This document shows positions 1 through 64,000 of a stretch of DNA of 64,000 nt, one piece after another; within the stretch, counting starts at the first letter, position 1; every line of letters starts with the position of its first letter. Origin of the DNA: Planctomycetota bacterium (GTDB lineage Bacteria; Planctomycetota; GCA-2746535); contig NVWA01000018.1 of assembly GCA_002746535.1 (NCBI GenBank), positions 58,203 through 122,202 on the forward strand, in the 5' to 3' direction. The position numbers and the translations under genes are program-made. Under the pieces are notes generated by a model that was not told the DNA's origin, did not search any database, and saw only the letters and a list, made by a program, of their open reading frames with translations.

Positions 1-1372
1 ATAAAGCTTTATGAAGCGCTTTAATAGCAATATTAAACGATTCACGCTGAATAACAAATTGCATATTAGTTTGTCGTGTAGTTTGCATAATTGCCACAAT
101 ATTTACTTTGGCATCAGCCAAAGCACCAGCCGCTTTAGCCAATACTCCAGGCTTCGCTATATTAGAACCGATGGCACAAACCATCGCTAGTGGTTCAGCA
201 GTCACAACTTCATATTTATCAGATAACTCTTTAATAAGATCATCATTAATAACAGATGTAACGATACAAATGCTATTTGCATTTGTTGATTTTCCAATAT
301 AAGATATTCCATATTTTGCAAAAATCTGCATAATATTTAAGTCAAAACCAACTTCACCGACCATACCTGCATCATGAACTTCAACTGCATAAACCTCATT
401 GGAACCGGCTATTATCTCCGTTTTTTGATATGGACAAATATAATCTTTTGTTATCAAAGTACCCTCATGATCAGGCTCAAAAGCATTTCTAACACGGAGC
501 TGGATACCATCACGCTCCAAAGGCTTAGCTGCTTTAGGATGAATAGCTTCCATACCTACATCGGCTAATTGATCAGCAACATCATAATTTGTTTTACCGA
601 CAGGCGAAACAACATCTTTACCGACAATATTTGGATCTGCCGAACATAGATGATATTCCTTATGAATAATGGCCTCTTTTGCTTTAACTTCTACAGCAAT
701 TTTTGAGAAAGTTACCTCTGAATAACCTCTGTCGAATTCTCTCATAATACCTTCGACGCCCTTTGTATATCCGGTGGCAAAAATAATATTTTCAGAATAT
801 TTAATGTCTTTAAAACAATCTTTAACTCTTTCATTAATGGTTAGATTTCGATGATCACCCCAACCACTTAAATCCACGCATAAAGATTTATATCCGTTAG
901 CCTTTAAAATTTCACAAGAATTAAAGGCACTATGCGATTCTCCAATTGAAGCCAATAACTCTCGAGCTGCCAATAATATATCCGTAAGCTTTAAATAGCC
1001 AGATGCTAAAACGTCTTCCATACTACTCAGGTAATCAGAAGCCTTATTAATCTTTTCTTCAATAAATTGATTCGCTAATTCAACATCTAATTTAATATTT
1101 TTAAAACCATGATTTATTTCAAATAGCTTCTTTTTCAATTCTTCAAGAGAAGGTCTAAAGTTTTTTTGTTGTGCGAAAATAGTGTAAACTCCGGGTTTAT
1201 CAGATTTCTTGTGCTCTAACAATTCATTGGTTATTCCACCATAAGCAGATACAACAATAATTCGGTCTGTAACATCTGATTTATCTTTTAAAATGACATT
1301 TTTCAATATATCATCAAATTTAGTCATGGATGTTCCGCCAATTTTTTCGACTCGAATAGTTCTGATACTCAT
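1..1372 (-). CDS. ask: Aspartokinase of the ectoine-associated (Ask_Ect-like) type, 3' end outside the window
   Basis: Not in the ORF track because it runs off the left edge; I translated the - strand from the ATG at 1372. It catalyses ATP-dependent phosphorylation of L-aspartate, the entry step to lysine, threonine, methionine and, in some bacteria, ectoine. The N-terminus reads VEKIGGTSM where common aspartokinases have KFGGTS. It is followed by VVSAYGGITNELLEHKK, then a FSKIAVE/EAIIHKEYHL stretch, SADPNIVGKD and a VRNAFEPDHEGTLI element. From memory these segments match the aspartokinases that sit behind ectABC better than ordinary LysC. Two ACT-like regions follow (around GMVGEVGF and KPGVLAKAAGAL). 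About 457 codons are visible, close to full length. The next gene upstream on this strand is glutamate dehydrogenase, not an ect gene. The subclass is recognised by eye; the enzyme call is firm. Confidence 0.88.
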   Translation of the reverse strand, partial: MSIRTIRVEKIGGTSMTKFDDILKNVILKDKSDVTDRIIVVSAYGGITNELLEHKKSDKPGVYTIFAQQKNFRPSLEELKKKLFEINHGFKNIKLDVELANQFIEEKINKASDYLSSMEDVLASGYLKLTDILLAARELLASIGESHSAFNSCEILKANGYKSLCVDLSGWGDHRNLTINERVKDCFKDIKYSENIIFATGYTKGVEGIMREFDRGYSEVTFSKIAVEVKAKEAIIHKEYHLCSADPNIVGKDVVSPVGKTNYDVADQLADVGMEAIHPKAAKPLERDGIQLRVRNAFEPDHEGTLITKDYICPYQKTEIIAGSNEVYAVEVHDAGMVGEVGFDLNIMQIFAKYGISYIGKSTNANSICIVTSVINDDLIKELSDKYEVVTAEPLAMVCAIGSNIAKPGVLAKAAGALADAKVNIVAIMQTTRQTNMQFVIQRESFNIAIKALHKAL

Positions 1373-1512
1373 TAAATCAACCTGAATAAAAATCCTGAAA
1401 TTAATGGGCGATATTGTAGCAATTCACAATAAATTTCCATAAATTATACTTTATCTTCGATAAGAAATACGAAGACTACACGGATTGTAAAATTGAATCT
1501 AACAGAGTGAAG

Positions 1513-1549
1513 ATCAGTTACTCAAACTATATAAGAAAGAGTAACTGAT
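1513..1549 (-). terminator. Hairpin directly after the glutamate dehydrogenase stop
   Basis: An 11-bp perfect inverted repeat (ATCAGTTACTC / GAGTAACTGAT, 15-nt loop) lies 3 bases beyond the stop codon of the glutamate dehydrogenase gene. No clear T-run follows on the - strand, so it may be an RNA-stabilising or rho-assisted end rather than a standard intrinsic terminator. Confidence 0.45.
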
Positions 1550-1552
1550 ATA

Positions 1553-4426
1553 TCATTGTAATTCTTGTGCAATCTTTTTGAAATTGCCATAATTTAATTC
1601 AGGATGTTCAAAATAGCCTTTTAGCTGATCCTTTGTATCTTTTGGCAATGAATCCCATATTAATTTGGCTTCTTCTTCATTACCAGACAAAATGAGTTTA
1701 GATAATACTCTTAGAATTGAATCAATAAATCCTGCAATTTTTAAGCGAACCTTAAACTTTTTCGCTCTATTATAGTCATCATTCACACCTGCAAACATTA
1801 TATCTCTTAAAACAGATTCCCAAAGAGCATCAACTTTTTCAGATTCACTGCTAACTAAAATTTGATTAATCCTAGTTTTAAACTCAGGCATTACATAAGA
1901 ATCCATTACAGAGATATCAAACGGACGCTGATGAATTTCTTTGGCCTCAAATTTAAATCTTTCAACAATTCCACGTAACCATTCAAAATAGGACGCTGTT
2001 ACACCACCACTATTGGCTAGGAAATCATAAACTACTCTAGTCCCTTTTTCATATAAGACTTCCGCTGCCTTTGGTGTCACAGGACCATTAGCGCCACTAA
2101 CAACTATCTTCGCTTTTAATTTTTTTACATTTTTAAAAGAGATGGCACTCTCTAATGCACAAGGCAATAAAATATCACATTCTTCAATTAAAATGCCGCC
2201 ACCTTCTACAACACCTTTCAATACTTTCTTAACGCCTTTTTTCAAACTGATCACGCCGCCATTATTAACAACAGCATCAATCAAATCTTCACTTTTAATT
2301 TTTTCACCAATTACACCACCGCTAGCATCGGCAACAGCAATTACATTGACATCAAATTTTTCAAGTTCTTGTAAAATAGAAATACCTACTTTACCGGCTC
2401 CTTGCAACACTACTTTTTTATCTCTGAGAAGTTTAGGATATACAATATAAATCAGCTGATCCCACTCCATATTTGAAATCAACGGGTCTGGACTATCTTT
2501 GACCAGTACCGTTTCATTTACTTCAGCAATTTTTTTCAACAACGTTATATCGCTTTCCTCTAGCTTTTCTGAAGCCTCCCAGATCCCTTCTAAATACATT
2601 TGGCCAATCATCGCCAAAGTACAATAACAAACACCTCTACCAGTAGCCCCATTACGAACGTTAACGCCCATCTTTGGTTTACCTGTAATATGAGAAGCTA
2701 ACACCAAACTTAAATAGTGATCACTTGTCATCAACAATTTAAGCTGGGCATCATCATAAGGATCTATCTTGAAACTTTCTTCAAGTGTTGTTCGGGCTTG
2801 TTTTACATGAACTAATTTTTTACCTACTCTAGCTGCACCAAACTTACTTGCAAAAACCAATGAAACTAAATCTCTCATGGCAGCCTTAAAGCCTGCAGAA
2901 ATTCGGCCAATTTCATAGGCACCACAATTCACATCTCCGGCTGGTACATCAAGGAATGGTCCTGTTGCTAAGAATAAACTTTTTCCAAATCCAGAAATAG
3001 CCATATCATAATCAATAGACTCACCAAACTCTTTTGGAGTCATTGTTGCTCCACCTTTCCCACCACCAAATAATATTTTGGATTTAGCACATTTCCATGT
3101 CATCATAAAAGATAAGGCGCCAACTTCAGATAACTCTGCTGAAGGGTGTAATCTCAACCCACCTTTTGCGGGGCCTCTAACGGAAGAGTGACGTAATCGA
3201 TAACCTTTTTTATGCACAGGTCTTCCATCAATGGAGGCCGTAACAAAAAACTCTTCTACATTCTCGTAATTAAGTAATTTTCTTAAGAGACTCCAGTTTT
3301 CTCCGATGCCTATATATTCGCAAGATTTAAAAAATTCACTTAACACATTTAAATAAAAATTACCTAGCTCGCCTTCTTCTTTAATATTAATGTTTTTCAT
3401 ACCTAATTCTTTTAATTTTATGATGATTGGCATACAATCATCTAACGTTCTTTTTTTATCTGACAACGCTCTTATACACAATCCCATTTCTTGCTCTAAA
3501 CCTTCTTCAGAAAGTTCATCCGCATGATACGTATTAAATTTAATATTTTTTATGGCTTCAATTAATTCATCAAAATTGCTGATTTCTTTTAAATAAACAG
3601 AAAGGATCTTTATAGTCCCATGATTATCTGGCAAATGGAATTGATCATAATAACTCCTTACCATATTAATCCCGAATGACTGGATTACCTTTAACATAGA
3701 AGAAATAACTTTGTCATCTGCATTCATAACACAAGCGCTTATCCTGACGTCTCCCATAGTATCACCTTGCTCTTCTACTTTAGATGTAAAGACATGTATA
3801 CCACTTTTTTCAATGGCCAATGAAAATAATTCTAAGTGTCTTAAAATTCGAGGGGATGATCTATGTGAACAAATTTCTTCAATCAAATATGTTTTAGGTA
3901 AGCTTTCTATAAATAATTCTGTATTTTTATTGCGCGTATTCTTAACCATTTGAAGAATAATTCTAGATTGAATTTTTGCTTCTTCATCAAAATAGGGCAG
4001 CTCATGAAGTCGTTTATGAAATGTAATAATTCTATAACCAGCTGTTGTGAAAATAGAATCAAAGCCATTAATATCCATGTCCATATTTTCAGTGTATAAT
4101 TTCAATAGAATTCCAGGAATATCTGCACCAACATTGCAAAAATAAGTGATCATTCGACCATCTTTACTTTCAACTGAAACCGTATCGTTATTACTATCTA
4201 GAAATTGAGTAACCATCATCAAATGCCTAGCGATTACATGGGGTGAGTGGGCATAAAAATAAGGAACGGGTAAAAAACCTTCCGTGAAAAAGAGATTAAC
4301 TCGCTTAGTTGAATCATTGTGGTTTAAACAAAATTCTTCTTCTAAAGTTTGCACAACTCTTTGTCTTTGCCATCTGATTAATGATCCAACATCTTTGTAT
4401 AAACTAGGCTCCATATCCATTTGCAT
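1553..4426 (-). CDS. Large NAD(P)-dependent glutamate dehydrogenase with long N-terminal extension
   Basis: Predicted to interconvert glutamate and 2-oxoglutarate plus ammonia. The catalytic part is clear from about residue 400. A dehydrogenase core follows the GPAKGGLRLHPS glutamate-binding segment. It includes LFGGGKGG, which carries the catalytic-region lysine, and PAGDVNCGAYEIG, which carries the conserved Asp. A Rossmann motif VVLQGAGKVG follows, and later ANGPVTPKA. At 957 aa it is about twice a standard 450-aa enzyme and shorter than the 1600-aa bacterial NAD-GDH class. The first ~390 residues are an extra, probably regulatory region (an ACT-like fold is possible; not proven). About 100 residues after the core may be another regulatory tail. 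The ATG at 4426 is preceded by AGAGGGGAG, a good ribosome site. The gene stands alone, divergent from the PIG-L gene. Cofactor preference cannot be read from the sequence by eye. Confidence 0.9.
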   Translation of the reverse strand: MQMDMEPSLYKDVGSLIRWQRQRVVQTLEEEFCLNHNDSTKRVNLFFTEGFLPVPYFYAHSPHVIARHLMMVTQFLDSNNDTVSVESKDGRMITYFCNVGADIPGILLKLYTENMDMDINGFDSIFTTAGYRIITFHKRLHELPYFDEEAKIQSRIILQMVKNTRNKNTELFIESLPKTYLIEEICSHRSSPRILRHLELFSLAIEKSGIHVFTSKVEEQGDTMGDVRISACVMNADDKVISSMLKVIQSFGINMVRSYYDQFHLPDNHGTIKILSVYLKEISNFDELIEAIKNIKFNTYHADELSEEGLEQEMGLCIRALSDKKRTLDDCMPIIIKLKELGMKNINIKEEGELGNFYLNVLSEFFKSCEYIGIGENWSLLRKLLNYENVEEFFVTASIDGRPVHKKGYRLRHSSVRGPAKGGLRLHPSAELSEVGALSFMMTWKCAKSKILFGGGKGGATMTPKEFGESIDYDMAISGFGKSLFLATGPFLDVPAGDVNCGAYEIGRISAGFKAAMRDLVSLVFASKFGAARVGKKLVHVKQARTTLEESFKIDPYDDAQLKLLMTSDHYLSLVLASHITGKPKMGVNVRNGATGRGVCYCTLAMIGQMYLEGIWEASEKLEESDITLLKKIAEVNETVLVKDSPDPLISNMEWDQLIYIVYPKLLRDKKVVLQGAGKVGISILQELEKFDVNVIAVADASGGVIGEKIKSEDLIDAVVNNGGVISLKKGVKKVLKGVVEGGGILIEECDILLPCALESAISFKNVKKLKAKIVVSGANGPVTPKAAEVLYEKGTRVVYDFLANSGGVTASYFEWLRGIVERFKFEAKEIHQRPFDISVMDSYVMPEFKTRINQILVSSESEKVDALWESVLRDIMFAGVNDDYNRAKKFKVRLKIAGFIDSILRVLSKLILSGNEEEAKLIWDSLPKDTKDQLKGYFEHPELNYGNFKKIAQELQ

Positions 4427-4625
4427 AATGACTCCCCTCTTTAAGAAAAACGACTAGTAAACATTTATAAATAGTAAAGTATCCCTAAGTTAAAAGGAAC
4501 TTAAAGAAATAGTTTATCTTTACTTTGTATTTCCTCGAAATTAAACATAATACTCCGATTTTTAATATAGTATCACGTAAGATTTCACGTTAAACAAAGT
4601 AATTATCAGTAATATAAGGAAAGTA

Positions 4626-5441
4626 ATGAAAAAATTTAAATTCGCTAAAAGAAATAAAAATAAGTTACAAAAAAACCTAGGCCCCGAAAAGGCCTTTAGA
4701 AATTGGAATAAAGAAAAAGAAACTTGGTTAATAGTGATACCACATGACGATGATGCCGTTATTGGAATGGGATTAACTATTCTGGCTGGGTTGGAAGCTG
4801 GTGTCGATATACATGTACGCGTAACAACAGACGGCTCCATGGGTTATTGTAGTAAAGAAGAAAAAAGAACTATTGCAAATGTAAGACACGAAGAAACAAA
4901 ACATTCATTTGAAATTCTTGGCGTAAATCCTAAACAAGTTAAATGGCTTCAATTTAAAGATAGTTGCTTGAATACACAAACAGGTCGCTACTTTTCAAAA
5001 GAGAAAGGAAAGTCTGTCATACATGGTGCTGATGGAATGCAAAATGCTTTTACTTTTTGCCTAAGAGAAGTTCGTCCTACACGAGTTTTCGTAGCCACGA
5101 TTGCCGATTTACATCCTGATCATCGTATCGTCAATTCAGAATTACAAATAAGTTTATTTCATGCATCGGGCACTATTTGGCCGGAATTAGGTGAACCGAT
5201 AGAAGTTCCAGAAGTTCTTGAATTTGCTGTTTATTGCGATTTTCCAGATAAACCAAATATACAATTAAAATCAACCAAGCCCATGTTAGAAAAAAAACTA
5301 GAAAGCATATCAGCTTATGTATCTCAAACACAAATACAGGGCTTAATTGACAGTACTCGAAAAAATGGTCCTGAAGAATATTTAAAAGAAATTGATTTTG
5401 AATTTTATGATCCGAAAGCCTATCGTAATTTATTTCACTAA
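4626..5441 (+). CDS. PIG-L/LmbE family zinc-dependent deacetylase
   Basis: A 271-aa member of the PIG-L family, which removes acyl groups from N-acetylated sugars and related small molecules with a Zn ion. The metal motif appears as IPHDDDAVIG (family form AHPDDE) near residue 40, and the second metal/active-site segment as LHPDHR near residue 160. A basic N-terminal ~25 residues precede the core; no signal peptide is evident, so a cytoplasmic location is likely. The next gene, 39 bp downstream on the same strand, encodes a glutamine-amidotransferase-like protein, so the two are probably cotranscribed. The substrate cannot be named; a role in sugar metabolism is inferred from family and context. 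The motif has HDDD where HPDDE is usual, keeping the His and the Asp pair. Confidence 0.85.
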   Translation: MKKFKFAKRNKNKLQKNLGPEKAFRNWNKEKETWLIVIPHDDDAVIGMGLTILAGLEAGVDIHVRVTTDGSMGYCSKEEKRTIANVRHEETKHSFEILGVNPKQVKWLQFKDSCLNTQTGRYFSKEKGKSVIHGADGMQNAFTFCLREVRPTRVFVATIADLHPDHRIVNSELQISLFHASGTIWPELGEPIEVPEVLEFAVYCDFPDKPNIQLKSTKPMLEKKLESISAYVSQTQIQGLIDSTRKNGPEEYLKEIDFEFYDPKAYRNLFH

Positions 5442-5480
5442 ACCATCACTTTTCTCAACATACTAAAAGGATCTAATAAG

Positions 5481-6215
5481 ATGTCAGAAATACTTTTTTG
5501 TGGCGATACAGATTTAAAGGCTGCTGCTGCCTATTTAGCAGGAGTGATAAATTTAGCAAAATATAAATTTAATTATTTAAATTCAGACACCAAATTCCCT
5601 GAAATTAAAACCGCGCCAAAACTTTTAATTCTGAGTGATTATCCCTCAAAAAATATATCAAAAAAAAATCAAAAAAAAATAATAGAGTGGGTTAATGAAG
5701 GCATGTCACTATGGATGATTGGTGGCTGGGAAAGTTATTATGGCCTTAATGGTGAATATAAAAACGACAACTCGATTATGAAGATTCTACCCGTCAAAGT
5801 TAAAAATAAAGACGATCGAATAAATTCTTTTCACCCATATGTATTATGTCCACAATTTAAACACCCCATTTTAAAGGGATTACCATGGCATCAAGCACCT
5901 TCTGTTGGTGGTTTAAATGAGGTCACTTTAAAAAATAAGGGCGAAATATTATTAACTGCACAAAAATTGATCATAAAAAATAAAGCGAATAAAATCACTT
6001 CCAAAACAAGTAAAACAGTGCCTATGCTAGTTAGTGGCATACATGGAAAAGGCAAAACACTTTGTTTAATGACAGATCTTGCTCCCCATTGGGTCGGAGG
6101 ATTTGTTGACTGGGGGAACAAAAGAGTACAAGCCAAAGCACCAAAAGCTAATGATGTTGAAGTCGGCAACCACTATGCAAAATTTATTCAGCAAATACTA
6201 AAATGGCTAATTTAA
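5481..6215 (+). CDS. Glutamine-amidotransferase-like (class I GATase fold) protein
   Basis: A 244-aa cytoplasmic protein resembling the 'putative glutamine amidotransferase' family (Pfam GATase1_like). An opening strand ILFCGDTD is followed by KLLILSDYPS, then a helix and WVNEGMSLWMIGGWESYYG, which has the fold's glycine-rich turn. Near the C-terminus PMLVSGIHGKGKTLCLMTDLAPHW resembles the conserved end of that family. No canonical GxCxG nucleophile is visible, so glutaminase activity is doubtful and a binding role is possible. The start ATG is preceded by AAAGGATC. It follows the PIG-L gene closely and converges with the 596-aa gene 32 bp downstream. Members of this family often lie near carbohydrate genes; the exact function is unknown. 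Confidence 0.7.
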   Translation: MSEILFCGDTDLKAAAAYLAGVINLAKYKFNYLNSDTKFPEIKTAPKLLILSDYPSKNISKKNQKKIIEWVNEGMSLWMIGGWESYYGLNGEYKNDNSIMKILPVKVKNKDDRINSFHPYVLCPQFKHPILKGLPWHQAPSVGGLNEVTLKNKGEILLTAQKLIIKNKANKITSKTSKTVPMLVSGIHGKGKTLCLMTDLAPHWVGGFVDWGNKRVQAKAPKANDVEVGNHYAKFIQQILKWLI

Positions 6216-6247
6216 ACTGATTTGGGAAAACCGCTCCTACCATTCCG

Positions 6248-8038
6248 TTACACTTTTATTTCCCATTTTATTTTCCCGTTTTTCTCCGGGTTAATAAATT
6301 GTGTTGAAATAAGATTAATAAAATACGGTGGTTCGAAATATTCTTTTTCAAACAAAGGGCCATAAGACTGAAGCTGCCTAATACCAGTTCTAATTCTTGT
6401 TTCACCATATTCTGGAATTGAAACTGTTATGATTGGTTTCTGATCATTATTTAGGATTTTGATAGATTCAATTTTATCTGTTAGACCGGGATCACGACCA
6501 TCTATATTTTTTTTATTGATAGACAAACTTTGATCTCTCCATAAAACTAACGGTAATTGAAGGTATAGTTTTTGAATATTTAACAATTCCCATTCAACTG
6601 AAAATTCAAAATGATTATCATCAATCGCTTTATTAACCCAATGGAAAGTACCATTTCCAAATATTTGTGTAAGTTCACTTGCACCATCTTTAAACTCTGA
6701 AGAAACCGCCCTACAAATATAAAGCGATTTTGCTTTACGACCACCTCTAGCCCTTGAAGGTTCAACGTATCCAAATTCACACTCGATATCTTCATTAACG
6801 GTATGCACAACATTTGCCAATGGAGTACTCAACCCACCCACATTATGCCCACCACCAATAATGACCCCATATTCTTTATGCCATAATTCTAACCTTGATT
6901 GGCGTTCTAATCTAAAAACACTATGAGCGGCTCTTGGGATATCAGTATTTTGAGAACTCGTTGCTAATACCCAATCATTATCTCGAATTAACATTCCATT
7001 AAATTCTGTTGAATGATTTATCAATTTAACCTGAGGTTCATCGATAGGTAACGAACTATTTTCTATATTTTCAAGGCCATACTTAGAAAAATAGATTAGG
7101 CTATCAGCGATATTAAAAGAGGAGAAGAAAGCATACCAATTACTATTACCTAAATATTTTTTATTACTAAGATGGCCATGATCATTCCATAGATCAATTC
7201 CACGTTGATTTAAAGTTGCTCCTTGAGGATGCAATTCCAATCCAGGTATAACTGGTGAAAACATCATTAATGAAGTGCTTTGGCGACCATCAAAAGCTCC
7301 AACAGTTGTACCATCAGGGAAGGTCCAAGTTGACATAAACTCCGAAAGATTTTTAGCAGCCTCTTCAATTAAGGGATCATTGGACATTTTTGACAGCCAA
7401 GCCATGGGCATTAACATCAATTGATTATATTTCATGGATGGACCATGATGTGTGGATTCTTCCCAAAAGTTTTCTTTTGTTTTACACTTTAACAATTGAT
7501 GCATTAAAAATAGAGATGCTTCTTTCCAATCTTCTCTTCCATAAGTTTCACCTGCTAGGTATAGATACATACAACGCCAGGATTCATGATTAAAGGCGGT
7601 GAAAAACATAGGCTCATGCATTCCATGGTCAGCGTATATCTCAACATATGCTTTTGCCCGTTCTTTTAAATCATCTGAGATAAAGTCCTTTAGAATAGTC
7701 GTCACCCTAATAACTGTATATGGCAACCATTCTGAGTTTATCTCTGTTAGCTCCCATTCACCTTGTTCATTCTTTTTTAATTGATCAAGGAACATTTCGA
7801 TTAAAGTAATGGCATCGTCTTTAACCCACTCCTGACCTTTCAAAATATTTTTTGGATGATCCAATGTATATAAAAGGGCAAAGCAGGTAGCTGGTAATTT
7901 ATAATTTGTTTCAGAAAAGTCATTTACTCCCAAACTTGGGTTCTCTGACTTAGTAGATGTTATAATTTCCGGTAAAAGTTCATGAACTATGTTCACAAAA
8001 TTAATTTGGTGTTCAATTAAACCTTCAATTATATCCAA
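6248..8038 (-). CDS. Unassigned 596-aa protein, possibly an alpha/alpha-toroid carbohydrate-active enzyme
   Basis: I do not recognise a named family with confidence. The first ~330 residues are helix-rich with repeated aromatic pairs (NHESWRCMYLYLAGE, STHHGPSMKYNQLMLMPMAWLSKM, TWTFPDGTTVGAFDGRQS), as in (alpha/alpha)6 barrels of polysaccharide lyases and related enzymes. The last ~250 look strand-rich (MLIRDNDWVLATSS, LELWHKEYGVIIGGGHN), as in heparinase II/III-type beta-sandwich tails. That comparison is a fold-level guess. No signal peptide is visible. The start is TTG at 8038, supported by AAGGAGAG six bases upstream; no in-frame ATG lies nearer. It converges with the PIG-L/GATase-like pair, suggesting a small carbohydrate-related neighbourhood. 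Confidence 0.6.
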   Translation of the reverse strand: MDIIEGLIEHQINFVNIVHELLPEIITSTKSENPSLGVNDFSETNYKLPATCFALLYTLDHPKNILKGQEWVKDDAITLIEMFLDQLKKNEQGEWELTEINSEWLPYTVIRVTTILKDFISDDLKERAKAYVEIYADHGMHEPMFFTAFNHESWRCMYLYLAGETYGREDWKEASLFLMHQLLKCKTKENFWEESTHHGPSMKYNQLMLMPMAWLSKMSNDPLIEEAAKNLSEFMSTWTFPDGTTVGAFDGRQSTSLMMFSPVIPGLELHPQGATLNQRGIDLWNDHGHLSNKKYLGNSNWYAFFSSFNIADSLIYFSKYGLENIENSSLPIDEPQVKLINHSTEFNGMLIRDNDWVLATSSQNTDIPRAAHSVFRLERQSRLELWHKEYGVIIGGGHNVGGLSTPLANVVHTVNEDIECEFGYVEPSRARGGRKAKSLYICRAVSSEFKDGASELTQIFGNGTFHWVNKAIDDNHFEFSVEWELLNIQKLYLQLPLVLWRDQSLSINKKNIDGRDPGLTDKIESIKILNNDQKPIITVSIPEYGETRIRTGIRQLQSYGPLFEKEYFEPPYFINLISTQFINPEKNGKIKWEIKV

Positions 8039-8228
8039 AATACTCTCCTTATTAAAAAAGTGGATTCTAACACTTATTAATTGGAATTTATTTATTTAAG
8101 AAAAGACATTTTCATTAAAGGTTTATTTTCACTTTTGAGACACGCAACGGATACTTTTAAATTTATTCACAAATCCGAACACTTATTGATATAGACTTTA
8201 AATATAAAAGGGTAGTGCTAAGAGATTA

Positions 8229-9053
8229 CTAATTAGGTTTCTCTGGAAATTTGCCGTTCAAAGCATTCTTGATAATACGAATCAAAACTGGGTGAAAATT
8301 ATTTTTTGTTACCCAAAATAAAAACCCATGGTCTTCTTTAACAATTTCTTTTAAAAGACGTCCTTTATGTTTACCCGAATTCAAGATGACTTCACCAAAT
8401 TGCCATTTTAAAAATCGTTCTGGATCAACATAAGGTGAACCTGCATTAACACAATAATCGGCAATTTCGTCAAATGAATCGGGAATATCTTCATGTTTTT
8501 TCATTTGGGATAAAAACACTTCTATCGTAGCAATATTATCCGCCCTTGCCCCATGTGCATCTGTTAATTCTTTGTCACAATAATGTTGGTAAGCAGTTGA
8601 TAAATTTCTTTTATTATTTTTGATATATATTTGAAATGGATCTATAACTTTTACTCGACCCAGGTCAAATTTTATATCAATCTTTTTAAATTCATTAAAC
8701 AGAATTCTCAAATCAAAGCGAGCAACGTTATAACCACCAAAATCGGCACCCTCAAAAAATGAAAATAAATCTTTGGCAATTTTTTTAAAACTAGGTGCTT
8801 GACTTAAATCATTATTAGTAAAACCATGAATTAAAGTTGATTCAGGCGGAATTTTTTCAGTTGGATTTACTTGTGCATAAAAGCTATCTTTTTCTTTATT
8901 TGGCAAAAATTTTAAACAGTGGATTTCTATAATTCGATCAATTTGAGGATCAGGACCTGTAGCTTCAATATCGAGAAAAATTAAAGGATTTTTTAATTCA
9001 AAAGGTAATTCTAGTGAGTTTTCAATCTCGTTGATTTCATTTGATCTAATCAA
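8229..9053 (-). CDS. DEDDh 3'-5' exonuclease (DnaQ/ExoX-like)
   Basis: A 274-aa single-domain exonuclease of the DnaQ superfamily, expected to remove nucleotides from 3' ends of DNA or RNA with two metal ions. Exo I reads PLIFLDIEATGPD near residue 25, Exo II reads GGYNVARFDLRIL near residue 100, and Exo III reads DAHGARADNIATI near residue 165, giving the DEDDh set. The last 60 residues (NSGKHKGRLLKEIVKEDHGFLFWVTKN) form the short C-terminal module often seen in ExoX-like proteins. It is not the polymerase-fused epsilon form. The 127-aa gene 21 bp upstream on the same strand is probably in the same transcript. Whether it serves repair or RNA processing is not shown. Confidence 0.85.
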   Translation of the reverse strand: MIRSNEINEIENSLELPFELKNPLIFLDIEATGPDPQIDRIIEIHCLKFLPNKEKDSFYAQVNPTEKIPPESTLIHGFTNNDLSQAPSFKKIAKDLFSFFEGADFGGYNVARFDLRILFNEFKKIDIKFDLGRVKVIDPFQIYIKNNKRNLSTAYQHYCDKELTDAHGARADNIATIEVFLSQMKKHEDIPDSFDEIADYCVNAGSPYVDPERFLKWQFGEVILNSGKHKGRLLKEIVKEDHGFLFWVTKNNFHPVLIRIIKNALNGKFPEKPN

Positions 9054-9074
9054 ATGGAAATTCCAAAATAATAA

Positions 9075-9458
9075 TTATTTAGATAAAGGGTCTATTATTT
9101 TACGATCATGAGAAATAAAGTCATTAGATTTGGCAAATTGAATTTTAAAATCTCTTAATGCTATTTCATAATAACGTGTCGCACTAGCGATATATCTATT
9201 TATATTTTGGATAGAAGCATCTTTCTTTTTGGATAACTTAATAACTTCTCCCAATTCTAACTTAGCTTTCTCAAGTAAAGTGGCTGTTTTAAAATCTTTA
9301 AACACCGTATTAATATATTTTTCAAATCTAATAATTGTTTTGATCGTTTTTTTTATATTTTGCTCTTTTTCTCGCATCGGAGCGTTTTTTATACATTCAA
9401 TATTTTCCGAAAATTCGTTAAAGTAAACTGACATATCAAGACTGGATAGTTGTACCAT
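9075..9458 (-). CDS. Small helical protein of unknown function
   Basis: A 127-aa protein I do not recognise. It is almost entirely predicted helix, rich in Lys, Ile and Glu (KEQNIKKTIKTIIRFEKYI, LEKAKLELGEVIKLSKKKD), with no Cys-rich motif, signal peptide or membrane segment. Its size and helicity recall small accessory subunits, but I see no match to XseB. It lies 21 bp upstream of the DEDDh exonuclease and is likely cotranscribed with it, so a partner role is possible but is inference from position only. Confidence 0.65.
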   Translation of the reverse strand: MVQLSSLDMSVYFNEFSENIECIKNAPMREKEQNIKKTIKTIIRFEKYINTVFKDFKTATLLEKAKLELGEVIKLSKKKDASIQNINRYIASATRYYEIALRDFKIQFAKSNDFISHDRKIIDPLSK

Positions 9459-9867
9459 AAAAGCCTTTCTAAATTAGAAGTTTATTATTCTGTTTATCAT
9501 GTAATAAAAAAGATCGGGATTCTACATTTCTTTGAAATATGTCAAAATTAATTTTTGCTAGAGTGCTATGAAACTATCATTTCGCTACATTTTTATGGTT
9601 TTTTAATTAAATTACTCGATCCAGTTTTCAAATAATAAAGTATTTTATTAATTAAAAAAAGACAAAACATTCCAATTTTACAAAGTAATTAAGGACTCTT
9701 TTAATCTTAAAACAATACTTTCCACTTATAATAATTATTTCCTCTCAAGAGCATATTTTGCTTAGAATTCAAATTTGAGACTATTTGAATAAAAGACTGA
9801 GATTCTTGATTCTTAATGACCTGGATATAAGTTAATGTTCAATTTTTATCTAATTTGAAAGATCTTA
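9459..9867. other. 409-bp intergenic region between divergent genes
   Basis: No ORF, tRNA or hairpin of note was found. It is strongly AT-rich and must carry promoters for the leftward exonuclease unit and the rightward MFS-HEAT gene; only the leftward one has a recognisable candidate. Confidence 0.6.
9519..9545 (-). promoter_or_regulatory. Candidate promoter for the 127-aa gene and exonuclease
   Basis: On the - strand TTGACA is followed after 15 bases by TAGAAT, about 60 bases before the start at 9458. The boxes are near consensus, but the spacing is shorter than the usual 16-18. Confidence 0.45.
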
Positions 9868-12090
9868 TTGTCTAAACATGAAACTTTATCTGCCATTCAG
9901 CGAGAAAAAGGACAGACATACGCCATTTTAACAAATCTATTTGGCCGATTTAATAATTACATAATCCTCGGTGCCATTTTAATGCTATTTTGCAATGATG
10001 TATTGAAATTTAATTCTAAGGAAATCGGGAAAATTTTAGCCATATTACCGTTGATCGGAGTCGTTAAATTTTTATTTTTAAAACAAATCGAATCATTTGG
10101 GAAAACAAAAACTCTAACAGCTTCAATAATTTTATCTTTCTTACCATTGGTCATATTATTTCTGACACCAGTCTCTTCTTTAACATTCTGGATTTTTATT
10201 CTTTTAATTAGTGCCTATAAATTATTTCTTGAACTAGGGCCATCTACGGTTTGGCAACCAATTATGAGAGAAATAACAACCGTCAATGATCGAGGTGTTT
10301 TTTTCTCAAAAATGAGGTTCACATTTACGTTTTTTGGTTCCATCACAGTTGCCATCGTATCATTTTGGATTGGTGAAACCATAACAGAAAGACAATATAA
10401 AATATTAATTTTCATAGTCCTATTAGGAACAACCAATAAGTTATTCTGGGCTTTAAAATTATCTAAATTAACAATTAAAAATAATATAACCTCCCAAAGT
10501 GAAAATGGCAACTCATGGGATGGATTGAAAAATGCCATTAAAACCTCTTCACTTTTAAGACGTCCACTCTTAATCAATAGCTTACTTCAATTAGCCAGCT
10601 TCCCACTATTCATTTTATATATGAAAAACATGTTGTTATTTCCTTCAAATTTAATTTCCTTTTATATATTCATTACTCTATTGGGAAGCTCCATCACCTT
10701 TTTGATTTGGGGAAAAATTGCTGATGCCATTGGATTCAGACCAATGCTTACAGGCTTACTACTCATAAATATAATCGCCACACCATTAATTATTTTTGTA
10801 AATCCGTTATCAAATACATTTGATTCTATATGGAATTTAAACAGAGGAGATCTTTTATCAATATCTATATTGTTTTCATCTGCATTAATTCAAGGTGCAC
10901 TAGCGGCGGGTACAGGAATCGCTATGACTTCTATTCAACATTTTTATGTAAAACAAAAAGAGTCCCTATATGCAATGAACGTACAAGCTTTTGTCAGCAT
11001 GGTGCTCATCTCAATTACCTTTTATTTGTCCGGTTGGTATTTACAAGAATGGGCAATACCGATGGGATCTTGGCCCGTTTTTAATGAACTAATTCATTTA
11101 GACTATATCAAAATTTTTCATCTAATTATTATTATTCCATTACTAATAATCATCTTAATTCAGGTTCAAAAAATTGTAAACACAAAACCATATTACAGTG
11201 TCACAGACTTTTTTTCATCTATCAAAGATCTACCCTATCAAAACTTATTGAATCAAAGAAAACTATATCATCTTGATGAAATAAGTAGACGCGATACAGC
11301 GCAATGGTTTGGGCAACACCCATCGCCCCTTTCAGTTGGCCCATTAATAGAATTTTTAACTGACCCTTCTTATGAAGTTAGAATTGAAGCTATCAGAAGT
11401 TTAGCAAAAACAAATTCAGAACAAGCTGCAGAATTTTTACTAGAACAATTTTCACAAGAAGAAAAAAGACAATTATGGGGAATTATGGCTTGGGCTCTTG
11501 GAGAATTAAACTATCAAAAAGCTATCCCAATGTTGATGCAGCGCATAAAGCCCCAAGCTCCCGTGCGAGTACGAGCGATGGCAGCTCGTGCCCTGGGAAA
11601 ATTAAAAGCTTTTGAATCAAAAAAAGTTTTGCACAATGAATTATTAAACTTGGATGAGCCAAGTCTTCATATCGTTGCTTCACTAACAAAAGCTCTCATA
11701 GATCTTGATGCTAAGGAATATGCAAAAGATATTCTTTACTCAATCTATAGATTAAGAGAACGTGAAGAAAGATATGAAATTATTTATAATATATGTGATT
11801 GGCTAGAGATTAACAACGAATGGATATTAAGGTCTAAACCTGAGTCAACATCAAGTGATTCTTTAAAAGAATTTATTGAAAGAATGTCGGATGGCTGGAA
11901 GAATAAATTCAAATCTGAAATTCAAATACTAAATAATCGCGATAAAACCCAATTATTGGAGCTTCTCAAAGAAGAAATGAAATTAATTAATCCCGAAAAC
12001 CCAAGCTACCAATTATTCAAGATACTAGAGGGTGAAAATGATTGGTCGCCACTATGCATCATAGCCATTGCTTGGTTATTACTTCATTAA
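9868..12090 (+). CDS. MFS-type membrane transporter fused to C-terminal HEAT repeats
   Basis: A 740-aa protein. Residues ~20-435 contain about twelve hydrophobic segments arranged as in major facilitator transporters, with no decisive substrate motif. Residues ~485-610 are a soluble helical region that reads as HEAT-like repeats (LIEFLTDPSYEVRIEAIRSLAKT, LWGIMAWALGELNYQKAIPMLM, VRVRAMAARALGKL), a protein-interaction scaffold that would sit in the cytoplasm. A last weakly hydrophobic segment closes the protein. The start is TTG at 9868: an in-frame stop lies four codons upstream, and the next ATG would remove the first membrane segment. The ribosome site is weak (TTGAAAG). The role of the fusion is unknown; energy-coupled transport with a regulatory or docking tail is inference. 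Confidence 0.75.
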   Translation: MSKHETLSAIQREKGQTYAILTNLFGRFNNYIILGAILMLFCNDVLKFNSKEIGKILAILPLIGVVKFLFLKQIESFGKTKTLTASIILSFLPLVILFLTPVSSLTFWIFILLISAYKLFLELGPSTVWQPIMREITTVNDRGVFFSKMRFTFTFFGSITVAIVSFWIGETITERQYKILIFIVLLGTTNKLFWALKLSKLTIKNNITSQSENGNSWDGLKNAIKTSSLLRRPLLINSLLQLASFPLFILYMKNMLLFPSNLISFYIFITLLGSSITFLIWGKIADAIGFRPMLTGLLLINIIATPLIIFVNPLSNTFDSIWNLNRGDLLSISILFSSALIQGALAAGTGIAMTSIQHFYVKQKESLYAMNVQAFVSMVLISITFYLSGWYLQEWAIPMGSWPVFNELIHLDYIKIFHLIIIIPLLIIILIQVQKIVNTKPYYSVTDFFSSIKDLPYQNLLNQRKLYHLDEISRRDTAQWFGQHPSPLSVGPLIEFLTDPSYEVRIEAIRSLAKTNSEQAAEFLLEQFSQEEKRQLWGIMAWALGELNYQKAIPMLMQRIKPQAPVRVRAMAARALGKLKAFESKKVLHNELLNLDEPSLHIVASLTKALIDLDAKEYAKDILYSIYRLREREERYEIIYNICDWLEINNEWILRSKPESTSSDSLKEFIERMSDGWKNKFKSEIQILNNRDKTQLLELLKEEMKLINPENPSYQLFKILEGENDWSPLCIIAIAWLLLH

Positions 12091-12172
12091 CTAGATGAAG
12101 CACAAAAATAAATATCCTATTTTTTTATAAATGATAAGAAGCTTTTCTAATAAATCAGGACATTTTTCGTTA

Positions 12173-12200
12173 TTGTGTATCAACTAAGGCTGGCTATAAT
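12173..12200 (+). promoter_or_regulatory. Sigma-70-like promoter for the ABC transporter unit
   Basis: TTGTGT and a perfect TATAAT are separated by 16 bases, 35 bases upstream of the ABC ATPase ATG. The -10 box is exact; the -35 is partial. Confidence 0.6.
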
Positions 12201-12234
12201 TCTGCCCTTTTAATGTAACTGAGAAATATTAAAC

Positions 12235-13155
12235 ATGACTCATATTAAACTGGAAAGTATTTCAAAATCTTTCGGTTCAAATCAAATATTATCAGATATT
12301 AAATTAGATATTAATGCCGGTGAGTGCTTCGCAATTGTGGGCTCAAATGGAAAAGGCAAAACAACTCTATTAAGAATTATTGCAGGGATAGTTAATCCAA
12401 ATCAAGGAGATGTTTTATTTGATGGAATTTCCCTAAAAAAAAATAAAGCAAAAATCCAAAAAAAAATAGGTTATTTTCCTGAAAAACCAAATCTATACGA
12501 CAACATGAATATCAAAGAGAATCTACATTTTTTTGCAAGTTTAAAAAACCTACCAAAGAAACAAGTTGAAGAAGAAATTAATACTTGGACACATCAATTG
12601 CAATTACTTAGTGATGTCGATAAAAAAGTATCTACCTTATCTCAAGGAGCTCAATACAAAGTCTCCTTTATCAGATGTTTACTTGGCTCCCCAGATGTTA
12701 TTTTATTAGATGAACCAAATGCCACGATTGACAACGACACTCTTTTGGGATTAAAAAAAGAGCTAGTCAATTTAAAAAAAAATGGCAAAACAATTGTTGT
12801 GATTTCACACCAACTTTCTTTCATTGACAAATTGGCCGATAGAATTGGTTTTCTACAAAATCAACTTAGAACAATTTTATCCAGTGATGAATTATACAAT
12901 TTAAACAAAAGGCCATTACTTGAAATCGATTGCGAGATGATTGCAGACGATTGTTTAGAAGAGCTGATTAAATTTCACCCAGATTTACAATTAAACAAAG
13001 ACAAGACCCACCTAAGAATTGAACTCAAAGAAAACAATTCGAATCACAATGATTTTATCACCAAGATGATTCAAATGGGCGTTAAAGTAAAACAATTCCA
13101 TGAAGTTCCAATTACACCAGAACAACTTTATAAAAAAGTACTTACGAAAGCATAA
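12235..13155 (+). CDS. ABC transporter ATP-binding protein
   Basis: A 306-aa ATPase subunit that would power the membrane protein encoded 6 bp downstream. Walker A is GSNGKGKTTLL near residue 36, and Walker B with its catalytic Glu is VILLDEPNA near residue 160. The signature is LSQGAQYKVS, a variant of LSGGQ, and the H-loop is VVISHQ near 188. The nucleotide domain ends near 215. A ~90-residue C-terminal extension follows, as in some ABC-2-type (drug, lipid or gliding-related) exporters. It is the first gene of a tight + strand unit with the permease, a class IV aminotransferase and a NIF3-like protein. The substrate is unknown. Confidence 0.9.
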   Translation: MTHIKLESISKSFGSNQILSDIKLDINAGECFAIVGSNGKGKTTLLRIIAGIVNPNQGDVLFDGISLKKNKAKIQKKIGYFPEKPNLYDNMNIKENLHFFASLKNLPKKQVEEEINTWTHQLQLLSDVDKKVSTLSQGAQYKVSFIRCLLGSPDVILLDEPNATIDNDTLLGLKKELVNLKKNGKTIVVISHQLSFIDKLADRIGFLQNQLRTILSSDELYNLNKRPLLEIDCEMIADDCLEELIKFHPDLQLNKDKTHLRIELKENNSNHNDFITKMIQMGVKVKQFHEVPITPEQLYKKVLTKA

Positions 13156-13161
13156 ATCATA

Positions 13162-14469
13162 ATGTTGCAAATAGCTCTACAAAGTATCAAATATTTATTT
13201 AAAAATAAATTATTAACTCTTTTGATTATTCTATTTCCACTAATATGTAGTGCGGGATTATCTTTTGGCCTTCAAGCTAGCCTTTTACCTTCCATTAAAA
13301 ATTTGATTGAAAATAAGGGGAAGGATCAAGTTGAAAGCATCTCAAAATATGCTAAAGAATTGGCTTTAGAATTTAAAACTAATAATCCCAAAATGCATAA
13401 AGAACTTAAGATAAATCTCGAAGATAAATTCATCAAAAAAGATACACATAAAGTTGCACAAACTATTGCTTTTCAATTTTCACAAACATTAATACCGACC
13501 TACCATCAACTTGTGGGCCGTAAATTAGCCAAAATAATGCAACGAACTAACAGCATTGTTCTGATCCTATTATCCATTTCTATATTACCAGCTCTTATCA
13601 GTGTTTTTCTAATTTCTCAAGAAAAACAAACGGGCACTTTGGAAGCCGTATTGGCACAAGGCGTATCAAGTCAGAAATTTTTACTTGGTAAAATAGTAGC
13701 GGCTTTACTAATTAATTTATTAATTCTCTCAATAATTATCATCGGTTATGCCCTCGGGTCTTATCTATCAACTTCTGACCCAATATATTTTCAAGTGGTT
13801 TTTAATAAAATCACCATTCAATCAATACTCACAATTGGAATAACGGGCTCTTTAGCAACATTAAGTTTTATGTTTTTAATTTGCACTTTGATTACAGAAT
13901 TTAAAACACAAATATTCATAGCTTTTTTGGTTCCATTCATCAGCATAGGTTCATTTTTTGCATTGACCTCTTTAGAATTAGGCCATAGCTCTTTAGATGA
14001 TTTAAATCAAAGCACACAGAAAATAAAAGCAAAAAGACCAACTTTGACTAAAGATCAATCTGGATACCGATCCGAAAAACAAATGTACTTACAAACGTCA
14101 ATGAAAGCAAAAATGATTGCCGAAAGAGAAATTCCAGACATTATTTTATCCTTTGCATTTACCGAAGGATTTAAAGCCAGGTCTCTAATTAAAACTAAAA
14201 TAATGACTTTAAATAATCAAATTAGAACCCTAAAAAGAAAAAATAATTCTGGTGGAAGAAACCCCGATTATGCAAAAAATGAAAAAAGGATGGAAGAAAT
14301 TGCAGTTCTAATTCAAAAAAAAGAAGAACTTTCTAAACGAGTAATACGAGAAGACCCCAAAGCAAAAAGTTTTATCGAAATAATTCAATCAGCAGCACTT
14401 TGCTTTTTCATAGCAGCGCTTGCTTTCATATCTGCAACACTTTTATTTTCATTCCGAATTAGAATCTAA
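13162..14469 (+). CDS. ABC-2 type transporter permease
   Basis: A 435-aa membrane subunit. One hydrophobic segment lies near residues 14-38, then a long charged loop with helices to ~130. Four segments follow between ~135 and 275 (VLILLSISILPALISVFLIS begins the first). The EKQTGTLEAVLAQGVSSQKFLLGKI stretch typical of ABC-2 permeases follows that first segment. After ~275 a 125-residue Lys/Glu-rich loop with coiled-coil character precedes a final membrane segment at the C-terminus. This layout resembles NatB/CcmB-like exporters more than importers, and no periplasmic binding protein is nearby. Substrate unknown. It starts 6 bp after the ATPase gene and is followed after 3 bp by the aminotransferase. 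Confidence 0.85.
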   Translation: MLQIALQSIKYLFKNKLLTLLIILFPLICSAGLSFGLQASLLPSIKNLIENKGKDQVESISKYAKELALEFKTNNPKMHKELKINLEDKFIKKDTHKVAQTIAFQFSQTLIPTYHQLVGRKLAKIMQRTNSIVLILLSISILPALISVFLISQEKQTGTLEAVLAQGVSSQKFLLGKIVAALLINLLILSIIIIGYALGSYLSTSDPIYFQVVFNKITIQSILTIGITGSLATLSFMFLICTLITEFKTQIFIAFLVPFISIGSFFALTSLELGHSSLDDLNQSTQKIKAKRPTLTKDQSGYRSEKQMYLQTSMKAKMIAEREIPDIILSFAFTEGFKARSLIKTKIMTLNNQIRTLKRKNNSGGRNPDYAKNEKRMEEIAVLIQKKEELSKRVIREDPKAKSFIEIIQSAALCFFIAALAFISATLLFSFRIRI

Positions 14470-14472
14470 AAC

Positions 14473-15339
14473 ATGTACCAAACAACGTTGTATAGAGTTG
14501 GTAAAAATGAATTAGATCAAGATGACCTGCAATCTTTATCTAAAATTGAAGCCTATGATAGAGGCATACTATATGGCGATGGCATCTTCGAAACTATTTT
14601 AATCAAGAACAGAAAGCTCATTTTTTTTGATGCCCACATTAGAAGATTAAACATGGGATTAAGAAGATTGAATATTACATTTAATATCCCAATACCTAGA
14701 ATTAAAGAGTTTTTACTGGACGATATTCTTGACGCTGGTGAAAAAGCAGGAACCCTCAGATTAACAATTACAAGAGGTCCCAATAAAGGCCCTTTAACAT
14801 TTTTCAAAACAGACAACCCTACCATAATTGTAGAAGTGAGGCCTATTTTAGAAACTCATCCTGATGAAGTTGTTCTAATTACTGCCGCAGAAAGAAGAAA
14901 TGAACGTTCACTTTTAGCAAGTCTTAAAACAATTAATTTTCTAGGAAATATAGCTGCAAAAGATGAAGCCTTGAGCGCAAAAGCTGATGAAGCACTACTA
15001 TTAAATACCGTCGGGGAAGTTGCTGAATGCGCCTCTAGCAATTTATTTGCAGTCATAAATAATTCTTTGATTACACCTCCGCTAGAATCAGGAATCCTAC
15101 CTGGAATTACAAGAAATATAGTTTTTAGTCTAGCCAGTAAATTGTCTTTAAAAGAACAATCGAGGAAATTATTACCCAATGAATTAAAAATGGCATCTGA
15201 GATATTTATAACCAACTCTTCCCAAGGTATAACACCTGTAAAAGAATGGGATGGACAAAAGTTTCCTGGCAAAGAGGGCCCCATAGTCAAACAATTAATA
15301 AAAGCCTATGATCAGGAAATAGAAATGGAATCAAGATGA
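14473..15339 (+). CDS. Class IV PLP-dependent aminotransferase / aminodeoxychorismate lyase-like
   Basis: A 288-aa fold-type IV PLP enzyme. The N-terminal part has YDRGILYGDGIFETILIKN, typical of the family. The PLP-lysine region is SLKTINFLGNIAAKDEA near residue 155, followed by DEALLLNTVGEVAECASSNLFAV and, later, SGILPGITRNIV. The family covers branched-chain aminotransferase, D-alanine aminotransferase and 4-amino-4-deoxychorismate lyase (PabC). The AECASSNLFA segment looks closest to PabC-type sequences, but the substrate cannot be fixed by eye. It starts 3 bp after the ABC permease and overlaps the NIF3-like gene by four bases (ATGA), indicating translational coupling. No pab or ilv neighbour is in the window to choose between folate and amino-acid roles. 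Confidence 0.85.
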   Translation: MYQTTLYRVGKNELDQDDLQSLSKIEAYDRGILYGDGIFETILIKNRKLIFFDAHIRRLNMGLRRLNITFNIPIPRIKEFLLDDILDAGEKAGTLRLTITRGPNKGPLTFFKTDNPTIIVEVRPILETHPDEVVLITAAERRNERSLLASLKTINFLGNIAAKDEALSAKADEALLLNTVGEVAECASSNLFAVINNSLITPPLESGILPGITRNIVFSLASKLSLKEQSRKLLPNELKMASEIFITNSSQGITPVKEWDGQKFPGKEGPIVKQLIKAYDQEIEMESR

Positions 15340-16436
15340 AAAAAAAACTTACAATCAAAGAAATTTTAAACGATTGTAAAATAATAGCTCCATTAGATTT
15401 ACAAGAAAATTGGGACAATTCTGGAGAACAAATAACATTTCCAGAAACAAAAGTTTCCAGCGTATTAATTGCTATGGATGTTACAAGTGCAGTATTAAAA
15501 GAAGCGATTCAGAAAAAATGCCAATTAATCATTCTACATCACCCACCCCTATTTAGACCATTAAAAAATATCAACAGTTCACATCCGCAACAAAAATTAT
15601 TAATTGAAGCCATTCAAAAAAAAATATCTCTTTACGCCATGCATACAAATTATGACTCAACAATAAATGGAATGAATGACTTCTTTTTAAAAAAATTAGG
15701 AATCAAAAAAATAGAACCGTTAATGATGGCACCAGGAAATTATTTAAAGCTGATAACTTTCGTACCTCAATCTCATATTGAAACGGTAAGAGATGCTTTA
15801 TGTAAAGCTGGCGCTGGTCATATTGGAAAATATTCTGATTGCTCGTTTATAAGTTCAGGTATTGGTTCATTCAAACCGCTAGCTGGAACAAATCCCTTTA
15901 TTGGAAATACCAATAAGATTACCTATTTAGAAGAAGATAAACTAGAAGTCGTCATAAATAAAAATCAATTATCCAAAATATTAACCTCGCTAAATCAACA
16001 TCATCCATATGAAGAAATTGCTTACGATTTGGTCCCTCTTTCTAATTTAAAAGCTGGCTTAGGAAGAATTGGCTATTTACCAAGAAAATTAAAGCCTAAG
16101 GAATTAGTCAACCAAATTGAAAAAGTCTTTAATGTTAAAGATATTCGCTTCTCCAAAAGAAAGTCATCTGTGCAGAAAATTGGAGTGATTACTGGAGGAG
16201 CAGGATCCTATTATCCAGAAGCATTAAAAATGGGATGTGATGCGTATATTAGCGGAGACATCAAACACAATGAATGGCATGAAGCCAATGAAGCAAATCT
16301 TCTTTTGATTGATGCCACTCATTTTGCAAGTGAAAACATATTTGCCAACAGTGTCATTGAAAACTTAAAACCAAGAATACCCCACATAAAACTAATAAAA
16401 TCTTTGGCAGATACTTGCCCATATATAGCAAATTAG
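15336..16436 (+). CDS. NIF3-like dinuclear metal-binding protein with PII-like insert (YqfO type)
   Basis: A 366-aa member of the NIF3/YbgI/YqfO family, annotated elsewhere as GTP cyclohydrolase 1 type 2-like; its physiological role is not settled. Metal ligands are visible in LIILHHPPLFRP near residue 65, YAMHTNYDS near 100 and DATHFASE near 330. The central ~100 residues (LKLITFVPQSHIETVRDALCKAGAG, HPYEEIAYDLVPL) are the PII/CutA-like insert that marks the longer YqfO form. The GGAGSYYPEALKMGCDAYISGDIKH block is characteristic of the family. The ATG overlaps the previous stop by four bases. It is the last gene of the ABC-aminotransferase unit; in other bacteria the family sits with varied housekeeping genes, so the linkage tells little. 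Confidence 0.93.
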   Translation: MKKKLTIKEILNDCKIIAPLDLQENWDNSGEQITFPETKVSSVLIAMDVTSAVLKEAIQKKCQLIILHHPPLFRPLKNINSSHPQQKLLIEAIQKKISLYAMHTNYDSTINGMNDFFLKKLGIKKIEPLMMAPGNYLKLITFVPQSHIETVRDALCKAGAGHIGKYSDCSFISSGIGSFKPLAGTNPFIGNTNKITYLEEDKLEVVINKNQLSKILTSLNQHHPYEEIAYDLVPLSNLKAGLGRIGYLPRKLKPKELVNQIEKVFNVKDIRFSKRKSSVQKIGVITGGAGSYYPEALKMGCDAYISGDIKHNEWHEANEANLLLIDATHFASENIFANSVIENLKPRIPHIKLIKSLADTCPYIAN

Positions 16437-16578
16437 TTTCAAATAGAAATTATTTGGTTAAATTCAGTGATGAAATTTCACGTGGATTTTGACCATTATA
16501 TTGCTAAACTTTCGTCAAAATTAGTGTACAAATCTGTTCACTATTAAGCCAGTTTTGGGTAATCATCAGGAGTTTCAA

Positions 16579-19500
16579 ATGAAGTTTTTTCTAAAATTAA
16601 GCATCCTTATTCTTCTTTCATTCTCAGTAACCTTTCAACCAACATTTTCAGAAGATACCGTTGATGAAAGTAACTTAACTCGAAAAGAAAAACGAGCATT
16701 GAAAAGAAAGCTGAGAAAAGAAAAGCAAGAACGAGAAAAAAGGGAAAAGGCAGCTAGAGAAAAAGAATTATCAAAAGAAACACCGCAGCAAAAAAAAGAA
16801 AGACTAGCCTTAGAAAAAGAAGAGGGAGATCGCAAAAGAGAACATGACAACAATGAAAAGATTCGTGAACAAGCTAGAAAGAAACAAGAACTAGAACGAA
16901 TTAAACAAGAAGCTGCGATACTCAAAAATAAAGAAAAGGCTGATAAAAAAGCTGAAGAAAAAAGAAAAAAAGATGACCTTGAATCTAGAAGATTAACAGA
17001 AAAGATTAGGGCATCGGCAAAAAATGAAAAGAAAAGGTTAGCACTTGAAAAGAAACTTAAAGCAAGACAAGAAAAATTAAAGAAAGAAGAGAATGAGCGA
17101 ATGCTTGTTGAAAAAGCTGCCAAAGAAAAGGCCGATAGAGAAAAACAAGCCGTAGCTAGAAAAATTAGAAAAGAAGAAAGAGCAGAACTTGATAAATTTT
17201 TTACAAATCAAAGAGCAAGAGATTTAAAAAGAAGACAATTCAATGACAATTACCTTCAGAAATTAAATAAAATTATTGATTCTTCTCGGGATGAAACACT
17301 TAACCTAGATAAAAAAATTCAAATCGCCCAACAAAAAGCCAGAAACCCTGATACCGAAAAAAGTGCTAATAAGGCCATTGTAAAACTAACCAAACAAATT
17401 GAAGATGTTCAAGAAGCAAAAGATAGAAAGCTAACAAGATTAAAAGATAGTGAAGCTAGAAGTATTGAAAAACTAGAGAAAAAATTAGAAAAAGAAGAAA
17501 ACACCGATCTAAGAAGATTGGCCTCAAAAGGTATTAGAGATCCGCGCATTCAACGCATAGTCCACCGAAAAAGTCAACACGCAACTGGTATGATTAAACT
17601 TACCAAAATCCCATTTGTTGAATTAAACTCTAATCCTACATTTGTTGAAATTGTGGGTCTGATAACACTTAAAAAACATCAAAAGAAATCCATCACCATT
17701 ACTAGTGAAAAAAGAGAGAAAATTGATTTCTTTGACACAGTCTCAATGGGAGAAGATGGCTACAGTGTCATTCATGTTTCGGAAGGTATTACCATCGCAT
17801 CTGACCTAGATACCGAGATCGTATTCTACCCTTCCTTTCAAATAAAAGATTTTCATGTTGCTCATATTAGAGTATTAACTGGCCGAGTAAACGTGATGGT
17901 TAAAAACCCAAACAAGAAATTAAAAGTTTTACTCGAAACTTCCTCAGGCCGTTTTTTAACTAATAAAGACGACTCAAACGTTATCCTAGATTACTACAAC
18001 AAAAATGAAACTCGCTACACAGTCATAAAGGGTAAAGCATTAATTGTTGATAATTCCAACGATACTATAAAAGAATTAAAAGAAGGTAGCGAAGCAAGAG
18101 TTTCAAAATCTTCAATAGAAATCAAAGAAGCTAAACAAATCAGCAAGGATCACACAGAAAGAATATTCAGAAACCATGATAAAACCAAAGTTACATCTGA
18201 CACAAAGGGTGTCGAGGTTTTAAACCTTGAAGAGCGCCCTTTATTACAGTTAGTTTCCTACCAATATCCAGCAAGTAGCACCACTATGGCAAACTTAAAA
18301 AAGAATGAGAAATTAGAAGAAAAAATTAAGGTGGCATCAAATAGTTCACGAGGAGATTACATTCGCCTAAGAAGAAAGCTCAAAAAGAAAACGACTAGAC
18401 AAACTAAAGTTGCCAAGCGAAAAGAGAATCGTGAACAAAAGAGTGCTCTGCGTAAAATTGCACAGGAAGAAAAAAAGAAAAAAGATGCAGAAAAGAAAAA
18501 GGAAAAAGAAGAAGCAAGATTAATCGCCAAGCAAAAGAAGGAAGAAGAAGACGAGCTTAAAAGAGATAAGAAACGACAAGAGAAAACCGAAAAAATCACC
18601 ATTAAATCGAAACAAAAGAAAGCTAACACCGTAAAAGCTGAAGAGGAGAAAGCCAAAAAGAAAGCTGAAGAACAAACAGCCAAAGATTTGGAAGCTAAAA
18701 AGCTCAAAGAACAAGAAATTGAAAAAGAGAAAATGCTCGCCAATGAAAAGAAGGCGGTCAAAGAGAAGGAATCAAATCAAAAGACGCCGACCAGCAAAAA
18801 AATGGATGTAAGCAAATTATCAAATGAGTCAGCAGCTTTAATTCAAGCTATTGAAGCTCAATCAGATGCAAAAATTAAAGAGATTGACGAAAAGAATAAA
18901 AAGAAAATTGCTAAAGTTGAGAATAAGAATATAGAGAAAACCAATTCTACAAATAAAAAAATAATAGCTCTAGAAGAGAAGATTAAAAATAATTCGGGCA
19001 ATAAAGAAAAAAATCAAAAGAAAATCAACTCGCTTAAAAATGACTTAAAAAAAGACACAACAAAACAACAATTAGCATTAGCAAAACTAATTAAAAAGAT
19101 TGACGCAAGCAGAACCAAGGATGTTAAAAAAGTTAAAGAAAATGAAACGAAAGAGATCGATAAAATATTAAAATCAGCTGAGAAAGAAGATGTTAAAAGA
19201 AAAGAATTAGAAAAGAAAAAAATGTTGGCTAAGGAAAAAGCTGATAAGGAAGAGGCTGATAAAGCCATCAAGGAAAATGAGAAAAAAAGAAAACTAGAAG
19301 AAGAAAAAAAGATTCAAGTAGCCAAAGAAAAGGAAGAAAAAGAGAAACAAGAGAAAAAGAAAAAAGAAGATATTGCCACAAAAGAAGAAAAAGCTACTGC
19401 TGAGAATAAACCGAAAAATAAAGCTACTACTTCAGGCGGAGATGGCACTGATACAAGTAAACTTTCAACTGAAACAGCTGCCCTTGTTCAAGCAATTGAA

Positions 19501-20673
19501 TCAGGTACAAAAGTAAAAATTGATGAACTAGACTCCAATAACCTTAATAAGCTAGCTAGTGAAAAAGCAGATAATGATAAAGACATAAATAAGATAAAAG
19601 AAAAAATTGCTTCATTGGAAGAAAATATTAAATCTGGCAAAGGTAAAAAAGAGAAGAACCAAAAGAAAATTAATAAACTGCAAAATGATTTAACAAAAGA
19701 AACAGAAAAGCAAAATGCCACTTTAGTTAAAATGGCAAAGAAATTAGAAGCAAGTCGCATCAAAGAAATTAAAAAAATAAAAGATAAAGAAACTAAAGAA
19801 ATAAATAAAATATTAAAATCAGCACAGAAGGAAGATGCTAAAAGAAAAGAAATAGCAGATAAGAAACGAATAAAAGAAGAAAAGTCGAATAAAGAAAAAG
19901 CTGATAAGCTAGCAAAAGAAGAATCAAAGAAAAAGAAAGCTGACGAAAAAATTACTAAAGAAAACGAAGAGAAAGCTGCTAAAGAAAAAGACAAACTAAG
20001 GAAAATAGAAGAAAAGAAAAAGAAAGCTGACGAAAAAATTCAAAAAGAAAATGAAGAAAAAGCTGCTAAAGAAAAAGATAAACAAAAGAAAATAGAAGAA
20101 AAGAAAAAGAAAGCTGACGAAAAAATTCAAAAAGAAAATGAAGAAAAGGTAGCTAAAGAAAAAGAAATAGAAGAAAAATCAACCAAAGAAAAAATGGTTG
20201 CAAAAGAAAAAGAAACAATAAAAGATCAAGACAAGAAAGAAGTTGATACTGAGAAAAAAGAATCAAACATTTATGCTAATTTGTCCAGTGAGATAAAATC
20301 TTATTTTAAAGCACTAGACACAAAAGCTAGACTACAGCTAGAAGACATCAATACCAAATATGATGCTAAAATCAAAAAAGCTAAAATGAAAGAAGATAAA
20401 TCACTCGCCAAAACATTGAAAAAGCTTGATTCACTTAAAGCAGACATATCAAATGGCAAAGGAAACAAAGTGAAAAATGAAAAGAAATTAGCGCGATTAC
20501 AAAAAGAATTTGATGATGAAAAAATAAAATCAAAAGAAAAAATGGATAAGATCACATCTAAAAATAACAAACCAAGAAATGCTGAAATCAAAAAAATAAA
20601 AGATGCTACCCAAGCAGAAAAAAATGAATTTCTTGAGCAAGAAATTGAACTTAAAAAACTGAAAGAGGAATAG
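16579..20673 (+). CDS. Exported FecR-domain protein with long Lys/Glu-rich coiled coils and internal repeats
   Basis: A 1364-aa protein starting at the ATG at 16579 (AGGAG seven bases before it), not at the TTG eight codons upstream listed in the track. Residues 1-25 form a signal peptide (KFFLKLSILILLSFSVTF). A charged helical region to about residue 320 is followed by a strand-rich stretch of ~170 residues that fits a FecR-type domain (VEIVGLITLKKHQKKSITI, VSMGEDGYSVIHVSEG, LETSSGRFLTNKDDS, EGSEARVS). The remaining ~800 residues are coiled coil. Three long repeats begin with DVSKLSNESAALIQAIE, DTSKLSTETAALVQAIE and IYANLSSEIKSYFKALD, and end in KETKEI-type helices. A 29-residue unit (KKKKADEKIQKENEEKAAKEK) is repeated in tandem. 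A periplasmic or surface structural role is inferred; nothing shows a TonB-type FecR sensor function. Confidence 0.8.
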   Translation: MKFFLKLSILILLSFSVTFQPTFSEDTVDESNLTRKEKRALKRKLRKEKQEREKREKAAREKELSKETPQQKKERLALEKEEGDRKREHDNNEKIREQARKKQELERIKQEAAILKNKEKADKKAEEKRKKDDLESRRLTEKIRASAKNEKKRLALEKKLKARQEKLKKEENERMLVEKAAKEKADREKQAVARKIRKEERAELDKFFTNQRARDLKRRQFNDNYLQKLNKIIDSSRDETLNLDKKIQIAQQKARNPDTEKSANKAIVKLTKQIEDVQEAKDRKLTRLKDSEARSIEKLEKKLEKEENTDLRRLASKGIRDPRIQRIVHRKSQHATGMIKLTKIPFVELNSNPTFVEIVGLITLKKHQKKSITITSEKREKIDFFDTVSMGEDGYSVIHVSEGITIASDLDTEIVFYPSFQIKDFHVAHIRVLTGRVNVMVKNPNKKLKVLLETSSGRFLTNKDDSNVILDYYNKNETRYTVIKGKALIVDNSNDTIKELKEGSEARVSKSSIEIKEAKQISKDHTERIFRNHDKTKVTSDTKGVEVLNLEERPLLQLVSYQYPASSTTMANLKKNEKLEEKIKVASNSSRGDYIRLRRKLKKKTTRQTKVAKRKENREQKSALRKIAQEEKKKKDAEKKKEKEEARLIAKQKKEEEDELKRDKKRQEKTEKITIKSKQKKANTVKAEEEKAKKKAEEQTAKDLEAKKLKEQEIEKEKMLANEKKAVKEKESNQKTPTSKKMDVSKLSNESAALIQAIEAQSDAKIKEIDEKNKKKIAKVENKNIEKTNSTNKKIIALEEKIKNNSGNKEKNQKKINSLKNDLKKDTTKQQLALAKLIKKIDASRTKDVKKVKENETKEIDKILKSAEKEDVKRKELEKKKMLAKEKADKEEADKAIKENEKKRKLEEEKKIQVAKEKEEKEKQEKKKKEDIATKEEKATAENKPKNKATTSGGDGTDTSKLSTETAALVQAIESGTKVKIDELDSNNLNKLASEKADNDKDINKIKEKIASLEENIKSGKGKKEKNQKKINKLQNDLTKETEKQNATLVKMAKKLEASRIKEIKKIKDKETKEINKILKSAQKEDAKRKEIADKKRIKEEKSNKEKADKLAKEESKKKKADEKITKENEEKAAKEKDKLRKIEEKKKKADEKIQKENEEKAAKEKDKQKKIEEKKKKADEKIQKENEEKVAKEKEIEEKSTKEKMVAKEKETIKDQDKKEVDTEKKESNIYANLSSEIKSYFKALDTKARLQLEDINTKYDAKIKKAKMKEDKSLAKTLKKLDSLKADISNGKGNKVKNEKKLARLQKEFDDEKIKSKEKMDKITSKNNKPRNAEIKKIKDATQAEKNEFLEQEIELKKLKEE
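19927..20160 (+). repeat. 87-bp (29-codon) tandem repeat inside the coiled-coil gene
   Basis: Copies begin at 19927, 20014 and 20101 with a common core AAGAAAAAGAAAGCTGACGA. The first two are full and the third decays after about 60 bases. The unit is a multiple of three, so copy changes would keep the frame. Confidence 0.85.
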
Positions 20674-20760
20674 AAATCCTGTAAGATAATGCTTCGTGCG
20701 CTTATACTAATTAAACAACATGAAGTATCGTTCAAATCCATTATTTAACAGGTGAAAAAA

Positions 20761-22032
20761 ATGGCCTCTTCTAAAGAACTTTTCGACATTAGCAAAAAAC
20801 TAATTCCCGGCGGTGTCAACTCCCCTGTCAGATCCTTTTCGTCTGTTGGCGGAGAACCTATTTACATCGAGTCAGGTAAAGGCCCAATAATTACCGATGT
20901 GGAAGATAAAGAATATATTGATTTTTGCGCATCGTGGGGTCCTTTAATTTTAGGACATGCACATCCAGAAGTAGTAAATGCCATAAAAGAATCGTCAGAA
21001 AAAGGTATTACATTCGGGACAAATTGCCCAAATGAACCGATAATGGCGGAGCTAATAGTAAATGCTATACCTTCCATCGAAAAAGTTAGACTAACAACTT
21101 CAGGAACAGAAGCAACTATGACAGCTCTTAGACTAGCAAGGGGCTACACAAAAAGAAATAAAATGGTTAAATTTGAAGGATGTTATCATGGTCATGCTGA
21201 TGCATTTTTAGTAAATGCTGGTAGTGGATTATTAACCAATTCAATTTCATCATCTGAAGGGATACCTGAAAATGCTATCAACGATACCATTGTTGTGCCT
21301 TTTAATGACATAGAGTCTTTAAAGGAGGTATTTAATCAATACAAAGAAGAAATCGCATGTGTTATTGTTGAACCTATTGCTGGAAATATGGGCATCATAA
21401 AGCCAAATGACGGCTATTTAGAATCTATTAGAGAGATTACCAAAGATAATAAGTCATTGTTGATTTTCGATGAGGTTATTACAGGCTTTAGATTGTGCTA
21501 TGGTGGCTATCAAAATTTATGTAAAATAACTCCAGATTTGACTACTTTAGGAAAAATTATTGGCGGTGGATTGCCAATAGGTGCAATAGGTGGACGAAAA
21601 GATATTATGGATTTTTTATCACCAATTGGAAATGTATACCAGGCCGGAACCTTATCAGGAAACCCTGTCGCCTTAGCCGCTGGAATTCAGACGTTGGAAA
21701 TTTTAAAAGATTCCTCAATTTATGACAAATTAAATATTGCGATTAATGTTTTTATCGACTCTATAAAAGACGACATCCTAAAAGCAGGCTACAACTATCA
21801 AGCAATAGGATCAATGTTTTGCATTTATTTTCAGGAAAATGTTCCCAAGAACTTAACTGATATGCAAAATTGTAATATCGACCGATTCAATAAATATTTT
21901 CATTATCTTCTAGAAAATGGAATTTATTGTTCGCCATCTCAGTACGAAACAAACTTTATCTCAATCGCGCATTCAAATACGACACTTGAAAAAGCATCCT
22001 CCATTATAAGAAAATGTTTAAGCCAAATATGA
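20761..22032 (+). CDS. hemL: Glutamate-1-semialdehyde 2,1-aminomutase
   Basis: Converts glutamate-1-semialdehyde to 5-aminolevulinate in the C5 pathway to haem and other tetrapyrroles, using PLP in the cytoplasm. The 423-aa protein shows SKKLIPGGVNSPVRSF at the N-terminus, TTSGTEATMTALRLARG for cofactor phosphate binding, and CYHGHADAFLVNAG. The DEVITGFR motif and TTLGKIIGGGLPIGA (the PLP lysine) follow, then YQAGTLSGNP. The ATG at 20761 aligns with the usual start; the track start (GTG at 20752) adds only three residues. The last bases overlap the next gene (ATGA), so the two are translationally coupled. No other hem gene is in the window. Confidence 0.97.
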   Translation: MASSKELFDISKKLIPGGVNSPVRSFSSVGGEPIYIESGKGPIITDVEDKEYIDFCASWGPLILGHAHPEVVNAIKESSEKGITFGTNCPNEPIMAELIVNAIPSIEKVRLTTSGTEATMTALRLARGYTKRNKMVKFEGCYHGHADAFLVNAGSGLLTNSISSSEGIPENAINDTIVVPFNDIESLKEVFNQYKEEIACVIVEPIAGNMGIIKPNDGYLESIREITKDNKSLLIFDEVITGFRLCYGGYQNLCKITPDLTTLGKIIGGGLPIGAIGGRKDIMDFLSPIGNVYQAGTLSGNPVALAAGIQTLEILKDSSIYDKLNIAINVFIDSIKDDILKAGYNYQAIGSMFCIYFQENVPKNLTDMQNCNIDRFNKYFHYLLENGIYCSPSQYETNFISIAHSNTTLEKASSIIRKCLSQI

Positions 22033-24017
22033 GCAAAAATCCAGAAGACCAACCAAAATCCATAATAGAAAAAAACGTCAAAAGGCTATATTCCATATTC
22101 TTAAACACCTCTGAATTTATTGGGAAAAACAATGAAGTTGATTTAGCTTCTCATGAAGAAGCACTTTTAACGCTTATTGCAGCAATAATTAAAGCAGACG
22201 GAAAAGCAGATCCAGAAGAAATTAAATTAGCTTCTACATTTTTTCGAAATAATGCTCCCGTCGAAAGAGCAAATAAATTACTTTCGCAACTAGACCATAT
22301 TCTCAAAGAAGAATCTTCAATTTCTTTAGAAAAAGCTGGTGAAATACTTTTAGAAAAATTTGAGGAAAAAAAACAAAAAATCAATTTATTAAAAGCGCTG
22401 ATTCAATACTCCATTGATAATTCCCCTACCAAAGAAAAAGAAGAAGTATTATTATCAATAGGAAAAGCACTTGATGTCCCTCAGGGCGATACAGAAAAAA
22501 TTATTCAAGAGATAAAAAACTATCAACATCAATCTCAAAAATATGGACGAATTGGAGCCATAATATCTGTGCTAGTTGTATTTATAGGCTTTATTCTGTT
22601 AGCAGGATTTCTCAGGCCCATCTTTTTGGGATTAGCATTTGCATATTTAATGGACCCAATATTGAGTTTTTTTGAAAAGAAAACAAGATTTTCAAGAAGC
22701 AGTATCTGTATTGCATCTATTGTTTTTTTTATTGGAATAACAATTCTTATCAGTTTAAAGATTGCCTCAAGTATCAACGTTCAAGAAATCAAAACATTTA
22801 CAAAAAAGGCTCCTACTCAATTAGTTGAAGGCGTAAGTAAATTTAGAAAATTCCTTGAAAGCAAAAATATTCCAAAACAAATTCTTGATCCATTGGACCA
22901 AATCATTTATGGCCCAATCAACTACACTCCTCAAACATTATTTACAAGTGATAAGGAATTATTAAATTCAGATAATACTATTGATGAAATCCTTAAAAAT
23001 TCAATTCAGAACGCTGATTCCATTTTACAACTCTTCCCTCTTCAAGAAGCATTGCTCAACAAAAGAGGAAAAAATAAAGTTAATTCATTTTGTGACTTTT
23101 TAAATTCCGTAATTGAAACATCAGATCACAGAATAAAATTAATTAGTAATTTCAAAAATGTACTTTGGTTAGATCATAGGATTTCTGAGAATATCTTTGA
23201 ATATGACAGCTTAGAAGAAATCAAAAAGAAAATTATCGTTAGAAGAATTCTATCGGAAGCTTATTCATTGACACCTTTTCTTTCAACTCAGGAAAATGTT
23301 ACTATTCATGGAAAGGATTTTATCTTAAAAGGATTTCTAAATTACAGTCCATTTACAAAAGGTGTTTTAAGTCAATTTTCTTATTTCATAGGGCTTTTGA
23401 TGGATATTATCCTTGCCATAGGCTTCTATTTCTTTTTCGCAAAACAATTTTACAAAATTGGGAATGGTATTTTAGAAGCAATCCCAACAGCATACCGCTA
23501 TAATACAGATCAAATTTTTAGAAAAATAAATTGGATTTTTGAAGGTTATATGAGAGGCCAATTCTCTATGATTTTCATTGAAACCATCACATATTCCATC
23601 ATATTTTATTTCATGGGTATACCATATGCATTTCTCTTAGGATTAATCTCAGGTGTTGCTATTTTAATTCCATATGTGGGATTACTCTTTGCCTTTATTG
23701 CAACGTTCTCAGTTGCTGTTGCTGGTGGAATGCCTATCACCACTGCCCTCCTAATTTTATTAATCGTTTTTGGAATTATAAATCTAATCGAAAATTTCTA
23801 CCTTTCCCCAAAATTAGTTGGTGACAGAGTTGGATTGAGTGACCTTGAAACATTAATAGCAATTGTAGCTGGGGGTTCTTTAGGTGGTTTTATTGGAATC
23901 ATTTCTGCCATTCCTGCAGCAGCAATCTTAAAAATATTTGTCACAATGCTTTACGCCAGATATAAAGATAGTGCTCTATATAAACAAACATTTCCCTCTG
24001 AAGAGAGCGAAATTTAA
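22029..24017 (+). CDS. AI-2E/PerM family membrane protein with N-terminal TerB-like domain
   Basis: A 662-aa protein taken from the ATG at 22029, which overlaps the hemL stop (ATGA). The track start 15 bases earlier is less likely. Residues ~25-160 are a soluble helical domain with ALLTLIAAIIKADGKADPEEIKLASTFF, the acidic pattern of TerB/DjlA-type domains. After ~175 comes a multi-pass AI-2E transporter (PerM) domain. It has two or three N-terminal segments, a long central loop with helices (to ~450), and a second membrane block ending in GVAILIPYVGLLFAFIATFSV and LSDLETLIAIVAGGSLGGFIGIISAIPAAAI. PerM-family members export diverse solutes, and true AI-2 export is shown for few. The TerB-like head may bind metal or partners. 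The function in this fused form is unknown. Confidence 0.85.
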   Translation: MSKNPEDQPKSIIEKNVKRLYSIFLNTSEFIGKNNEVDLASHEEALLTLIAAIIKADGKADPEEIKLASTFFRNNAPVERANKLLSQLDHILKEESSISLEKAGEILLEKFEEKKQKINLLKALIQYSIDNSPTKEKEEVLLSIGKALDVPQGDTEKIIQEIKNYQHQSQKYGRIGAIISVLVVFIGFILLAGFLRPIFLGLAFAYLMDPILSFFEKKTRFSRSSICIASIVFFIGITILISLKIASSINVQEIKTFTKKAPTQLVEGVSKFRKFLESKNIPKQILDPLDQIIYGPINYTPQTLFTSDKELLNSDNTIDEILKNSIQNADSILQLFPLQEALLNKRGKNKVNSFCDFLNSVIETSDHRIKLISNFKNVLWLDHRISENIFEYDSLEEIKKKIIVRRILSEAYSLTPFLSTQENVTIHGKDFILKGFLNYSPFTKGVLSQFSYFIGLLMDIILAIGFYFFFAKQFYKIGNGILEAIPTAYRYNTDQIFRKINWIFEGYMRGQFSMIFIETITYSIIFYFMGIPYAFLLGLISGVAILIPYVGLLFAFIATFSVAVAGGMPITTALLILLIVFGIINLIENFYLSPKLVGDRVGLSDLETLIAIVAGGSLGGFIGIISAIPAAAILKIFVTMLYARYKDSALYKQTFPSEESEI

Positions 24018-24152
24018 TTAATCCGTCAATAATTAATTGTTTATTTTTTATTCCAATTCAAGAGAGAACTTTTATAATGAGATTTAAAAGATGGATTCAT
24101 TTGAATAAAATATTCATCCTTTGATTTAATTCCTATCTTACGGATTTTACGC

Positions 24153-25169
24153 ATGACTTTTGTACTATTTATTTTAAGAGTTATCTTTGTAGCTCTATGT
24201 GTTTTCATTGGATATGAACTTAAAGAAGTCTTTCAGGATTCTCCAACAATGAGCAGTCCGATTGTTGGACCTACAATTGGATTTGCCATCAGCATCCTTA
24301 TCATCATCGTTGAAACACAATTAAAGCCTATATTTAAAAAAACGACCTTTGCAATTATTATAGGCTTAATCATTGGCCTAAGTGCAAGTTATTTATTAAA
24401 TGAAATAATCTTAGCGCTAATCAATGAAAAGAATATGAGTCAAGATAATATAAAGACTCTTAGATTAATAATAACATTTACCCTAACCTATTTATCAATT
24501 TCTACCGTTATACAAACTAAAGACAAATTCAAATTTGCGATCCCTTATGTTGAATTCAGAGGTACGCAATTAGGTAAAAACATAACCATTATAGATAAAT
24601 CTACGTTATTAGATAACCGTTTATTACCATTGATAAAGTCAGGTATCATGGAAAGTAAGATTGGTCTTTTAAAAATCATTTTACATGAACTTGAAGAAGA
24701 GTGTAACAATGAAGACCCTGCAATTCGAGCAATCGCAAATCTAGGAATTAAACAGTATCATCAAATAAAAGAACTTGAAATTGTTTATGTTGAAGAACTT
24801 GAAGAAGATTTTCAAACGGAAGATTTAGCAAGCCAAATCATGAGAGTAGCAGAAATGCTACAAGGCAGAATTCTGACAAATGATTCTGTCATACTTGAAG
24901 AGTCTCACATACGAAATATTAAAACCATTAATTTAAATGCTCTCGCAAAATCATTAAATCCACCTTTAATTCCAGGCCAAAAAATCAACATAGAAGTTAT
25001 TAAAAAAGGGGATACCAAAAATCAAGGACTAGGGTATTTGGATGATGCAACGCTAGTTATTATTGAAGATGCTGCTGACCTAGTAGGGCAAACTATAAAG
25101 ATTGAAATTAAATCATTTTTGCAAAGAAGCAGTGGAAATATGTATTTCGCCTTCCCTATCAGTAGCTAA
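24153..25169 (+). CDS. YacL-like membrane protein with PIN and TRAM domains
   Basis: A 338-aa protein with four N-terminal hydrophobic segments (to about residue 125). These are followed by a PIN-like nuclease domain (ITIIDKSTLLDNRLLPLIKSGIMES, ILHELEEECNNEDPAI, GRILTNDSVILEESHIRNIKTINLNALAKSL). A C-terminal TRAM-like RNA-binding stretch (PPLIPGQKINIEVIKKGDTKNQGLGYLDDATLVII) completes the YacL architecture. The first acidic residue (D in IIDKS) and TND are kept. The family is proposed to be a membrane-anchored ribonuclease, but activity is little tested. It lies upstream of the DUF2325-type membrane protein and rpsA, all on the + strand. Confidence 0.88.
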   Translation: MTFVLFILRVIFVALCVFIGYELKEVFQDSPTMSSPIVGPTIGFAISILIIIVETQLKPIFKKTTFAIIIGLIIGLSASYLLNEIILALINEKNMSQDNIKTLRLIITFTLTYLSISTVIQTKDKFKFAIPYVEFRGTQLGKNITIIDKSTLLDNRLLPLIKSGIMESKIGLLKIILHELEEECNNEDPAIRAIANLGIKQYHQIKELEIVYVEELEEDFQTEDLASQIMRVAEMLQGRILTNDSVILEESHIRNIKTINLNALAKSLNPPLIPGQKINIEVIKKGDTKNQGLGYLDDATLVIIEDAADLVGQTIKIEIKSFLQRSSGNMYFAFPISS

Positions 25170-25195
25170 CTGAATTAAAATTAATTAGGAAACAA

Positions 25196-27070
25196 ATGAA
25201 ATCACTATGGATTTCCAGGTGCTTTTTATGCCTATTTATTATTTTTCTGTTTTCAGGTATAAGCTACACAAACAACAACTTATGGATAATTTCTGCTCTT
25301 ACTAAGACTTCGCAACAAAATCAAGCAGAAATCCTTATCGAAAAAATAAATTCCAAGTACAAATACAAACACCTTATTGAATGGCAACTAAATGCCAAAC
25401 CCCCAGTTAGAATTCCTCAAAAAATTAAAATCAAAACAAACAATAACATAAAAAAAATAATCATATCATCCTCTTTAAGTGGTGAACTTACTTTAAAATT
25501 ACCAATATCTCTTGCTAAATCGAACCACAATGAAGAAGCACTTATTATAGAAAATTTTTATTCCAAGATCCTCTCCAATAATAAACACATAAAGAAATAT
25601 TATGAGTTAACAAACAATTACTTTTCACCGTTACAAAAAAATTACTCAAAAATATTCAATAAAACAATTCACTACCCACTTGTTTCTGGAATCTTGGCTG
25701 ATTATTTTAATGAAGAAAACTATACATTGTCAGGATCTACCCATAAAAGTAACGATACACATGCACAAGGTATACGAACAATAAAATCATTTTATTATTA
25801 TTCATACCTAATGTTATACCTCACATCATTCTTTTTTTTCTTACTATTAATTTTGCTTCTCACAAGAAGATCTTTCATAACACCTCTTTTAGTGGAAATG
25901 GATAAAGCAAAAATTCCAATAAATGAATCTTCAAATCTTATATGGAGGATGACGCCCTATTTACTTTTCCCTGGTAAAAGCTTCCAGCAAATATGCCAGT
26001 CTATATGCATCAGATATAAAACTTCATTAGAGAAAAAAATATCAAAAAAAGAATTTCAAATATTCAAGGAACAGTCAATTAAATTAGCGACAAATATTAA
26101 AAGCAAATGCGATAATTCTGGTATTAAAGCATATGCACATCAATTTTGTCAAATCCCATCTGGATCGTATTCTCAACAACAATTTCAAGACAGACTTTTT
26201 CAATTAAAACGAATTGAAAAATCCATTGAATTCATAACTTCGCAATTTAGTAGTGAGATCTCATTCAAAGATCAACAAAAGGTCTGGGAACTAGCTTTAC
26301 TACAACTGCATAATTTTAAAAAAGAATTATTTAAAGCAGCAATACAAAAATTATTTAAAAGTATTGAAAAATCAAACTCAAAAGTTCTATCATCCGTTTC
26401 AACTCCAACTCAAAAACAAATAAAAGCTCCAGAAATATCCTCCGCAACACAAATAGCAGAAGCAAAAGCAGAGAATAAGGAATCTCTTTTAAACTCACTG
26501 AGAAAACAATTAAAGCAAAAATATTATTATCAATTAGAAATCGTTTCTTTGAAGGAATTAGAAATCGTTAGTGATTTAATACAATTTCTTTCCATTTCTA
26601 AAGTAGAACGTTTTTTACAACAAAATTTAAAAGAATTGCTTTCCAATAATGACTTTTTAATCGCAGCTAAAACTAGAAATATACACAAAATTGATAGCAT
26701 ATTAAAAGGAAATGTTCAAGACCGTCTCCCAAAAAATGAAGACACAGAAAAGGATTTAACCTTTCTTCCGCTAAAAGATAAACGAATATTAATGGCTGGA
26801 GGAGATAAAGACCAAATTCAAAACTATACTGAATCATTGAAAAAATTAGGTGCTTTGGATGTGAAAATCATTTTAGAGAATACAAATCAATCACGAAGCA
26901 CCATTCAAGGAAAGTATGATATTTATATATATATCGCTACAAGAATTTCCCATTCTCTTAGGTTCCAAATTTCCAATTTAACCAAAAAAAATGGAGGCGA
27001 ATTAATCGTTTTAAATTTGCATAGAAGTGCCTTTTTTGAAGAGTTAAAAGGTAAACTTCAATATTGGTAA
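25196..27070 (+). CDS. Membrane protein with C-terminal DUF2325-like domain
   Basis: A 624-aa protein of unknown function. It has an N-terminal signal or membrane segment (CLFIIFLFSGISYT) and an exported region to about residue 205. A second membrane segment (YLMLYLTSFFFFLLLILLL) follows, then a long cytoplasmic helical part rich in Gln and Lys. The last ~100 residues (DKRILMAGGDKDQIQNYTESLKKLGALDVKII, YDIYIYIATRISHSLRFQI, GGELIVLNLHRSAF) match the pattern I know for DUF2325: a GG near the start, a conserved Ser-His in the middle, and a Rossmann-like order of strands. It starts 26 bp after the YacL-like gene. The domain's function is not established; a regulatory or ligand-sensing role is a guess. 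Confidence 0.65.
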   Translation: MKSLWISRCFLCLFIIFLFSGISYTNNNLWIISALTKTSQQNQAEILIEKINSKYKYKHLIEWQLNAKPPVRIPQKIKIKTNNNIKKIIISSSLSGELTLKLPISLAKSNHNEEALIIENFYSKILSNNKHIKKYYELTNNYFSPLQKNYSKIFNKTIHYPLVSGILADYFNEENYTLSGSTHKSNDTHAQGIRTIKSFYYYSYLMLYLTSFFFFLLLILLLTRRSFITPLLVEMDKAKIPINESSNLIWRMTPYLLFPGKSFQQICQSICIRYKTSLEKKISKKEFQIFKEQSIKLATNIKSKCDNSGIKAYAHQFCQIPSGSYSQQQFQDRLFQLKRIEKSIEFITSQFSSEISFKDQQKVWELALLQLHNFKKELFKAAIQKLFKSIEKSNSKVLSSVSTPTQKQIKAPEISSATQIAEAKAENKESLLNSLRKQLKQKYYYQLEIVSLKELEIVSDLIQFLSISKVERFLQQNLKELLSNNDFLIAAKTRNIHKIDSILKGNVQDRLPKNEDTEKDLTFLPLKDKRILMAGGDKDQIQNYTESLKKLGALDVKIILENTNQSRSTIQGKYDIYIYIATRISHSLRFQISNLTKKNGGELIVLNLHRSAFFEELKGKLQYW

Positions 27071-27142
27071 TAAATTCCACTATTTAATCGAATATCTATC
27101 ATATGGTTGATTTAATCTTGCTGTAAGATTATTGTATTTGTA

Positions 27143-27170
27143 TTGAGTTTTTTGAGATTAAAAATAAAAT
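27143..27170 (+). promoter_or_regulatory. Promoter candidate for rpsA
   Basis: TTGAGT and TAAAAT are 16 bases apart, followed by the GC-rich discriminator TTCCCGCCC, a pattern usual at ribosomal, stringently controlled promoters. It leaves a leader of about 90 bases before the rpsA ATG. Confidence 0.55.
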
Positions 27171-27268
27171 TTCCCGCCCTTTTCATAAGAGAATTATTCG
27201 GTCTTTTTAAGTATTAAACTTTAATACGGAGACCTAAAATTTATTAACCCTTTTTTTCTGGTCCTATC

Positions 27269-29086
27269 ATGTCAACAAAAGATTTATTAAAAAGAATTAA
27301 ATTCGACAATGATGTCGAACGTGAAATTGCCGATACCCTTGGTGATTTTACAGATGAAAACATTGATGAAATATGTATCAATGTTTCAAAAACTTATTCA
27401 ATAGACACAATTGTTACAGGCAAAGTTGTCAACATCACAGATAAAGATGCCATCATTAATATCGGATATAAATCCGAAGGAATAATATCACTAACTGAAT
27501 TCGATGAAGTCACTGAAATTAATATTGGAGACGAAATAGAAGTTTTATTGGAAGCTTTTGAAGATAACGATGGAATTGTACAATTAAGCAAAAGAAAAGC
27601 TGACCGTATTAGAGGATGGGAAAACCTTGTCAAATCTAGAAATGAAGGTGACGTAGTTTCCGGAAAAGTTATTAAAAAGATTAAAGGTGGACTACTTGTT
27701 GATATTGGAATTCCAGTATTCTTGCCTGCCTCACAAGTTGATGTAAGAAGATTAGTAGACATTGCGGATTTTATTGATCAAACGATTGAATGTAAAATTA
27801 TCAAGATTGATCATGAAAGAAAAAATATTGTCGTATCTAGAAGAAAACTTCTTGAAGAAGAACGCGAAGCTCAAAAGAAAGAATTGATCGGCAACATTGA
27901 AGTCGGTTCATTGGTAATGGGTATTGTAAAAAACATTACAGATTTCGGTGCTTTTGTAGATTTAGGCGCTATGGACGGATTACTTCATATCACAGATATA
28001 ACTTGGGGCCGCGTCTCACATCCATCAGAAATATTAAAATTAAATCAGGAAATCGAATGTGTGGTACTTGATTTTGATAAAGAAAGAGAACGCATATCTT
28101 TAGGTCTTAAACAAAAAACTAAAAACCCATGGATTAATGCTGAAGAAAAATATCCTCCTGGAAAGCAAACAGTAGGCACTATTGTAAACATAGTTCCATA
28201 CGGAGCATTTGTTAAATTAGATTCTGGAATTGAAGGATTAGTACACATTTCTGAAATGTCATGGACGAAAAAAATAAATCATCCTTCTGAGATTCTCGAA
28301 TTAAACCAAGAAGTTAATGTTATTATCCTGGATGTCAAAGCTGATAAGCAACAAATCTCATTGGGTATTAAACAACTTGATGATGACCCATGGGCAAATA
28401 TCGAAGAAAGATATGCACCTCAAACTACTTTAAAAGGAACCGTAAGGAATTTAACTACATACGGAGCATTTATACAGCTAGAAGAAGGTATTGATGGCTT
28501 ATTACACGTTTCAGATATTTCATGGACAAAAAAGATTACTCACCCAAATATGGTATTGAAAAAAGGTGATGAAGTAGACGTTATTGTTCTTTTAATTGAG
28601 AAAGAGAAAAAAAGAATTGCTCTTGGAATGAAACAATTGGAAGAAGATCCATGGGAGCATGAAATAGTAGATAAATTTCAAGTCAATAGCATTATCGAAG
28701 GTGTCATAACTAAAATAACAAACTTTGGCGTGTTTATCGAATTGCAAGATAGCATTGAAGGCCTTATGCATATTTCTGAATTAGCATCTGAACCAATTGC
28801 AAGCTCAGAAGAAGTATTAGAAGTTGGTCAAAAAGTTAAAGTCAGTATTTTAAATGTTGATCAGAAAAACAGAAAAATTGGACTTTCGATGAAAGCATTA
28901 GAAGGCACTCCAGATGAAAATGATATTCAAGCATTCAGAGCTGCCATTAAAGAAAAAAATGGTGAATCATCTAGCTCAGAATCGGAAGAAACGACATCTA
29001 CTGAAGTAAAAGCATCAGAAGAAAATGTTTCTGAAGAATCATCACCTTCTAAAGAAGAATCTACAGACGATTCTCCTGCTGAATAA
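27269..29086 (+). CDS. rpsA: Small-subunit ribosomal protein S1
   Basis: A 605-aa protein with six S1 OB-fold repeats of ~70 residues between about residues 45 and 555. The last four are most alike (GAFVDLGAMDGLLHIT, GAFVKLDSGIEGLVHIS, GAFIQLEEGIDGLLHVS, GVFIELQDSIEGLMHIS). S1 binds mRNA leaders and brings them to the 30S subunit. The C-terminal 45 residues are a low-complexity Ser/Glu tail. The ATG is preceded by a T-rich stretch (CTTTTTTTCTGG nearby) with no Shine-Dalgarno; only GGAGA about 35 bases upstream is purine-rich. That is a recognised feature of S1 genes, which in other bacteria are autoregulated. A strong terminator follows, so it is likely the only or last gene of its transcript. 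Confidence 0.97.
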   Translation: MSTKDLLKRIKFDNDVEREIADTLGDFTDENIDEICINVSKTYSIDTIVTGKVVNITDKDAIINIGYKSEGIISLTEFDEVTEINIGDEIEVLLEAFEDNDGIVQLSKRKADRIRGWENLVKSRNEGDVVSGKVIKKIKGGLLVDIGIPVFLPASQVDVRRLVDIADFIDQTIECKIIKIDHERKNIVVSRRKLLEEEREAQKKELIGNIEVGSLVMGIVKNITDFGAFVDLGAMDGLLHITDITWGRVSHPSEILKLNQEIECVVLDFDKERERISLGLKQKTKNPWINAEEKYPPGKQTVGTIVNIVPYGAFVKLDSGIEGLVHISEMSWTKKINHPSEILELNQEVNVIILDVKADKQQISLGIKQLDDDPWANIEERYAPQTTLKGTVRNLTTYGAFIQLEEGIDGLLHVSDISWTKKITHPNMVLKKGDEVDVIVLLIEKEKKRIALGMKQLEEDPWEHEIVDKFQVNSIIEGVITKITNFGVFIELQDSIEGLMHISELASEPIASSEEVLEVGQKVKVSILNVDQKNRKIGLSMKALEGTPDENDIQAFRAAIKEKNGESSSSESEETTSTEVKASEENVSEESSPSKEESTDDSPAE

Positions 29087-29098
29087 AAATTAAATCTT

Positions 29099-29143
29099 AA
29101 AAGGGCATTATTAATAAATGATGTCCTTTTAAACAATTTTTTC
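29099..29143 (+). terminator. Rho-independent terminator of rpsA
   Basis: A 14-position stem (AAAAGGGCATTATT with AATGATGTCCTTTT, two G-U pairs) with a 4-base loop is followed by AAACAATTTTTTC, 12 bases after the rpsA stop. Confidence 0.85.
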
Positions 29144-29279
29144 ATTTCTAAGTAAACAATTTCTTATTTCCATATTACATTTTACTCCTAAGTTCAACCA
29201 AGGAATCATGTCTCGTTTAATTTGAATTAACTCACAATAAAATGACAATGAATCATATCATCAAGCACTTTTAAAAAAT

Positions 29280-29672
29280 ATGACAAGCATAAATTTAAAA
29301 AAACGTCGGATTAATAGTGGTGAATTTTGCAGAGCCATGGAAAGAGGTAAATGCTGCTTTAATTTTTCCTACCAAAATAATTTATGTGATTTTCATTTCA
29401 AATTATTTAATTTATTAGCTAATGATGATGAAATAATAGAAAATAAAATTTATAAAATTGACTACACATTAAATCTGTCGGCACCAGAAAGCAAATGCAG
29501 AATCATAGAGCCAGTCAAATTAAAAACGGAATTAATTCAAGAAGCGTGTTTACAATCAACGTTCAAAAAGGGGATTTGCAAAAGACACTTTAAAATATTA
29601 GAATTAATTGATCAGGTTGACAAATTTTCTATTTTAAAAATTTCAGATTTAAGAAAACATAATTTAAGATAA
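29280..29672 (+). CDS. Small protein with two Cys/His motifs
   Basis: A 130-aa protein of unknown family. It contains two similar units: KCCFNFSYQNNLCDFHFKLFNLL near residue 25 and ACLQSTFKKGICKRHFKILELI near residue 95. Each ends in C-x2-H-F and follows one or two earlier Cys. The spacing suggests a paired zinc-binding fold, but no known zinc-finger class is matched. It is basic and has no signal peptide. Its stop abuts the stop of the - strand receiver gene with no bases between, inside a 7-bp inverted repeat (AAGATAA/TTATCTT). No clear ribosome site precedes the ATG, so the start is only probable. A nucleic-acid-binding role is inference. Confidence 0.6.
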   Translation: MTSINLKKRRINSGEFCRAMERGKCCFNFSYQNNLCDFHFKLFNLLANDDEIIENKIYKIDYTLNLSAPESKCRIIEPVKLKTELIQEACLQSTFKKGICKRHFKILELIDQVDKFSILKISDLRKHNLR

Positions 29673-30041
29673 TTATGATTTATCTTGATGGTCTTTTAAG
29701 CAATTATCTAAGAATTTCTGAATCGTAGATAAATCAAACGGCTTTTTAATATGAGGCTTGTCATAATTAAGAATATTTGAAGGTCCTGCGACAAAGACAA
29801 TCTTTTCTGCTAAAGCGGGATATTTTTTATTCAACACTTCCATTATTTCAGAACCATTCATCATAGGCATTACTTCATCAAGTAGAACTAAATCAAACTT
29901 ATCATCTTTAATAAGAAATTTTTCAGCCTCAGACCATGTCGAAAAGCCCAAAATCTCAACGTCTTCATATAGTGATTCGATTAAATCCTCAAGATAATTT
30001 CTAATTAACTCCTCATCGTCAATATGTAAAATTCTAAACAT
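29673..30041 (-). CDS. Single-domain response regulator receiver (CheY-like)
   Basis: A 122-aa receiver domain with the acidic pair IDDE at residues 8-9, the phosphoacceptor Asp55 in LVLLDEVMP, and the lysine in KKPF near residue 97. The residue usually Thr/Ser before the lysine appears as VFVAG, so switching may be atypical. No output domain is attached. It lies 21 bp downstream of the REC-PAS-LuxR regulator on the same strand and is probably cotranscribed, so it may act as a phosphate sink or modulator of that pathway. No histidine kinase is in the window. Confidence 0.88.
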   Translation of the reverse strand: MFRILHIDDEELIRNYLEDLIESLYEDVEILGFSTWSEAEKFLIKDDKFDLVLLDEVMPMMNGSEIMEVLNKKYPALAEKIVFVAGPSNILNYDKPHIKKPFDLSTIQKFLDNCLKDHQDKS

Positions 30042-30062
30042 TTCGAATTACCATTTATAAAG

Positions 30063-31316
30063 TTAAATTGATTGTAAATGAGTCGTTAAATTGATTCCTT
30101 TTCTTGCTATCCCTAATTTTTTACGAATATTATTTCTATGGGTATGGATTGTTCTCTCAGATAAAGACAAAGAATTTGAAATACCTCTCGATGACATTCC
30201 ATTTCTAATTAGATGGCATATTTCAATTTCTTTGGGTGATAAATTACTTAATTCATGAGTGAATTTATGAGTAAAAGAATTGCTTAACTCGTTTAATGTA
30301 TTAATTATCATTTCACAATATTTTTTATTACCAGGACTAATCGCTTCCATTCGCTCCAAAATAGGAACTAAAAGTTTAGTTGAATTTGTCTTAATTCTTT
30401 CTTCAATTTCAAAATATTTTAATTCTGCTTTTTGATGCAATTCATTTAAAGTAATATTCTTTTTCTCAAGTTCCATCTTTTGATGATAAAGCTCATCTTC
30501 AGACTCTTTTAATTTAATTTGCACTTCTCTCTTCTCAGTTACATCCAATGCCAAGCATAAAACGGTTTCTTTGCTATTAGTTGAGCTTTTAAGTGGCACA
30601 ATATTAATATCTACCCACTTAATATTTTTCTGTGAACTCAGTATTTTATATTGATTATAAGCACCTATGCCATCAAATGCAGAATCCAAATCCTTTAGGA
30701 AATTAGTTTCATCTTCATTTTCAATGAAATCTAAAAAATTTAAGCCCAACACATCTTCTAAATTCTCCTCGTCCAACAAGCATAATCCTGCGGGATTCAT
30801 CTCATTTATCATTCCTTTTCTTGTCAAAGCACACACACATTCAGGAACACCATCAAATAACGATTGTAATTTAGATTCTGTTTGGATACGTTGCAGAACC
30901 TCAAGCTCAAGGGCTTTAGTTTGTTTATACAGCTCTAAAAAAACACGTATTTTGCTCATCAAAATATTATTATCAAATGGCTTTAAAATATAATCTACAG
31001 CTCCTGAGGAATAACCCTTAATAGCATTTGACCCACTCAAATCTTTACCCGTAATAAAAATAATTGGGAGCGTTATAGGTAAATTCAGCTTCTTTATGTT
31101 TTCTGCGACTTCAAAACCATTCATTCCTGGCATATCAACATCTAATAATATTAAGGCAAATTCTTTTTCTTCTAGAGCTTTTAAAGCATCGATGCCATTA
31201 TTAAAGATTGTAGTTTCCACGCCATTTATGGAGGAAACTATATCCCTTATCATAATCAGGTTTTCCATGAAATCATCGACGATTAGAACTTGCGGAACAA
31301 CCAATTTACTTTGCAT
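30063..31316 (-). CDS. Response regulator with REC, PAS and LuxR-type HTH domains
   Basis: A 417-aa regulator. An N-terminal receiver (LIVDDFMEN; phosphoacceptor Asp59 in LILLDVDMPG; KPF near 110) is followed by a PAS domain at about residues 150-265 (FDGVPECVCALTRKGMINEMNPAGLCLLDE). A coiled-coil linker follows, then a C-terminal GerE/LuxR DNA-binding domain (LSPKEIEICHLIRNGMSSRGISNSLSLSERTIHTHRNNIRKKLGI). It should bind DNA when phosphorylated and perhaps when the PAS domain senses a ligand or redox state. The kinase is not in the window. The target is unknown. It is separated from mnmG by 179 bp and followed by the single-domain receiver. Confidence 0.92.
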   Translation of the reverse strand: MQSKLVVPQVLIVDDFMENLIMIRDIVSSINGVETTIFNNGIDALKALEEKEFALILLDVDMPGMNGFEVAENIKKLNLPITLPIIFITGKDLSGSNAIKGYSSGAVDYILKPFDNNILMSKIRVFLELYKQTKALELEVLQRIQTESKLQSLFDGVPECVCALTRKGMINEMNPAGLCLLDEENLEDVLGLNFLDFIENEDETNFLKDLDSAFDGIGAYNQYKILSSQKNIKWVDINIVPLKSSTNSKETVLCLALDVTEKREVQIKLKESEDELYHQKMELEKKNITLNELHQKAELKYFEIEERIKTNSTKLLVPILERMEAISPGNKKYCEMIINTLNELSNSFTHKFTHELSNLSPKEIEICHLIRNGMSSRGISNSLSLSERTIHTHRNNIRKKLGIARKGINLTTHLQSI

Positions 31317-31495
31317 GAAAAATCCTGTAAATACTTAATCAATTAAGCAGATTCTACGCATTTATTTGTTTGTTAGAACTAATTAAGTTGACCTAGATTA
31401 GATTCATCAGAAAAAGATTAAGTTGTTGCTAAAAATAGGAAATTATAATATCTATAAAAAGCATTAGTTTCTAATGGGAAATTAAGCCTTATTAG

Positions 31496-33307
31496 CTACT
31501 TGATAGATCCTTTTTTAAGCAAGACCATCAAGATAGAAATATCAACAGGATTAACACCTGATATTCGTGATGCTTGTCCTAATGTTGCTGGTTTAAATTT
31601 ATTCAATTTTTGTCTGGATTCAATTCTCAACTCATTGAACTGACTATAATCATTCAATGGCGATAATGTTTTGCCTTCAACTCTTTTATGTTTTACTATT
31701 TCGTCTTCTTGACGTTTTAAATAGCCTTCATATTTTGTATCAATATCAAATTGTTGGAGTGTTTCCTCATTAGGCAAATCATTTCTATTTAATTCACCGA
31801 TACGAATCACATCATTTATTGTATTAGAATTAACTCTAAGATGATGTCTTAAAGACTTTCCATCCACATGTTTCTTATCAAACCTTAACTTTAAAGAGGC
31901 GATGTTGTCTATTTTATTTTTAACTTGTTCATACTGTTCATTTGTAATTAAATTATATTTATAAGCATAATCATATAAACGTCTATCGGCGTTATCATGT
32001 CTTAGTAATAATCGATACTCTGCTCTTGATGTAAACATACGATAAGGCTCATCTAGTTCTTTTGTAGTTAAGTCGTCCAATAATACACCTATCAAAGAGT
32101 CAGATCGGCTCATGATAAAAGGCTCTTTGTTCTTTACATATAAAGCTGCATTTACACCTGCTACTAAGCCTTGGCTAGCAGCCTCCTCATATCCTGATGT
32201 GCCATTTATTTGTCCAGCAAAAAATAAACCTGGAATATGTTTAGACATCAAGGTCACACTTGTCTGGTATGGAGGAATAAAATCATATTCAATTGCATAA
32301 CCAAAACGCATTATTTGAACTTTCTCCATACCCGGAACAGTTTTCAGGAATTTATCTTGAACTTCAGGTGGCAAACTAGTAGAGATTCCGTTCACATATA
32401 CTTCTTCAGTATTGATTCCCTCTGGTTCAAAAAATAATTGGTGTCGATTTTTATCTTTAAACCGATTAACTTTATCTTCAATTGAAGGGCAATAGCGAGG
32501 TCCAACGCCTTGTATTTGTCCAGAATACATTGGCGATAACTCTAGGTTGTTAAGAATAATATCATGTGTATCAGTGTTTGTATAACCAATATGACAATCA
32601 ACCAAAGGCCTTTCGATTTTACTATTCCAATAGGAAAATGGTTGAGGAGTCTCGCTAGGTTGCGCTGTCAATTTCGAATAATCTAAGGAACTAGATAAAA
32701 CTCTCGGAGGTGTGCCTGTCTTTAGGCGACCAGTTTTAAGACCAAGTTTATGAAAACAGTCTGGCAAATTAGAGGATGGTTCACCAGCACGACCAGCACC
32801 AATCATAGTTGTACCTAAGTGCATCAATCCTTTTAAAAAAGTACCTGTTGTTAAAATTGTAGTCGACGACCTATATTCAACACCTTCTTTAACTCTAACA
32901 CCTATTACTTTATTATCATCAACAAGAATTTCATCTACTTGACCTTGAGCCAATACTAAACCCGGTGTTTTCTCAATTTCATGTTTAACTAGCAATTGAT
33001 ATAACTTTTTATCTGCTTGTGCTCTAGGAGCCTGGACAGCAGCACCTTTCGATCTATTTAACATTCGAAAATGAATCATACTTCTATCGATTACTTTGCC
33101 CATTAACCCACCAAGGGCATCAATCTCTCGAGCGATTTGACCTTTAGCAAGGCCACCAATAGATGGATTACATGACATGACTCCTACAGAGTCTAAAGAC
33201 ATAGACAACAATAGGGTCTTGCACCCCATTTTGGCAGCAGCATGTGCAGCTTCGCAACCACCATGACCACCCCCAACTACAATTACATCGAAGGTATACA
33301 CTAACAT
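31496..33307 (-). CDS. mnmG: tRNA uridine-5-carboxymethylaminomethyl modification enzyme
   Basis: MnmG (GidA) works with MnmE to place a carboxymethylaminomethyl group on U34 of certain tRNAs, using FAD, NADH and methylene-tetrahydrofolate or a related donor. The 603-aa protein has the FAD motif DVIVVGGGHGGCEAAHAAAKMG at the N-terminus, SCNPSIGGLAKGQI, the TGRLKTGTPPR block and ISTSLPPEVQ. GYEEAASQGLVAGVNAAL follows, and a C-terminal helical tail ends in RISGVNPVDISILMVLL. Its length is slightly below E. coli's 629. The start is close behind a TIM-barrel gene 12 bp upstream. No mnmE or rsmG is adjacent here. Confidence 0.97.
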   Translation of the reverse strand: MLVYTFDVIVVGGGHGGCEAAHAAAKMGCKTLLLSMSLDSVGVMSCNPSIGGLAKGQIAREIDALGGLMGKVIDRSMIHFRMLNRSKGAAVQAPRAQADKKLYQLLVKHEIEKTPGLVLAQGQVDEILVDDNKVIGVRVKEGVEYRSSTTILTTGTFLKGLMHLGTTMIGAGRAGEPSSNLPDCFHKLGLKTGRLKTGTPPRVLSSSLDYSKLTAQPSETPQPFSYWNSKIERPLVDCHIGYTNTDTHDIILNNLELSPMYSGQIQGVGPRYCPSIEDKVNRFKDKNRHQLFFEPEGINTEEVYVNGISTSLPPEVQDKFLKTVPGMEKVQIMRFGYAIEYDFIPPYQTSVTLMSKHIPGLFFAGQINGTSGYEEAASQGLVAGVNAALYVKNKEPFIMSRSDSLIGVLLDDLTTKELDEPYRMFTSRAEYRLLLRHDNADRRLYDYAYKYNLITNEQYEQVKNKIDNIASLKLRFDKKHVDGKSLRHHLRVNSNTINDVIRIGELNRNDLPNEETLQQFDIDTKYEGYLKRQEDEIVKHKRVEGKTLSPLNDYSQFNELRIESRQKLNKFKPATLGQASRISGVNPVDISILMVLLKKGSIK

Positions 33308-33319
33308 AAGACTATTTAA

Positions 33320-34138
33320 CTAAATAATTAATTCTAGCTCTTCTTCTATAAAGCTAGTATTAAATTGTAATAATTTATGGGCTGAATAACCTTTGACAAA
33401 TTCCTGTTTAACAACAACCCAACCACTATAGTCGAGACATTCCATAACTTTGGTAATCAAAGGTAAATTTATTAGGCCTTCACCAATACGGCAAGGAAAG
33501 ACTTTCTTAACTTCTGGGTCTTTTTTCAATCGTCCAATTTTAATGTCGGATAAAATGAATACACCGATTCGATTTACAATATGAGGTAAAAAAGTTTGAG
33601 GTCGAATTCCCATCATTGTGAGAGTAGCAGGTTCAAATGCCATAAAAACATTGTCCTCTCTTGTATTCTCTACCATTTCGAATATTAATTTTTTATTCTT
33701 AATTATAGACTCTTCAGTTGGCTTAAAACAAAGCTTAATCCCCTTTTTCCGGGCAACACCACCTATTTCATTTAAAAAAGAATATAGCTTATTTCTGTCT
33801 TCAATCGTTGAAGAAGTAATCCCCTCATTATCATCAGTTACAACAATCGTATTGGCTTTACATTTTTGAAGGAAGTTTAATCGATAATCCAAATTTTGGA
33901 TACTATCTTCAATTTTATCATTATTTAGAACATTCAAGACACCCTCTGAACCAGCAACACCTATTTCATTTCCTGAAATTATTTCTGTAAAAATTTCCTG
34001 ACGATCAATATAAGACTCAAGCAATTCGCCTCTTGCAAATACGCCTTTATATCCAAATTTTACTATTTCTGTTAATGCGTGGGGGAAACCTGAGGTATCC
34101 CATGTTGCCTCTGCATAAGCAACTTCAATATCATCCAT
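33320..34138 (-). CDS. TIM-barrel sugar isomerase/epimerase-like protein
   Basis: A 272-aa protein of the xylose-isomerase-like TIM-barrel superfamily. It opens with AEATWDTSGFPHALTEIVKFGYKGVFARGEL, with later strand-end motifs NTIVVTDDNEG, KLCFKPTEES, VFMAFEPATL, VFILSDIKIG and WVVVKQEF. Glu and Asp in strand ends (KPTEES, AFEPATL, LSDIKIG) are placed where such enzymes bind a metal, but the substrate is unknown. It is 12 bp upstream of mnmG and downstream of rpsU, which is probably chance linkage of housekeeping genes. A role as inosose or sugar-phosphate isomerase is possible. Confidence 0.75.
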   Translation of the reverse strand: MDDIEVAYAEATWDTSGFPHALTEIVKFGYKGVFARGELLESYIDRQEIFTEIISGNEIGVAGSEGVLNVLNNDKIEDSIQNLDYRLNFLQKCKANTIVVTDDNEGITSSTIEDRNKLYSFLNEIGGVARKKGIKLCFKPTEESIIKNKKLIFEMVENTREDNVFMAFEPATLTMMGIRPQTFLPHIVNRIGVFILSDIKIGRLKKDPEVKKVFPCRIGEGLINLPLITKVMECLDYSGWVVVKQEFVKGYSAHKLLQFNTSFIEEELELII

Positions 34139-34225
34139 TAATGGACTCCGATCTTATTATTCGATTAAGTTGGATTCTGTAAAAAAGTAACTCGTTGTAA
34201 AATTGTTCTATTAATTAAATAATAA

Positions 34226-34411
34226 TTAATTTTTTTTACGTTGAGATCTTCTTATCGCTGCTTTTTTTTTGTGACGTTCAATGTCAGATTTTTTTTCGTA
34301 ATATTGATTCTTTTTTAAATCAATTAATACACCTTCTTTACGACATAATCTTTTAAATCTTCGAATCATGCTATCTAATGATTCATTGTCTCTACCTACA
34401 ATTTTTATCAT
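34226..34411 (-). CDS. rpsU: Small-subunit ribosomal protein S21
   Basis: A 61-aa basic protein. IKIVGRDNESLDSMIRRFKRLCRKEGVL is the S21 core, followed by the KKAAIRRSQRKKN tail. S21 sits near the anti-Shine-Dalgarno end of 16S and aids initiation. The ATG follows AGAGAG. A -10 like TATACT with a GC-rich discriminator (CTCACGCCC) is seen at about 34470 on the - strand; the -35 is poor. Confidence 0.95.
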   Translation of the reverse strand: MIKIVGRDNESLDSMIRRFKRLCRKEGVLIDLKKNQYYEKKSDIERHKKKAAIRRSQRKKN

Positions 34412-34606
34412 ACAATCTCTCTAAACCTTTCGTTAAGAAATGACGATTTCTACCATTTTTGGGCGTGAGAGTATATCAAAATACTATTTCAAGTCGAAGG
34501 GAAATCCTTTATATTAAAATTCACGGAATCAACTTAGTTTCATATTGAAAATACAGGAGAGTGTATGTTGAAAGGCAGTTTATGGAGAATAATTTTTAAA
34601 TATAAC

Positions 34607-34984
34607 TTACTTTTGAATCTTCCCAAAGGTGTCTTCAGCGCTCTTTTTAGGCAATTCTTTAATGTCTTCCAATTTGATTGAAAATGTTTCACAGACGTAG
34701 TTTAATGCCTTAGATAAAAAGGTCATTTGATCACTACTTTGAGCGTCACTGCCTAAATTAATGTGCTTATCATCTTTAAATACTCCTATAAACACCTCTT
34801 CTGATATTGAAGATTTCTCGGCCGTATAATAAAGAACTGGGATCTTATTTTCAAAAACACCAAATATAAAAGAATATTGAATTGAGCCAACACTCTTTAT
34901 ATGTCCCAATAAAAACCCTTCGTAATCACCAAAGGAAAACATTTTTTCAGGAACACAGGATTTGAGCAAAGGTTTCAGTTGCAT
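34607..34984 (-). CDS. Conserved-looking small protein downstream of zwf, function unknown
   Basis: A 125-aa protein I do not recognise. It has a mixed strand/helix pattern (SFGDYEGFLLGHIKSVGSIQYSFIFGVFENKIPVLYYTAE, EVFIGVFKDDKHINLG) with no signal peptide or metal motif. It starts 6 bp after the zwf stop and is surely in the same transcript. That position is often held by opcA, pgl or a related partner, but the sequence does not look like those. A role linked to glucose-6-phosphate dehydrogenase is inferred from position only. Confidence 0.6.
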   Translation of the reverse strand: MQLKPLLKSCVPEKMFSFGDYEGFLLGHIKSVGSIQYSFIFGVFENKIPVLYYTAEKSSISEEVFIGVFKDDKHINLGSDAQSSDQMTFLSKALNYVCETFSIKLEDIKELPKKSAEDTFGKIQK

Positions 34985-34990
34985 TACTTT

Positions 34991-36415
34991 TTAATTTGGC
35001 CCTCTTGAGCCGAAGACATACGAATGAGGTTTAATTTTCCATTTCTCCATTTCATTTAATACTGGAGTCACAATATTCCAACTAGCTGTTAATTCATCAG
35101 CCCTAATAAAAAGGCTTTTTTCACCTCTCAAGACATCAAGCAATAAACGCTCATAAGCATCATGTAATTTAGCTTGAAATTCAGATTCATAATGTAAGTT
35201 TAAAGAGGCATTCTCAAACCGCATTGCAAGACCTGGATACTTGTTAACTATCTCAAAACTAATTGCTTCTTCGGGTTGAATTCGAATAACCAAAGTGTTT
35301 GGAGTCATTGCTTTTAAACTTGGATAAATAAATCCGGGAACTTGTTTAAAGTTTATTCGAATTTCTGTGGCAGCTTTATCATATGCTTTTGCACTTAACA
35401 GATGAAAAGGAACACCATCCCATCTAAAATTATTTATTTTTAACGTCGCTTTTGCATAGGTTGGAGTTATAGAATCATTGGGTACGCCAGGATCTTCAAG
35501 GTACCCAGGTACTCCTTTTTCATTATTCCGTACATATTGCCCAACCACCAACTGATCAAGACTTATGGGTTCAACACATTTAAGCAATTTCACTTTTTCG
35601 TCACGAATACTTTCTGCATCCAAATTAATTGGCGGCTCCATACCAACAAGCGACAATATTTGCATTAAATGATTTTGCATAACATCTCTTATAATTCCAT
35701 AGTTGTCAAAATATCCAGCACGTCCACTAACACCTATTTTTTCACTCCATGAAATAACAACATCATTAATATAATTTCGATTCCAAATTGGCTCAAAAAT
35801 AAGATTAGCAAATCTTAGAACCATTAAATTTTGAATCACCTCTTTACCAAGATAGTGGTCAATTCGGTATGTTTGATCCTCTCGAATAACTTTAGATAAA
35901 TTCTTGTTTAATTCTTCATAAGATTTACTATCTCGGCCAAAAGGTTTTTCTAACACGACTCTTGCCCAAAAGTCATCACAATCATTATTTAATAGGCCTG
36001 ATTCATAAAGTGAGTTTGAAGTATCTAAAAATACACTTGGAGGTATCGCCATATAAAAAAGACGACAAAAATTTTCAATTTTTAATTCTTTTAGTTTTGA
36101 GAAAACTGAATTAAACCCATCAACCGAATCATATTGACCTCGAACATAAAAACACTTTTGCAAAAATTCAGGGACTTTTTTTAAAATTTCCTGCTCATCA
36201 CTAAACTTATTTTGCAAACACTCCCCAGCCAATTCTCGGAATTGATCATCGTTCATTTCACTTCGGGCATACCCTATAACATTATAATCCCTAGGCAAAA
36301 AACCGTTTACATAAAGTGAAAAAAGGGCTGGAATAATTTTTTTCCGAGACAGATCTCCTGATGCTCCAATAATAAAAAAATTACAACCATTCTTATAATC
36401 AATTTCACCACTCAT
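34991..36415 (-). CDS. zwf: Glucose-6-phosphate 1-dehydrogenase
   Basis: Oxidises glucose-6-phosphate to 6-phosphogluconolactone with NADP (or NAD), entering the pentose-phosphate pathway. The 474-aa protein has the nucleotide-binding FFIIGASGDLSRKKIIPAL at the N-terminus, the VVLEKPFGRD segment, and the substrate motif RIDHYLGKE near residue 185. IQPEEAISFEI follows, and YERLLLDVLRGEKSLFIRADELTASW near the C-terminus. Length is normal. The ATG is preceded by GGAGAG. A TATAAT box is seen near 36447-36452 on the - strand as a likely -10. It leads a two-gene unit with the 125-aa unknown protein. Confidence 0.97.
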   Translation of the reverse strand: MSGEIDYKNGCNFFIIGASGDLSRKKIIPALFSLYVNGFLPRDYNVIGYARSEMNDDQFRELAGECLQNKFSDEQEILKKVPEFLQKCFYVRGQYDSVDGFNSVFSKLKELKIENFCRLFYMAIPPSVFLDTSNSLYESGLLNNDCDDFWARVVLEKPFGRDSKSYEELNKNLSKVIREDQTYRIDHYLGKEVIQNLMVLRFANLIFEPIWNRNYINDVVISWSEKIGVSGRAGYFDNYGIIRDVMQNHLMQILSLVGMEPPINLDAESIRDEKVKLLKCVEPISLDQLVVGQYVRNNEKGVPGYLEDPGVPNDSITPTYAKATLKINNFRWDGVPFHLLSAKAYDKAATEIRINFKQVPGFIYPSLKAMTPNTLVIRIQPEEAISFEIVNKYPGLAMRFENASLNLHYESEFQAKLHDAYERLLLDVLRGEKSLFIRADELTASWNIVTPVLNEMEKWKIKPHSYVFGSRGPN

Positions 36416-36542
36416 ATTAACTCTCCATCAATTTAGGACGTCAGAAATTATACACTACAGTTAATAAAATACTATTGCTACGACTCAACGGAATTTTCAA
36501 TATGGATTAAATATTATATAAAGAAAACATAATCAAATTTAT

Positions 36543-37505
36543 TTAATCAAGATAATCATTTTTTAAAATCCAATTCAAAAGATTAGCATCGGATTTTGCC
36601 TGATTATAATGAAATGAAAACCCTCGAAAGAATGCTTGCTGCATAGACCTAAATGGTTCCGTTCGAATTAATTTTGCACGACATTTTCCATAAAAAAGTT
36701 CCATGCCAATATTAAGTTTATTATAAAGGCCTAAATATTTTTTTTCCCTAATCAAAGAATAAGAATACGAAATCCCCTGCATATAAGATCTCTTTTTTAA
36801 ATAATCTACTGTTAACCGACTTTCATCCACCCTATGATATAAACTAGCTTCAGGAATAAAAAAAGCTTTTCCATTACTTTTTTGTATTTCATTGGAAAGG
36901 TAACTTTCACCGTCACCTCTAAATCTCAGATCTTCTGAAGGAAAGCCATCTGGATGAAATCCACCCAATGCTACAAGAGTCGCTTTTCGAATTGAAAAAT
37001 TACAACCAAACACCATATGAGGTGAAATTTCTTTTATTTCATCACCCATTTCAAGTAAACTATATTCAGATAAATATTTTCCATCTAAATTTATTTTCCA
37101 TAAAAGCTCGACCCATTCAGGTAAGTCAGCCTCAAATTTTGGATGTGCATTCCCACCAACCAAAACAACATCACTCCCTTGAGAGAAGCCCATAGCAATT
37201 CCATCTAACCATGTAGGCTCAACCAAAACATCATCATCAATAAATGAAAGAATTTCGCCCTTAGATTTTTTTAAACCACAATGTCTTGCATTGTGGAGGC
37301 CTAAATTAGCTTCTTTGTAATAAAAGCAATTTACATGATTATTAATATAATCTCTAGAAACAAGTTCCGTATCATCACTTGAATTATTATCTACTACAAT
37401 AATTTCGAAATCTTCAGAGGGATAATTCAAATCACTTAAACTATCTAGAGCATCTTTCAAAATAGTTGAACGATTATAGGTCGGAATAATTACACTAATA
37501 AACAG
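36543..37505 (-). CDS. Family 2 glycosyltransferase, probable non-standard (CTG) start
   Basis: A GT2 (GT-A fold) enzyme that transfers a sugar from an activated nucleotide donor. The track starts at TTG 37460 but would lack the first strand of the fold. Reading upstream in frame gives LFISVIIPTYNRSTI, the canonical N-terminus of the family. Then come EIIVVDNNSSDDT, ANLGLHNARHCGLKKSKGEILSFIDDDVLVEP (the DxD equivalent DDD) and SIRKATLVALGGFHPDGFPSEDLRFRGDGE. Between that sequence and an in-frame TGA at 37517 only GGA ATT CAG CTG exist. So the start is CTG at 37505, with GAGGA six bases upstream, or there is a frameshift from the ATG at 37530. Neighbouring flippase, methyltransferases and GT11 gene suggest surface polysaccharide synthesis. 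Confidence 0.85.
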   Translation of the reverse strand: MFISVIIPTYNRSTILKDALDSLSDLNYPSEDFEIIVVDNNSSDDTELVSRDYINNHVNCFYYKEANLGLHNARHCGLKKSKGEILSFIDDDVLVEPTWLDGIAMGFSQGSDVVLVGGNAHPKFEADLPEWVELLWKINLDGKYLSEYSLLEMGDEIKEISPHMVFGCNFSIRKATLVALGGFHPDGFPSEDLRFRGDGESYLSNEIQKSNGKAFFIPEASLYHRVDESRLTVDYLKKRSYMQGISYSYSLIREKKYLGLYNKLNIGMELFYGKCRAKLIRTEPFRSMQQAFFRGFSFHYNQAKSDANLLNWILKNDYLD

Positions 37506-37739
37506 CTGAATTCCTCAAATATAAACCCATTGACTCCAATTATTATAATACATTATCAAAAGATTTTCTTTACAATACTAAATTCATCAGATTTTATAAC
37601 ATAAAGCAATATAATTAACTACTAAGATTTTTTCAACATCACCATCAACTCTAAGATCGGTTTTAAATATTAGTATTATGGATATAAAGAAAAGAAATAA
37701 AGCTTTCAACTACAAAGCATTAACGCTAATTTCTATCAT

Positions 37740-39068
37740 GTGTACATTTTGATATTAAATAAAATAAAAGAAATTACTCAGCATCCCGGTGTTCGTAAAT
37801 ATTTTAAAAATAGCTCATGGCTACTAGCAGAAAAAGTATTTAGACTTATCATTGGACTGTTCGTAGGTGTATGGGTAGCAAAATACTTAGGTCCTGAGTC
37901 CTATGGCCTTTTCTCTTACGCACAGTCAATTGTTGTCATAATTACTATTGTAGCTTCTTTAGGAGTCGATGGGATACTAGTCAGAGAATTAATTAATCAT
38001 AAAGACAAAAGGGATGAACTTCTAGGCACGGCATTCACACTTCGACTGATAGGTGCAATAATTGTGATTTTAATAACAATAATTGCTATCAGCTTATTAC
38101 CTCACGAGAGAGACACAAACATAATAATAATAGTAATCACAGGAGCTGTGTTTTTTCAGTGTTTTAATGTTATTGATTTTTATTTTCAAAGCGAAGTTCT
38201 AAGCAAATATATAGTAAGAGCAAACATGATTTCCCTCTTAATATCATCGATAGCAAAAGTCATACTGATTTTATACAATGCACCCTTGCTAGCATTCGCA
38301 ACTATGATGGTTGTCGATAGTGTCATATTTGGCATAGGATATATTTACATATATTACAAACAAAATTTATCGTTATTCATATGGAAATTCAACTATGCCA
38401 TGGCAAAAAGACTATTAAAAGACAGCTGGCCATTAATTTTTAGTAGCTTTGTGCTAATGATCCAAGCGCGTATAGATCAAGTGATGATCAAAAACATGCT
38501 AGGGAATTCTGAAGTAGGTTATTACAGCGTAGCATTAAAACTGATAGAGTCCGTCGCATTCGTGACAATTATTTTAAAAACATCCCTATCACCATCTGTA
38601 ATTAAAGCAAAGAGCATCTCAACCGAATTATATGAAAACCGATTGCAAAATTTATATAGAATAAATATGATCGCATTTCTAATCGTTGCCCTTCCTATAT
38701 ACTTTTTAGCCGATCACATAATAAGTATTCTATATGGAGAAAAATATGCAAATACTGGTATTTTACTATCAATAATGGCATCCCGGCTATATTTCGCAAA
38801 CCTAGGAACAGCTCGCGCAGTTTATTTAATGGTTGAAAATTTATTCAAATACGCTTTATTCACGATGATTTTAGGAACAATCGTAAACATTATATTAAAT
38901 TACTACTGGATAGCAGAATATGGAACCAAAGGTGCTGTATATGCATCAATCATTTCATTCTTTGTCACTATATTTGTTGTCGATCTCTTCTATACGAAGA
39001 CAAGAAGAAACTTATGGTTAATGATAAAGAGCACCTTTACTTTTTATCGATTAAATGTTAAATTATAA
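37740..39068 (+). CDS. Polysaccharide flippase (Wzx/MATE-like)
   Basis: A 442-aa integral membrane protein with about twelve hydrophobic segments. Family-typical N-terminal sequence is NSSWLLAEKVFRLIIGLFVGVWVAKYLGPESYGLFSYAQSIV, as in oligosaccharide flippases that move lipid-linked repeat units across the inner membrane. The start is GTG at 37740 (an ATG overlapping it by one base is out of frame). It begins the + strand set with two methyltransferase-like genes and a GT11-like gene. The strand switch from the GT2 gene is within the same functional locus. No polymerase (Wzy) is present in the window. The polysaccharide type is unknown. Confidence 0.92.
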   Translation: MYILILNKIKEITQHPGVRKYFKNSSWLLAEKVFRLIIGLFVGVWVAKYLGPESYGLFSYAQSIVVIITIVASLGVDGILVRELINHKDKRDELLGTAFTLRLIGAIIVILITIIAISLLPHERDTNIIIIVITGAVFFQCFNVIDFYFQSEVLSKYIVRANMISLLISSIAKVILILYNAPLLAFATMMVVDSVIFGIGYIYIYYKQNLSLFIWKFNYAMAKRLLKDSWPLIFSSFVLMIQARIDQVMIKNMLGNSEVGYYSVALKLIESVAFVTIILKTSLSPSVIKAKSISTELYENRLQNLYRINMIAFLIVALPIYFLADHIISILYGEKYANTGILLSIMASRLYFANLGTARAVYLMVENLFKYALFTMILGTIVNIILNYYWIAEYGTKGAVYASIISFFVTIFVVDLFYTKTRRNLWLMIKSTFTFYRLNVKL

Positions 39069-39096
39069 GCGATATTAACTTCAGGAAATAAAAGCA

Positions 39097-39765
39097 ATGG
39101 GAATAGTAAATTTTGGTGTGCCTGAAAAAGAAGTTAGTTTTCTAAAAAACCTCATGAATTTATCCATATTTGTTGAAGGAGGGACTTTCAAAGGAGGTAC
39201 AGCCAAATTAATGAGTCAAGATTTCAATAAAGTATATACCATTGAGAAATCTGAAAAAATGTATCTGGTAGCTAAAGAAAATTTAACAACTTTAACAAAT
39301 GTAGTATTGTTAAAAGGCGATACTCGCGATCATTTGAAAGATATCTTAGAGGAAAATGACAACTTATTGTTTTGGCTTGATGCTCATTGGTGTGGATATG
39401 AATCGTACGGTGATAGCGATGAATGTCCTCTAATAGAAGAATTAAAAAATATTTTTTCATATGAAAAAAACTACGTTATATTAATAGATGATGCTCGGTT
39501 ATTTCTATCCCCACCACCACAACCCCATCGAATTTCTCAGTGGCCAGATTTGAAAGAAATCATGGAAGCATTACCAAATAACTGGGGTATTATTGAATAT
39601 GAAGATGTAATATATTTGTATCCAAATAAGATCAGAGATGATATAAAAAACTTTTTACAAATTGAAGTAACAAAAAAAAATCAACAAGAAAATAAAGAAA
39701 TCAATAAAGCAAATTCGACATCTTTTCTTCACAAAATTTATAATAAAATCAGACCAAGGGAATAG
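39097..39765 (+). CDS. Class I SAM-methyltransferase-like protein
   Basis: A 222-aa protein with a Rossmann methyltransferase pattern: IFVEGGTFKGGTAKLMSQDF (SAM loop), VYTIEKSEKMYLVAKENL (ribose-binding acid), VLLKGDTRDHL, and NLLFWLDAHWCG. A conserved DDAR follows (YVILIDDARLF). It is similar to the cephalosporin-hydroxylase/Methyltransf_24 group found in polysaccharide loci. The C-terminal 40 residues are basic and low-complexity. It starts 28 bp after the flippase, with AGGA upstream of the ATG, and is followed after 2 bp by the DUF268-like gene. A sugar O-methyl or similar role is likely but not shown. Confidence 0.75.
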   Translation: MGIVNFGVPEKEVSFLKNLMNLSIFVEGGTFKGGTAKLMSQDFNKVYTIEKSEKMYLVAKENLTTLTNVVLLKGDTRDHLKDILEENDNLLFWLDAHWCGYESYGDSDECPLIEELKNIFSYEKNYVILIDDARLFLSPPPQPHRISQWPDLKEIMEALPNNWGIIEYEDVIYLYPNKIRDDIKNFLQIEVTKKNQQENKEINKANSTSFLHKIYNKIRPRE

Positions 39766-39767
39766 TA

Positions 39768-40532
39768 TTGTCTAAATTAAAAAAAAATCCTCTTTTAAGA
39801 AAATGCTATTATTTTATAAAATCAATAAAACAGTATTTAACCATTAAACCTTTTCATACTTTTAAAGAATACTGTTGGTATATAAATCAGCTAAGTGAAC
39901 TTAAAAAAAAGACTGACAATCCAAATTTTAATAAAATCATATATTACCCTTGTCTTTTTGATAACCTAAAAACAACACCTCTTGAACCAACATATTTTTA
40001 TCAAGATAGTTGGGCTGCTAAAAAACTTTTTGAGCTTAAACCAGCAAAACATGTAGATGTAGGTAGCTCCGCAAAAACAATAGGAATTCTTTCTCAATTT
40101 ACACCAATAACAATGGTTGATATAAGACCTATAGAACTGAGTTTAGATGGCTTAGAATTTAAAAAAGGATCGATTCTTAAACTACCATTTGAAGATAATT
40201 CAGTAGAGTCACTATCATCCATGTGCGTAATAGAACATATTGGACTAGGCAGGTATGGTGATGACCTGGATGCATTTGGAAGTGAAAAATCAATTAATGA
40301 GCTAAAAAGAATATTAAAACCAGGTGGAACTCTACTAATAAGCGTGCCAATAGATAAGGAAAATATAATTTATTTTAATGCACACAGGGCTTTTTCAAAA
40401 AAATATTTATTTGATTTATTATCAGACTTTATAATCATGGAAGAGCGATATCTATATGGAAAAGAAGTGACAGAATCATTTGATCAAGATAAAGGATTTG
40501 GAACAGTTTTTTTAATGCTTAAGAAAAAATAA
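39768..40532 (+). CDS. DUF268/Methyltransf_11-like protein
   Basis: A 254-aa protein with methyltransferase fold signs: AKHVDVGSSAKTIGILSQF, ITMVDIRPIEL, and LPFEDNSVESLSSMCVIEHIGLGRYGDDLDAFGS followed by ELKRILKPGGTLLISVPI. The VEHIGLGRYGD-like segment with YFYQDSWAAKKLFE upstream matches the DUF268 family known from polysaccharide clusters. The start is TTG at 39768, two bases after the previous stop, with AAGGG before it. It probably modifies a sugar of the surface glycan; the methylated group is unknown. Confidence 0.78.
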   Translation: MSKLKKNPLLRKCYYFIKSIKQYLTIKPFHTFKEYCWYINQLSELKKKTDNPNFNKIIYYPCLFDNLKTTPLEPTYFYQDSWAAKKLFELKPAKHVDVGSSAKTIGILSQFTPITMVDIRPIELSLDGLEFKKGSILKLPFEDNSVESLSSMCVIEHIGLGRYGDDLDAFGSEKSINELKRILKPGGTLLISVPIDKENIIYFNAHRAFSKKYLFDLLSDFIIMEERYLYGKEVTESFDQDKGFGTVFLMLKKK

Positions 40533-40560
40533 AACTTCACATTAAAGATCGGAGCAATTA

Positions 40561-41432
40561 TTGATATTTTTTTTTTCAAAAGGTAGACTTGGAAATCAAA
40601 TCTTTCAATACGCATTTTTATGTAGCCAAAAAAAAAAAATGAAATTGTAATAATGTTTGGAGATGGTGCATTATTACATGGATTTGAATTTAAAGAATGC
40701 AAATATATTTCAAATAAAAATAAGTGGTGGCGGCGTCTAAGAATTATTTTAGAACCAATAATGAATAAGATGCAAAAATGGAAATTAATTTCAACAATTT
40801 CAATAGTCCAAGATCAAATATTAGAAAATTATACTAGAGAAAGCACATTAATAAAAACTTGTAAAGGAGCTATATCAAATATAAGATTCATTGAATTAGG
40901 TTTTTTCCAAAGTGAATCTTTTTTTGAAAACACTTTTATTAATAATTTTTCAATAAAATCAAAATACATCAAAGAGGCAACCATTTTTATTAATAAAATT
41001 CCTCAAAATACGCACAAAATCTTTATTCATATACGAAGAGATGATTACGAGACCTTTAATATTTACGGCAAAACAACTTTATTACCAATGAAATATTATT
41101 TAAATCAAATTGAATGGTTTCAAAAAAACAGAAAAAACTGTTTCTTTATAGTTTTAAGTGATGACCCTGAGTATGTAGAAAAATACTTTTCGGAAATTGA
41201 AAATAAAATTATATCAAAAGGAAATAGCCCAATTGTAGATTTATCAATTATGAGTTTATGTAATTCAGGCATTTTAAGTCCAAGCAGTTTTGGCTGGTGG
41301 GGATCTTACTTTATGAAAGACCGAGATGTTATATTTGCACCAAAACATTGGGCAGGGTTTAAATCCAATATAGATTGTAACTCCAACCCTTTAGCCAGCT
41401 TCATGACGGCAATAGAAATAAATGATGAATAA
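40561..41432 (+). CDS. GT11 alpha-1,2-fucosyltransferase-like gene interrupted at an A12 tract
   Basis: The track shows only an ORF from 40653. Upstream, a TTG at 40561 with GGAG six bases before it opens IFFFSKGRLGNQIFQYAFLCSQKKK, the exact N-terminal hallmark of GT11 fucosyltransferases (GRLGNQxFQYA). This frame runs into a 12-A tract (40628-40639) and stops a few codons later. The continuation (NEIVIMFGDGALLHGF) is in the next frame and needs one extra or two fewer A. The remainder has FIHIRRDDYETF, FFIVLSDDPEYV and LCNSGILSPSSFGWWGSYF, the other GT11 motifs. With A13 the protein is 290 aa, normal for the family. So the gene is either OFF in a phase-variable switch, rescued by slippage, a recent pseudogene, or a sequencing error. 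Confidence 0.85.
40567..40576 (+). repeat. T10 homopolymer at the start of the GT11 gene
   Basis: Ten T follow the second codon of the GT11 frame. It lies 51 bases before the A12 tract and could also vary in length. Confidence 0.8.
40628..40639 (+). repeat. A12 homopolymer at the GT11 frame break
   Basis: Twelve A between GCC and TGAAATTG. The reading frame of the GT11 family changes exactly here, by one base. Confidence 0.9.
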
Positions 41433-41474
41433 AAAATAGCCAACTAAAAGTTATAATAACTTATCAGTTGGCTA
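41431..41474 (-). terminator. Terminator of the rRNA operon (and probably of the GT11 gene)
   Basis: Arms TAGCCAACT and AGTTGGCTA enclose a smaller inverted repeat AAGTTA/TAACTT. On the - strand the stem is followed by TTTTTT, making a good intrinsic terminator 3' of 5S rRNA. In the + direction only TAAAAGGG follows. Confidence 0.85.
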
Positions 41475-41482
41475 AAAGGGAA

Positions 41483-41589
41483 GCCTGGCAACGACCTACT
41501 CTCCCGTTACAGTACCATCGGCGCAGAGGGGCTTAACTTCCGTGTTCGAGATGAGAACGGGTGTGACTCCCACGCTATGATCACCAGGC
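41483..41589 (-). rRNA. rrf: 5S ribosomal RNA
   Basis: Ends GCCTGGTGA and TCGTTGCCAGGC pair, and the middle has CCCGTTCTCATCTCGAACACGGAAGTTAAGC, the usual 5S core. About 107 nt; ends by helix I. Confidence 0.93.
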
Positions 41590-41719
41590 AAATTGGTGTG
41601 TTGATTAATGAATCAACAGCGAAATATTATTTGTTTACGATGATAATAAATTGAAATTATTGAATTCAAAAGTAGATACAAGGTAAACCTTGTATCTACT
41701 AAAGAAAAGAAAAAAATGT

Positions 41720-44630
<2,911 letters not shown>

Positions 44631-44827
44631 ACATTTTTTAAAATTTTGTCGAAAACTTACGTTTCCAACTTGATTCTATTAATGCTTTTTCTCGGAATTT
44701 TCTAAACGCTATTAAACATCTAGAAAAACAAAAATTTCAATGAATAAGAATATAATATTTCATATATCTTAACTTATACTTTACAATTATTTGTGTTTTA
44801 CCACAAATAACGTCTATCTATTTTATC

Positions 44828-44858
44828 GGCTTAATTTACCTAGGTGGTAAATTAAGCC
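44828..44858 (-). other. 13-bp perfect hairpin in the 16S-23S spacer
   Basis: GGCTTAATTTACC, a 5-base loop, and GGTAAATTAAGCC. It lies between tRNA-Ala and 23S and has no T-run, so it is more likely an RNA processing or folding element than a terminator. Confidence 0.7.
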
Positions 44859-44870
44859 TCTCATCGTAAA

Positions 44871-44886
44871 CAAATTATCAAAGAAC
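44871..44886 (-). promoter_or_regulatory. boxA-like antitermination site before 23S
   Basis: On the - strand it reads GTTCTTTGATAATTTG, close to the boxA form known from rRNA spacers (TGCTCTTTAACAAT). Confidence 0.5.
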
Positions 44887-44908
44887 AATCATGATTTATT
44901 TAAATCAC

Positions 44909-44968
44909 GAGCAAATACAAAAATACTTTTTCGTTCTTTAAAACAAAAAAGTACTTTTGTATGTGCTC
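44909..44968 (-). other. Long imperfect hairpin in the 16S-23S spacer
   Basis: Arms of 27 bases (GAGCAAATACAAAAATACTT... and its complement ending ATGTGCTC) pair at 24 positions around a 6-base loop. It is 33 bases downstream of tRNA-Ala. Together with the 13-bp hairpin it structures the spacer; processing is a probable role. Confidence 0.7.
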
Positions 44969-45001
44969 AATACACATTCTAACTCTGTAAGAATAACCAA
45001 G

Positions 45002-45074
45002 TGGAGATAACAGGGGTCGAACCTGCGACCTTCTGCGTGCAAGGCAGACGCTCTCCCAACTGAGCTATATCCCC
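45002..45074 (-). tRNA. tRNA-Ala (anticodon TGC)
   Basis: The cloverleaf reads from GGGGATATAGCTCAG to ATCTCCA with anticodon loop CTTGCAC. The acceptor stem contains the G3-U70 pair that marks alanine tRNAs. CCA is not encoded (CTT follows A73). Confidence 0.95.
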
Positions 45075-45088
45075 CAATGTTAGTCATA

Positions 45089-45162
45089 TACGCCCGACTA
45101 GATTCGAACTAGTGACCTCATCCTTATCAGGGATGCGCTCTAACCAACTGAGCTACGGGCGT
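45089..45162 (-). tRNA. tRNA-Ile (anticodon GAT)
   Basis: ACGCCCGTAGCTCAG...CTAGTCGGGCGT folds with a complete 7-bp acceptor stem and anticodon loop CTGATAA. CCA is not encoded. It lies between 16S and tRNA-Ala, as in many bacterial rRNA operons. Confidence 0.95.
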
Positions 45163-45265
45163 GTCAGCCCATCATGATAAAAAGAATAACTGGGTAAACT
45201 CAATTCCTTGAGTCTTGCGTTTTATCGATTCGACTATAACCTGTCGAATAGTCTACGTTATCCGT

Positions 45266-46823
<1,558 letters not shown>

Positions 46824-46987
46824 GATATCTCAGGGATCCTTAACTCATGCCCATAAATTAATATCGGCAGAATTTCAGATTTACTTATTTATACATATAT
46901 TTGTCTATGCAAATTCATACAACCGGGATTGTAAAAATTCACATAAACACTCAAAGAATTGTGTTTATATAGTTTACCTCAGTTATT

Positions 46988-47003
46988 CAATTGTCAAAGA
47001 GCT
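46988..47003 (-). promoter_or_regulatory. boxA antitermination site in the 16S leader
   Basis: The - strand reads AGCTCTTTGACAATTG, very close to the boxA consensus, about 45 bases downstream of the promoter and 165 before 16S. Confidence 0.7.
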
Positions 47004-47047
47004 GCTAACAATCGTACTCTCTCGAGTACCCTATTAGCGGGGCGAGA

Positions 47048-47075
47048 ATTATGCAATTAATAGATTTATTGTCAA
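47048..47075 (-). promoter_or_regulatory. rRNA operon promoter
   Basis: TTGACA and CATAAT are 16 bases apart. Then follows a GC-rich discriminator (TCTCGCCCCGC), and a run of A/T upstream could be an UP element. This arrangement is typical for stringently controlled rRNA promoters. Confidence 0.85.
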
Positions 47076-47237
47076 ATAGATTTAAATAAATATTTTGATT
47101 TTTTTAATGAAATTATACTTTACTTACTTTTTGCGGTAATTTCGCCTGAAAACACGTTACCACAGTGTCAATTCACTGTTTGCTAGTAAAAATATCTATA
47201 AAATATCTATAAAAAGACACAACAATACTAAATGCCC

Positions 47238-49505
47238 TTAGCCAAAAAACCTAGATATATCAGTTACAGTAACAAAAAACATCAGCGAAAGTAATAATAC
47301 CACACCTAAATTTGATACAACGATTTGGAAATTAGCACTAACGGGACTCCCTTTAATTTTTTCAATAAAAAGGAAAAAAAGAGCGCCTCCATCTAGGGGA
47401 GGAAACGGCAAGAAATTAAGAAAACCTATATTGATGCTCATCATAGCTACTAGCCATATAAGCTCTATATACCCACTTTTAGAAAAATGATACATCGCTG
47501 TTGAAATACCTATTGGACCTGACATAGTATCTGTACTGATTTTCCCAACAACAAGCTTCCCCAATGTGACTGCCGTCATATCTAAAATAAATACGACTTC
47601 ATCATAACAAAGGCTAAAAGCTTCTTGAATACTCGAGTACTTAACCAATACCTTTTTATTTGCAAAATACCCTACGCCACTAAATCCTTTATCATGAACA
47701 ACTATTTCTTTTGATGAAATAGTAGCGGACATCACTTCACCATCACGAATAAATTTTACATCAACAACATGCTTCTTTGGATCAAATACTTTTCCCTTAT
47801 ATTGCTTGCCATATTTATAAATATTTGAGAACTCCTTAAAGTGATCATCTAGACTACTCCACCCCCTATAAATTTTTTCAGCGGGGAAAGTTTTTTTCTT
47901 TCCATCTAGAAAGTGGACATAAGAAATTTCTTCTAATCTATCTCCAACTTTAAACCCTGAGGCAGCAGCAATTGAATCTGGCTTAGGTTGAGCCAAAATA
48001 AATTTTCGATTAAATTTCACTCCCATGCCGAATCGGTCATATATATAGCCATCACCTGAAACTAATACGTTTGATTTATGATATAATCGTGTAAATATGC
48101 CTGGTTTCCCAGGATAACGCAATTGGATTTTTGATTTGAAAATCTTGCCAGAGTCATCATCTTTTTTTAAATAAGATATATCTACACTTTTACCATAATG
48201 ACCCTCTAATGAATTAACAAGCTGCGGAATAGTTGAGACACTATTTCCTGCGATTGATACAATTTTATCGCCACTACGCAAACCTGCTATATGTAAGGGT
48301 CCATTATGCTCAACTTCACGAATGCTTTCTAAATTACCTGAAAAATCAATACTAATACCCAATAAATACTTCTGGGCCTTTTCATCAAAGGTAGGCTTTA
48401 CGTTCAGGTTAACAAGCTCGCCCTTCCTCATTACTTGCATGTCAACAGCTTGGCCACTGGTACTCTTTAGCGATTCTAATAATTCTTCATAGCTTTTAAT
48501 TTCAACGCCATTTATAGATTTTATTAAGTCCCATTCTCTAATCATACCCTTCTCAGCAGAAGAACCCGGATGCACACAACTTATCTCAACAGGTGCCTCA
48601 TTTCTTAAGCCTGATCGATATGTCTTAACTGGCTCAGGTCTAAATGTAAGCATAATTTCTTTATTATCTCGATTAACCGATATTGAAATATCTTTACCTA
48701 CATTTGCATCGACCTCTTTTTGGAATTCGTAGCTATAATTTATTTTAATTCCATTTATTCTTATGATTTCATCACCTAGTTGCACCCCAGCTTTCAATAA
48801 TGGAGAATCAAATACCAAGGAAGCAATTATTAAACTATCTTGTGAAGTAACTCCAATAGACGGCATTCCTCTTAAATAATCCATTTTAGGCGTAATTGAG
48901 ATTATCTTTTCAACACCGCCACGCTCAATTTTCATTATCAAAGGTTTGCCAGGATCGGATAAAACTATTACTTTGTGTATGTCAAGAAAGCGTTTAATTT
49001 TTTCACCATCCAACTCCAAGATCTTATCATTTTCTTTTAGTCCAGCTTTTATTGCAGGAGTTCCCCTAACGGTGCCAATTATTGGCACATCATATTCCTT
49101 ACCAATTCCATACATAATAAAAATTAGCAATACTGCGGAAATGAAATTCATCGCTACACCACCCGCCATAATGCCAAATCTTTCGCTAATTGTTTTGGAT
49201 TGAAAATGTTCATTCGAAAACTCAGATATTTCCATTTCATGGCCTGGCAACTCTTCCATACCATATAATTTCACATATCCTCCAAATGGGAATACTCCTA
49301 TTCCATATTCAGTTCCTTTATGATTAAATGAAAATATTTTTAAACCACCAAAATCAAAACCAACATAAAACTTATCAACTTTGACTCCTGCTCGAACAGC
49401 CATGATATAATGACCAAGCTCATGAACAAAAATAATGAAACTAAACGCCATAATTGTTAAAATTATATTCCACGTACTTGATAAAAATGAAACTACTGTA
49501 TCCAT
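47238..49505 (-). CDS. rseP: RseP-type site-2 zinc metalloprotease with multiple PDZ domains
   Basis: An intramembrane protease of the S2P/RseP family. The zinc motif HELGH is at residues 28-32 inside the first membrane segment, and the C-terminal metal motif is FLPFPPLDGG near residue 700, with further hydrophobic segments at ~110-130, ~670 and ~735-750. E. coli RseP is 450 aa; this is 755. The extra length holds about five PDZ-like units (PAIKAGLKENDKILELDGEKI, SPLLKAGVQLGDEIIRINGIKI, SAEKGMIREWDLIKSINGVEI, PLHIAGLRSGDKIVSIAGNSV, SIAAASGFKVGDRLEEI). It should cleave anti-sigma or other membrane substrates or signal-peptide remnants. It overlaps dxr by 13 bases as the last gene of the gsp operon. 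Confidence 0.92.
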   Translation of the reverse strand: MDTVVSFLSSTWNIILTIMAFSFIIFVHELGHYIMAVRAGVKVDKFYVGFDFGGLKIFSFNHKGTEYGIGVFPFGGYVKLYGMEELPGHEMEISEFSNEHFQSKTISERFGIMAGGVAMNFISAVLLIFIMYGIGKEYDVPIIGTVRGTPAIKAGLKENDKILELDGEKIKRFLDIHKVIVLSDPGKPLIMKIERGGVEKIISITPKMDYLRGMPSIGVTSQDSLIIASLVFDSPLLKAGVQLGDEIIRINGIKINYSYEFQKEVDANVGKDISISVNRDNKEIMLTFRPEPVKTYRSGLRNEAPVEISCVHPGSSAEKGMIREWDLIKSINGVEIKSYEELLESLKSTSGQAVDMQVMRKGELVNLNVKPTFDEKAQKYLLGISIDFSGNLESIREVEHNGPLHIAGLRSGDKIVSIAGNSVSTIPQLVNSLEGHYGKSVDISYLKKDDDSGKIFKSKIQLRYPGKPGIFTRLYHKSNVLVSGDGYIYDRFGMGVKFNRKFILAQPKPDSIAAASGFKVGDRLEEISYVHFLDGKKKTFPAEKIYRGWSSLDDHFKEFSNIYKYGKQYKGKVFDPKKHVVDVKFIRDGEVMSATISSKEIVVHDKGFSGVGYFANKKVLVKYSSIQEAFSLCYDEVVFILDMTAVTLGKLVVGKISTDTMSGPIGISTAMYHFSKSGYIELIWLVAMMSINIGFLNFLPFPPLDGGALFFLFIEKIKGSPVSANFQIVVSNLGVVLLLSLMFFVTVTDISRFFG

Positions 49506-50632
49506 TGCGAAACTTCCTGCCTTACATTAAAGTCTAAGTCAATTATATCCGCTATTGTATCAGCTTGGACATCATTAAATTTATTTAAAGATTTTTCCAA
49601 TATAGTAAATATATCTAAAAACTTAATCTGTTTTTTCAAAAATTTATCAACCGCTATCTCATTTGCTGCATTTAAAACAGCACCTAAGCTTGGATGCGAT
49701 TTTCCAACCTCATAAGCATAATCTAAAGAACGCTTTAAAAGAGGGTTAGGTTCTCTAAATTCTAACTGATTAACAGAAAACCAATCTATTTTATTGTCAC
49801 TATTTGGTAATCTCTTTGGATAGGTAAGCGCATATTGGATGGGAATTTCCATACTTGGCAATCCAATTTGTGCTAAAGTTGACCCATCAACAAATTCAAC
49901 CATAGAATGCACAAGAGAACCTATTTGGACAATCATTTTTATAGATTCAAATGGAATACCAAATAACCAATGGGCCTCAATGATTTCCAGACTCTTATTC
50001 ATTAATGTTGAAGAATCTATCGTAATTTTTGACCCCATGTCCCAGGTTGGATGATTTAGAGCATCCTCAATTGTCACACACTTCAATTGCTCTTCACTAA
50101 AATTTAAAAATGGTCCACCTGAGCCAGTCAACCAAATATTCTGAACATCAGAATTATGATTGTTTAAACATTGAAAAATAGCTGAATGTTCACTATCAAC
50201 TGGAATGATTTCAGCTTGATGTTTCTTAGCCAGCTCCATCATCAATTGACCTGCCATTACTAGCGGTTCTTTGTTGGCAATTCCAATTCTTTTGCCAGCT
50301 TTCACCGCAGCAATAGTGGGTAATAAACCAACTGCTCCAACAATCCCAGTAATCACAATATCAACATCAGGATGAGAAGCCAATTCTTCCGCCCCTTCAT
50401 TTCCAGATATAATCTGAACATCACTAACTTTATTTTTGAGCTGTAAAGCTGCTTGATCATCTGTCAAACAAACTATTTGTGGTTTAAATTGTTTAATAAT
50501 ATTTTCAGCTTTAGAGACATTCTTGTGAGCAACAAAACCAAATAACCTAAATTGATCGGGGAAACGATTTAAAACTTCTAATGTGCTGTCGCCAATTGAA
50601 CCTGTACCACCTAATATGACAACATTTTTCAT
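49493..50632 (-). CDS. dxr: 1-deoxy-D-xylulose-5-phosphate reductoisomerase
   Basis: Second step of the MEP isoprenoid pathway: DXP is rearranged and reduced to MEP with NADPH and a divalent metal. The 379-aa protein shows VVILGGTGSIGDSTLEVL, the substrate/NADPH region GIANKEPLVMAG, IPVDSEHSAIFQCL with the metal-binding acids, LTGSGGPF, and ATIDSST-type MGSKITIDSSTLMNKSLEIIEAHWLF. It overlaps the GspJ-like gene by four bases and rseP by 13, so it is translated within the pseudopilin operon; dxr-rseP adjacency is common in bacteria. Confidence 0.97.
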   Translation of the reverse strand: MKNVVILGGTGSIGDSTLEVLNRFPDQFRLFGFVAHKNVSKAENIIKQFKPQIVCLTDDQAALQLKNKVSDVQIISGNEGAEELASHPDVDIVITGIVGAVGLLPTIAAVKAGKRIGIANKEPLVMAGQLMMELAKKHQAEIIPVDSEHSAIFQCLNNHNSDVQNIWLTGSGGPFLNFSEEQLKCVTIEDALNHPTWDMGSKITIDSSTLMNKSLEIIEAHWLFGIPFESIKMIVQIGSLVHSMVEFVDGSTLAQIGLPSMEIPIQYALTYPKRLPNSDNKIDWFSVNQLEFREPNPLLKRSLDYAYEVGKSHPSLGAVLNAANEIAVDKFLKKQIKFLDIFTILEKSLNKFNDVQADTIADIIDLDFNVRQEVSQWIQ

Positions 50633-51465
50633 TTTTTCTCAACAAATTCGTCTTTATTTTTAATAAGCTGACTATTTACCAGCCAAACCATTCCTTGAAG
50701 CCTAACATCTCCTTTAGCTAAACCTATCGCCTTATCGTAACTTTCATAATCAATTACAGGCAAAGAATCACTCAAAATTTTTGAAGCATTCACTACTAAA
50801 TCTACTCGTGCTGCCCTTGGGACATCATTTTCAGAACTGGACTCCCAATTAGGTAACCACTCAAGACCATTATAGTACTCAATCTTTAATAGTCGAATTC
50901 CTTTGTAAACTGAAAATCCGATTATTTCACTACTGGCTAAAGCAACCTGCGGAACTGCTCTTTCAGAATAATTCATTTTCGCTTCACAAGATGAACGCAT
51001 AAGATTTAAGCGATCACTCACTTCACTACCATCCGAATCGTAACGTTCTAAATAATAAATTACTTTACTTACTTCTGGGAATCCATTTTTTCTCGGGTCA
51101 AATAAGGGAGTTGCTGTATACAATTCTAAGCGACTCCCAACTAATCCACTTAACTCAGCCATTTCACCTTTAAACAAATGCATAGTAAGAGATCTAGTAT
51201 CTTGACCATTCTTTCTAAGTGTATGTGTTTTTACTTCTGCAGCAGAAATTGGTTGATCAATAATATAAAATTTATGGGCATACTTAATTTCTTTTAGCAA
51301 AAGAGACATGATTTGATTTGCAGATTTCGTCGGTGTAAATTGCTCACGAACGTAATGTTGATTTTTCAAAGTTGTAATAAGAATTTTAGAAATGATTATC
51401 ATCACAAAACCCATAATCATCATCGAAACCATGATCTCAATTAACGTGAATTGTTTTCTCAACAT
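50629..51465 (-). CDS. gspJ: Type II secretion pseudopilin GspJ-like
   Basis: A 278-aa prepilin-like protein. The N-terminal LRKQFTLIEIMVSMMIMGFVMIIISKIL is a class III signal with the +5 Glu and a hydrophobic helix; the residue before F is Gln, not Gly. The rest is a soluble C-terminal domain with no close motif. The order after gspG, H and I and the length fit GspJ, the minor pseudopilin at the tip of the periplasmic pseudopilus. It overlaps gspI by one base and dxr by four. Confidence 0.75.
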   Translation of the reverse strand: MLRKQFTLIEIMVSMMIMGFVMIIISKILITTLKNQHYVREQFTPTKSANQIMSLLLKEIKYAHKFYIIDQPISAAEVKTHTLRKNGQDTRSLTMHLFKGEMAELSGLVGSRLELYTATPLFDPRKNGFPEVSKVIYYLERYDSDGSEVSDRLNLMRSSCEAKMNYSERAVPQVALASSEIIGFSVYKGIRLLKIEYYNGLEWLPNWESSSENDVPRAARVDLVVNASKILSDSLPVIDYESYDKAIGLAKGDVRLQGMVWLVNSQLIKNKDEFVEKK

Positions 51466-51899
51466 TATTTATTATCTCTTAAGTCTTGGATTTCACTCAT
51501 TTTTTCAATTTCACCTGATGGAACAGAAACATCCGTCGTTAAGACATAAAAGCCATCCTCAGCACTATCAGAAGGAAAGGTTACTTTTAATAAAATATGA
51601 ACGAATGCTCCCAACTCATTATTTTCCAACCTTGATTTCATTTCAAACTTCAATGCTTCTGTTTGTTCTGGGGCAAGAAAGCCTTGATCTGTTCCAGGTA
51701 TTTCAGACCAATTCATCATTTTATACTCAACTAATTTTTTTTCAGCTAAAGGAACACTTTTGATAATACCTTCAGCCATTCTAATTTTGACCATATTGTT
51801 ATTCATAGTGATCATAATAGTACTGAGTGCAAAGCTTAGAATTACTATGGCACAAATTATTTCAATTAGATTAAATTTTTTATGATTCGACCTTTTCAT
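51465..51899 (-). CDS. gspI: Type II secretion pseudopilin GspI-like
   Basis: A 144-aa protein with N-terminal KKFNLIEIICAIVILSFALSTIMI, a prepilin helix with +5 Glu but Lys before the cleavage site. The short globular part (KMMNWSEIPGTDQGFLAPEQTEALKFEMK) fits the size of GspI, which nucleates the pseudopilus tip. Assignment to I rather than H or J rests on size and gene order. It overlaps gspH by four bases and gspJ by one. Confidence 0.7.
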   Translation of the reverse strand: MKRSNHKKFNLIEIICAIVILSFALSTIMITMNNNMVKIRMAEGIIKSVPLAEKKLVEYKMMNWSEIPGTDQGFLAPEQTEALKFEMKSRLENNELGAFVHILLKVTFPSDSAEDGFYVLTTDVSVPSGEIEKMSEIQDLRDNK

Positions 51900-52453
51900 T
51901 GGACGACCTTTTCGAGCGTGTTTACTGGCTCAAAATATCCATCATGAAATATAACTTGCCCAGATAAAAAAGTAACTTCTAACGTTATCTCATTTTCGTC
52001 TTCATCAATCAGATGTATTCTATGTGGTGTGATATAACCACTAGGGTCAAAACGCACATCTAAGCTTTCATTATCTCTTGGAACGGATTGTCCAAAATCA
52101 TCATTAATTTCTTTAAACCTAACACCTTCAGGAAGATATCTCCTACCAAAACGCTCCGCTTCTTCAAAATTATTTTTCTTTTTATCTTCTTCCGAAACTT
52201 TCCATAAGAGCTGGACTTCATAATAATTTTCTGAGGTGTTATATCTCAATCCAAATAATTTACCTGTAGTAATAGAATTCTCATATAGATAGCCTATCAT
52301 TCCTGCAAGTCTGCGAGATTGGGAATTCATTTTAGCCCCTGGCAACATATGATTCAAACCAATAACAACCACAGTCGACATCAAAGCAAGAATTAAAATC
52401 ACAACCATTAACTCAACTAAAGAAAATGATGATCTATTATTTTTTTTAAACAT
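51896..52453 (-). CDS. gspH: Type II secretion pseudopilin GspH-like
   Basis: A 185-aa protein with N-terminal SSFSLVELMVVILILALMSTVVVIGL, the prepilin motif with +5 Glu and Ser at -1. The C-terminal part (EEAERFGRRYLPEGVRFKEI, ITLEVTFLSGQVIFHDGYF) has the late strand pattern of GspH-type pseudopilins. It starts 25 bp after gspG. The distinction from other minor pseudopilins is tentative. Confidence 0.75.
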   Translation of the reverse strand: MFKKNNRSSFSLVELMVVILILALMSTVVVIGLNHMLPGAKMNSQSRRLAGMIGYLYENSITTGKLFGLRYNTSENYYEVQLLWKVSEEDKKKNNFEEAERFGRRYLPEGVRFKEINDDFGQSVPRDNESLDVRFDPSGYITPHRIHLIDEDENEITLEVTFLSGQVIFHDGYFEPVNTLEKVVQ

Positions 52454-52478
52454 TTGGATTTTCGTTAAAAAGCATTCG

Positions 52479-52961
52479 CTACTCTGGTGTAATCGCTCCT
52501 AAACCACTATCATCAGAATCGCCAGTAGTAACAGCCCCGGCAGCTTCAGCAGCCAGATCAGAAATATAGACATCATCTTCCGTGCCTTCTTGACCATCTT
52601 CACCCATAGAAAAAACTTTATATGGGACATCTTTATCACCAGAATTCAATTGATACACATAAGAATTATACCAAGGATCTTCTGGTATTCCTCTCTCCTT
52701 TAAATAAGGGCCACCCCACCCTTTCACGCCTTCAGGTTTTTCAACCAAACCCTTTAAATCAGTTGGATATCTACCTGTATCCATTTTATAACTTGTGATC
52801 TCACTATCAAAAGCCTCTAAATTTGCTTTTGCTGTTGCAACTTTTGCTTTTTGAATTTTACCAATAGCAGCAATACCAACAACACCTGCCAACAAACCAA
52901 TTATCACTACAACAACCATCAACTCAACAAGTGAGAAATTAAAAGTTTTTAATTTTTTCAT
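52479..52961 (-). CDS. gspG: Type II secretion major pseudopilin GspG
   Basis: A 160-aa protein. KTFNFSLVELMVVVVIIGLLAGVVGIAA is the prepilin helix with +5 Glu (Asn at -1). Then comes TDTGRYPTDLKGLVEKPEGVKGWGGPYLKERGIPEDPWYNSYVYQ, the hallmark of GspG, followed by the calcium-loop region SMGEDGQEGTEDD. It forms the pseudopilus shaft. The C-terminal Gly/Asp/Ser tail is longer than usual. It lies 11 bp after gspF. Confidence 0.95.
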   Translation of the reverse strand: MKKLKTFNFSLVELMVVVVIIGLLAGVVGIAAIGKIQKAKVATAKANLEAFDSEITSYKMDTGRYPTDLKGLVEKPEGVKGWGGPYLKERGIPEDPWYNSYVYQLNSGDKDVPYKVFSMGEDGQEGTEDDVYISDLAAEAAGAVTTGDSDDSGLGAITPE

Positions 52962-52972
52962 TATATACCCCT

Positions 52973-54214
52973 TTATGTTTTTAAATTACTCATTTCCATG
53001 ATTGGTAATAAAACTGAAACCAAAATCAAACCAACTATTACTGCCATGACGACAATCATAATTGGCTCAATTACAGAAACTATTTTAGAACTCGTAATTT
53101 CAATATCCTGATCATAGGATTCTGAAATTTTTTCTAACATATCTTCTAACTGTCCAGATTGCTCACCTACCGACATCATATAACCAACAACAGGTGGAAA
53201 AATATCTGATTTTTTTAACACAGAGGACATATCAGAACCTTCAATTACTGCATTTTTAACATCGACAATTACGTTTTCTAATAAGCGATTACCAATCACA
53301 TCTTTTACCACTACAAGGGCATCTAAAGCCGGAATACCCGTTCTTAATAATGTAGCAAATGTAGTTGTAAATTTAGAAACCGCTGATTTTTTCATCAACT
53401 CACCAATGAGAGGAGTTCTTAACTTTACCTTAGAAAACCATAAATCACCTTTTGGAGTTTTAATATATTTCATAAATACAATAAAAAGAAATACTAAAAC
53501 TATTAATAAAATTAAGCCGTAAATAGATAAACAAAAAGAGGAAATCCCCATAAATATTTGTGTAATAAGCGGCAATGGCATATTATTTTGAACAAAAAAT
53601 TGTGTGATACGAGGGAGAACAAAAAAGAGCAAAGCACTTACAACCATACAACCTATACATATAAGTACAACTGGATAAGCCAATGTCGCTTTTATTTTTT
53701 CTTCCATTATTTTCTTTTTATACATGTAAGTTGCTAGTCGATCAAGGACAGTATCTAACTTACCGGACAATTCTCCTGCACGGACCATAGCGATGTATAG
53801 TCCTGAAAACACATCTTTATGTTGAGACAAACAATCTGCTAGACTATCACCTTGCACCACTTGATCTAAAATTTGTCGGAATGTTGTTTCTAAATACACG
53901 TTATCGATTTGTTGTATTAATACACTCATCGAATCCGCTAAAGGAATACCGGATTTAAGTAATGTGGCTAATTGCCGCGTAATATTTATCAATTCCATTT
54001 TATTAATTCGATTGCCGAAAGATTTTACTCTTTCTAAAATGGAAAAGGAATCATCTGATTTTGAAATTTTGATCTCTGAAACACGAATGCCCATGTTTCT
54101 TAATTTTTCTCTGGCGGTATAATCAGAATCAGAAGTTAAAACTCCCTTTTTTTCAAAACCACCACCATCAAATCCTACATAATCAAATACGGGCACAGAG
54201 TTCCTTACTTTCAA
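52973..54214 (-). CDS. gspF: Type II secretion/pilus inner-membrane protein GspF
   Basis: A 413-aa polytopic platform protein with two T2SSF domains. Typical stretches are ELINITRQLATLLKSGIPLADSMSVLIQ, LSGKLDTVLDRLATYMYKKKIMEEKIKATLAYPVVLI, KFTTTFATLLRTGIPALDALVVV and SVGEQSGQLEDMLEKISESYDQDIE. Three hydrophobic segments lie near 170-195, 220-245 and 380-405. It couples the cytoplasmic ATPase (not found in this window) to pseudopilin assembly. It is the first gene of the gspFGHIJ-dxr-rseP unit. Confidence 0.94.
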   Translation of the reverse strand: MKVRNSVPVFDYVGFDGGGFEKKGVLTSDSDYTAREKLRNMGIRVSEIKISKSDDSFSILERVKSFGNRINKMELINITRQLATLLKSGIPLADSMSVLIQQIDNVYLETTFRQILDQVVQGDSLADCLSQHKDVFSGLYIAMVRAGELSGKLDTVLDRLATYMYKKKIMEEKIKATLAYPVVLICIGCMVVSALLFFVLPRITQFFVQNNMPLPLITQIFMGISSFCLSIYGLILLIVLVFLFIVFMKYIKTPKGDLWFSKVKLRTPLIGELMKKSAVSKFTTTFATLLRTGIPALDALVVVKDVIGNRLLENVIVDVKNAVIEGSDMSSVLKKSDIFPPVVGYMMSVGEQSGQLEDMLEKISESYDQDIEITSSKIVSVIEPIMIVVMAVIVGLILVSVLLPIMEMSNLKT

Positions 54215-54272
54215 AAAATTCGAAATTTTACGAAATTCGCAAAAATCGTCAAATCTAAATCAAAAAAGTTAA

Positions 54273-54301
54273 ATTCTACTAGATTCGATAGTTTAGGTCA
54301 A
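54273..54301 (-). promoter_or_regulatory. Promoter of the gspF-to-rseP operon
   Basis: On the - strand TTGACC and TAGAAT are 17 bases apart, and the gspF start is about 60 bases downstream. Confidence 0.65.
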
Positions 54302-54513
54302 TTTCAACTTAACTTTCAAACGATTAAATTTCATTGATATTAGGCCGTTTAAAGACAATCGCCAACCTAAATTAAAGAATGAGAGATTGATGGATAAAAA
54401 TTGGGTATATCAACTCAGAATGTGCCCATAACTATCTAAAACCAATCACCACTTTTATTTCTATATGCAATTTAACAAATCAAATTACAATTTGAAAGAA
54501 AACTAATCATTTG

Positions 54514-56109
54514 ATGAAAAAACATATGGTCTCACAATATAAACCAGAAAATGAATTTACAATTGACCTAATTAATGATTCTATTTGTACTACCCATTCC
54601 CCTTATACAGGAAAACTCTTTTATTTAGAAGAAAAAAATACTACCTCTGAAAACCCCTATGGTATAAATTTTACAATAAATCCAGATAGTGAAAAACTAA
54701 AAACAAATACCAAGAAAGGTTTTGAAAAATTTCAAAATATTTTGTTAGGTTCAGATAAATCAAAAACTTTTGAGGTGCTAAATGATTTATACCTCAATAA
54801 TGATTTTAGAGAATTAACCTACTGCTTATATCATATAAAAAAAAATGTTAGACATTGTGCCTTTTCTCTCTTATGTTCAAAAATTATTATTGACCAAACG
54901 ACGGCTCCTTTTTTTAAAGTTTTTTTCCGAAATGGCAACCCCATCTCGACTGTCTTAATTCCTGATGGCTATCAAAATAATTATATAAAATTTTTAGAGA
55001 GAGATTTCGTTAGATGGCTCACAGCTATAGAAAAAAATACCGGTCACGATGAACTTTGGAAAAAGTTTTCTGAAGAAGATTTATCTATAGCCAATATTGT
55101 TGAAACAATTCAAACAAAGGAAGATTCGGAGGGTGAGAACTCACAAGAAATCATATTCAATCAATCACCCGAAGTAAATTCAATTGTATCATGGTTAGCT
55201 ACTATACCTGAAGAAAATAGCACTATCATGTCAGATCAATCATCTATGAAAGCAGAAAAAATATATCGTCTACGTGGCAAATGGCTGCATTCTGTATCAA
55301 AACTAAAAACTGCCCATAAATTTATTACACGATTAATTGAAAAGTGGGACATGCAAGATGAATCAGAATTTACAAAATCATTCAAAATGTTTTTTAGTGG
55401 ATTAACCAGATCGGCAAAACAAGTATTTTTTATTTTTGGTGCTTCATCACAAGATGATAAAATTCAGTCACTATCATATCTCTATATCACATCCACAATG
55501 CCAATCGTGAATGATGACTTTTTCTCTACAAGAAAAAATGCACAAAATTATGTCAAGGCCATATACCAATCACAACTTTACATAAAAACCGAAACGCAAA
55601 ACTCTAATGCACAAAGTATCAATAATCATTTCGAAAATTTAATGACTCAATTAAAAGAAGTTGAAGAAATATATATTCCCACCCAAGAAACTCAAGATCC
55701 CTCATGGGCAATAGCAACTTTAGAACCCATTAAAAATGCAAAAGCATCCATAATGGTTGAGTACCCTCATCGAAGTCCGACATTTAATAAATATCATTTT
55801 GAAATTGAAATTCCCAAGCTACATTATTTAAAATATGCTGGTGAAGAAGGTACCTCTGCACATGAAATTAATGCCATCTCCGGATTGGCCATTGAATATC
55901 ATAGTGACAAATCAATGATTACGGCTAAACCACTAGAACTGACACCTTTTGACCTTCAATATAAAATGAGTTTCATGGCTTCCAGTAAATTTGACAGACG
56001 AGCACATAAAAAAGCCAAAATAATCGTCGTCAAGAAAGTGGTGAAAGAAAAAACACTTGAAGATATCTTCAATCTTGAATCAGATGAAGATCAAAAGCAA
56101 TCAGAATAA
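54514..56109 (+). CDS. Unassigned 531-aa protein upstream of the prkA cluster
   Basis: I do not recognise a family. The ATG at 54514 is preferred to the TTG three bases earlier. It is soluble, without signal peptide or membrane segment. The middle is helix-rich (SKLKTAHKFITRLIEKWDMQDESEFTKSFKMFF) and the C-terminal third is strand-rich (YHFEIEIPKLHYLKYAGEEG, AISGLAIEYHSDKSMITAKPLELTPFDLQYKMSF), ending in a charged tail. There is no nucleotide-binding or catalytic motif that I can see. It lies 316 bp before prkA on the same strand, so it may belong with that cluster, but the gap and a promoter-like sequence before prkA argue for separate transcription. Confidence 0.65.
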   Translation: MKKHMVSQYKPENEFTIDLINDSICTTHSPYTGKLFYLEEKNTTSENPYGINFTINPDSEKLKTNTKKGFEKFQNILLGSDKSKTFEVLNDLYLNNDFRELTYCLYHIKKNVRHCAFSLLCSKIIIDQTTAPFFKVFFRNGNPISTVLIPDGYQNNYIKFLERDFVRWLTAIEKNTGHDELWKKFSEEDLSIANIVETIQTKEDSEGENSQEIIFNQSPEVNSIVSWLATIPEENSTIMSDQSSMKAEKIYRLRGKWLHSVSKLKTAHKFITRLIEKWDMQDESEFTKSFKMFFSGLTRSAKQVFFIFGASSQDDKIQSLSYLYITSTMPIVNDDFFSTRKNAQNYVKAIYQSQLYIKTETQNSNAQSINNHFENLMTQLKEVEEIYIPTQETQDPSWAIATLEPIKNAKASIMVEYPHRSPTFNKYHFEIEIPKLHYLKYAGEEGTSAHEINAISGLAIEYHSDKSMITAKPLELTPFDLQYKMSFMASSKFDRRAHKKAKIIVVKKVVKEKTLEDIFNLESDEDQKQSE

Positions 56110-56425
56110 TCAGAAATTATTAAGTGACGCGATTAAGTTTTCATTTAGCAACTTAATTTATTGTAGAACCAATGATTATAATTATTCAATTATCCTTATT
56201 CAAGAAAATTCAAACTTCTAATGGTCATTTGACGGCAAATAAGAACTTGAGTTCATCGCTACATTAATTCTAAATAATTTATTTTATGAAAATTTATTTT
56301 GATTTCATTTTGTAAATAGAGTACTATACAGAACGTTATAAACCTTTAAAACGACTAAAAGATACGTTGCAATTCAACCGAGGAAATAACTATAACTAAA
56401 ATTCATTTCTGATAAGGGATATCAC
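56110..56425. other. 316-bp intergenic region before prkA
   Basis: No gene or hairpin was seen. It holds the candidate prkA promoter and a long AT-rich leader of about 90 bases. Confidence 0.6.
56299..56327 (+). promoter_or_regulatory. Candidate promoter of prkA-yeaH-spoVR
   Basis: TTGATT and TACTAT are 17 bases apart. A second possible -10 (TATACA) overlaps. Moderate match. Confidence 0.45.
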
Positions 56426-58642
56426 ATGGATAAATCTTTACTGAGCATCATCGAAGAGTCTTCAAAAGATCAAAAAGAAGAAATAATTTCATTTAACGAT
56501 TACCTTGAACTTGTCAAAAAAGAACCTTGGGTAACAAGAAATTCATCTCAATTATTACATGATATGCTTTTGTCCAGTGGCACCACACACAAAGTAATCA
56601 CAGGCAAACCAATTAAACATCATTACAACTTTTTTGAAGACGAAAAATTTGTTGGGAAAAACATTGTTTACGGCCAACAAAAAGCCAAAGAAAATTTAGT
56701 CGAGAAAATTCACAATGCAAGTAAAGGCGGTGAATCAGCAAAACGATTATGGATTCTTCTGGGTCCACCAGGATCAGCCAAATCTAGATCCATGGATGCA
56801 ATTAAGCGGGCATTAAAAAAATACTCACAAAGCGAAGAAGGCAAAAACTACACCTTACTATTACCGACACTTGATGAGCGCTTAAAAGATAAAGCACTTT
56901 TTGAAGAGGATGGAATATATTACCTCCAAAGTCCATTATTCGAAAAACCTCTACAAATGATACCAGAAGAAAAAAGAGAAGAATTTGCAAATGAATTGAA
57001 CCAACTTGTCGATAAAAAATCATTAAAGGATTTTTTTAAAAGATCTCCCCATTACGATGATACATTTAATATCAACATCAGTGGTAGACTATCACCTTAC
57101 TCAGAATTTGTTCTAAAAGACTTCATGAAAACAAAAGACATAAGCTTTACAGAATTAACGGAATATGTAAAAGTTAAAAGAATGATTTTTGATCACAATA
57201 CTAAAAACGGTATTGGATCCTACACACCTAGAGACGAAAAAAGCCAGGAAGCGGGATCTCTCGTAGGCAATATTGATTATAGTTTATTACCAAAATATGG
57301 TAGCGAATCACATCCACTTGTTCATGACTATAAAGGAGAACTATGTGTAGGAGCAAACGGTTTTGTTGAAATTCACGAAATATTAAAATTAACTGACAGA
57401 TTCCTTTATGAATTGTTATTCGCCACACAAGATAGATTCTTTAAACCGGAAGGCCAACCGCCCATTCCATTTAATGGTGTTATTATTGGCCATACAAATT
57501 TTCATGAATTCAACATGTTCAATGAAAAGCCTGCATTTGAAGCACTACGATCTAGAACAACATTCATAGAAATGCCTTTATCTGTTAATTTTAAAGATGA
57601 AGAAAAAATATACCACATGACATACGCCAATGAACCTAGACAATGGAAAAAAGATCTAAAAAATATGGCGCACATGGCACCACACAGTATAGTATTTTTA
57701 AGTTTAGTCGCATCCATGTCTAGGTTATACCCTTCAAAACAAAACCCAAATTTATCGTTATTGCAAAAAGCATTAATATATGCTGGTCGAGCTGATAGTG
57801 GTGTCGATAACAATATGGCAAAAATGATATTAGAAGAATTTGATTATATTAAACCTTCTGAAGGAACTTTTGGTTTAGATCCTAGGTTCATTCAAAACGT
57901 AATAGAAAACACCGAACATTTTCAAATAAATGAATACTCAGCTAATCTTGAAAGAATAAAAGAAGAAGGCGAAAGTCATGCTGTATTGACATCCATCGCC
58001 CTCCAAAATCCATGCGTGACCCCTTTAGATTTATATGTAAGAATGGAACATTATTTAAAAGAAGTTTTCTCAACTCAAAAATCAAAGCTAAACATTTATG
58101 TTGAAAAAATAATGCCCCAAGCAAAAAATTGGATTTTAGGACAAATTTCCAGTGATGTATATAGTGCTATCCTAAGAGACGATAGTGTCATCGAAACAAC
58201 CTGGAAAAAATATACCGATCATGTCAGAGCATATGTGCACAATACCAAAGTCAAACATGAAGTTACTCAAGCGGAAGTACAGCCTGATGAAAAATTCATG
58301 CAAACCATTGAACAATATTTAGGTATCCCAGAGAAGGATGTTTTTAGAAAAGAATTGAGTGATGCCATTAGTAGTGTTAGTTATTCTGTTTTACTATCTG
58401 ACGAACCATCCTATCAAAGTGCTATTAAGAAATTTGTTTTTGAAAATGAATTCAAATCGGGTGAAAACATGAAGTTGCTAGGATGGATCAAAAGCGGAAC
58501 AAGTACGGCAAATGTCAACTCCAAGGAACAAGAACAATTGAATGACACAATTAAATATTTGATTGATCAAAAAAGTTACTGCGGTAAATGTGCCTTTCAG
58601 GCTATGGTGGTCACAGCAAATGCTTCTAGTATAGCATTATAA
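56426..58642 (+). CDS. prkA: PrkA-type AAA serine protein kinase (YeaG homologue)
   Basis: A 738-aa PrkA-family protein. In other bacteria PrkA/YeaG is tied to stress, nitrogen starvation and sporulation, and both kinase and AAA-protease activities have been proposed. Here the AAA domain has Walker A LLGPPGSAKS near residue 115. The YeaG-like segment NGFVEIHEILKLTDRFLYELLFATQD with PFNGVIIGHTNFHEF follows near 350. The C-terminal ~300 residues form the PrkA C-terminal region. It is about 95 residues longer than E. coli YeaG. The ATG is preceded by AAGGG. yeaH, spoVR and a second prkA follow on the same strand. Confidence 0.93.
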   Translation: MDKSLLSIIEESSKDQKEEIISFNDYLELVKKEPWVTRNSSQLLHDMLLSSGTTHKVITGKPIKHHYNFFEDEKFVGKNIVYGQQKAKENLVEKIHNASKGGESAKRLWILLGPPGSAKSRSMDAIKRALKKYSQSEEGKNYTLLLPTLDERLKDKALFEEDGIYYLQSPLFEKPLQMIPEEKREEFANELNQLVDKKSLKDFFKRSPHYDDTFNINISGRLSPYSEFVLKDFMKTKDISFTELTEYVKVKRMIFDHNTKNGIGSYTPRDEKSQEAGSLVGNIDYSLLPKYGSESHPLVHDYKGELCVGANGFVEIHEILKLTDRFLYELLFATQDRFFKPEGQPPIPFNGVIIGHTNFHEFNMFNEKPAFEALRSRTTFIEMPLSVNFKDEEKIYHMTYANEPRQWKKDLKNMAHMAPHSIVFLSLVASMSRLYPSKQNPNLSLLQKALIYAGRADSGVDNNMAKMILEEFDYIKPSEGTFGLDPRFIQNVIENTEHFQINEYSANLERIKEEGESHAVLTSIALQNPCVTPLDLYVRMEHYLKEVFSTQKSKLNIYVEKIMPQAKNWILGQISSDVYSAILRDDSVIETTWKKYTDHVRAYVHNTKVKHEVTQAEVQPDEKFMQTIEQYLGIPEKDVFRKELSDAISSVSYSVLLSDEPSYQSAIKKFVFENEFKSGENMKLLGWIKSGTSTANVNSKEQEQLNDTIKYLIDQKSYCGKCAFQAMVVTANASSIAL

Positions 58643-58670
58643 TTAGGTTGAAACTTACATAGGAATTTAA

Positions 58671-59741
58671 ATGGAAACCAAAATTAACTCCGATGAGTCA
58701 GAAGGTGCTTTCAATGAGTTCATTGAAGAGCAACTAGAAGATTTGGTAGATCAAATAATTAATGATGGTAATTTAAATAATATTGGTGATCAAGGTAGTG
58801 ATATTATTGTTGAGATCGATGGCATAACGCCTCCACAATTTGTCTATGATAACGAAGGTCAAGGAGGTAGTGGTGGAGCCGGTGCAGGACCAGGAGGAAA
58901 TGGTGGTAAAATGAAATTCAATCTTCCATTCAAAAAATTAATGGAATTAATTTCTTCACGATTAAGGTTACCAAATTTAACTAAAGAAGGCCAAGGCGCA
59001 ATAAAGGAATTATCATATGAGTTCAGGACATATGCACCCGTGGGAGTCTTGCTAGACAAAAGAAGAACTTTTAAAAGAGCGCTTAGAACTAGTGTTGCCA
59101 CAAAGGTATATGATCCTGCCAATGGTAAATTTGAATTTGCTATTTCTCGAAAAGACAAACGCTACAAACAACCTGAAATAGTTGAAAAACCAAAATATAA
59201 AGCCGTTGTATTCTATATGGGTGATATTTCTTATTCAACATATGGTGAAAGACTTGAGTTAGAAAAAAATCTGGTAAATTTCATTCAAAATTGGCTCGAT
59301 TTTAATTATGGACCAAAAAATGTTGAACATCGATTTTTTGTTCATGATTCAAGTGCCTATGAGGTTACTAAAGATGACTTTTATAATATTAATAATGCAG
59401 GTGGTACAAAAGCTTCAATAGTATTTGAGCTAGTTTCCCAAATAGCAACCAGCGAATATGATGCAAACTCTACAAATTTTTATGGATTTTATTTTGGTGA
59501 TGGCGAACTATTCGACAAAGATCCAAAAGATATCATGGAAATATTAGAAAATGATATGCGGCCTTGGTTTAATAGAATTGGAATCGTAGAAGTTATACCC
59601 AGCAACATCAGCAATCTTATTAAAAATGCACGTTCAAAATATCCAAATGATTCCATTGTACGATTGGCTGAAATAAAAAATAAAAATCAAACTGTAGAAG
59701 TTATCAAGAAGCTCTTCGGAGGTGTCTATGCGAAGCATTAG
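58671..59741 (+). CDS. yeaH: YeaH/YhbH family (DUF444) protein
   Basis: A 356-aa partner of PrkA in many genomes. The N-terminal 80 residues are acidic, followed by a Gly-rich linker (GGSGGAGAGPGGNGG) common in this family. A von Willebrand-like part carries VVFYMGDISYSTYGERLELEK, where DISYS takes the MIDAS DxSxS place. HRFFVHDSSAYEVTKDDFY and GGTKASIVFELV are the other conserved segments. Its biochemical function is not established. It begins 28 bp after prkA and overlaps the spoVR start by 14 bases, supporting coupled expression. Confidence 0.93.
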   Translation: METKINSDESEGAFNEFIEEQLEDLVDQIINDGNLNNIGDQGSDIIVEIDGITPPQFVYDNEGQGGSGGAGAGPGGNGGKMKFNLPFKKLMELISSRLRLPNLTKEGQGAIKELSYEFRTYAPVGVLLDKRRTFKRALRTSVATKVYDPANGKFEFAISRKDKRYKQPEIVEKPKYKAVVFYMGDISYSTYGERLELEKNLVNFIQNWLDFNYGPKNVEHRFFVHDSSAYEVTKDDFYNINNAGGTKASIVFELVSQIATSEYDANSTNFYGFYFGDGELFDKDPKDIMEILENDMRPWFNRIGIVEVIPSNISNLIKNARSKYPNDSIVRLAEIKNKNQTVEVIKKLFGGVYAKH

Positions 59742-61353
59742 TACCGATCCAGAATTACAATTTATTTGGGAGCGAGTTCAGCATTTCGCTAAAGGGTATA
59801 ATCGAACTTTACCTGAGATGCGATTTTTTATATTAGAAGCCATGGAATTTGCATCACTATTAGAGAAAAACGTTTATCCCGTTAGCCCAGTAAATATCTG
59901 GGAAGGGAAAAGCATGGTCACTAAAAAACACCGCATTGAATCGGGACAAGAATCTTCCATCTATTATGAAGTTGTTCAAACTGGAAATCCATCATATGGC
60001 TATTTGAATCATACAAACAATGCGATGATGCAAGCGTCTGTTATGGCACACGTTGTAGGCCATTGTGAATTTTCAGAATTAAATGTGCTGCATGATTCTG
60101 ATTATGATAGAACCGAAAAAATAATGCATTTAGTCAGAAAGGTCAATCTTGGTAAATATCAAATGGGTGATATTAACTATATGAATTTCTGGAATGCCTG
60201 CGAATCAATGGCGCCTCTTATCAACCCACATAGCCAATTTAATATAAAAAATTCAATTCATTTTGAATCACACATCAATACAAATGATGATGATATTGAG
60301 CAAAATCAAGAAAAAGAAGTTGCTCTTTTGAACCCCTATTCAGATACACTAAATGAAGTGCTTCAAAAAGGTGACAATAAATATGATTTTGAAAAAGATT
60401 TAAAAAAGAAAAGTAAACAGGAATCACTAAGCAGAAAAGGTTATACGATTAAGGCTCCCTGCCAGGATATTTTTGGATTCTTAAAACTATTCTCACCAAT
60501 GAGTACTGGGGAATCTTCTATTCTCGAATATCAGTATGAAGTACGTAAACACCAGAATTTCGTTGGCTTAACTCAAATCATGAATGAAGGCTGGGCGATG
60601 TACTGGGAAAAAAAGATCATGATAGATCTTTTTAAAGAAAAAACAGTTACAGGAATCATTGATTATTCAAAAGTTTTTAGTGGCGTTTGCTATCCAAGAC
60701 CTTATTTCCAACGTAATCCATATCACCTTGGCTATCACATGTGGCTACACATAGAAGAGCAGTTGCGAGATGGGAAACTTTCTATTGAGTATCATGAAGA
60801 AACTTCCTTAGAGAAAAAAGAAAATTGGTCAAAAGGAGGTTCAAAAGATCCCATAAAAGATATGACCCATATCGTCAAATCCTGTACCGATTATGAATTT
60901 TTGCGACGTTATCTAACACCGCAACTAACCCAAGAACTTCATTTAAATAGAATCAACAAACAACAAGCGATGCAAATGGGTATCACAAAACAAGATATAA
61001 TCGCCGAAGATCAACGTTGGGTATGGATCGACCCTGAACCTGTTAAAGAACAAATGTTAAACTTCTTTGTTCATATGTATCGCCCAAGGCTATATATTAT
61101 CGATTCAGACTTTCAAGATGGCGGACTACTTTTATTCAATAGAAATGATGGTAGAAAACTTAAAAAAGACTGGATTAAGCCAACCATGAAAAATATGCAT
61201 TTAATTTGGAAAGCACCCATTGGCTTAATAACAGAAAATACTTTATACCAATATTCTGCCAGTAATTTTAAAGAGTCAAAAATAAAAGAATTGACGTTTG
61301 AAGAAGTCAAAGAAAGACTAAAAGCAGGAGACAAACCACTAAAAATTTCATAG
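59728..61353 (+). CDS. spoVR: SpoVR family protein
   Basis: A 541-aa SpoVR/YcgB protein taken from the ATG at 59728, which has GGAGG five bases upstream; the track start (GTG) is six bases earlier. Conserved blocks include MLQASVMAHVVGHCEF-like AMMQASVMAHVVGHCEFSELN, ILEYQYEVRKHQNFVGLTQIMNEGWAMYWEKKIM with HQ...NEGWA, and PYHLGYHMWLHIEEQ. The His/Glu-rich HxxH..E layout suggests a metalloenzyme, but no activity is established. In enteric bacteria ycgB shares regulation with yeaGH. Here it is in the same operon. Confidence 0.94.
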   Translation: MRSISTDPELQFIWERVQHFAKGYNRTLPEMRFFILEAMEFASLLEKNVYPVSPVNIWEGKSMVTKKHRIESGQESSIYYEVVQTGNPSYGYLNHTNNAMMQASVMAHVVGHCEFSELNVLHDSDYDRTEKIMHLVRKVNLGKYQMGDINYMNFWNACESMAPLINPHSQFNIKNSIHFESHINTNDDDIEQNQEKEVALLNPYSDTLNEVLQKGDNKYDFEKDLKKKSKQESLSRKGYTIKAPCQDIFGFLKLFSPMSTGESSILEYQYEVRKHQNFVGLTQIMNEGWAMYWEKKIMIDLFKEKTVTGIIDYSKVFSGVCYPRPYFQRNPYHLGYHMWLHIEEQLRDGKLSIEYHEETSLEKKENWSKGGSKDPIKDMTHIVKSCTDYEFLRRYLTPQLTQELHLNRINKQQAMQMGITKQDIIAEDQRWVWIDPEPVKEQMLNFFVHMYRPRLYIIDSDFQDGGLLLFNRNDGRKLKKDWIKPTMKNMHLIWKAPIGLITENTLYQYSASNFKESKIKELTFEEVKERLKAGDKPLKIS

Positions 61354-61375
61354 GTTAAATTCTAAATAGGAGATC

Positions 61376-61404
61376 TTGATATTCTATTTTGAATGTGGTA
61401 TAGT
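61376..61404 (+). promoter_or_regulatory. Promoter of the second prkA gene
   Basis: TTGATA and TATAGT are 17 bases apart in the 95-bp gap after spoVR, 45 bases before the prkA2 ATG. The match is good, so this gene can be transcribed apart from the first three. Confidence 0.7.
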
Positions 61405-61448
61405 CTATTTAAACAGCATCTTACGAAAGAAGATTGAAAGGTTAAGTC

Positions 61449-63347
61449 ATGACTGATCCCTATTTAAAAAGTATCTTAAATTATCATCGTCGAAACAACA
61501 TGACTTTCACTGAATTTATTGATCGATTTCTTGAAGAGCCTCAAAAACATTTATACACATCATCAACATTAATATCAGAATCAATTCGACATTTTGGTTT
61601 TGAAATCGTAGTTAGGGCTGGGCAACCCGTAATATCTTATAATATTTTTAAAGATTTTTTCTCAAATGGAATCAATGCCGTATATGGCCAAGACCACTGC
61701 ATCAAACATATTGTGGAAGTCATTGATTCAATTGGTAAAGAGTCCGGACCAAATCGAGGTATCGTCCTTGTTGGACCACCAGCATCTGGCAAAACAAATA
61801 TTATTGATTTAATTTCTCTAGCACTTGAGCAATACACAAAAGAAAATAGCATTAAACTCTATAGCTTTTATTATCGATTTGAAGATAATGAAAACCCTGA
61901 AAAAGCAGTTGAAATAAGATCTGCTTTTTACCATAACCCACTTTTATTATTCACCAACTTATTACATCAAGAAGATGGCGTTACAAAACCGAGGCTAGCA
62001 CTATTTGATTATATAAATAGTAAAAGGAAACCGAAAGACCAAATAATATTTCCTTCTTATTATCAAAATGCCAGTTTAGATAAACGTAATTTAGATATTA
62101 TTGAAAGCCTAATTCAAAATCCAAACAATCAGGAATACTCTCTATTTGATATTTTTGAAAAATATGTACGCATAGAAGAAATCGAATTCTCAAATGCTCA
62201 AGGAAATGGCATAGCCAACATAGATGATTTAACAAAGTTGCGTGTATCAATCAAACCAATGGCAGCGAGAGAAGATGCCATTAGAATCCTAAATCAACAT
62301 TTACCTACAAAACTACTTTATCAATATCAAGGAGCATTAGTTTCAGCTAGTAGAGGCTTACTTCACATGCATGATGCCTTTACGGAGGTTACTCAAGAAA
62401 CTGAATATAAACCACTTTTGATGTTACTAGGTAGCGGGAAAATCTCTTTGGATAGCACGCAAGCATCTTTAGATACAACCGTCATAGTCACAACTAATAT
62501 AGAAGAAATGGTACAGTTAGAAAAACAACTGACCTCCTCAAAATTGTTAGATCGAATTGAAAAAGTTGCTGTTAATTATTTATTAGATGCAAATGCAGAA
62601 ATAGAAATTCTCAAAAGAGATATGGCCAACATGCAAGATAAATTTGAAGTTGATCCAAATCTTTTGACCATCGCATCATGCTTCTCCGTAATGACGCGAT
62701 TATCTCCACCAAATCGTAAAAAGTTCCCTGCTGATTGGTCAGATGAAAAGAAGATTCTATATAATAATATTACTCCTGAACAGAAACTTTTTATTTATAG
62801 CTGCAAATCTGAAGATCCAGCCAATACAATTAAAAAACTTCCTCATTGGCATCCATTTCGAAATCAAGCCATCAAGATGAAAATAGACATTCATGATACT
62901 AAAGTTTTACATGAATTAATTCGTGAATATCCAGATGCCTTTACCTTGGAACAATCAGGCGTGTTTACTACAAAAGAATTAGGTCTCGTTGATGACGATT
63001 TTATGCGAGAATTATGGAATGAGCATTTCCCAAGTGAAGGTGAAAAAGGGATTTCAGTTAGGCAATTGCAAAACATCATGAGAAATACAATTTCCTCCTC
63101 AGATGGTAGAAGAATAGAAGTAAGCACCTTTATCAATCAACTGCATATTCTAATGGCAGAAGGCTCCACAATTCACCACTGGCTCAATGACGAAGATAAG
63201 ACCCCTAAAACTAGAAAAGCTATTCGCGGAAGAACCATTGGCAAAACAGAATTGAAAGAAGGCCAAGGAGATTACTATGAGTATAAAGGCTTAATTAAAG
63301 TTACAAAAGCTATTTATTCAAACATCATTCGATCAGAGATCACTTAA
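61449..63347 (+). CDS. Second, divergent PrkA-like AAA kinase
   Basis: A 632-aa paralogue of the prkA product. It shares the opening layout (TFTEFIDRFLEEPQKHLYTSSTLISESIRHFG), Walker A IVLVGPPASGKT near residue 110, the RGLLHMHDAFTE block and TTVIVTTNIEEM, with little identity elsewhere. It is ~105 residues shorter than PrkA1, and the C-terminal region ends differently (HHWLNDEDKTPKTRKAIRGRTIGKTELKEGQGDYYEYKGLIKV). The last 15 bases overlap the convergent marC gene. Two PrkA paralogues flanking yeaH and spoVR suggest hetero-oligomers or a phosphorylation pair; that is inference. Confidence 0.88.
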   Translation: MTDPYLKSILNYHRRNNMTFTEFIDRFLEEPQKHLYTSSTLISESIRHFGFEIVVRAGQPVISYNIFKDFFSNGINAVYGQDHCIKHIVEVIDSIGKESGPNRGIVLVGPPASGKTNIIDLISLALEQYTKENSIKLYSFYYRFEDNENPEKAVEIRSAFYHNPLLLFTNLLHQEDGVTKPRLALFDYINSKRKPKDQIIFPSYYQNASLDKRNLDIIESLIQNPNNQEYSLFDIFEKYVRIEEIEFSNAQGNGIANIDDLTKLRVSIKPMAAREDAIRILNQHLPTKLLYQYQGALVSASRGLLHMHDAFTEVTQETEYKPLLMLLGSGKISLDSTQASLDTTVIVTTNIEEMVQLEKQLTSSKLLDRIEKVAVNYLLDANAEIEILKRDMANMQDKFEVDPNLLTIASCFSVMTRLSPPNRKKFPADWSDEKKILYNNITPEQKLFIYSCKSEDPANTIKKLPHWHPFRNQAIKMKIDIHDTKVLHELIREYPDAFTLEQSGVFTTKELGLVDDDFMRELWNEHFPSEGEKGISVRQLQNIMRNTISSSDGRRIEVSTFINQLHILMAEGSTIHHWLNDEDKTPKTRKAIRGRTIGKTELKEGQGDYYEYKGLIKVTKAIYSNIIRSEIT

Positions 63348-63911
63348 CAACCCAATATTGCTCCTGAAAAGTTTTACCGCTATGGCAAGTAGGATAATTC
63401 CAAACACTTTTCGGATAATGGCAATCCCGCCTTTACCAAGTAGTTTTTCGATTTTAGTAGTTAACTTTAAAACGGCATAAACCAATATCATATTTAGCAC
63501 AATAGCAATTACAATATTGATGGATGCAAATTCTGCTCGGAGAGATAAAATTGAAGTCATAGAACCTGCTCCGGCAATAATTGGAAACGCCAACGGAACA
63601 ATGGAAGCCGTTTCGGGAATATCATCTTTGTATAATTTAATTCCCAAAATCATTTCGAGTGCCATAAAAAACAAAATGAATGAACCAGCAATGGCAAATG
63701 AATTAACGTCAATCCCAATTACACTTAGAATAGATTCACCCAAAAAGAGAAAGGCAATCATAATAAAAAGAGAAACGATTGATGCTTTTTCGGTTTGTAA
63801 ATGCCCTACTTTCCCTCTTAATTCGATGATCAACGGAATTGACCCGATGATGTCAATTACCGCAAAAAGCACCATAGAAGCGGTTCCTATTTCAACCCAA
63901 TTTAACCCCAT
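63333..63911 (-). CDS. marC: MarC family membrane protein (UPF0056)
   Basis: A 192-aa integral membrane protein with about six hydrophobic segments. Family blocks include FAVIDIIGSIPLIIEL, the FAIAGSFILFFMALEMILG region and IVPLAFPIIAGAGSMTSILSL. MarC proteins are widespread; a drug-resistance role proposed for E. coli MarC was not upheld, so the function is unknown. The ATG lies inside the end of purN (10-base overlap), indicating coupling. Its stop is inside the convergent prkA2 3' end. Confidence 0.93.
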   Translation of the reverse strand: MGLNWVEIGTASMVLFAVIDIIGSIPLIIELRGKVGHLQTEKASIVSLFIMIAFLFLGESILSVIGIDVNSFAIAGSFILFFMALEMILGIKLYKDDIPETASIVPLAFPIIAGAGSMTSILSLRAEFASINIVIAIVLNMILVYAVLKLTTKIEKLLGKGGIAIIRKVFGIILLAIAVKLFRSNIGLLSDL

Positions 63912-64000
63912 AATCGTTCTATAGTTTTAGGAAAATGTTCGTGTTCTAAATTGTGAATTTTTGCTGCAAGGTCATCAGACGAATCAGTGTTTAAAATATT
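63902..64000 (-). CDS. purN: Phosphoribosylglycinamide formyltransferase, C-terminal end
   Basis: Partial; the gene continues beyond the right edge and is absent from the track. The visible 32 residues end DSSDDLAAKIHNLEHEHFPKTIERLWG, which matches the conserved C-terminus of PurN (TxxSLAxKIHxLEHxxFPxxI). PurN uses formyl-THF to formylate GAR in purine synthesis. Its stop overlaps the marC start by ten bases. Based on a short segment only. Confidence 0.75.
   Translation of the reverse strand, partial: NILNTDSSDDLAAKIHNLEHEHFPKTIERLWG

Follow-up and report, generated by a model that had tools for sequence, protein, structure and literature searches.

A GT2 glycosyltransferase gene of a Planctomycetota bacterium that probably starts at a weak CTG codon

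Background

Where does translation begin in a bacterial gene whose conserved domain opens ahead of every canonical start codon? This question is raised by a GT2 glycosyltransferase gene on the minus strand of a 64,000-nucleotide stretch of Planctomycetota DNA, hereafter the window (assembly GCA_002746535.1, contig NVWA01000018.1, positions 58,203 to 122,202 of the forward strand). A sequence-only reading had proposed that the gene needs either a CTG start or an upstream frameshift, that either could control the level of the enzyme, and that alignment with homologues would be informative. CTG starts are an unusual but already known form of bacterial initiation, usually of low level. They were counted in 20 of nearly 85,000 annotated genes of model bacteria, with expression about tenfold below that of TTG (both quoted in PMC11983097), and AUG to CUG switches between close genomes in 2 of 61,358 cases (PMC5622118). 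This rarity itself counts against a CTG start here.

Results

An intact GT2 gene without a canonical start

The open frame runs on the minus strand over 37514..36543 (323 codons plus stop, starting GIQLFISVIIPTYNRSTILK) and is closed upstream by an in-frame TGA (37515..37517). The arrangement described in the sequence-only reading is present, with the first strand of the domain in frame, just past this TGA and upstream of the first canonical start. After the TGA the frame reads GGA ATT CAG CTG TTT ATT AGT GTA ATT ATT CCG, encoding GIQ-L-FISVIIPTYNR, and from TGA 37517-37515 up to the first strand FISVIIPTYNR it holds no ATG, GTG or TTG. The first canonical codon is a TTG (37458..37460, minus strand) lying inside the domain without a Shine-Dalgarno (SD) motif. 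A start there loses the first 15 codons counted from the CTG, and with them the first strand and the NR motif, so that a naive gene caller, starting at TTG 37460, truncates the GT2 domain. Read from the CTG, the gene occupies 36543..37505 (minus strand, 320 codons plus stop).

The encoded product is an ordinary GT2 glycosyltransferase adjoining a polysaccharide cluster. A Pfam search placed residues 7-135 on positions 1-128 of PF00535 at 97 bits, above the gathering cut-off of 23.3 (E 1.5e-27), and also found a PF13641 region; the protein carries the N-terminal nucleotide-binding strand FISVIIPTYN and the acidic motif FIDDDV. The gene is intact across its 323 codons and scores well as coding sequence, and homology extends to the C-terminal end, with full-length homologues elsewhere in the phylum at 35-41% identity. 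The best of these (41% identical) has an ATG start, and the nearest genomes returned belong to the same phylum. A close homologue among genome contigs was sought and rejected, the best match reaching only 28%. The gene resembles other PF00535 glycosyltransferases of polysaccharide clusters in its domain, its DDD motif and its neighbours (a Wzx-like flippase and a methyltransferase-like gene), and differs from them in having no canonical start codon.

The Wzx-like flippase gene (37740-39068, plus strand) is divergent from the GT2 gene, and its first start is a GTG with no detectable SD. A weak, possible sigma-70-like promoter, TTGAAA-17-TATATT (37608..37636, minus strand), precedes the GT2 gene; the promoter scan of this upstream region returned 1 site against 2.4 expected in shuffled sequences, which is not evidence by itself. 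Farther away in the window, a 1372-codon frame (16555-20673, plus strand) encodes a lysine/glutamate-rich, coiled-coil-like protein with internal sequence repeats.

Homologues and ribosome-binding signals converge on CTG 37505

Alignment of the first methionine of homologues points to the CTG at 37503..37505 (minus strand), residue 4 of the open frame, as the initiation codon. Among the NCBIfam models used for this offset, whose first position lies close to the N-terminus of the protein itself, query residue 6 corresponds to model position 3 in HpsE, AglG, PgfS and EpsE, and query residue 5 to model position 2 in HpsN and WcaE, both placing Met1 on the CTG; other models, e.g. PglI, are off by one residue from this placement. 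Protein Data Bank chains share the offset (9jma, 5 to 2; 5tze, 6 to 3; SpsA 1h7l, 6 to 3). The ATGs of relatives within the phylum fall at query residue 4 (L112, L003, L117, L124, L126 and L131), residue 5 (L111) or residue 2 (L118-L123), so that the proposed comparison with homologues puts their Met1 at or near the CTG, within query residues 2-5. In most other GT2 open frames of the genome, a canonical start codon stands a short way ahead of the same motif. Judged from these alignments, the coincidence of CTG 37505 with the homology-expected first codon is beyond chance, and comparison with relatives supports this codon as the predicted start position.

The CTG is preceded by the SD-like motif GAGGA (37512..37516, minus strand) with a gap of 6 nt, and the 16S rRNA tail encoded in the window, ACACCTCCTTTCT, is a normal anti-SD. 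The well-spaced GAGGA of the sequence-only reading was thus recovered, with the refinement that it offers two 4-bp registers that overlap, either AGGA with an aligned spacing of 4 or GAGG with one of 7, and not one 5-bp match. The predicted duplex at CTG 37505 amounts to -5.6 kcal/mol, against medians of -4.9 for unambiguous ATG starts and -2.2 for internal CTGs; a duplex at least as strong is found at 43% of the former and 14% of the latter in this genome. About 60% of sampled genes have an SD of at least 4 bases, usually at aligned spacing 4-8, and the spacing and strength at CTG 37505 lie inside the normal range of the genome. This codon combines the first residue expected from homology with an SD at usable spacing. 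A mild negative comes from the 71-nt segment around it. Its fold, at -10.8 kcal/mol, is more stable than those around 90% of starts, which counts against initiation at the CTG.

A likely second case and the possibility of a one-base change

A TraB-family gene on the minus strand of contig C13 (55542-56717, equivalent to L093:15542-16717), unrelated to the GT2 gene, is likely a second CTG-start gene in this genome. Its frame begins TAG GGT ATT CAA CTG GAA..., is intact for 392 codons (TIGR00261, 354 bits) and has no ATG, GTG or TTG before its conserved N-terminus. The CTG stands at residue 4, and relatives begin with ATGs that align to query residues 3, 5 and 7; the SD is weak (AGGG, duplex -4.0). 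The TraB leader, AGGGTATTCAA, resembles that of the GT2 gene, both containing AGG-N(1-2)-ATTCARCTG, a pattern that in a looser form occurs 3 times in 2.34 Mb. With two cases only, this common leader may be a coincidence.

The two genes bear directly on the idea that the GT2 start codon is truly canonical, the CTG having arisen through a one-base error in the consensus or through a recent mutation of the start codon in the population sequenced. One base separates CTG from each of ATG, GTG and TTG, and the assembly, in 106 contigs and 88.9% complete, contains other lesions, including point changes in the assembly or the organism, which weigh against a CTG start. At least one apparent point nonsense interrupts a frame, a TAG at C34 128791 in an intradiol dioxygenase-like frame, and a secreted-type frame starting at C3 35198 is likewise without a start. 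Such lesions are nevertheless few among the 1694 genes, and the codon present in both GT2 and TraB, themselves unrelated, is CTG, which of the non-canonical neighbours is the most usable, where a mixture of dead codons might have been found. We consider a one-base change unlikely.

The frames concerned merit a description of their own. On C3, a 355-codon frame (35198-36262, plus strand; L184:15198-16262) opens with a signal-peptide-like start, NSIILKLTFLIFLFNGLWAQ, has no ATG, GTG or TTG until codon 146 and no Pfam match; it reflects either the loss of a start codon or another rare start. On C34 (about 128446-129031, minus strand), the intradiol dioxygenase-like frame is broken by its single in-frame TAG. 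On C72 (288043-288667, minus strand; L085:8044-8667), a glycogen-synthase-like sequence is apparently split over several frames, as either a pseudogene or local assembly trouble.

An upstream ATG in another frame

The ATG at 37530, which the sequence-only reading gave as an alternative with GGAG before it and MGLYLRNS as its product, is present and opens an out-of-frame ORF of 11 codons (MGLYLRNSAVY, 37495..37530, minus strand) that overlaps the CTG and closes at TAG 37497-37495. This ORF is probably incidental. Lying only 25 nt upstream of the CTG, the ATG could be joined to the GT2 frame (MGLYLRN..) by a one-base shift, either an indel error or a programmed frameshift; 5-10 extra N-terminal residues are known in some GT2 proteins, e.g. 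L005 and L032, and the glycogen-synthase-like gene of C72 is itself frameshifted. The signals at the locus argue otherwise. The GGAG leaves a gap of only 3 nt, equal to an aligned spacing of 2, which only 24 of the 566 SD-bearing genes here show; between 37530 and 37505 there is no homopolymer longer than 3, and inspection of 37530-37495 found no known slippery sequence and no stop-coupled shift site. No N-terminal extension is required by the nearest full-length homologues whose start is clear, and an indel would leave unexplained why a CTG with an SD occupies the expected Met1. CTG makes up 0.55% of codons near gene starts, and by chance one would fall inside the 4-codon expected zone in about 2% of cases for a single gene and in 0.05% for GT2 and TraB jointly. 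These odds argue against indels as the cause, but they do not tell a genuine CTG start from a canonical start altered at one base. Programmed frameshifting, which nothing supports, is unlikely at this gene, and the joining of the two frames by any one-base shift or indel appears distinctly improbable. Of the two options offered by the sequence-only reading, the CTG start is therefore the one retained, on the Met1 of homologues and the SD spacing.

CTG is not a routine start in this genome

CTG is not a routine start in the 2.34 Mb of this genome that were sampled (1694 genes). In 939 genes (1.26 Mb), 34 CTGs lay upstream of the first canonical start and 4 of them had an SD, the rate for all codons being 11%. 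A CTG with an SD-like sequence is thus no rarity in its own right, and a general habit of CTG initiation was rejected on this background level. A search of the 1694 genes for coding-like sequence upstream of the first canonical start yielded few strong cases, several of which look degenerate, frameshifted or interrupted by point stops. The coding score discriminates poorly over short extensions, and the GT2 gene ranked low by it, so that other CTG starts could be missed. When 19 ORFs that looked startless or had a weak first start were compared with Pfam, upstream homology appeared only in one glycogen-synthase-like fragment, which looks degenerate and was discarded as a further hidden startless gene. 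An apparent enrichment of SDs before GTC (13/28) concerns mostly codons at most 5 codons upstream of a canonical start, whose SD they may merely share.

Relaxed initiation through a variant initiator tRNA was also rejected, the anticodon stems (GGGTTCATAACCC at C21:71286-71359 and GGGCTCATAACCC at C47:8894) being canonical with the usual three G-C pairs kept. The missing general enrichment of CTG and the lack of any relaxed-initiation mechanism apparent from the initiator tRNA both count against the CTG start. That the lineage reserves CTG starts for a few genes, deliberately kept as a class of low or regulated expression, perhaps with the AGG-N(1-2)-ATTCARCTG context of GT2 and TraB, seems very unlikely.

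The C47 initiator-type tRNA with GGGCTCATAACCC belongs to one of two dense tRNA arrays of about 20 genes each (C72 170372-172723 and C47 6699-11093). Such arrays are often located on mobile or phage-like elements.

Discussion

For the GT2 gene, the absence of a canonical start, the position at which a start is expected and an SD are all observed, and on balance we think it likely that translation starts at CTG 37505, as a weak but real start. Polysaccharide clusters are subject to rapid turnover, the canonical start is lost and a degenerate gene is present elsewhere in the genome, but an incipient pseudogene translating no working enzyme is highly unlikely for a frame that has no further lesion in 323 codons, keeps its homology to the C-terminal end, scores well as coding sequence and has a well-placed SD.

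Under initiation at CTG 37505, GAGGA six bases upstream would position the ribosome on this codon, the normal initiator fMet-tRNA would read it, and the protein would begin fMet-FISVIIPTYNR. As CTG is a weak start, a low expression of the GT2 enzyme would be expected; we infer both the initiation site and this low level. The control of enzyme level envisaged by the sequence-only reading is a fair inference to the extent that published CTG initiation is weak; regulation through the CTG start is supported by no result and is unproven.

The closest parallel is the rep gene of FIB (RepFIB) plasmids, in which a good ribosome-binding site likewise accompanies a CTG start. Annotations mostly place the rep start at a GTG 14 codons farther on (PMC11983097), much as a gene caller would place that of GT2 at a TTG 15 codons downstream. 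The rep start was found by N-terminal analysis and confirmed by mutating CTG to CTC, and the low level of rep is important for the control of replication (PMC11983097), whereas the GT2 start is predicted from sequence. Streptomyces sigR also presents a non-canonical start on a chromosomal gene; its codon, GTC, differs from the CTG of GT2, and its regulation, through repression of the GTC start by IF3, is demonstrated (PMC5472188).

Common gene callers take only ATG, GTG and TTG, so that CTG-start genes are silently truncated, here with loss of the first strand of the active domain. If correct, our reading would add one more CTG start, likely accompanied by another in this genome, and would favour the view of rare starts as under-annotated. 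Its biological effect would be modest, namely the weak expression of one sugar transferase, and the GT2 case, ordinary as it is, merits a correction of its annotation.
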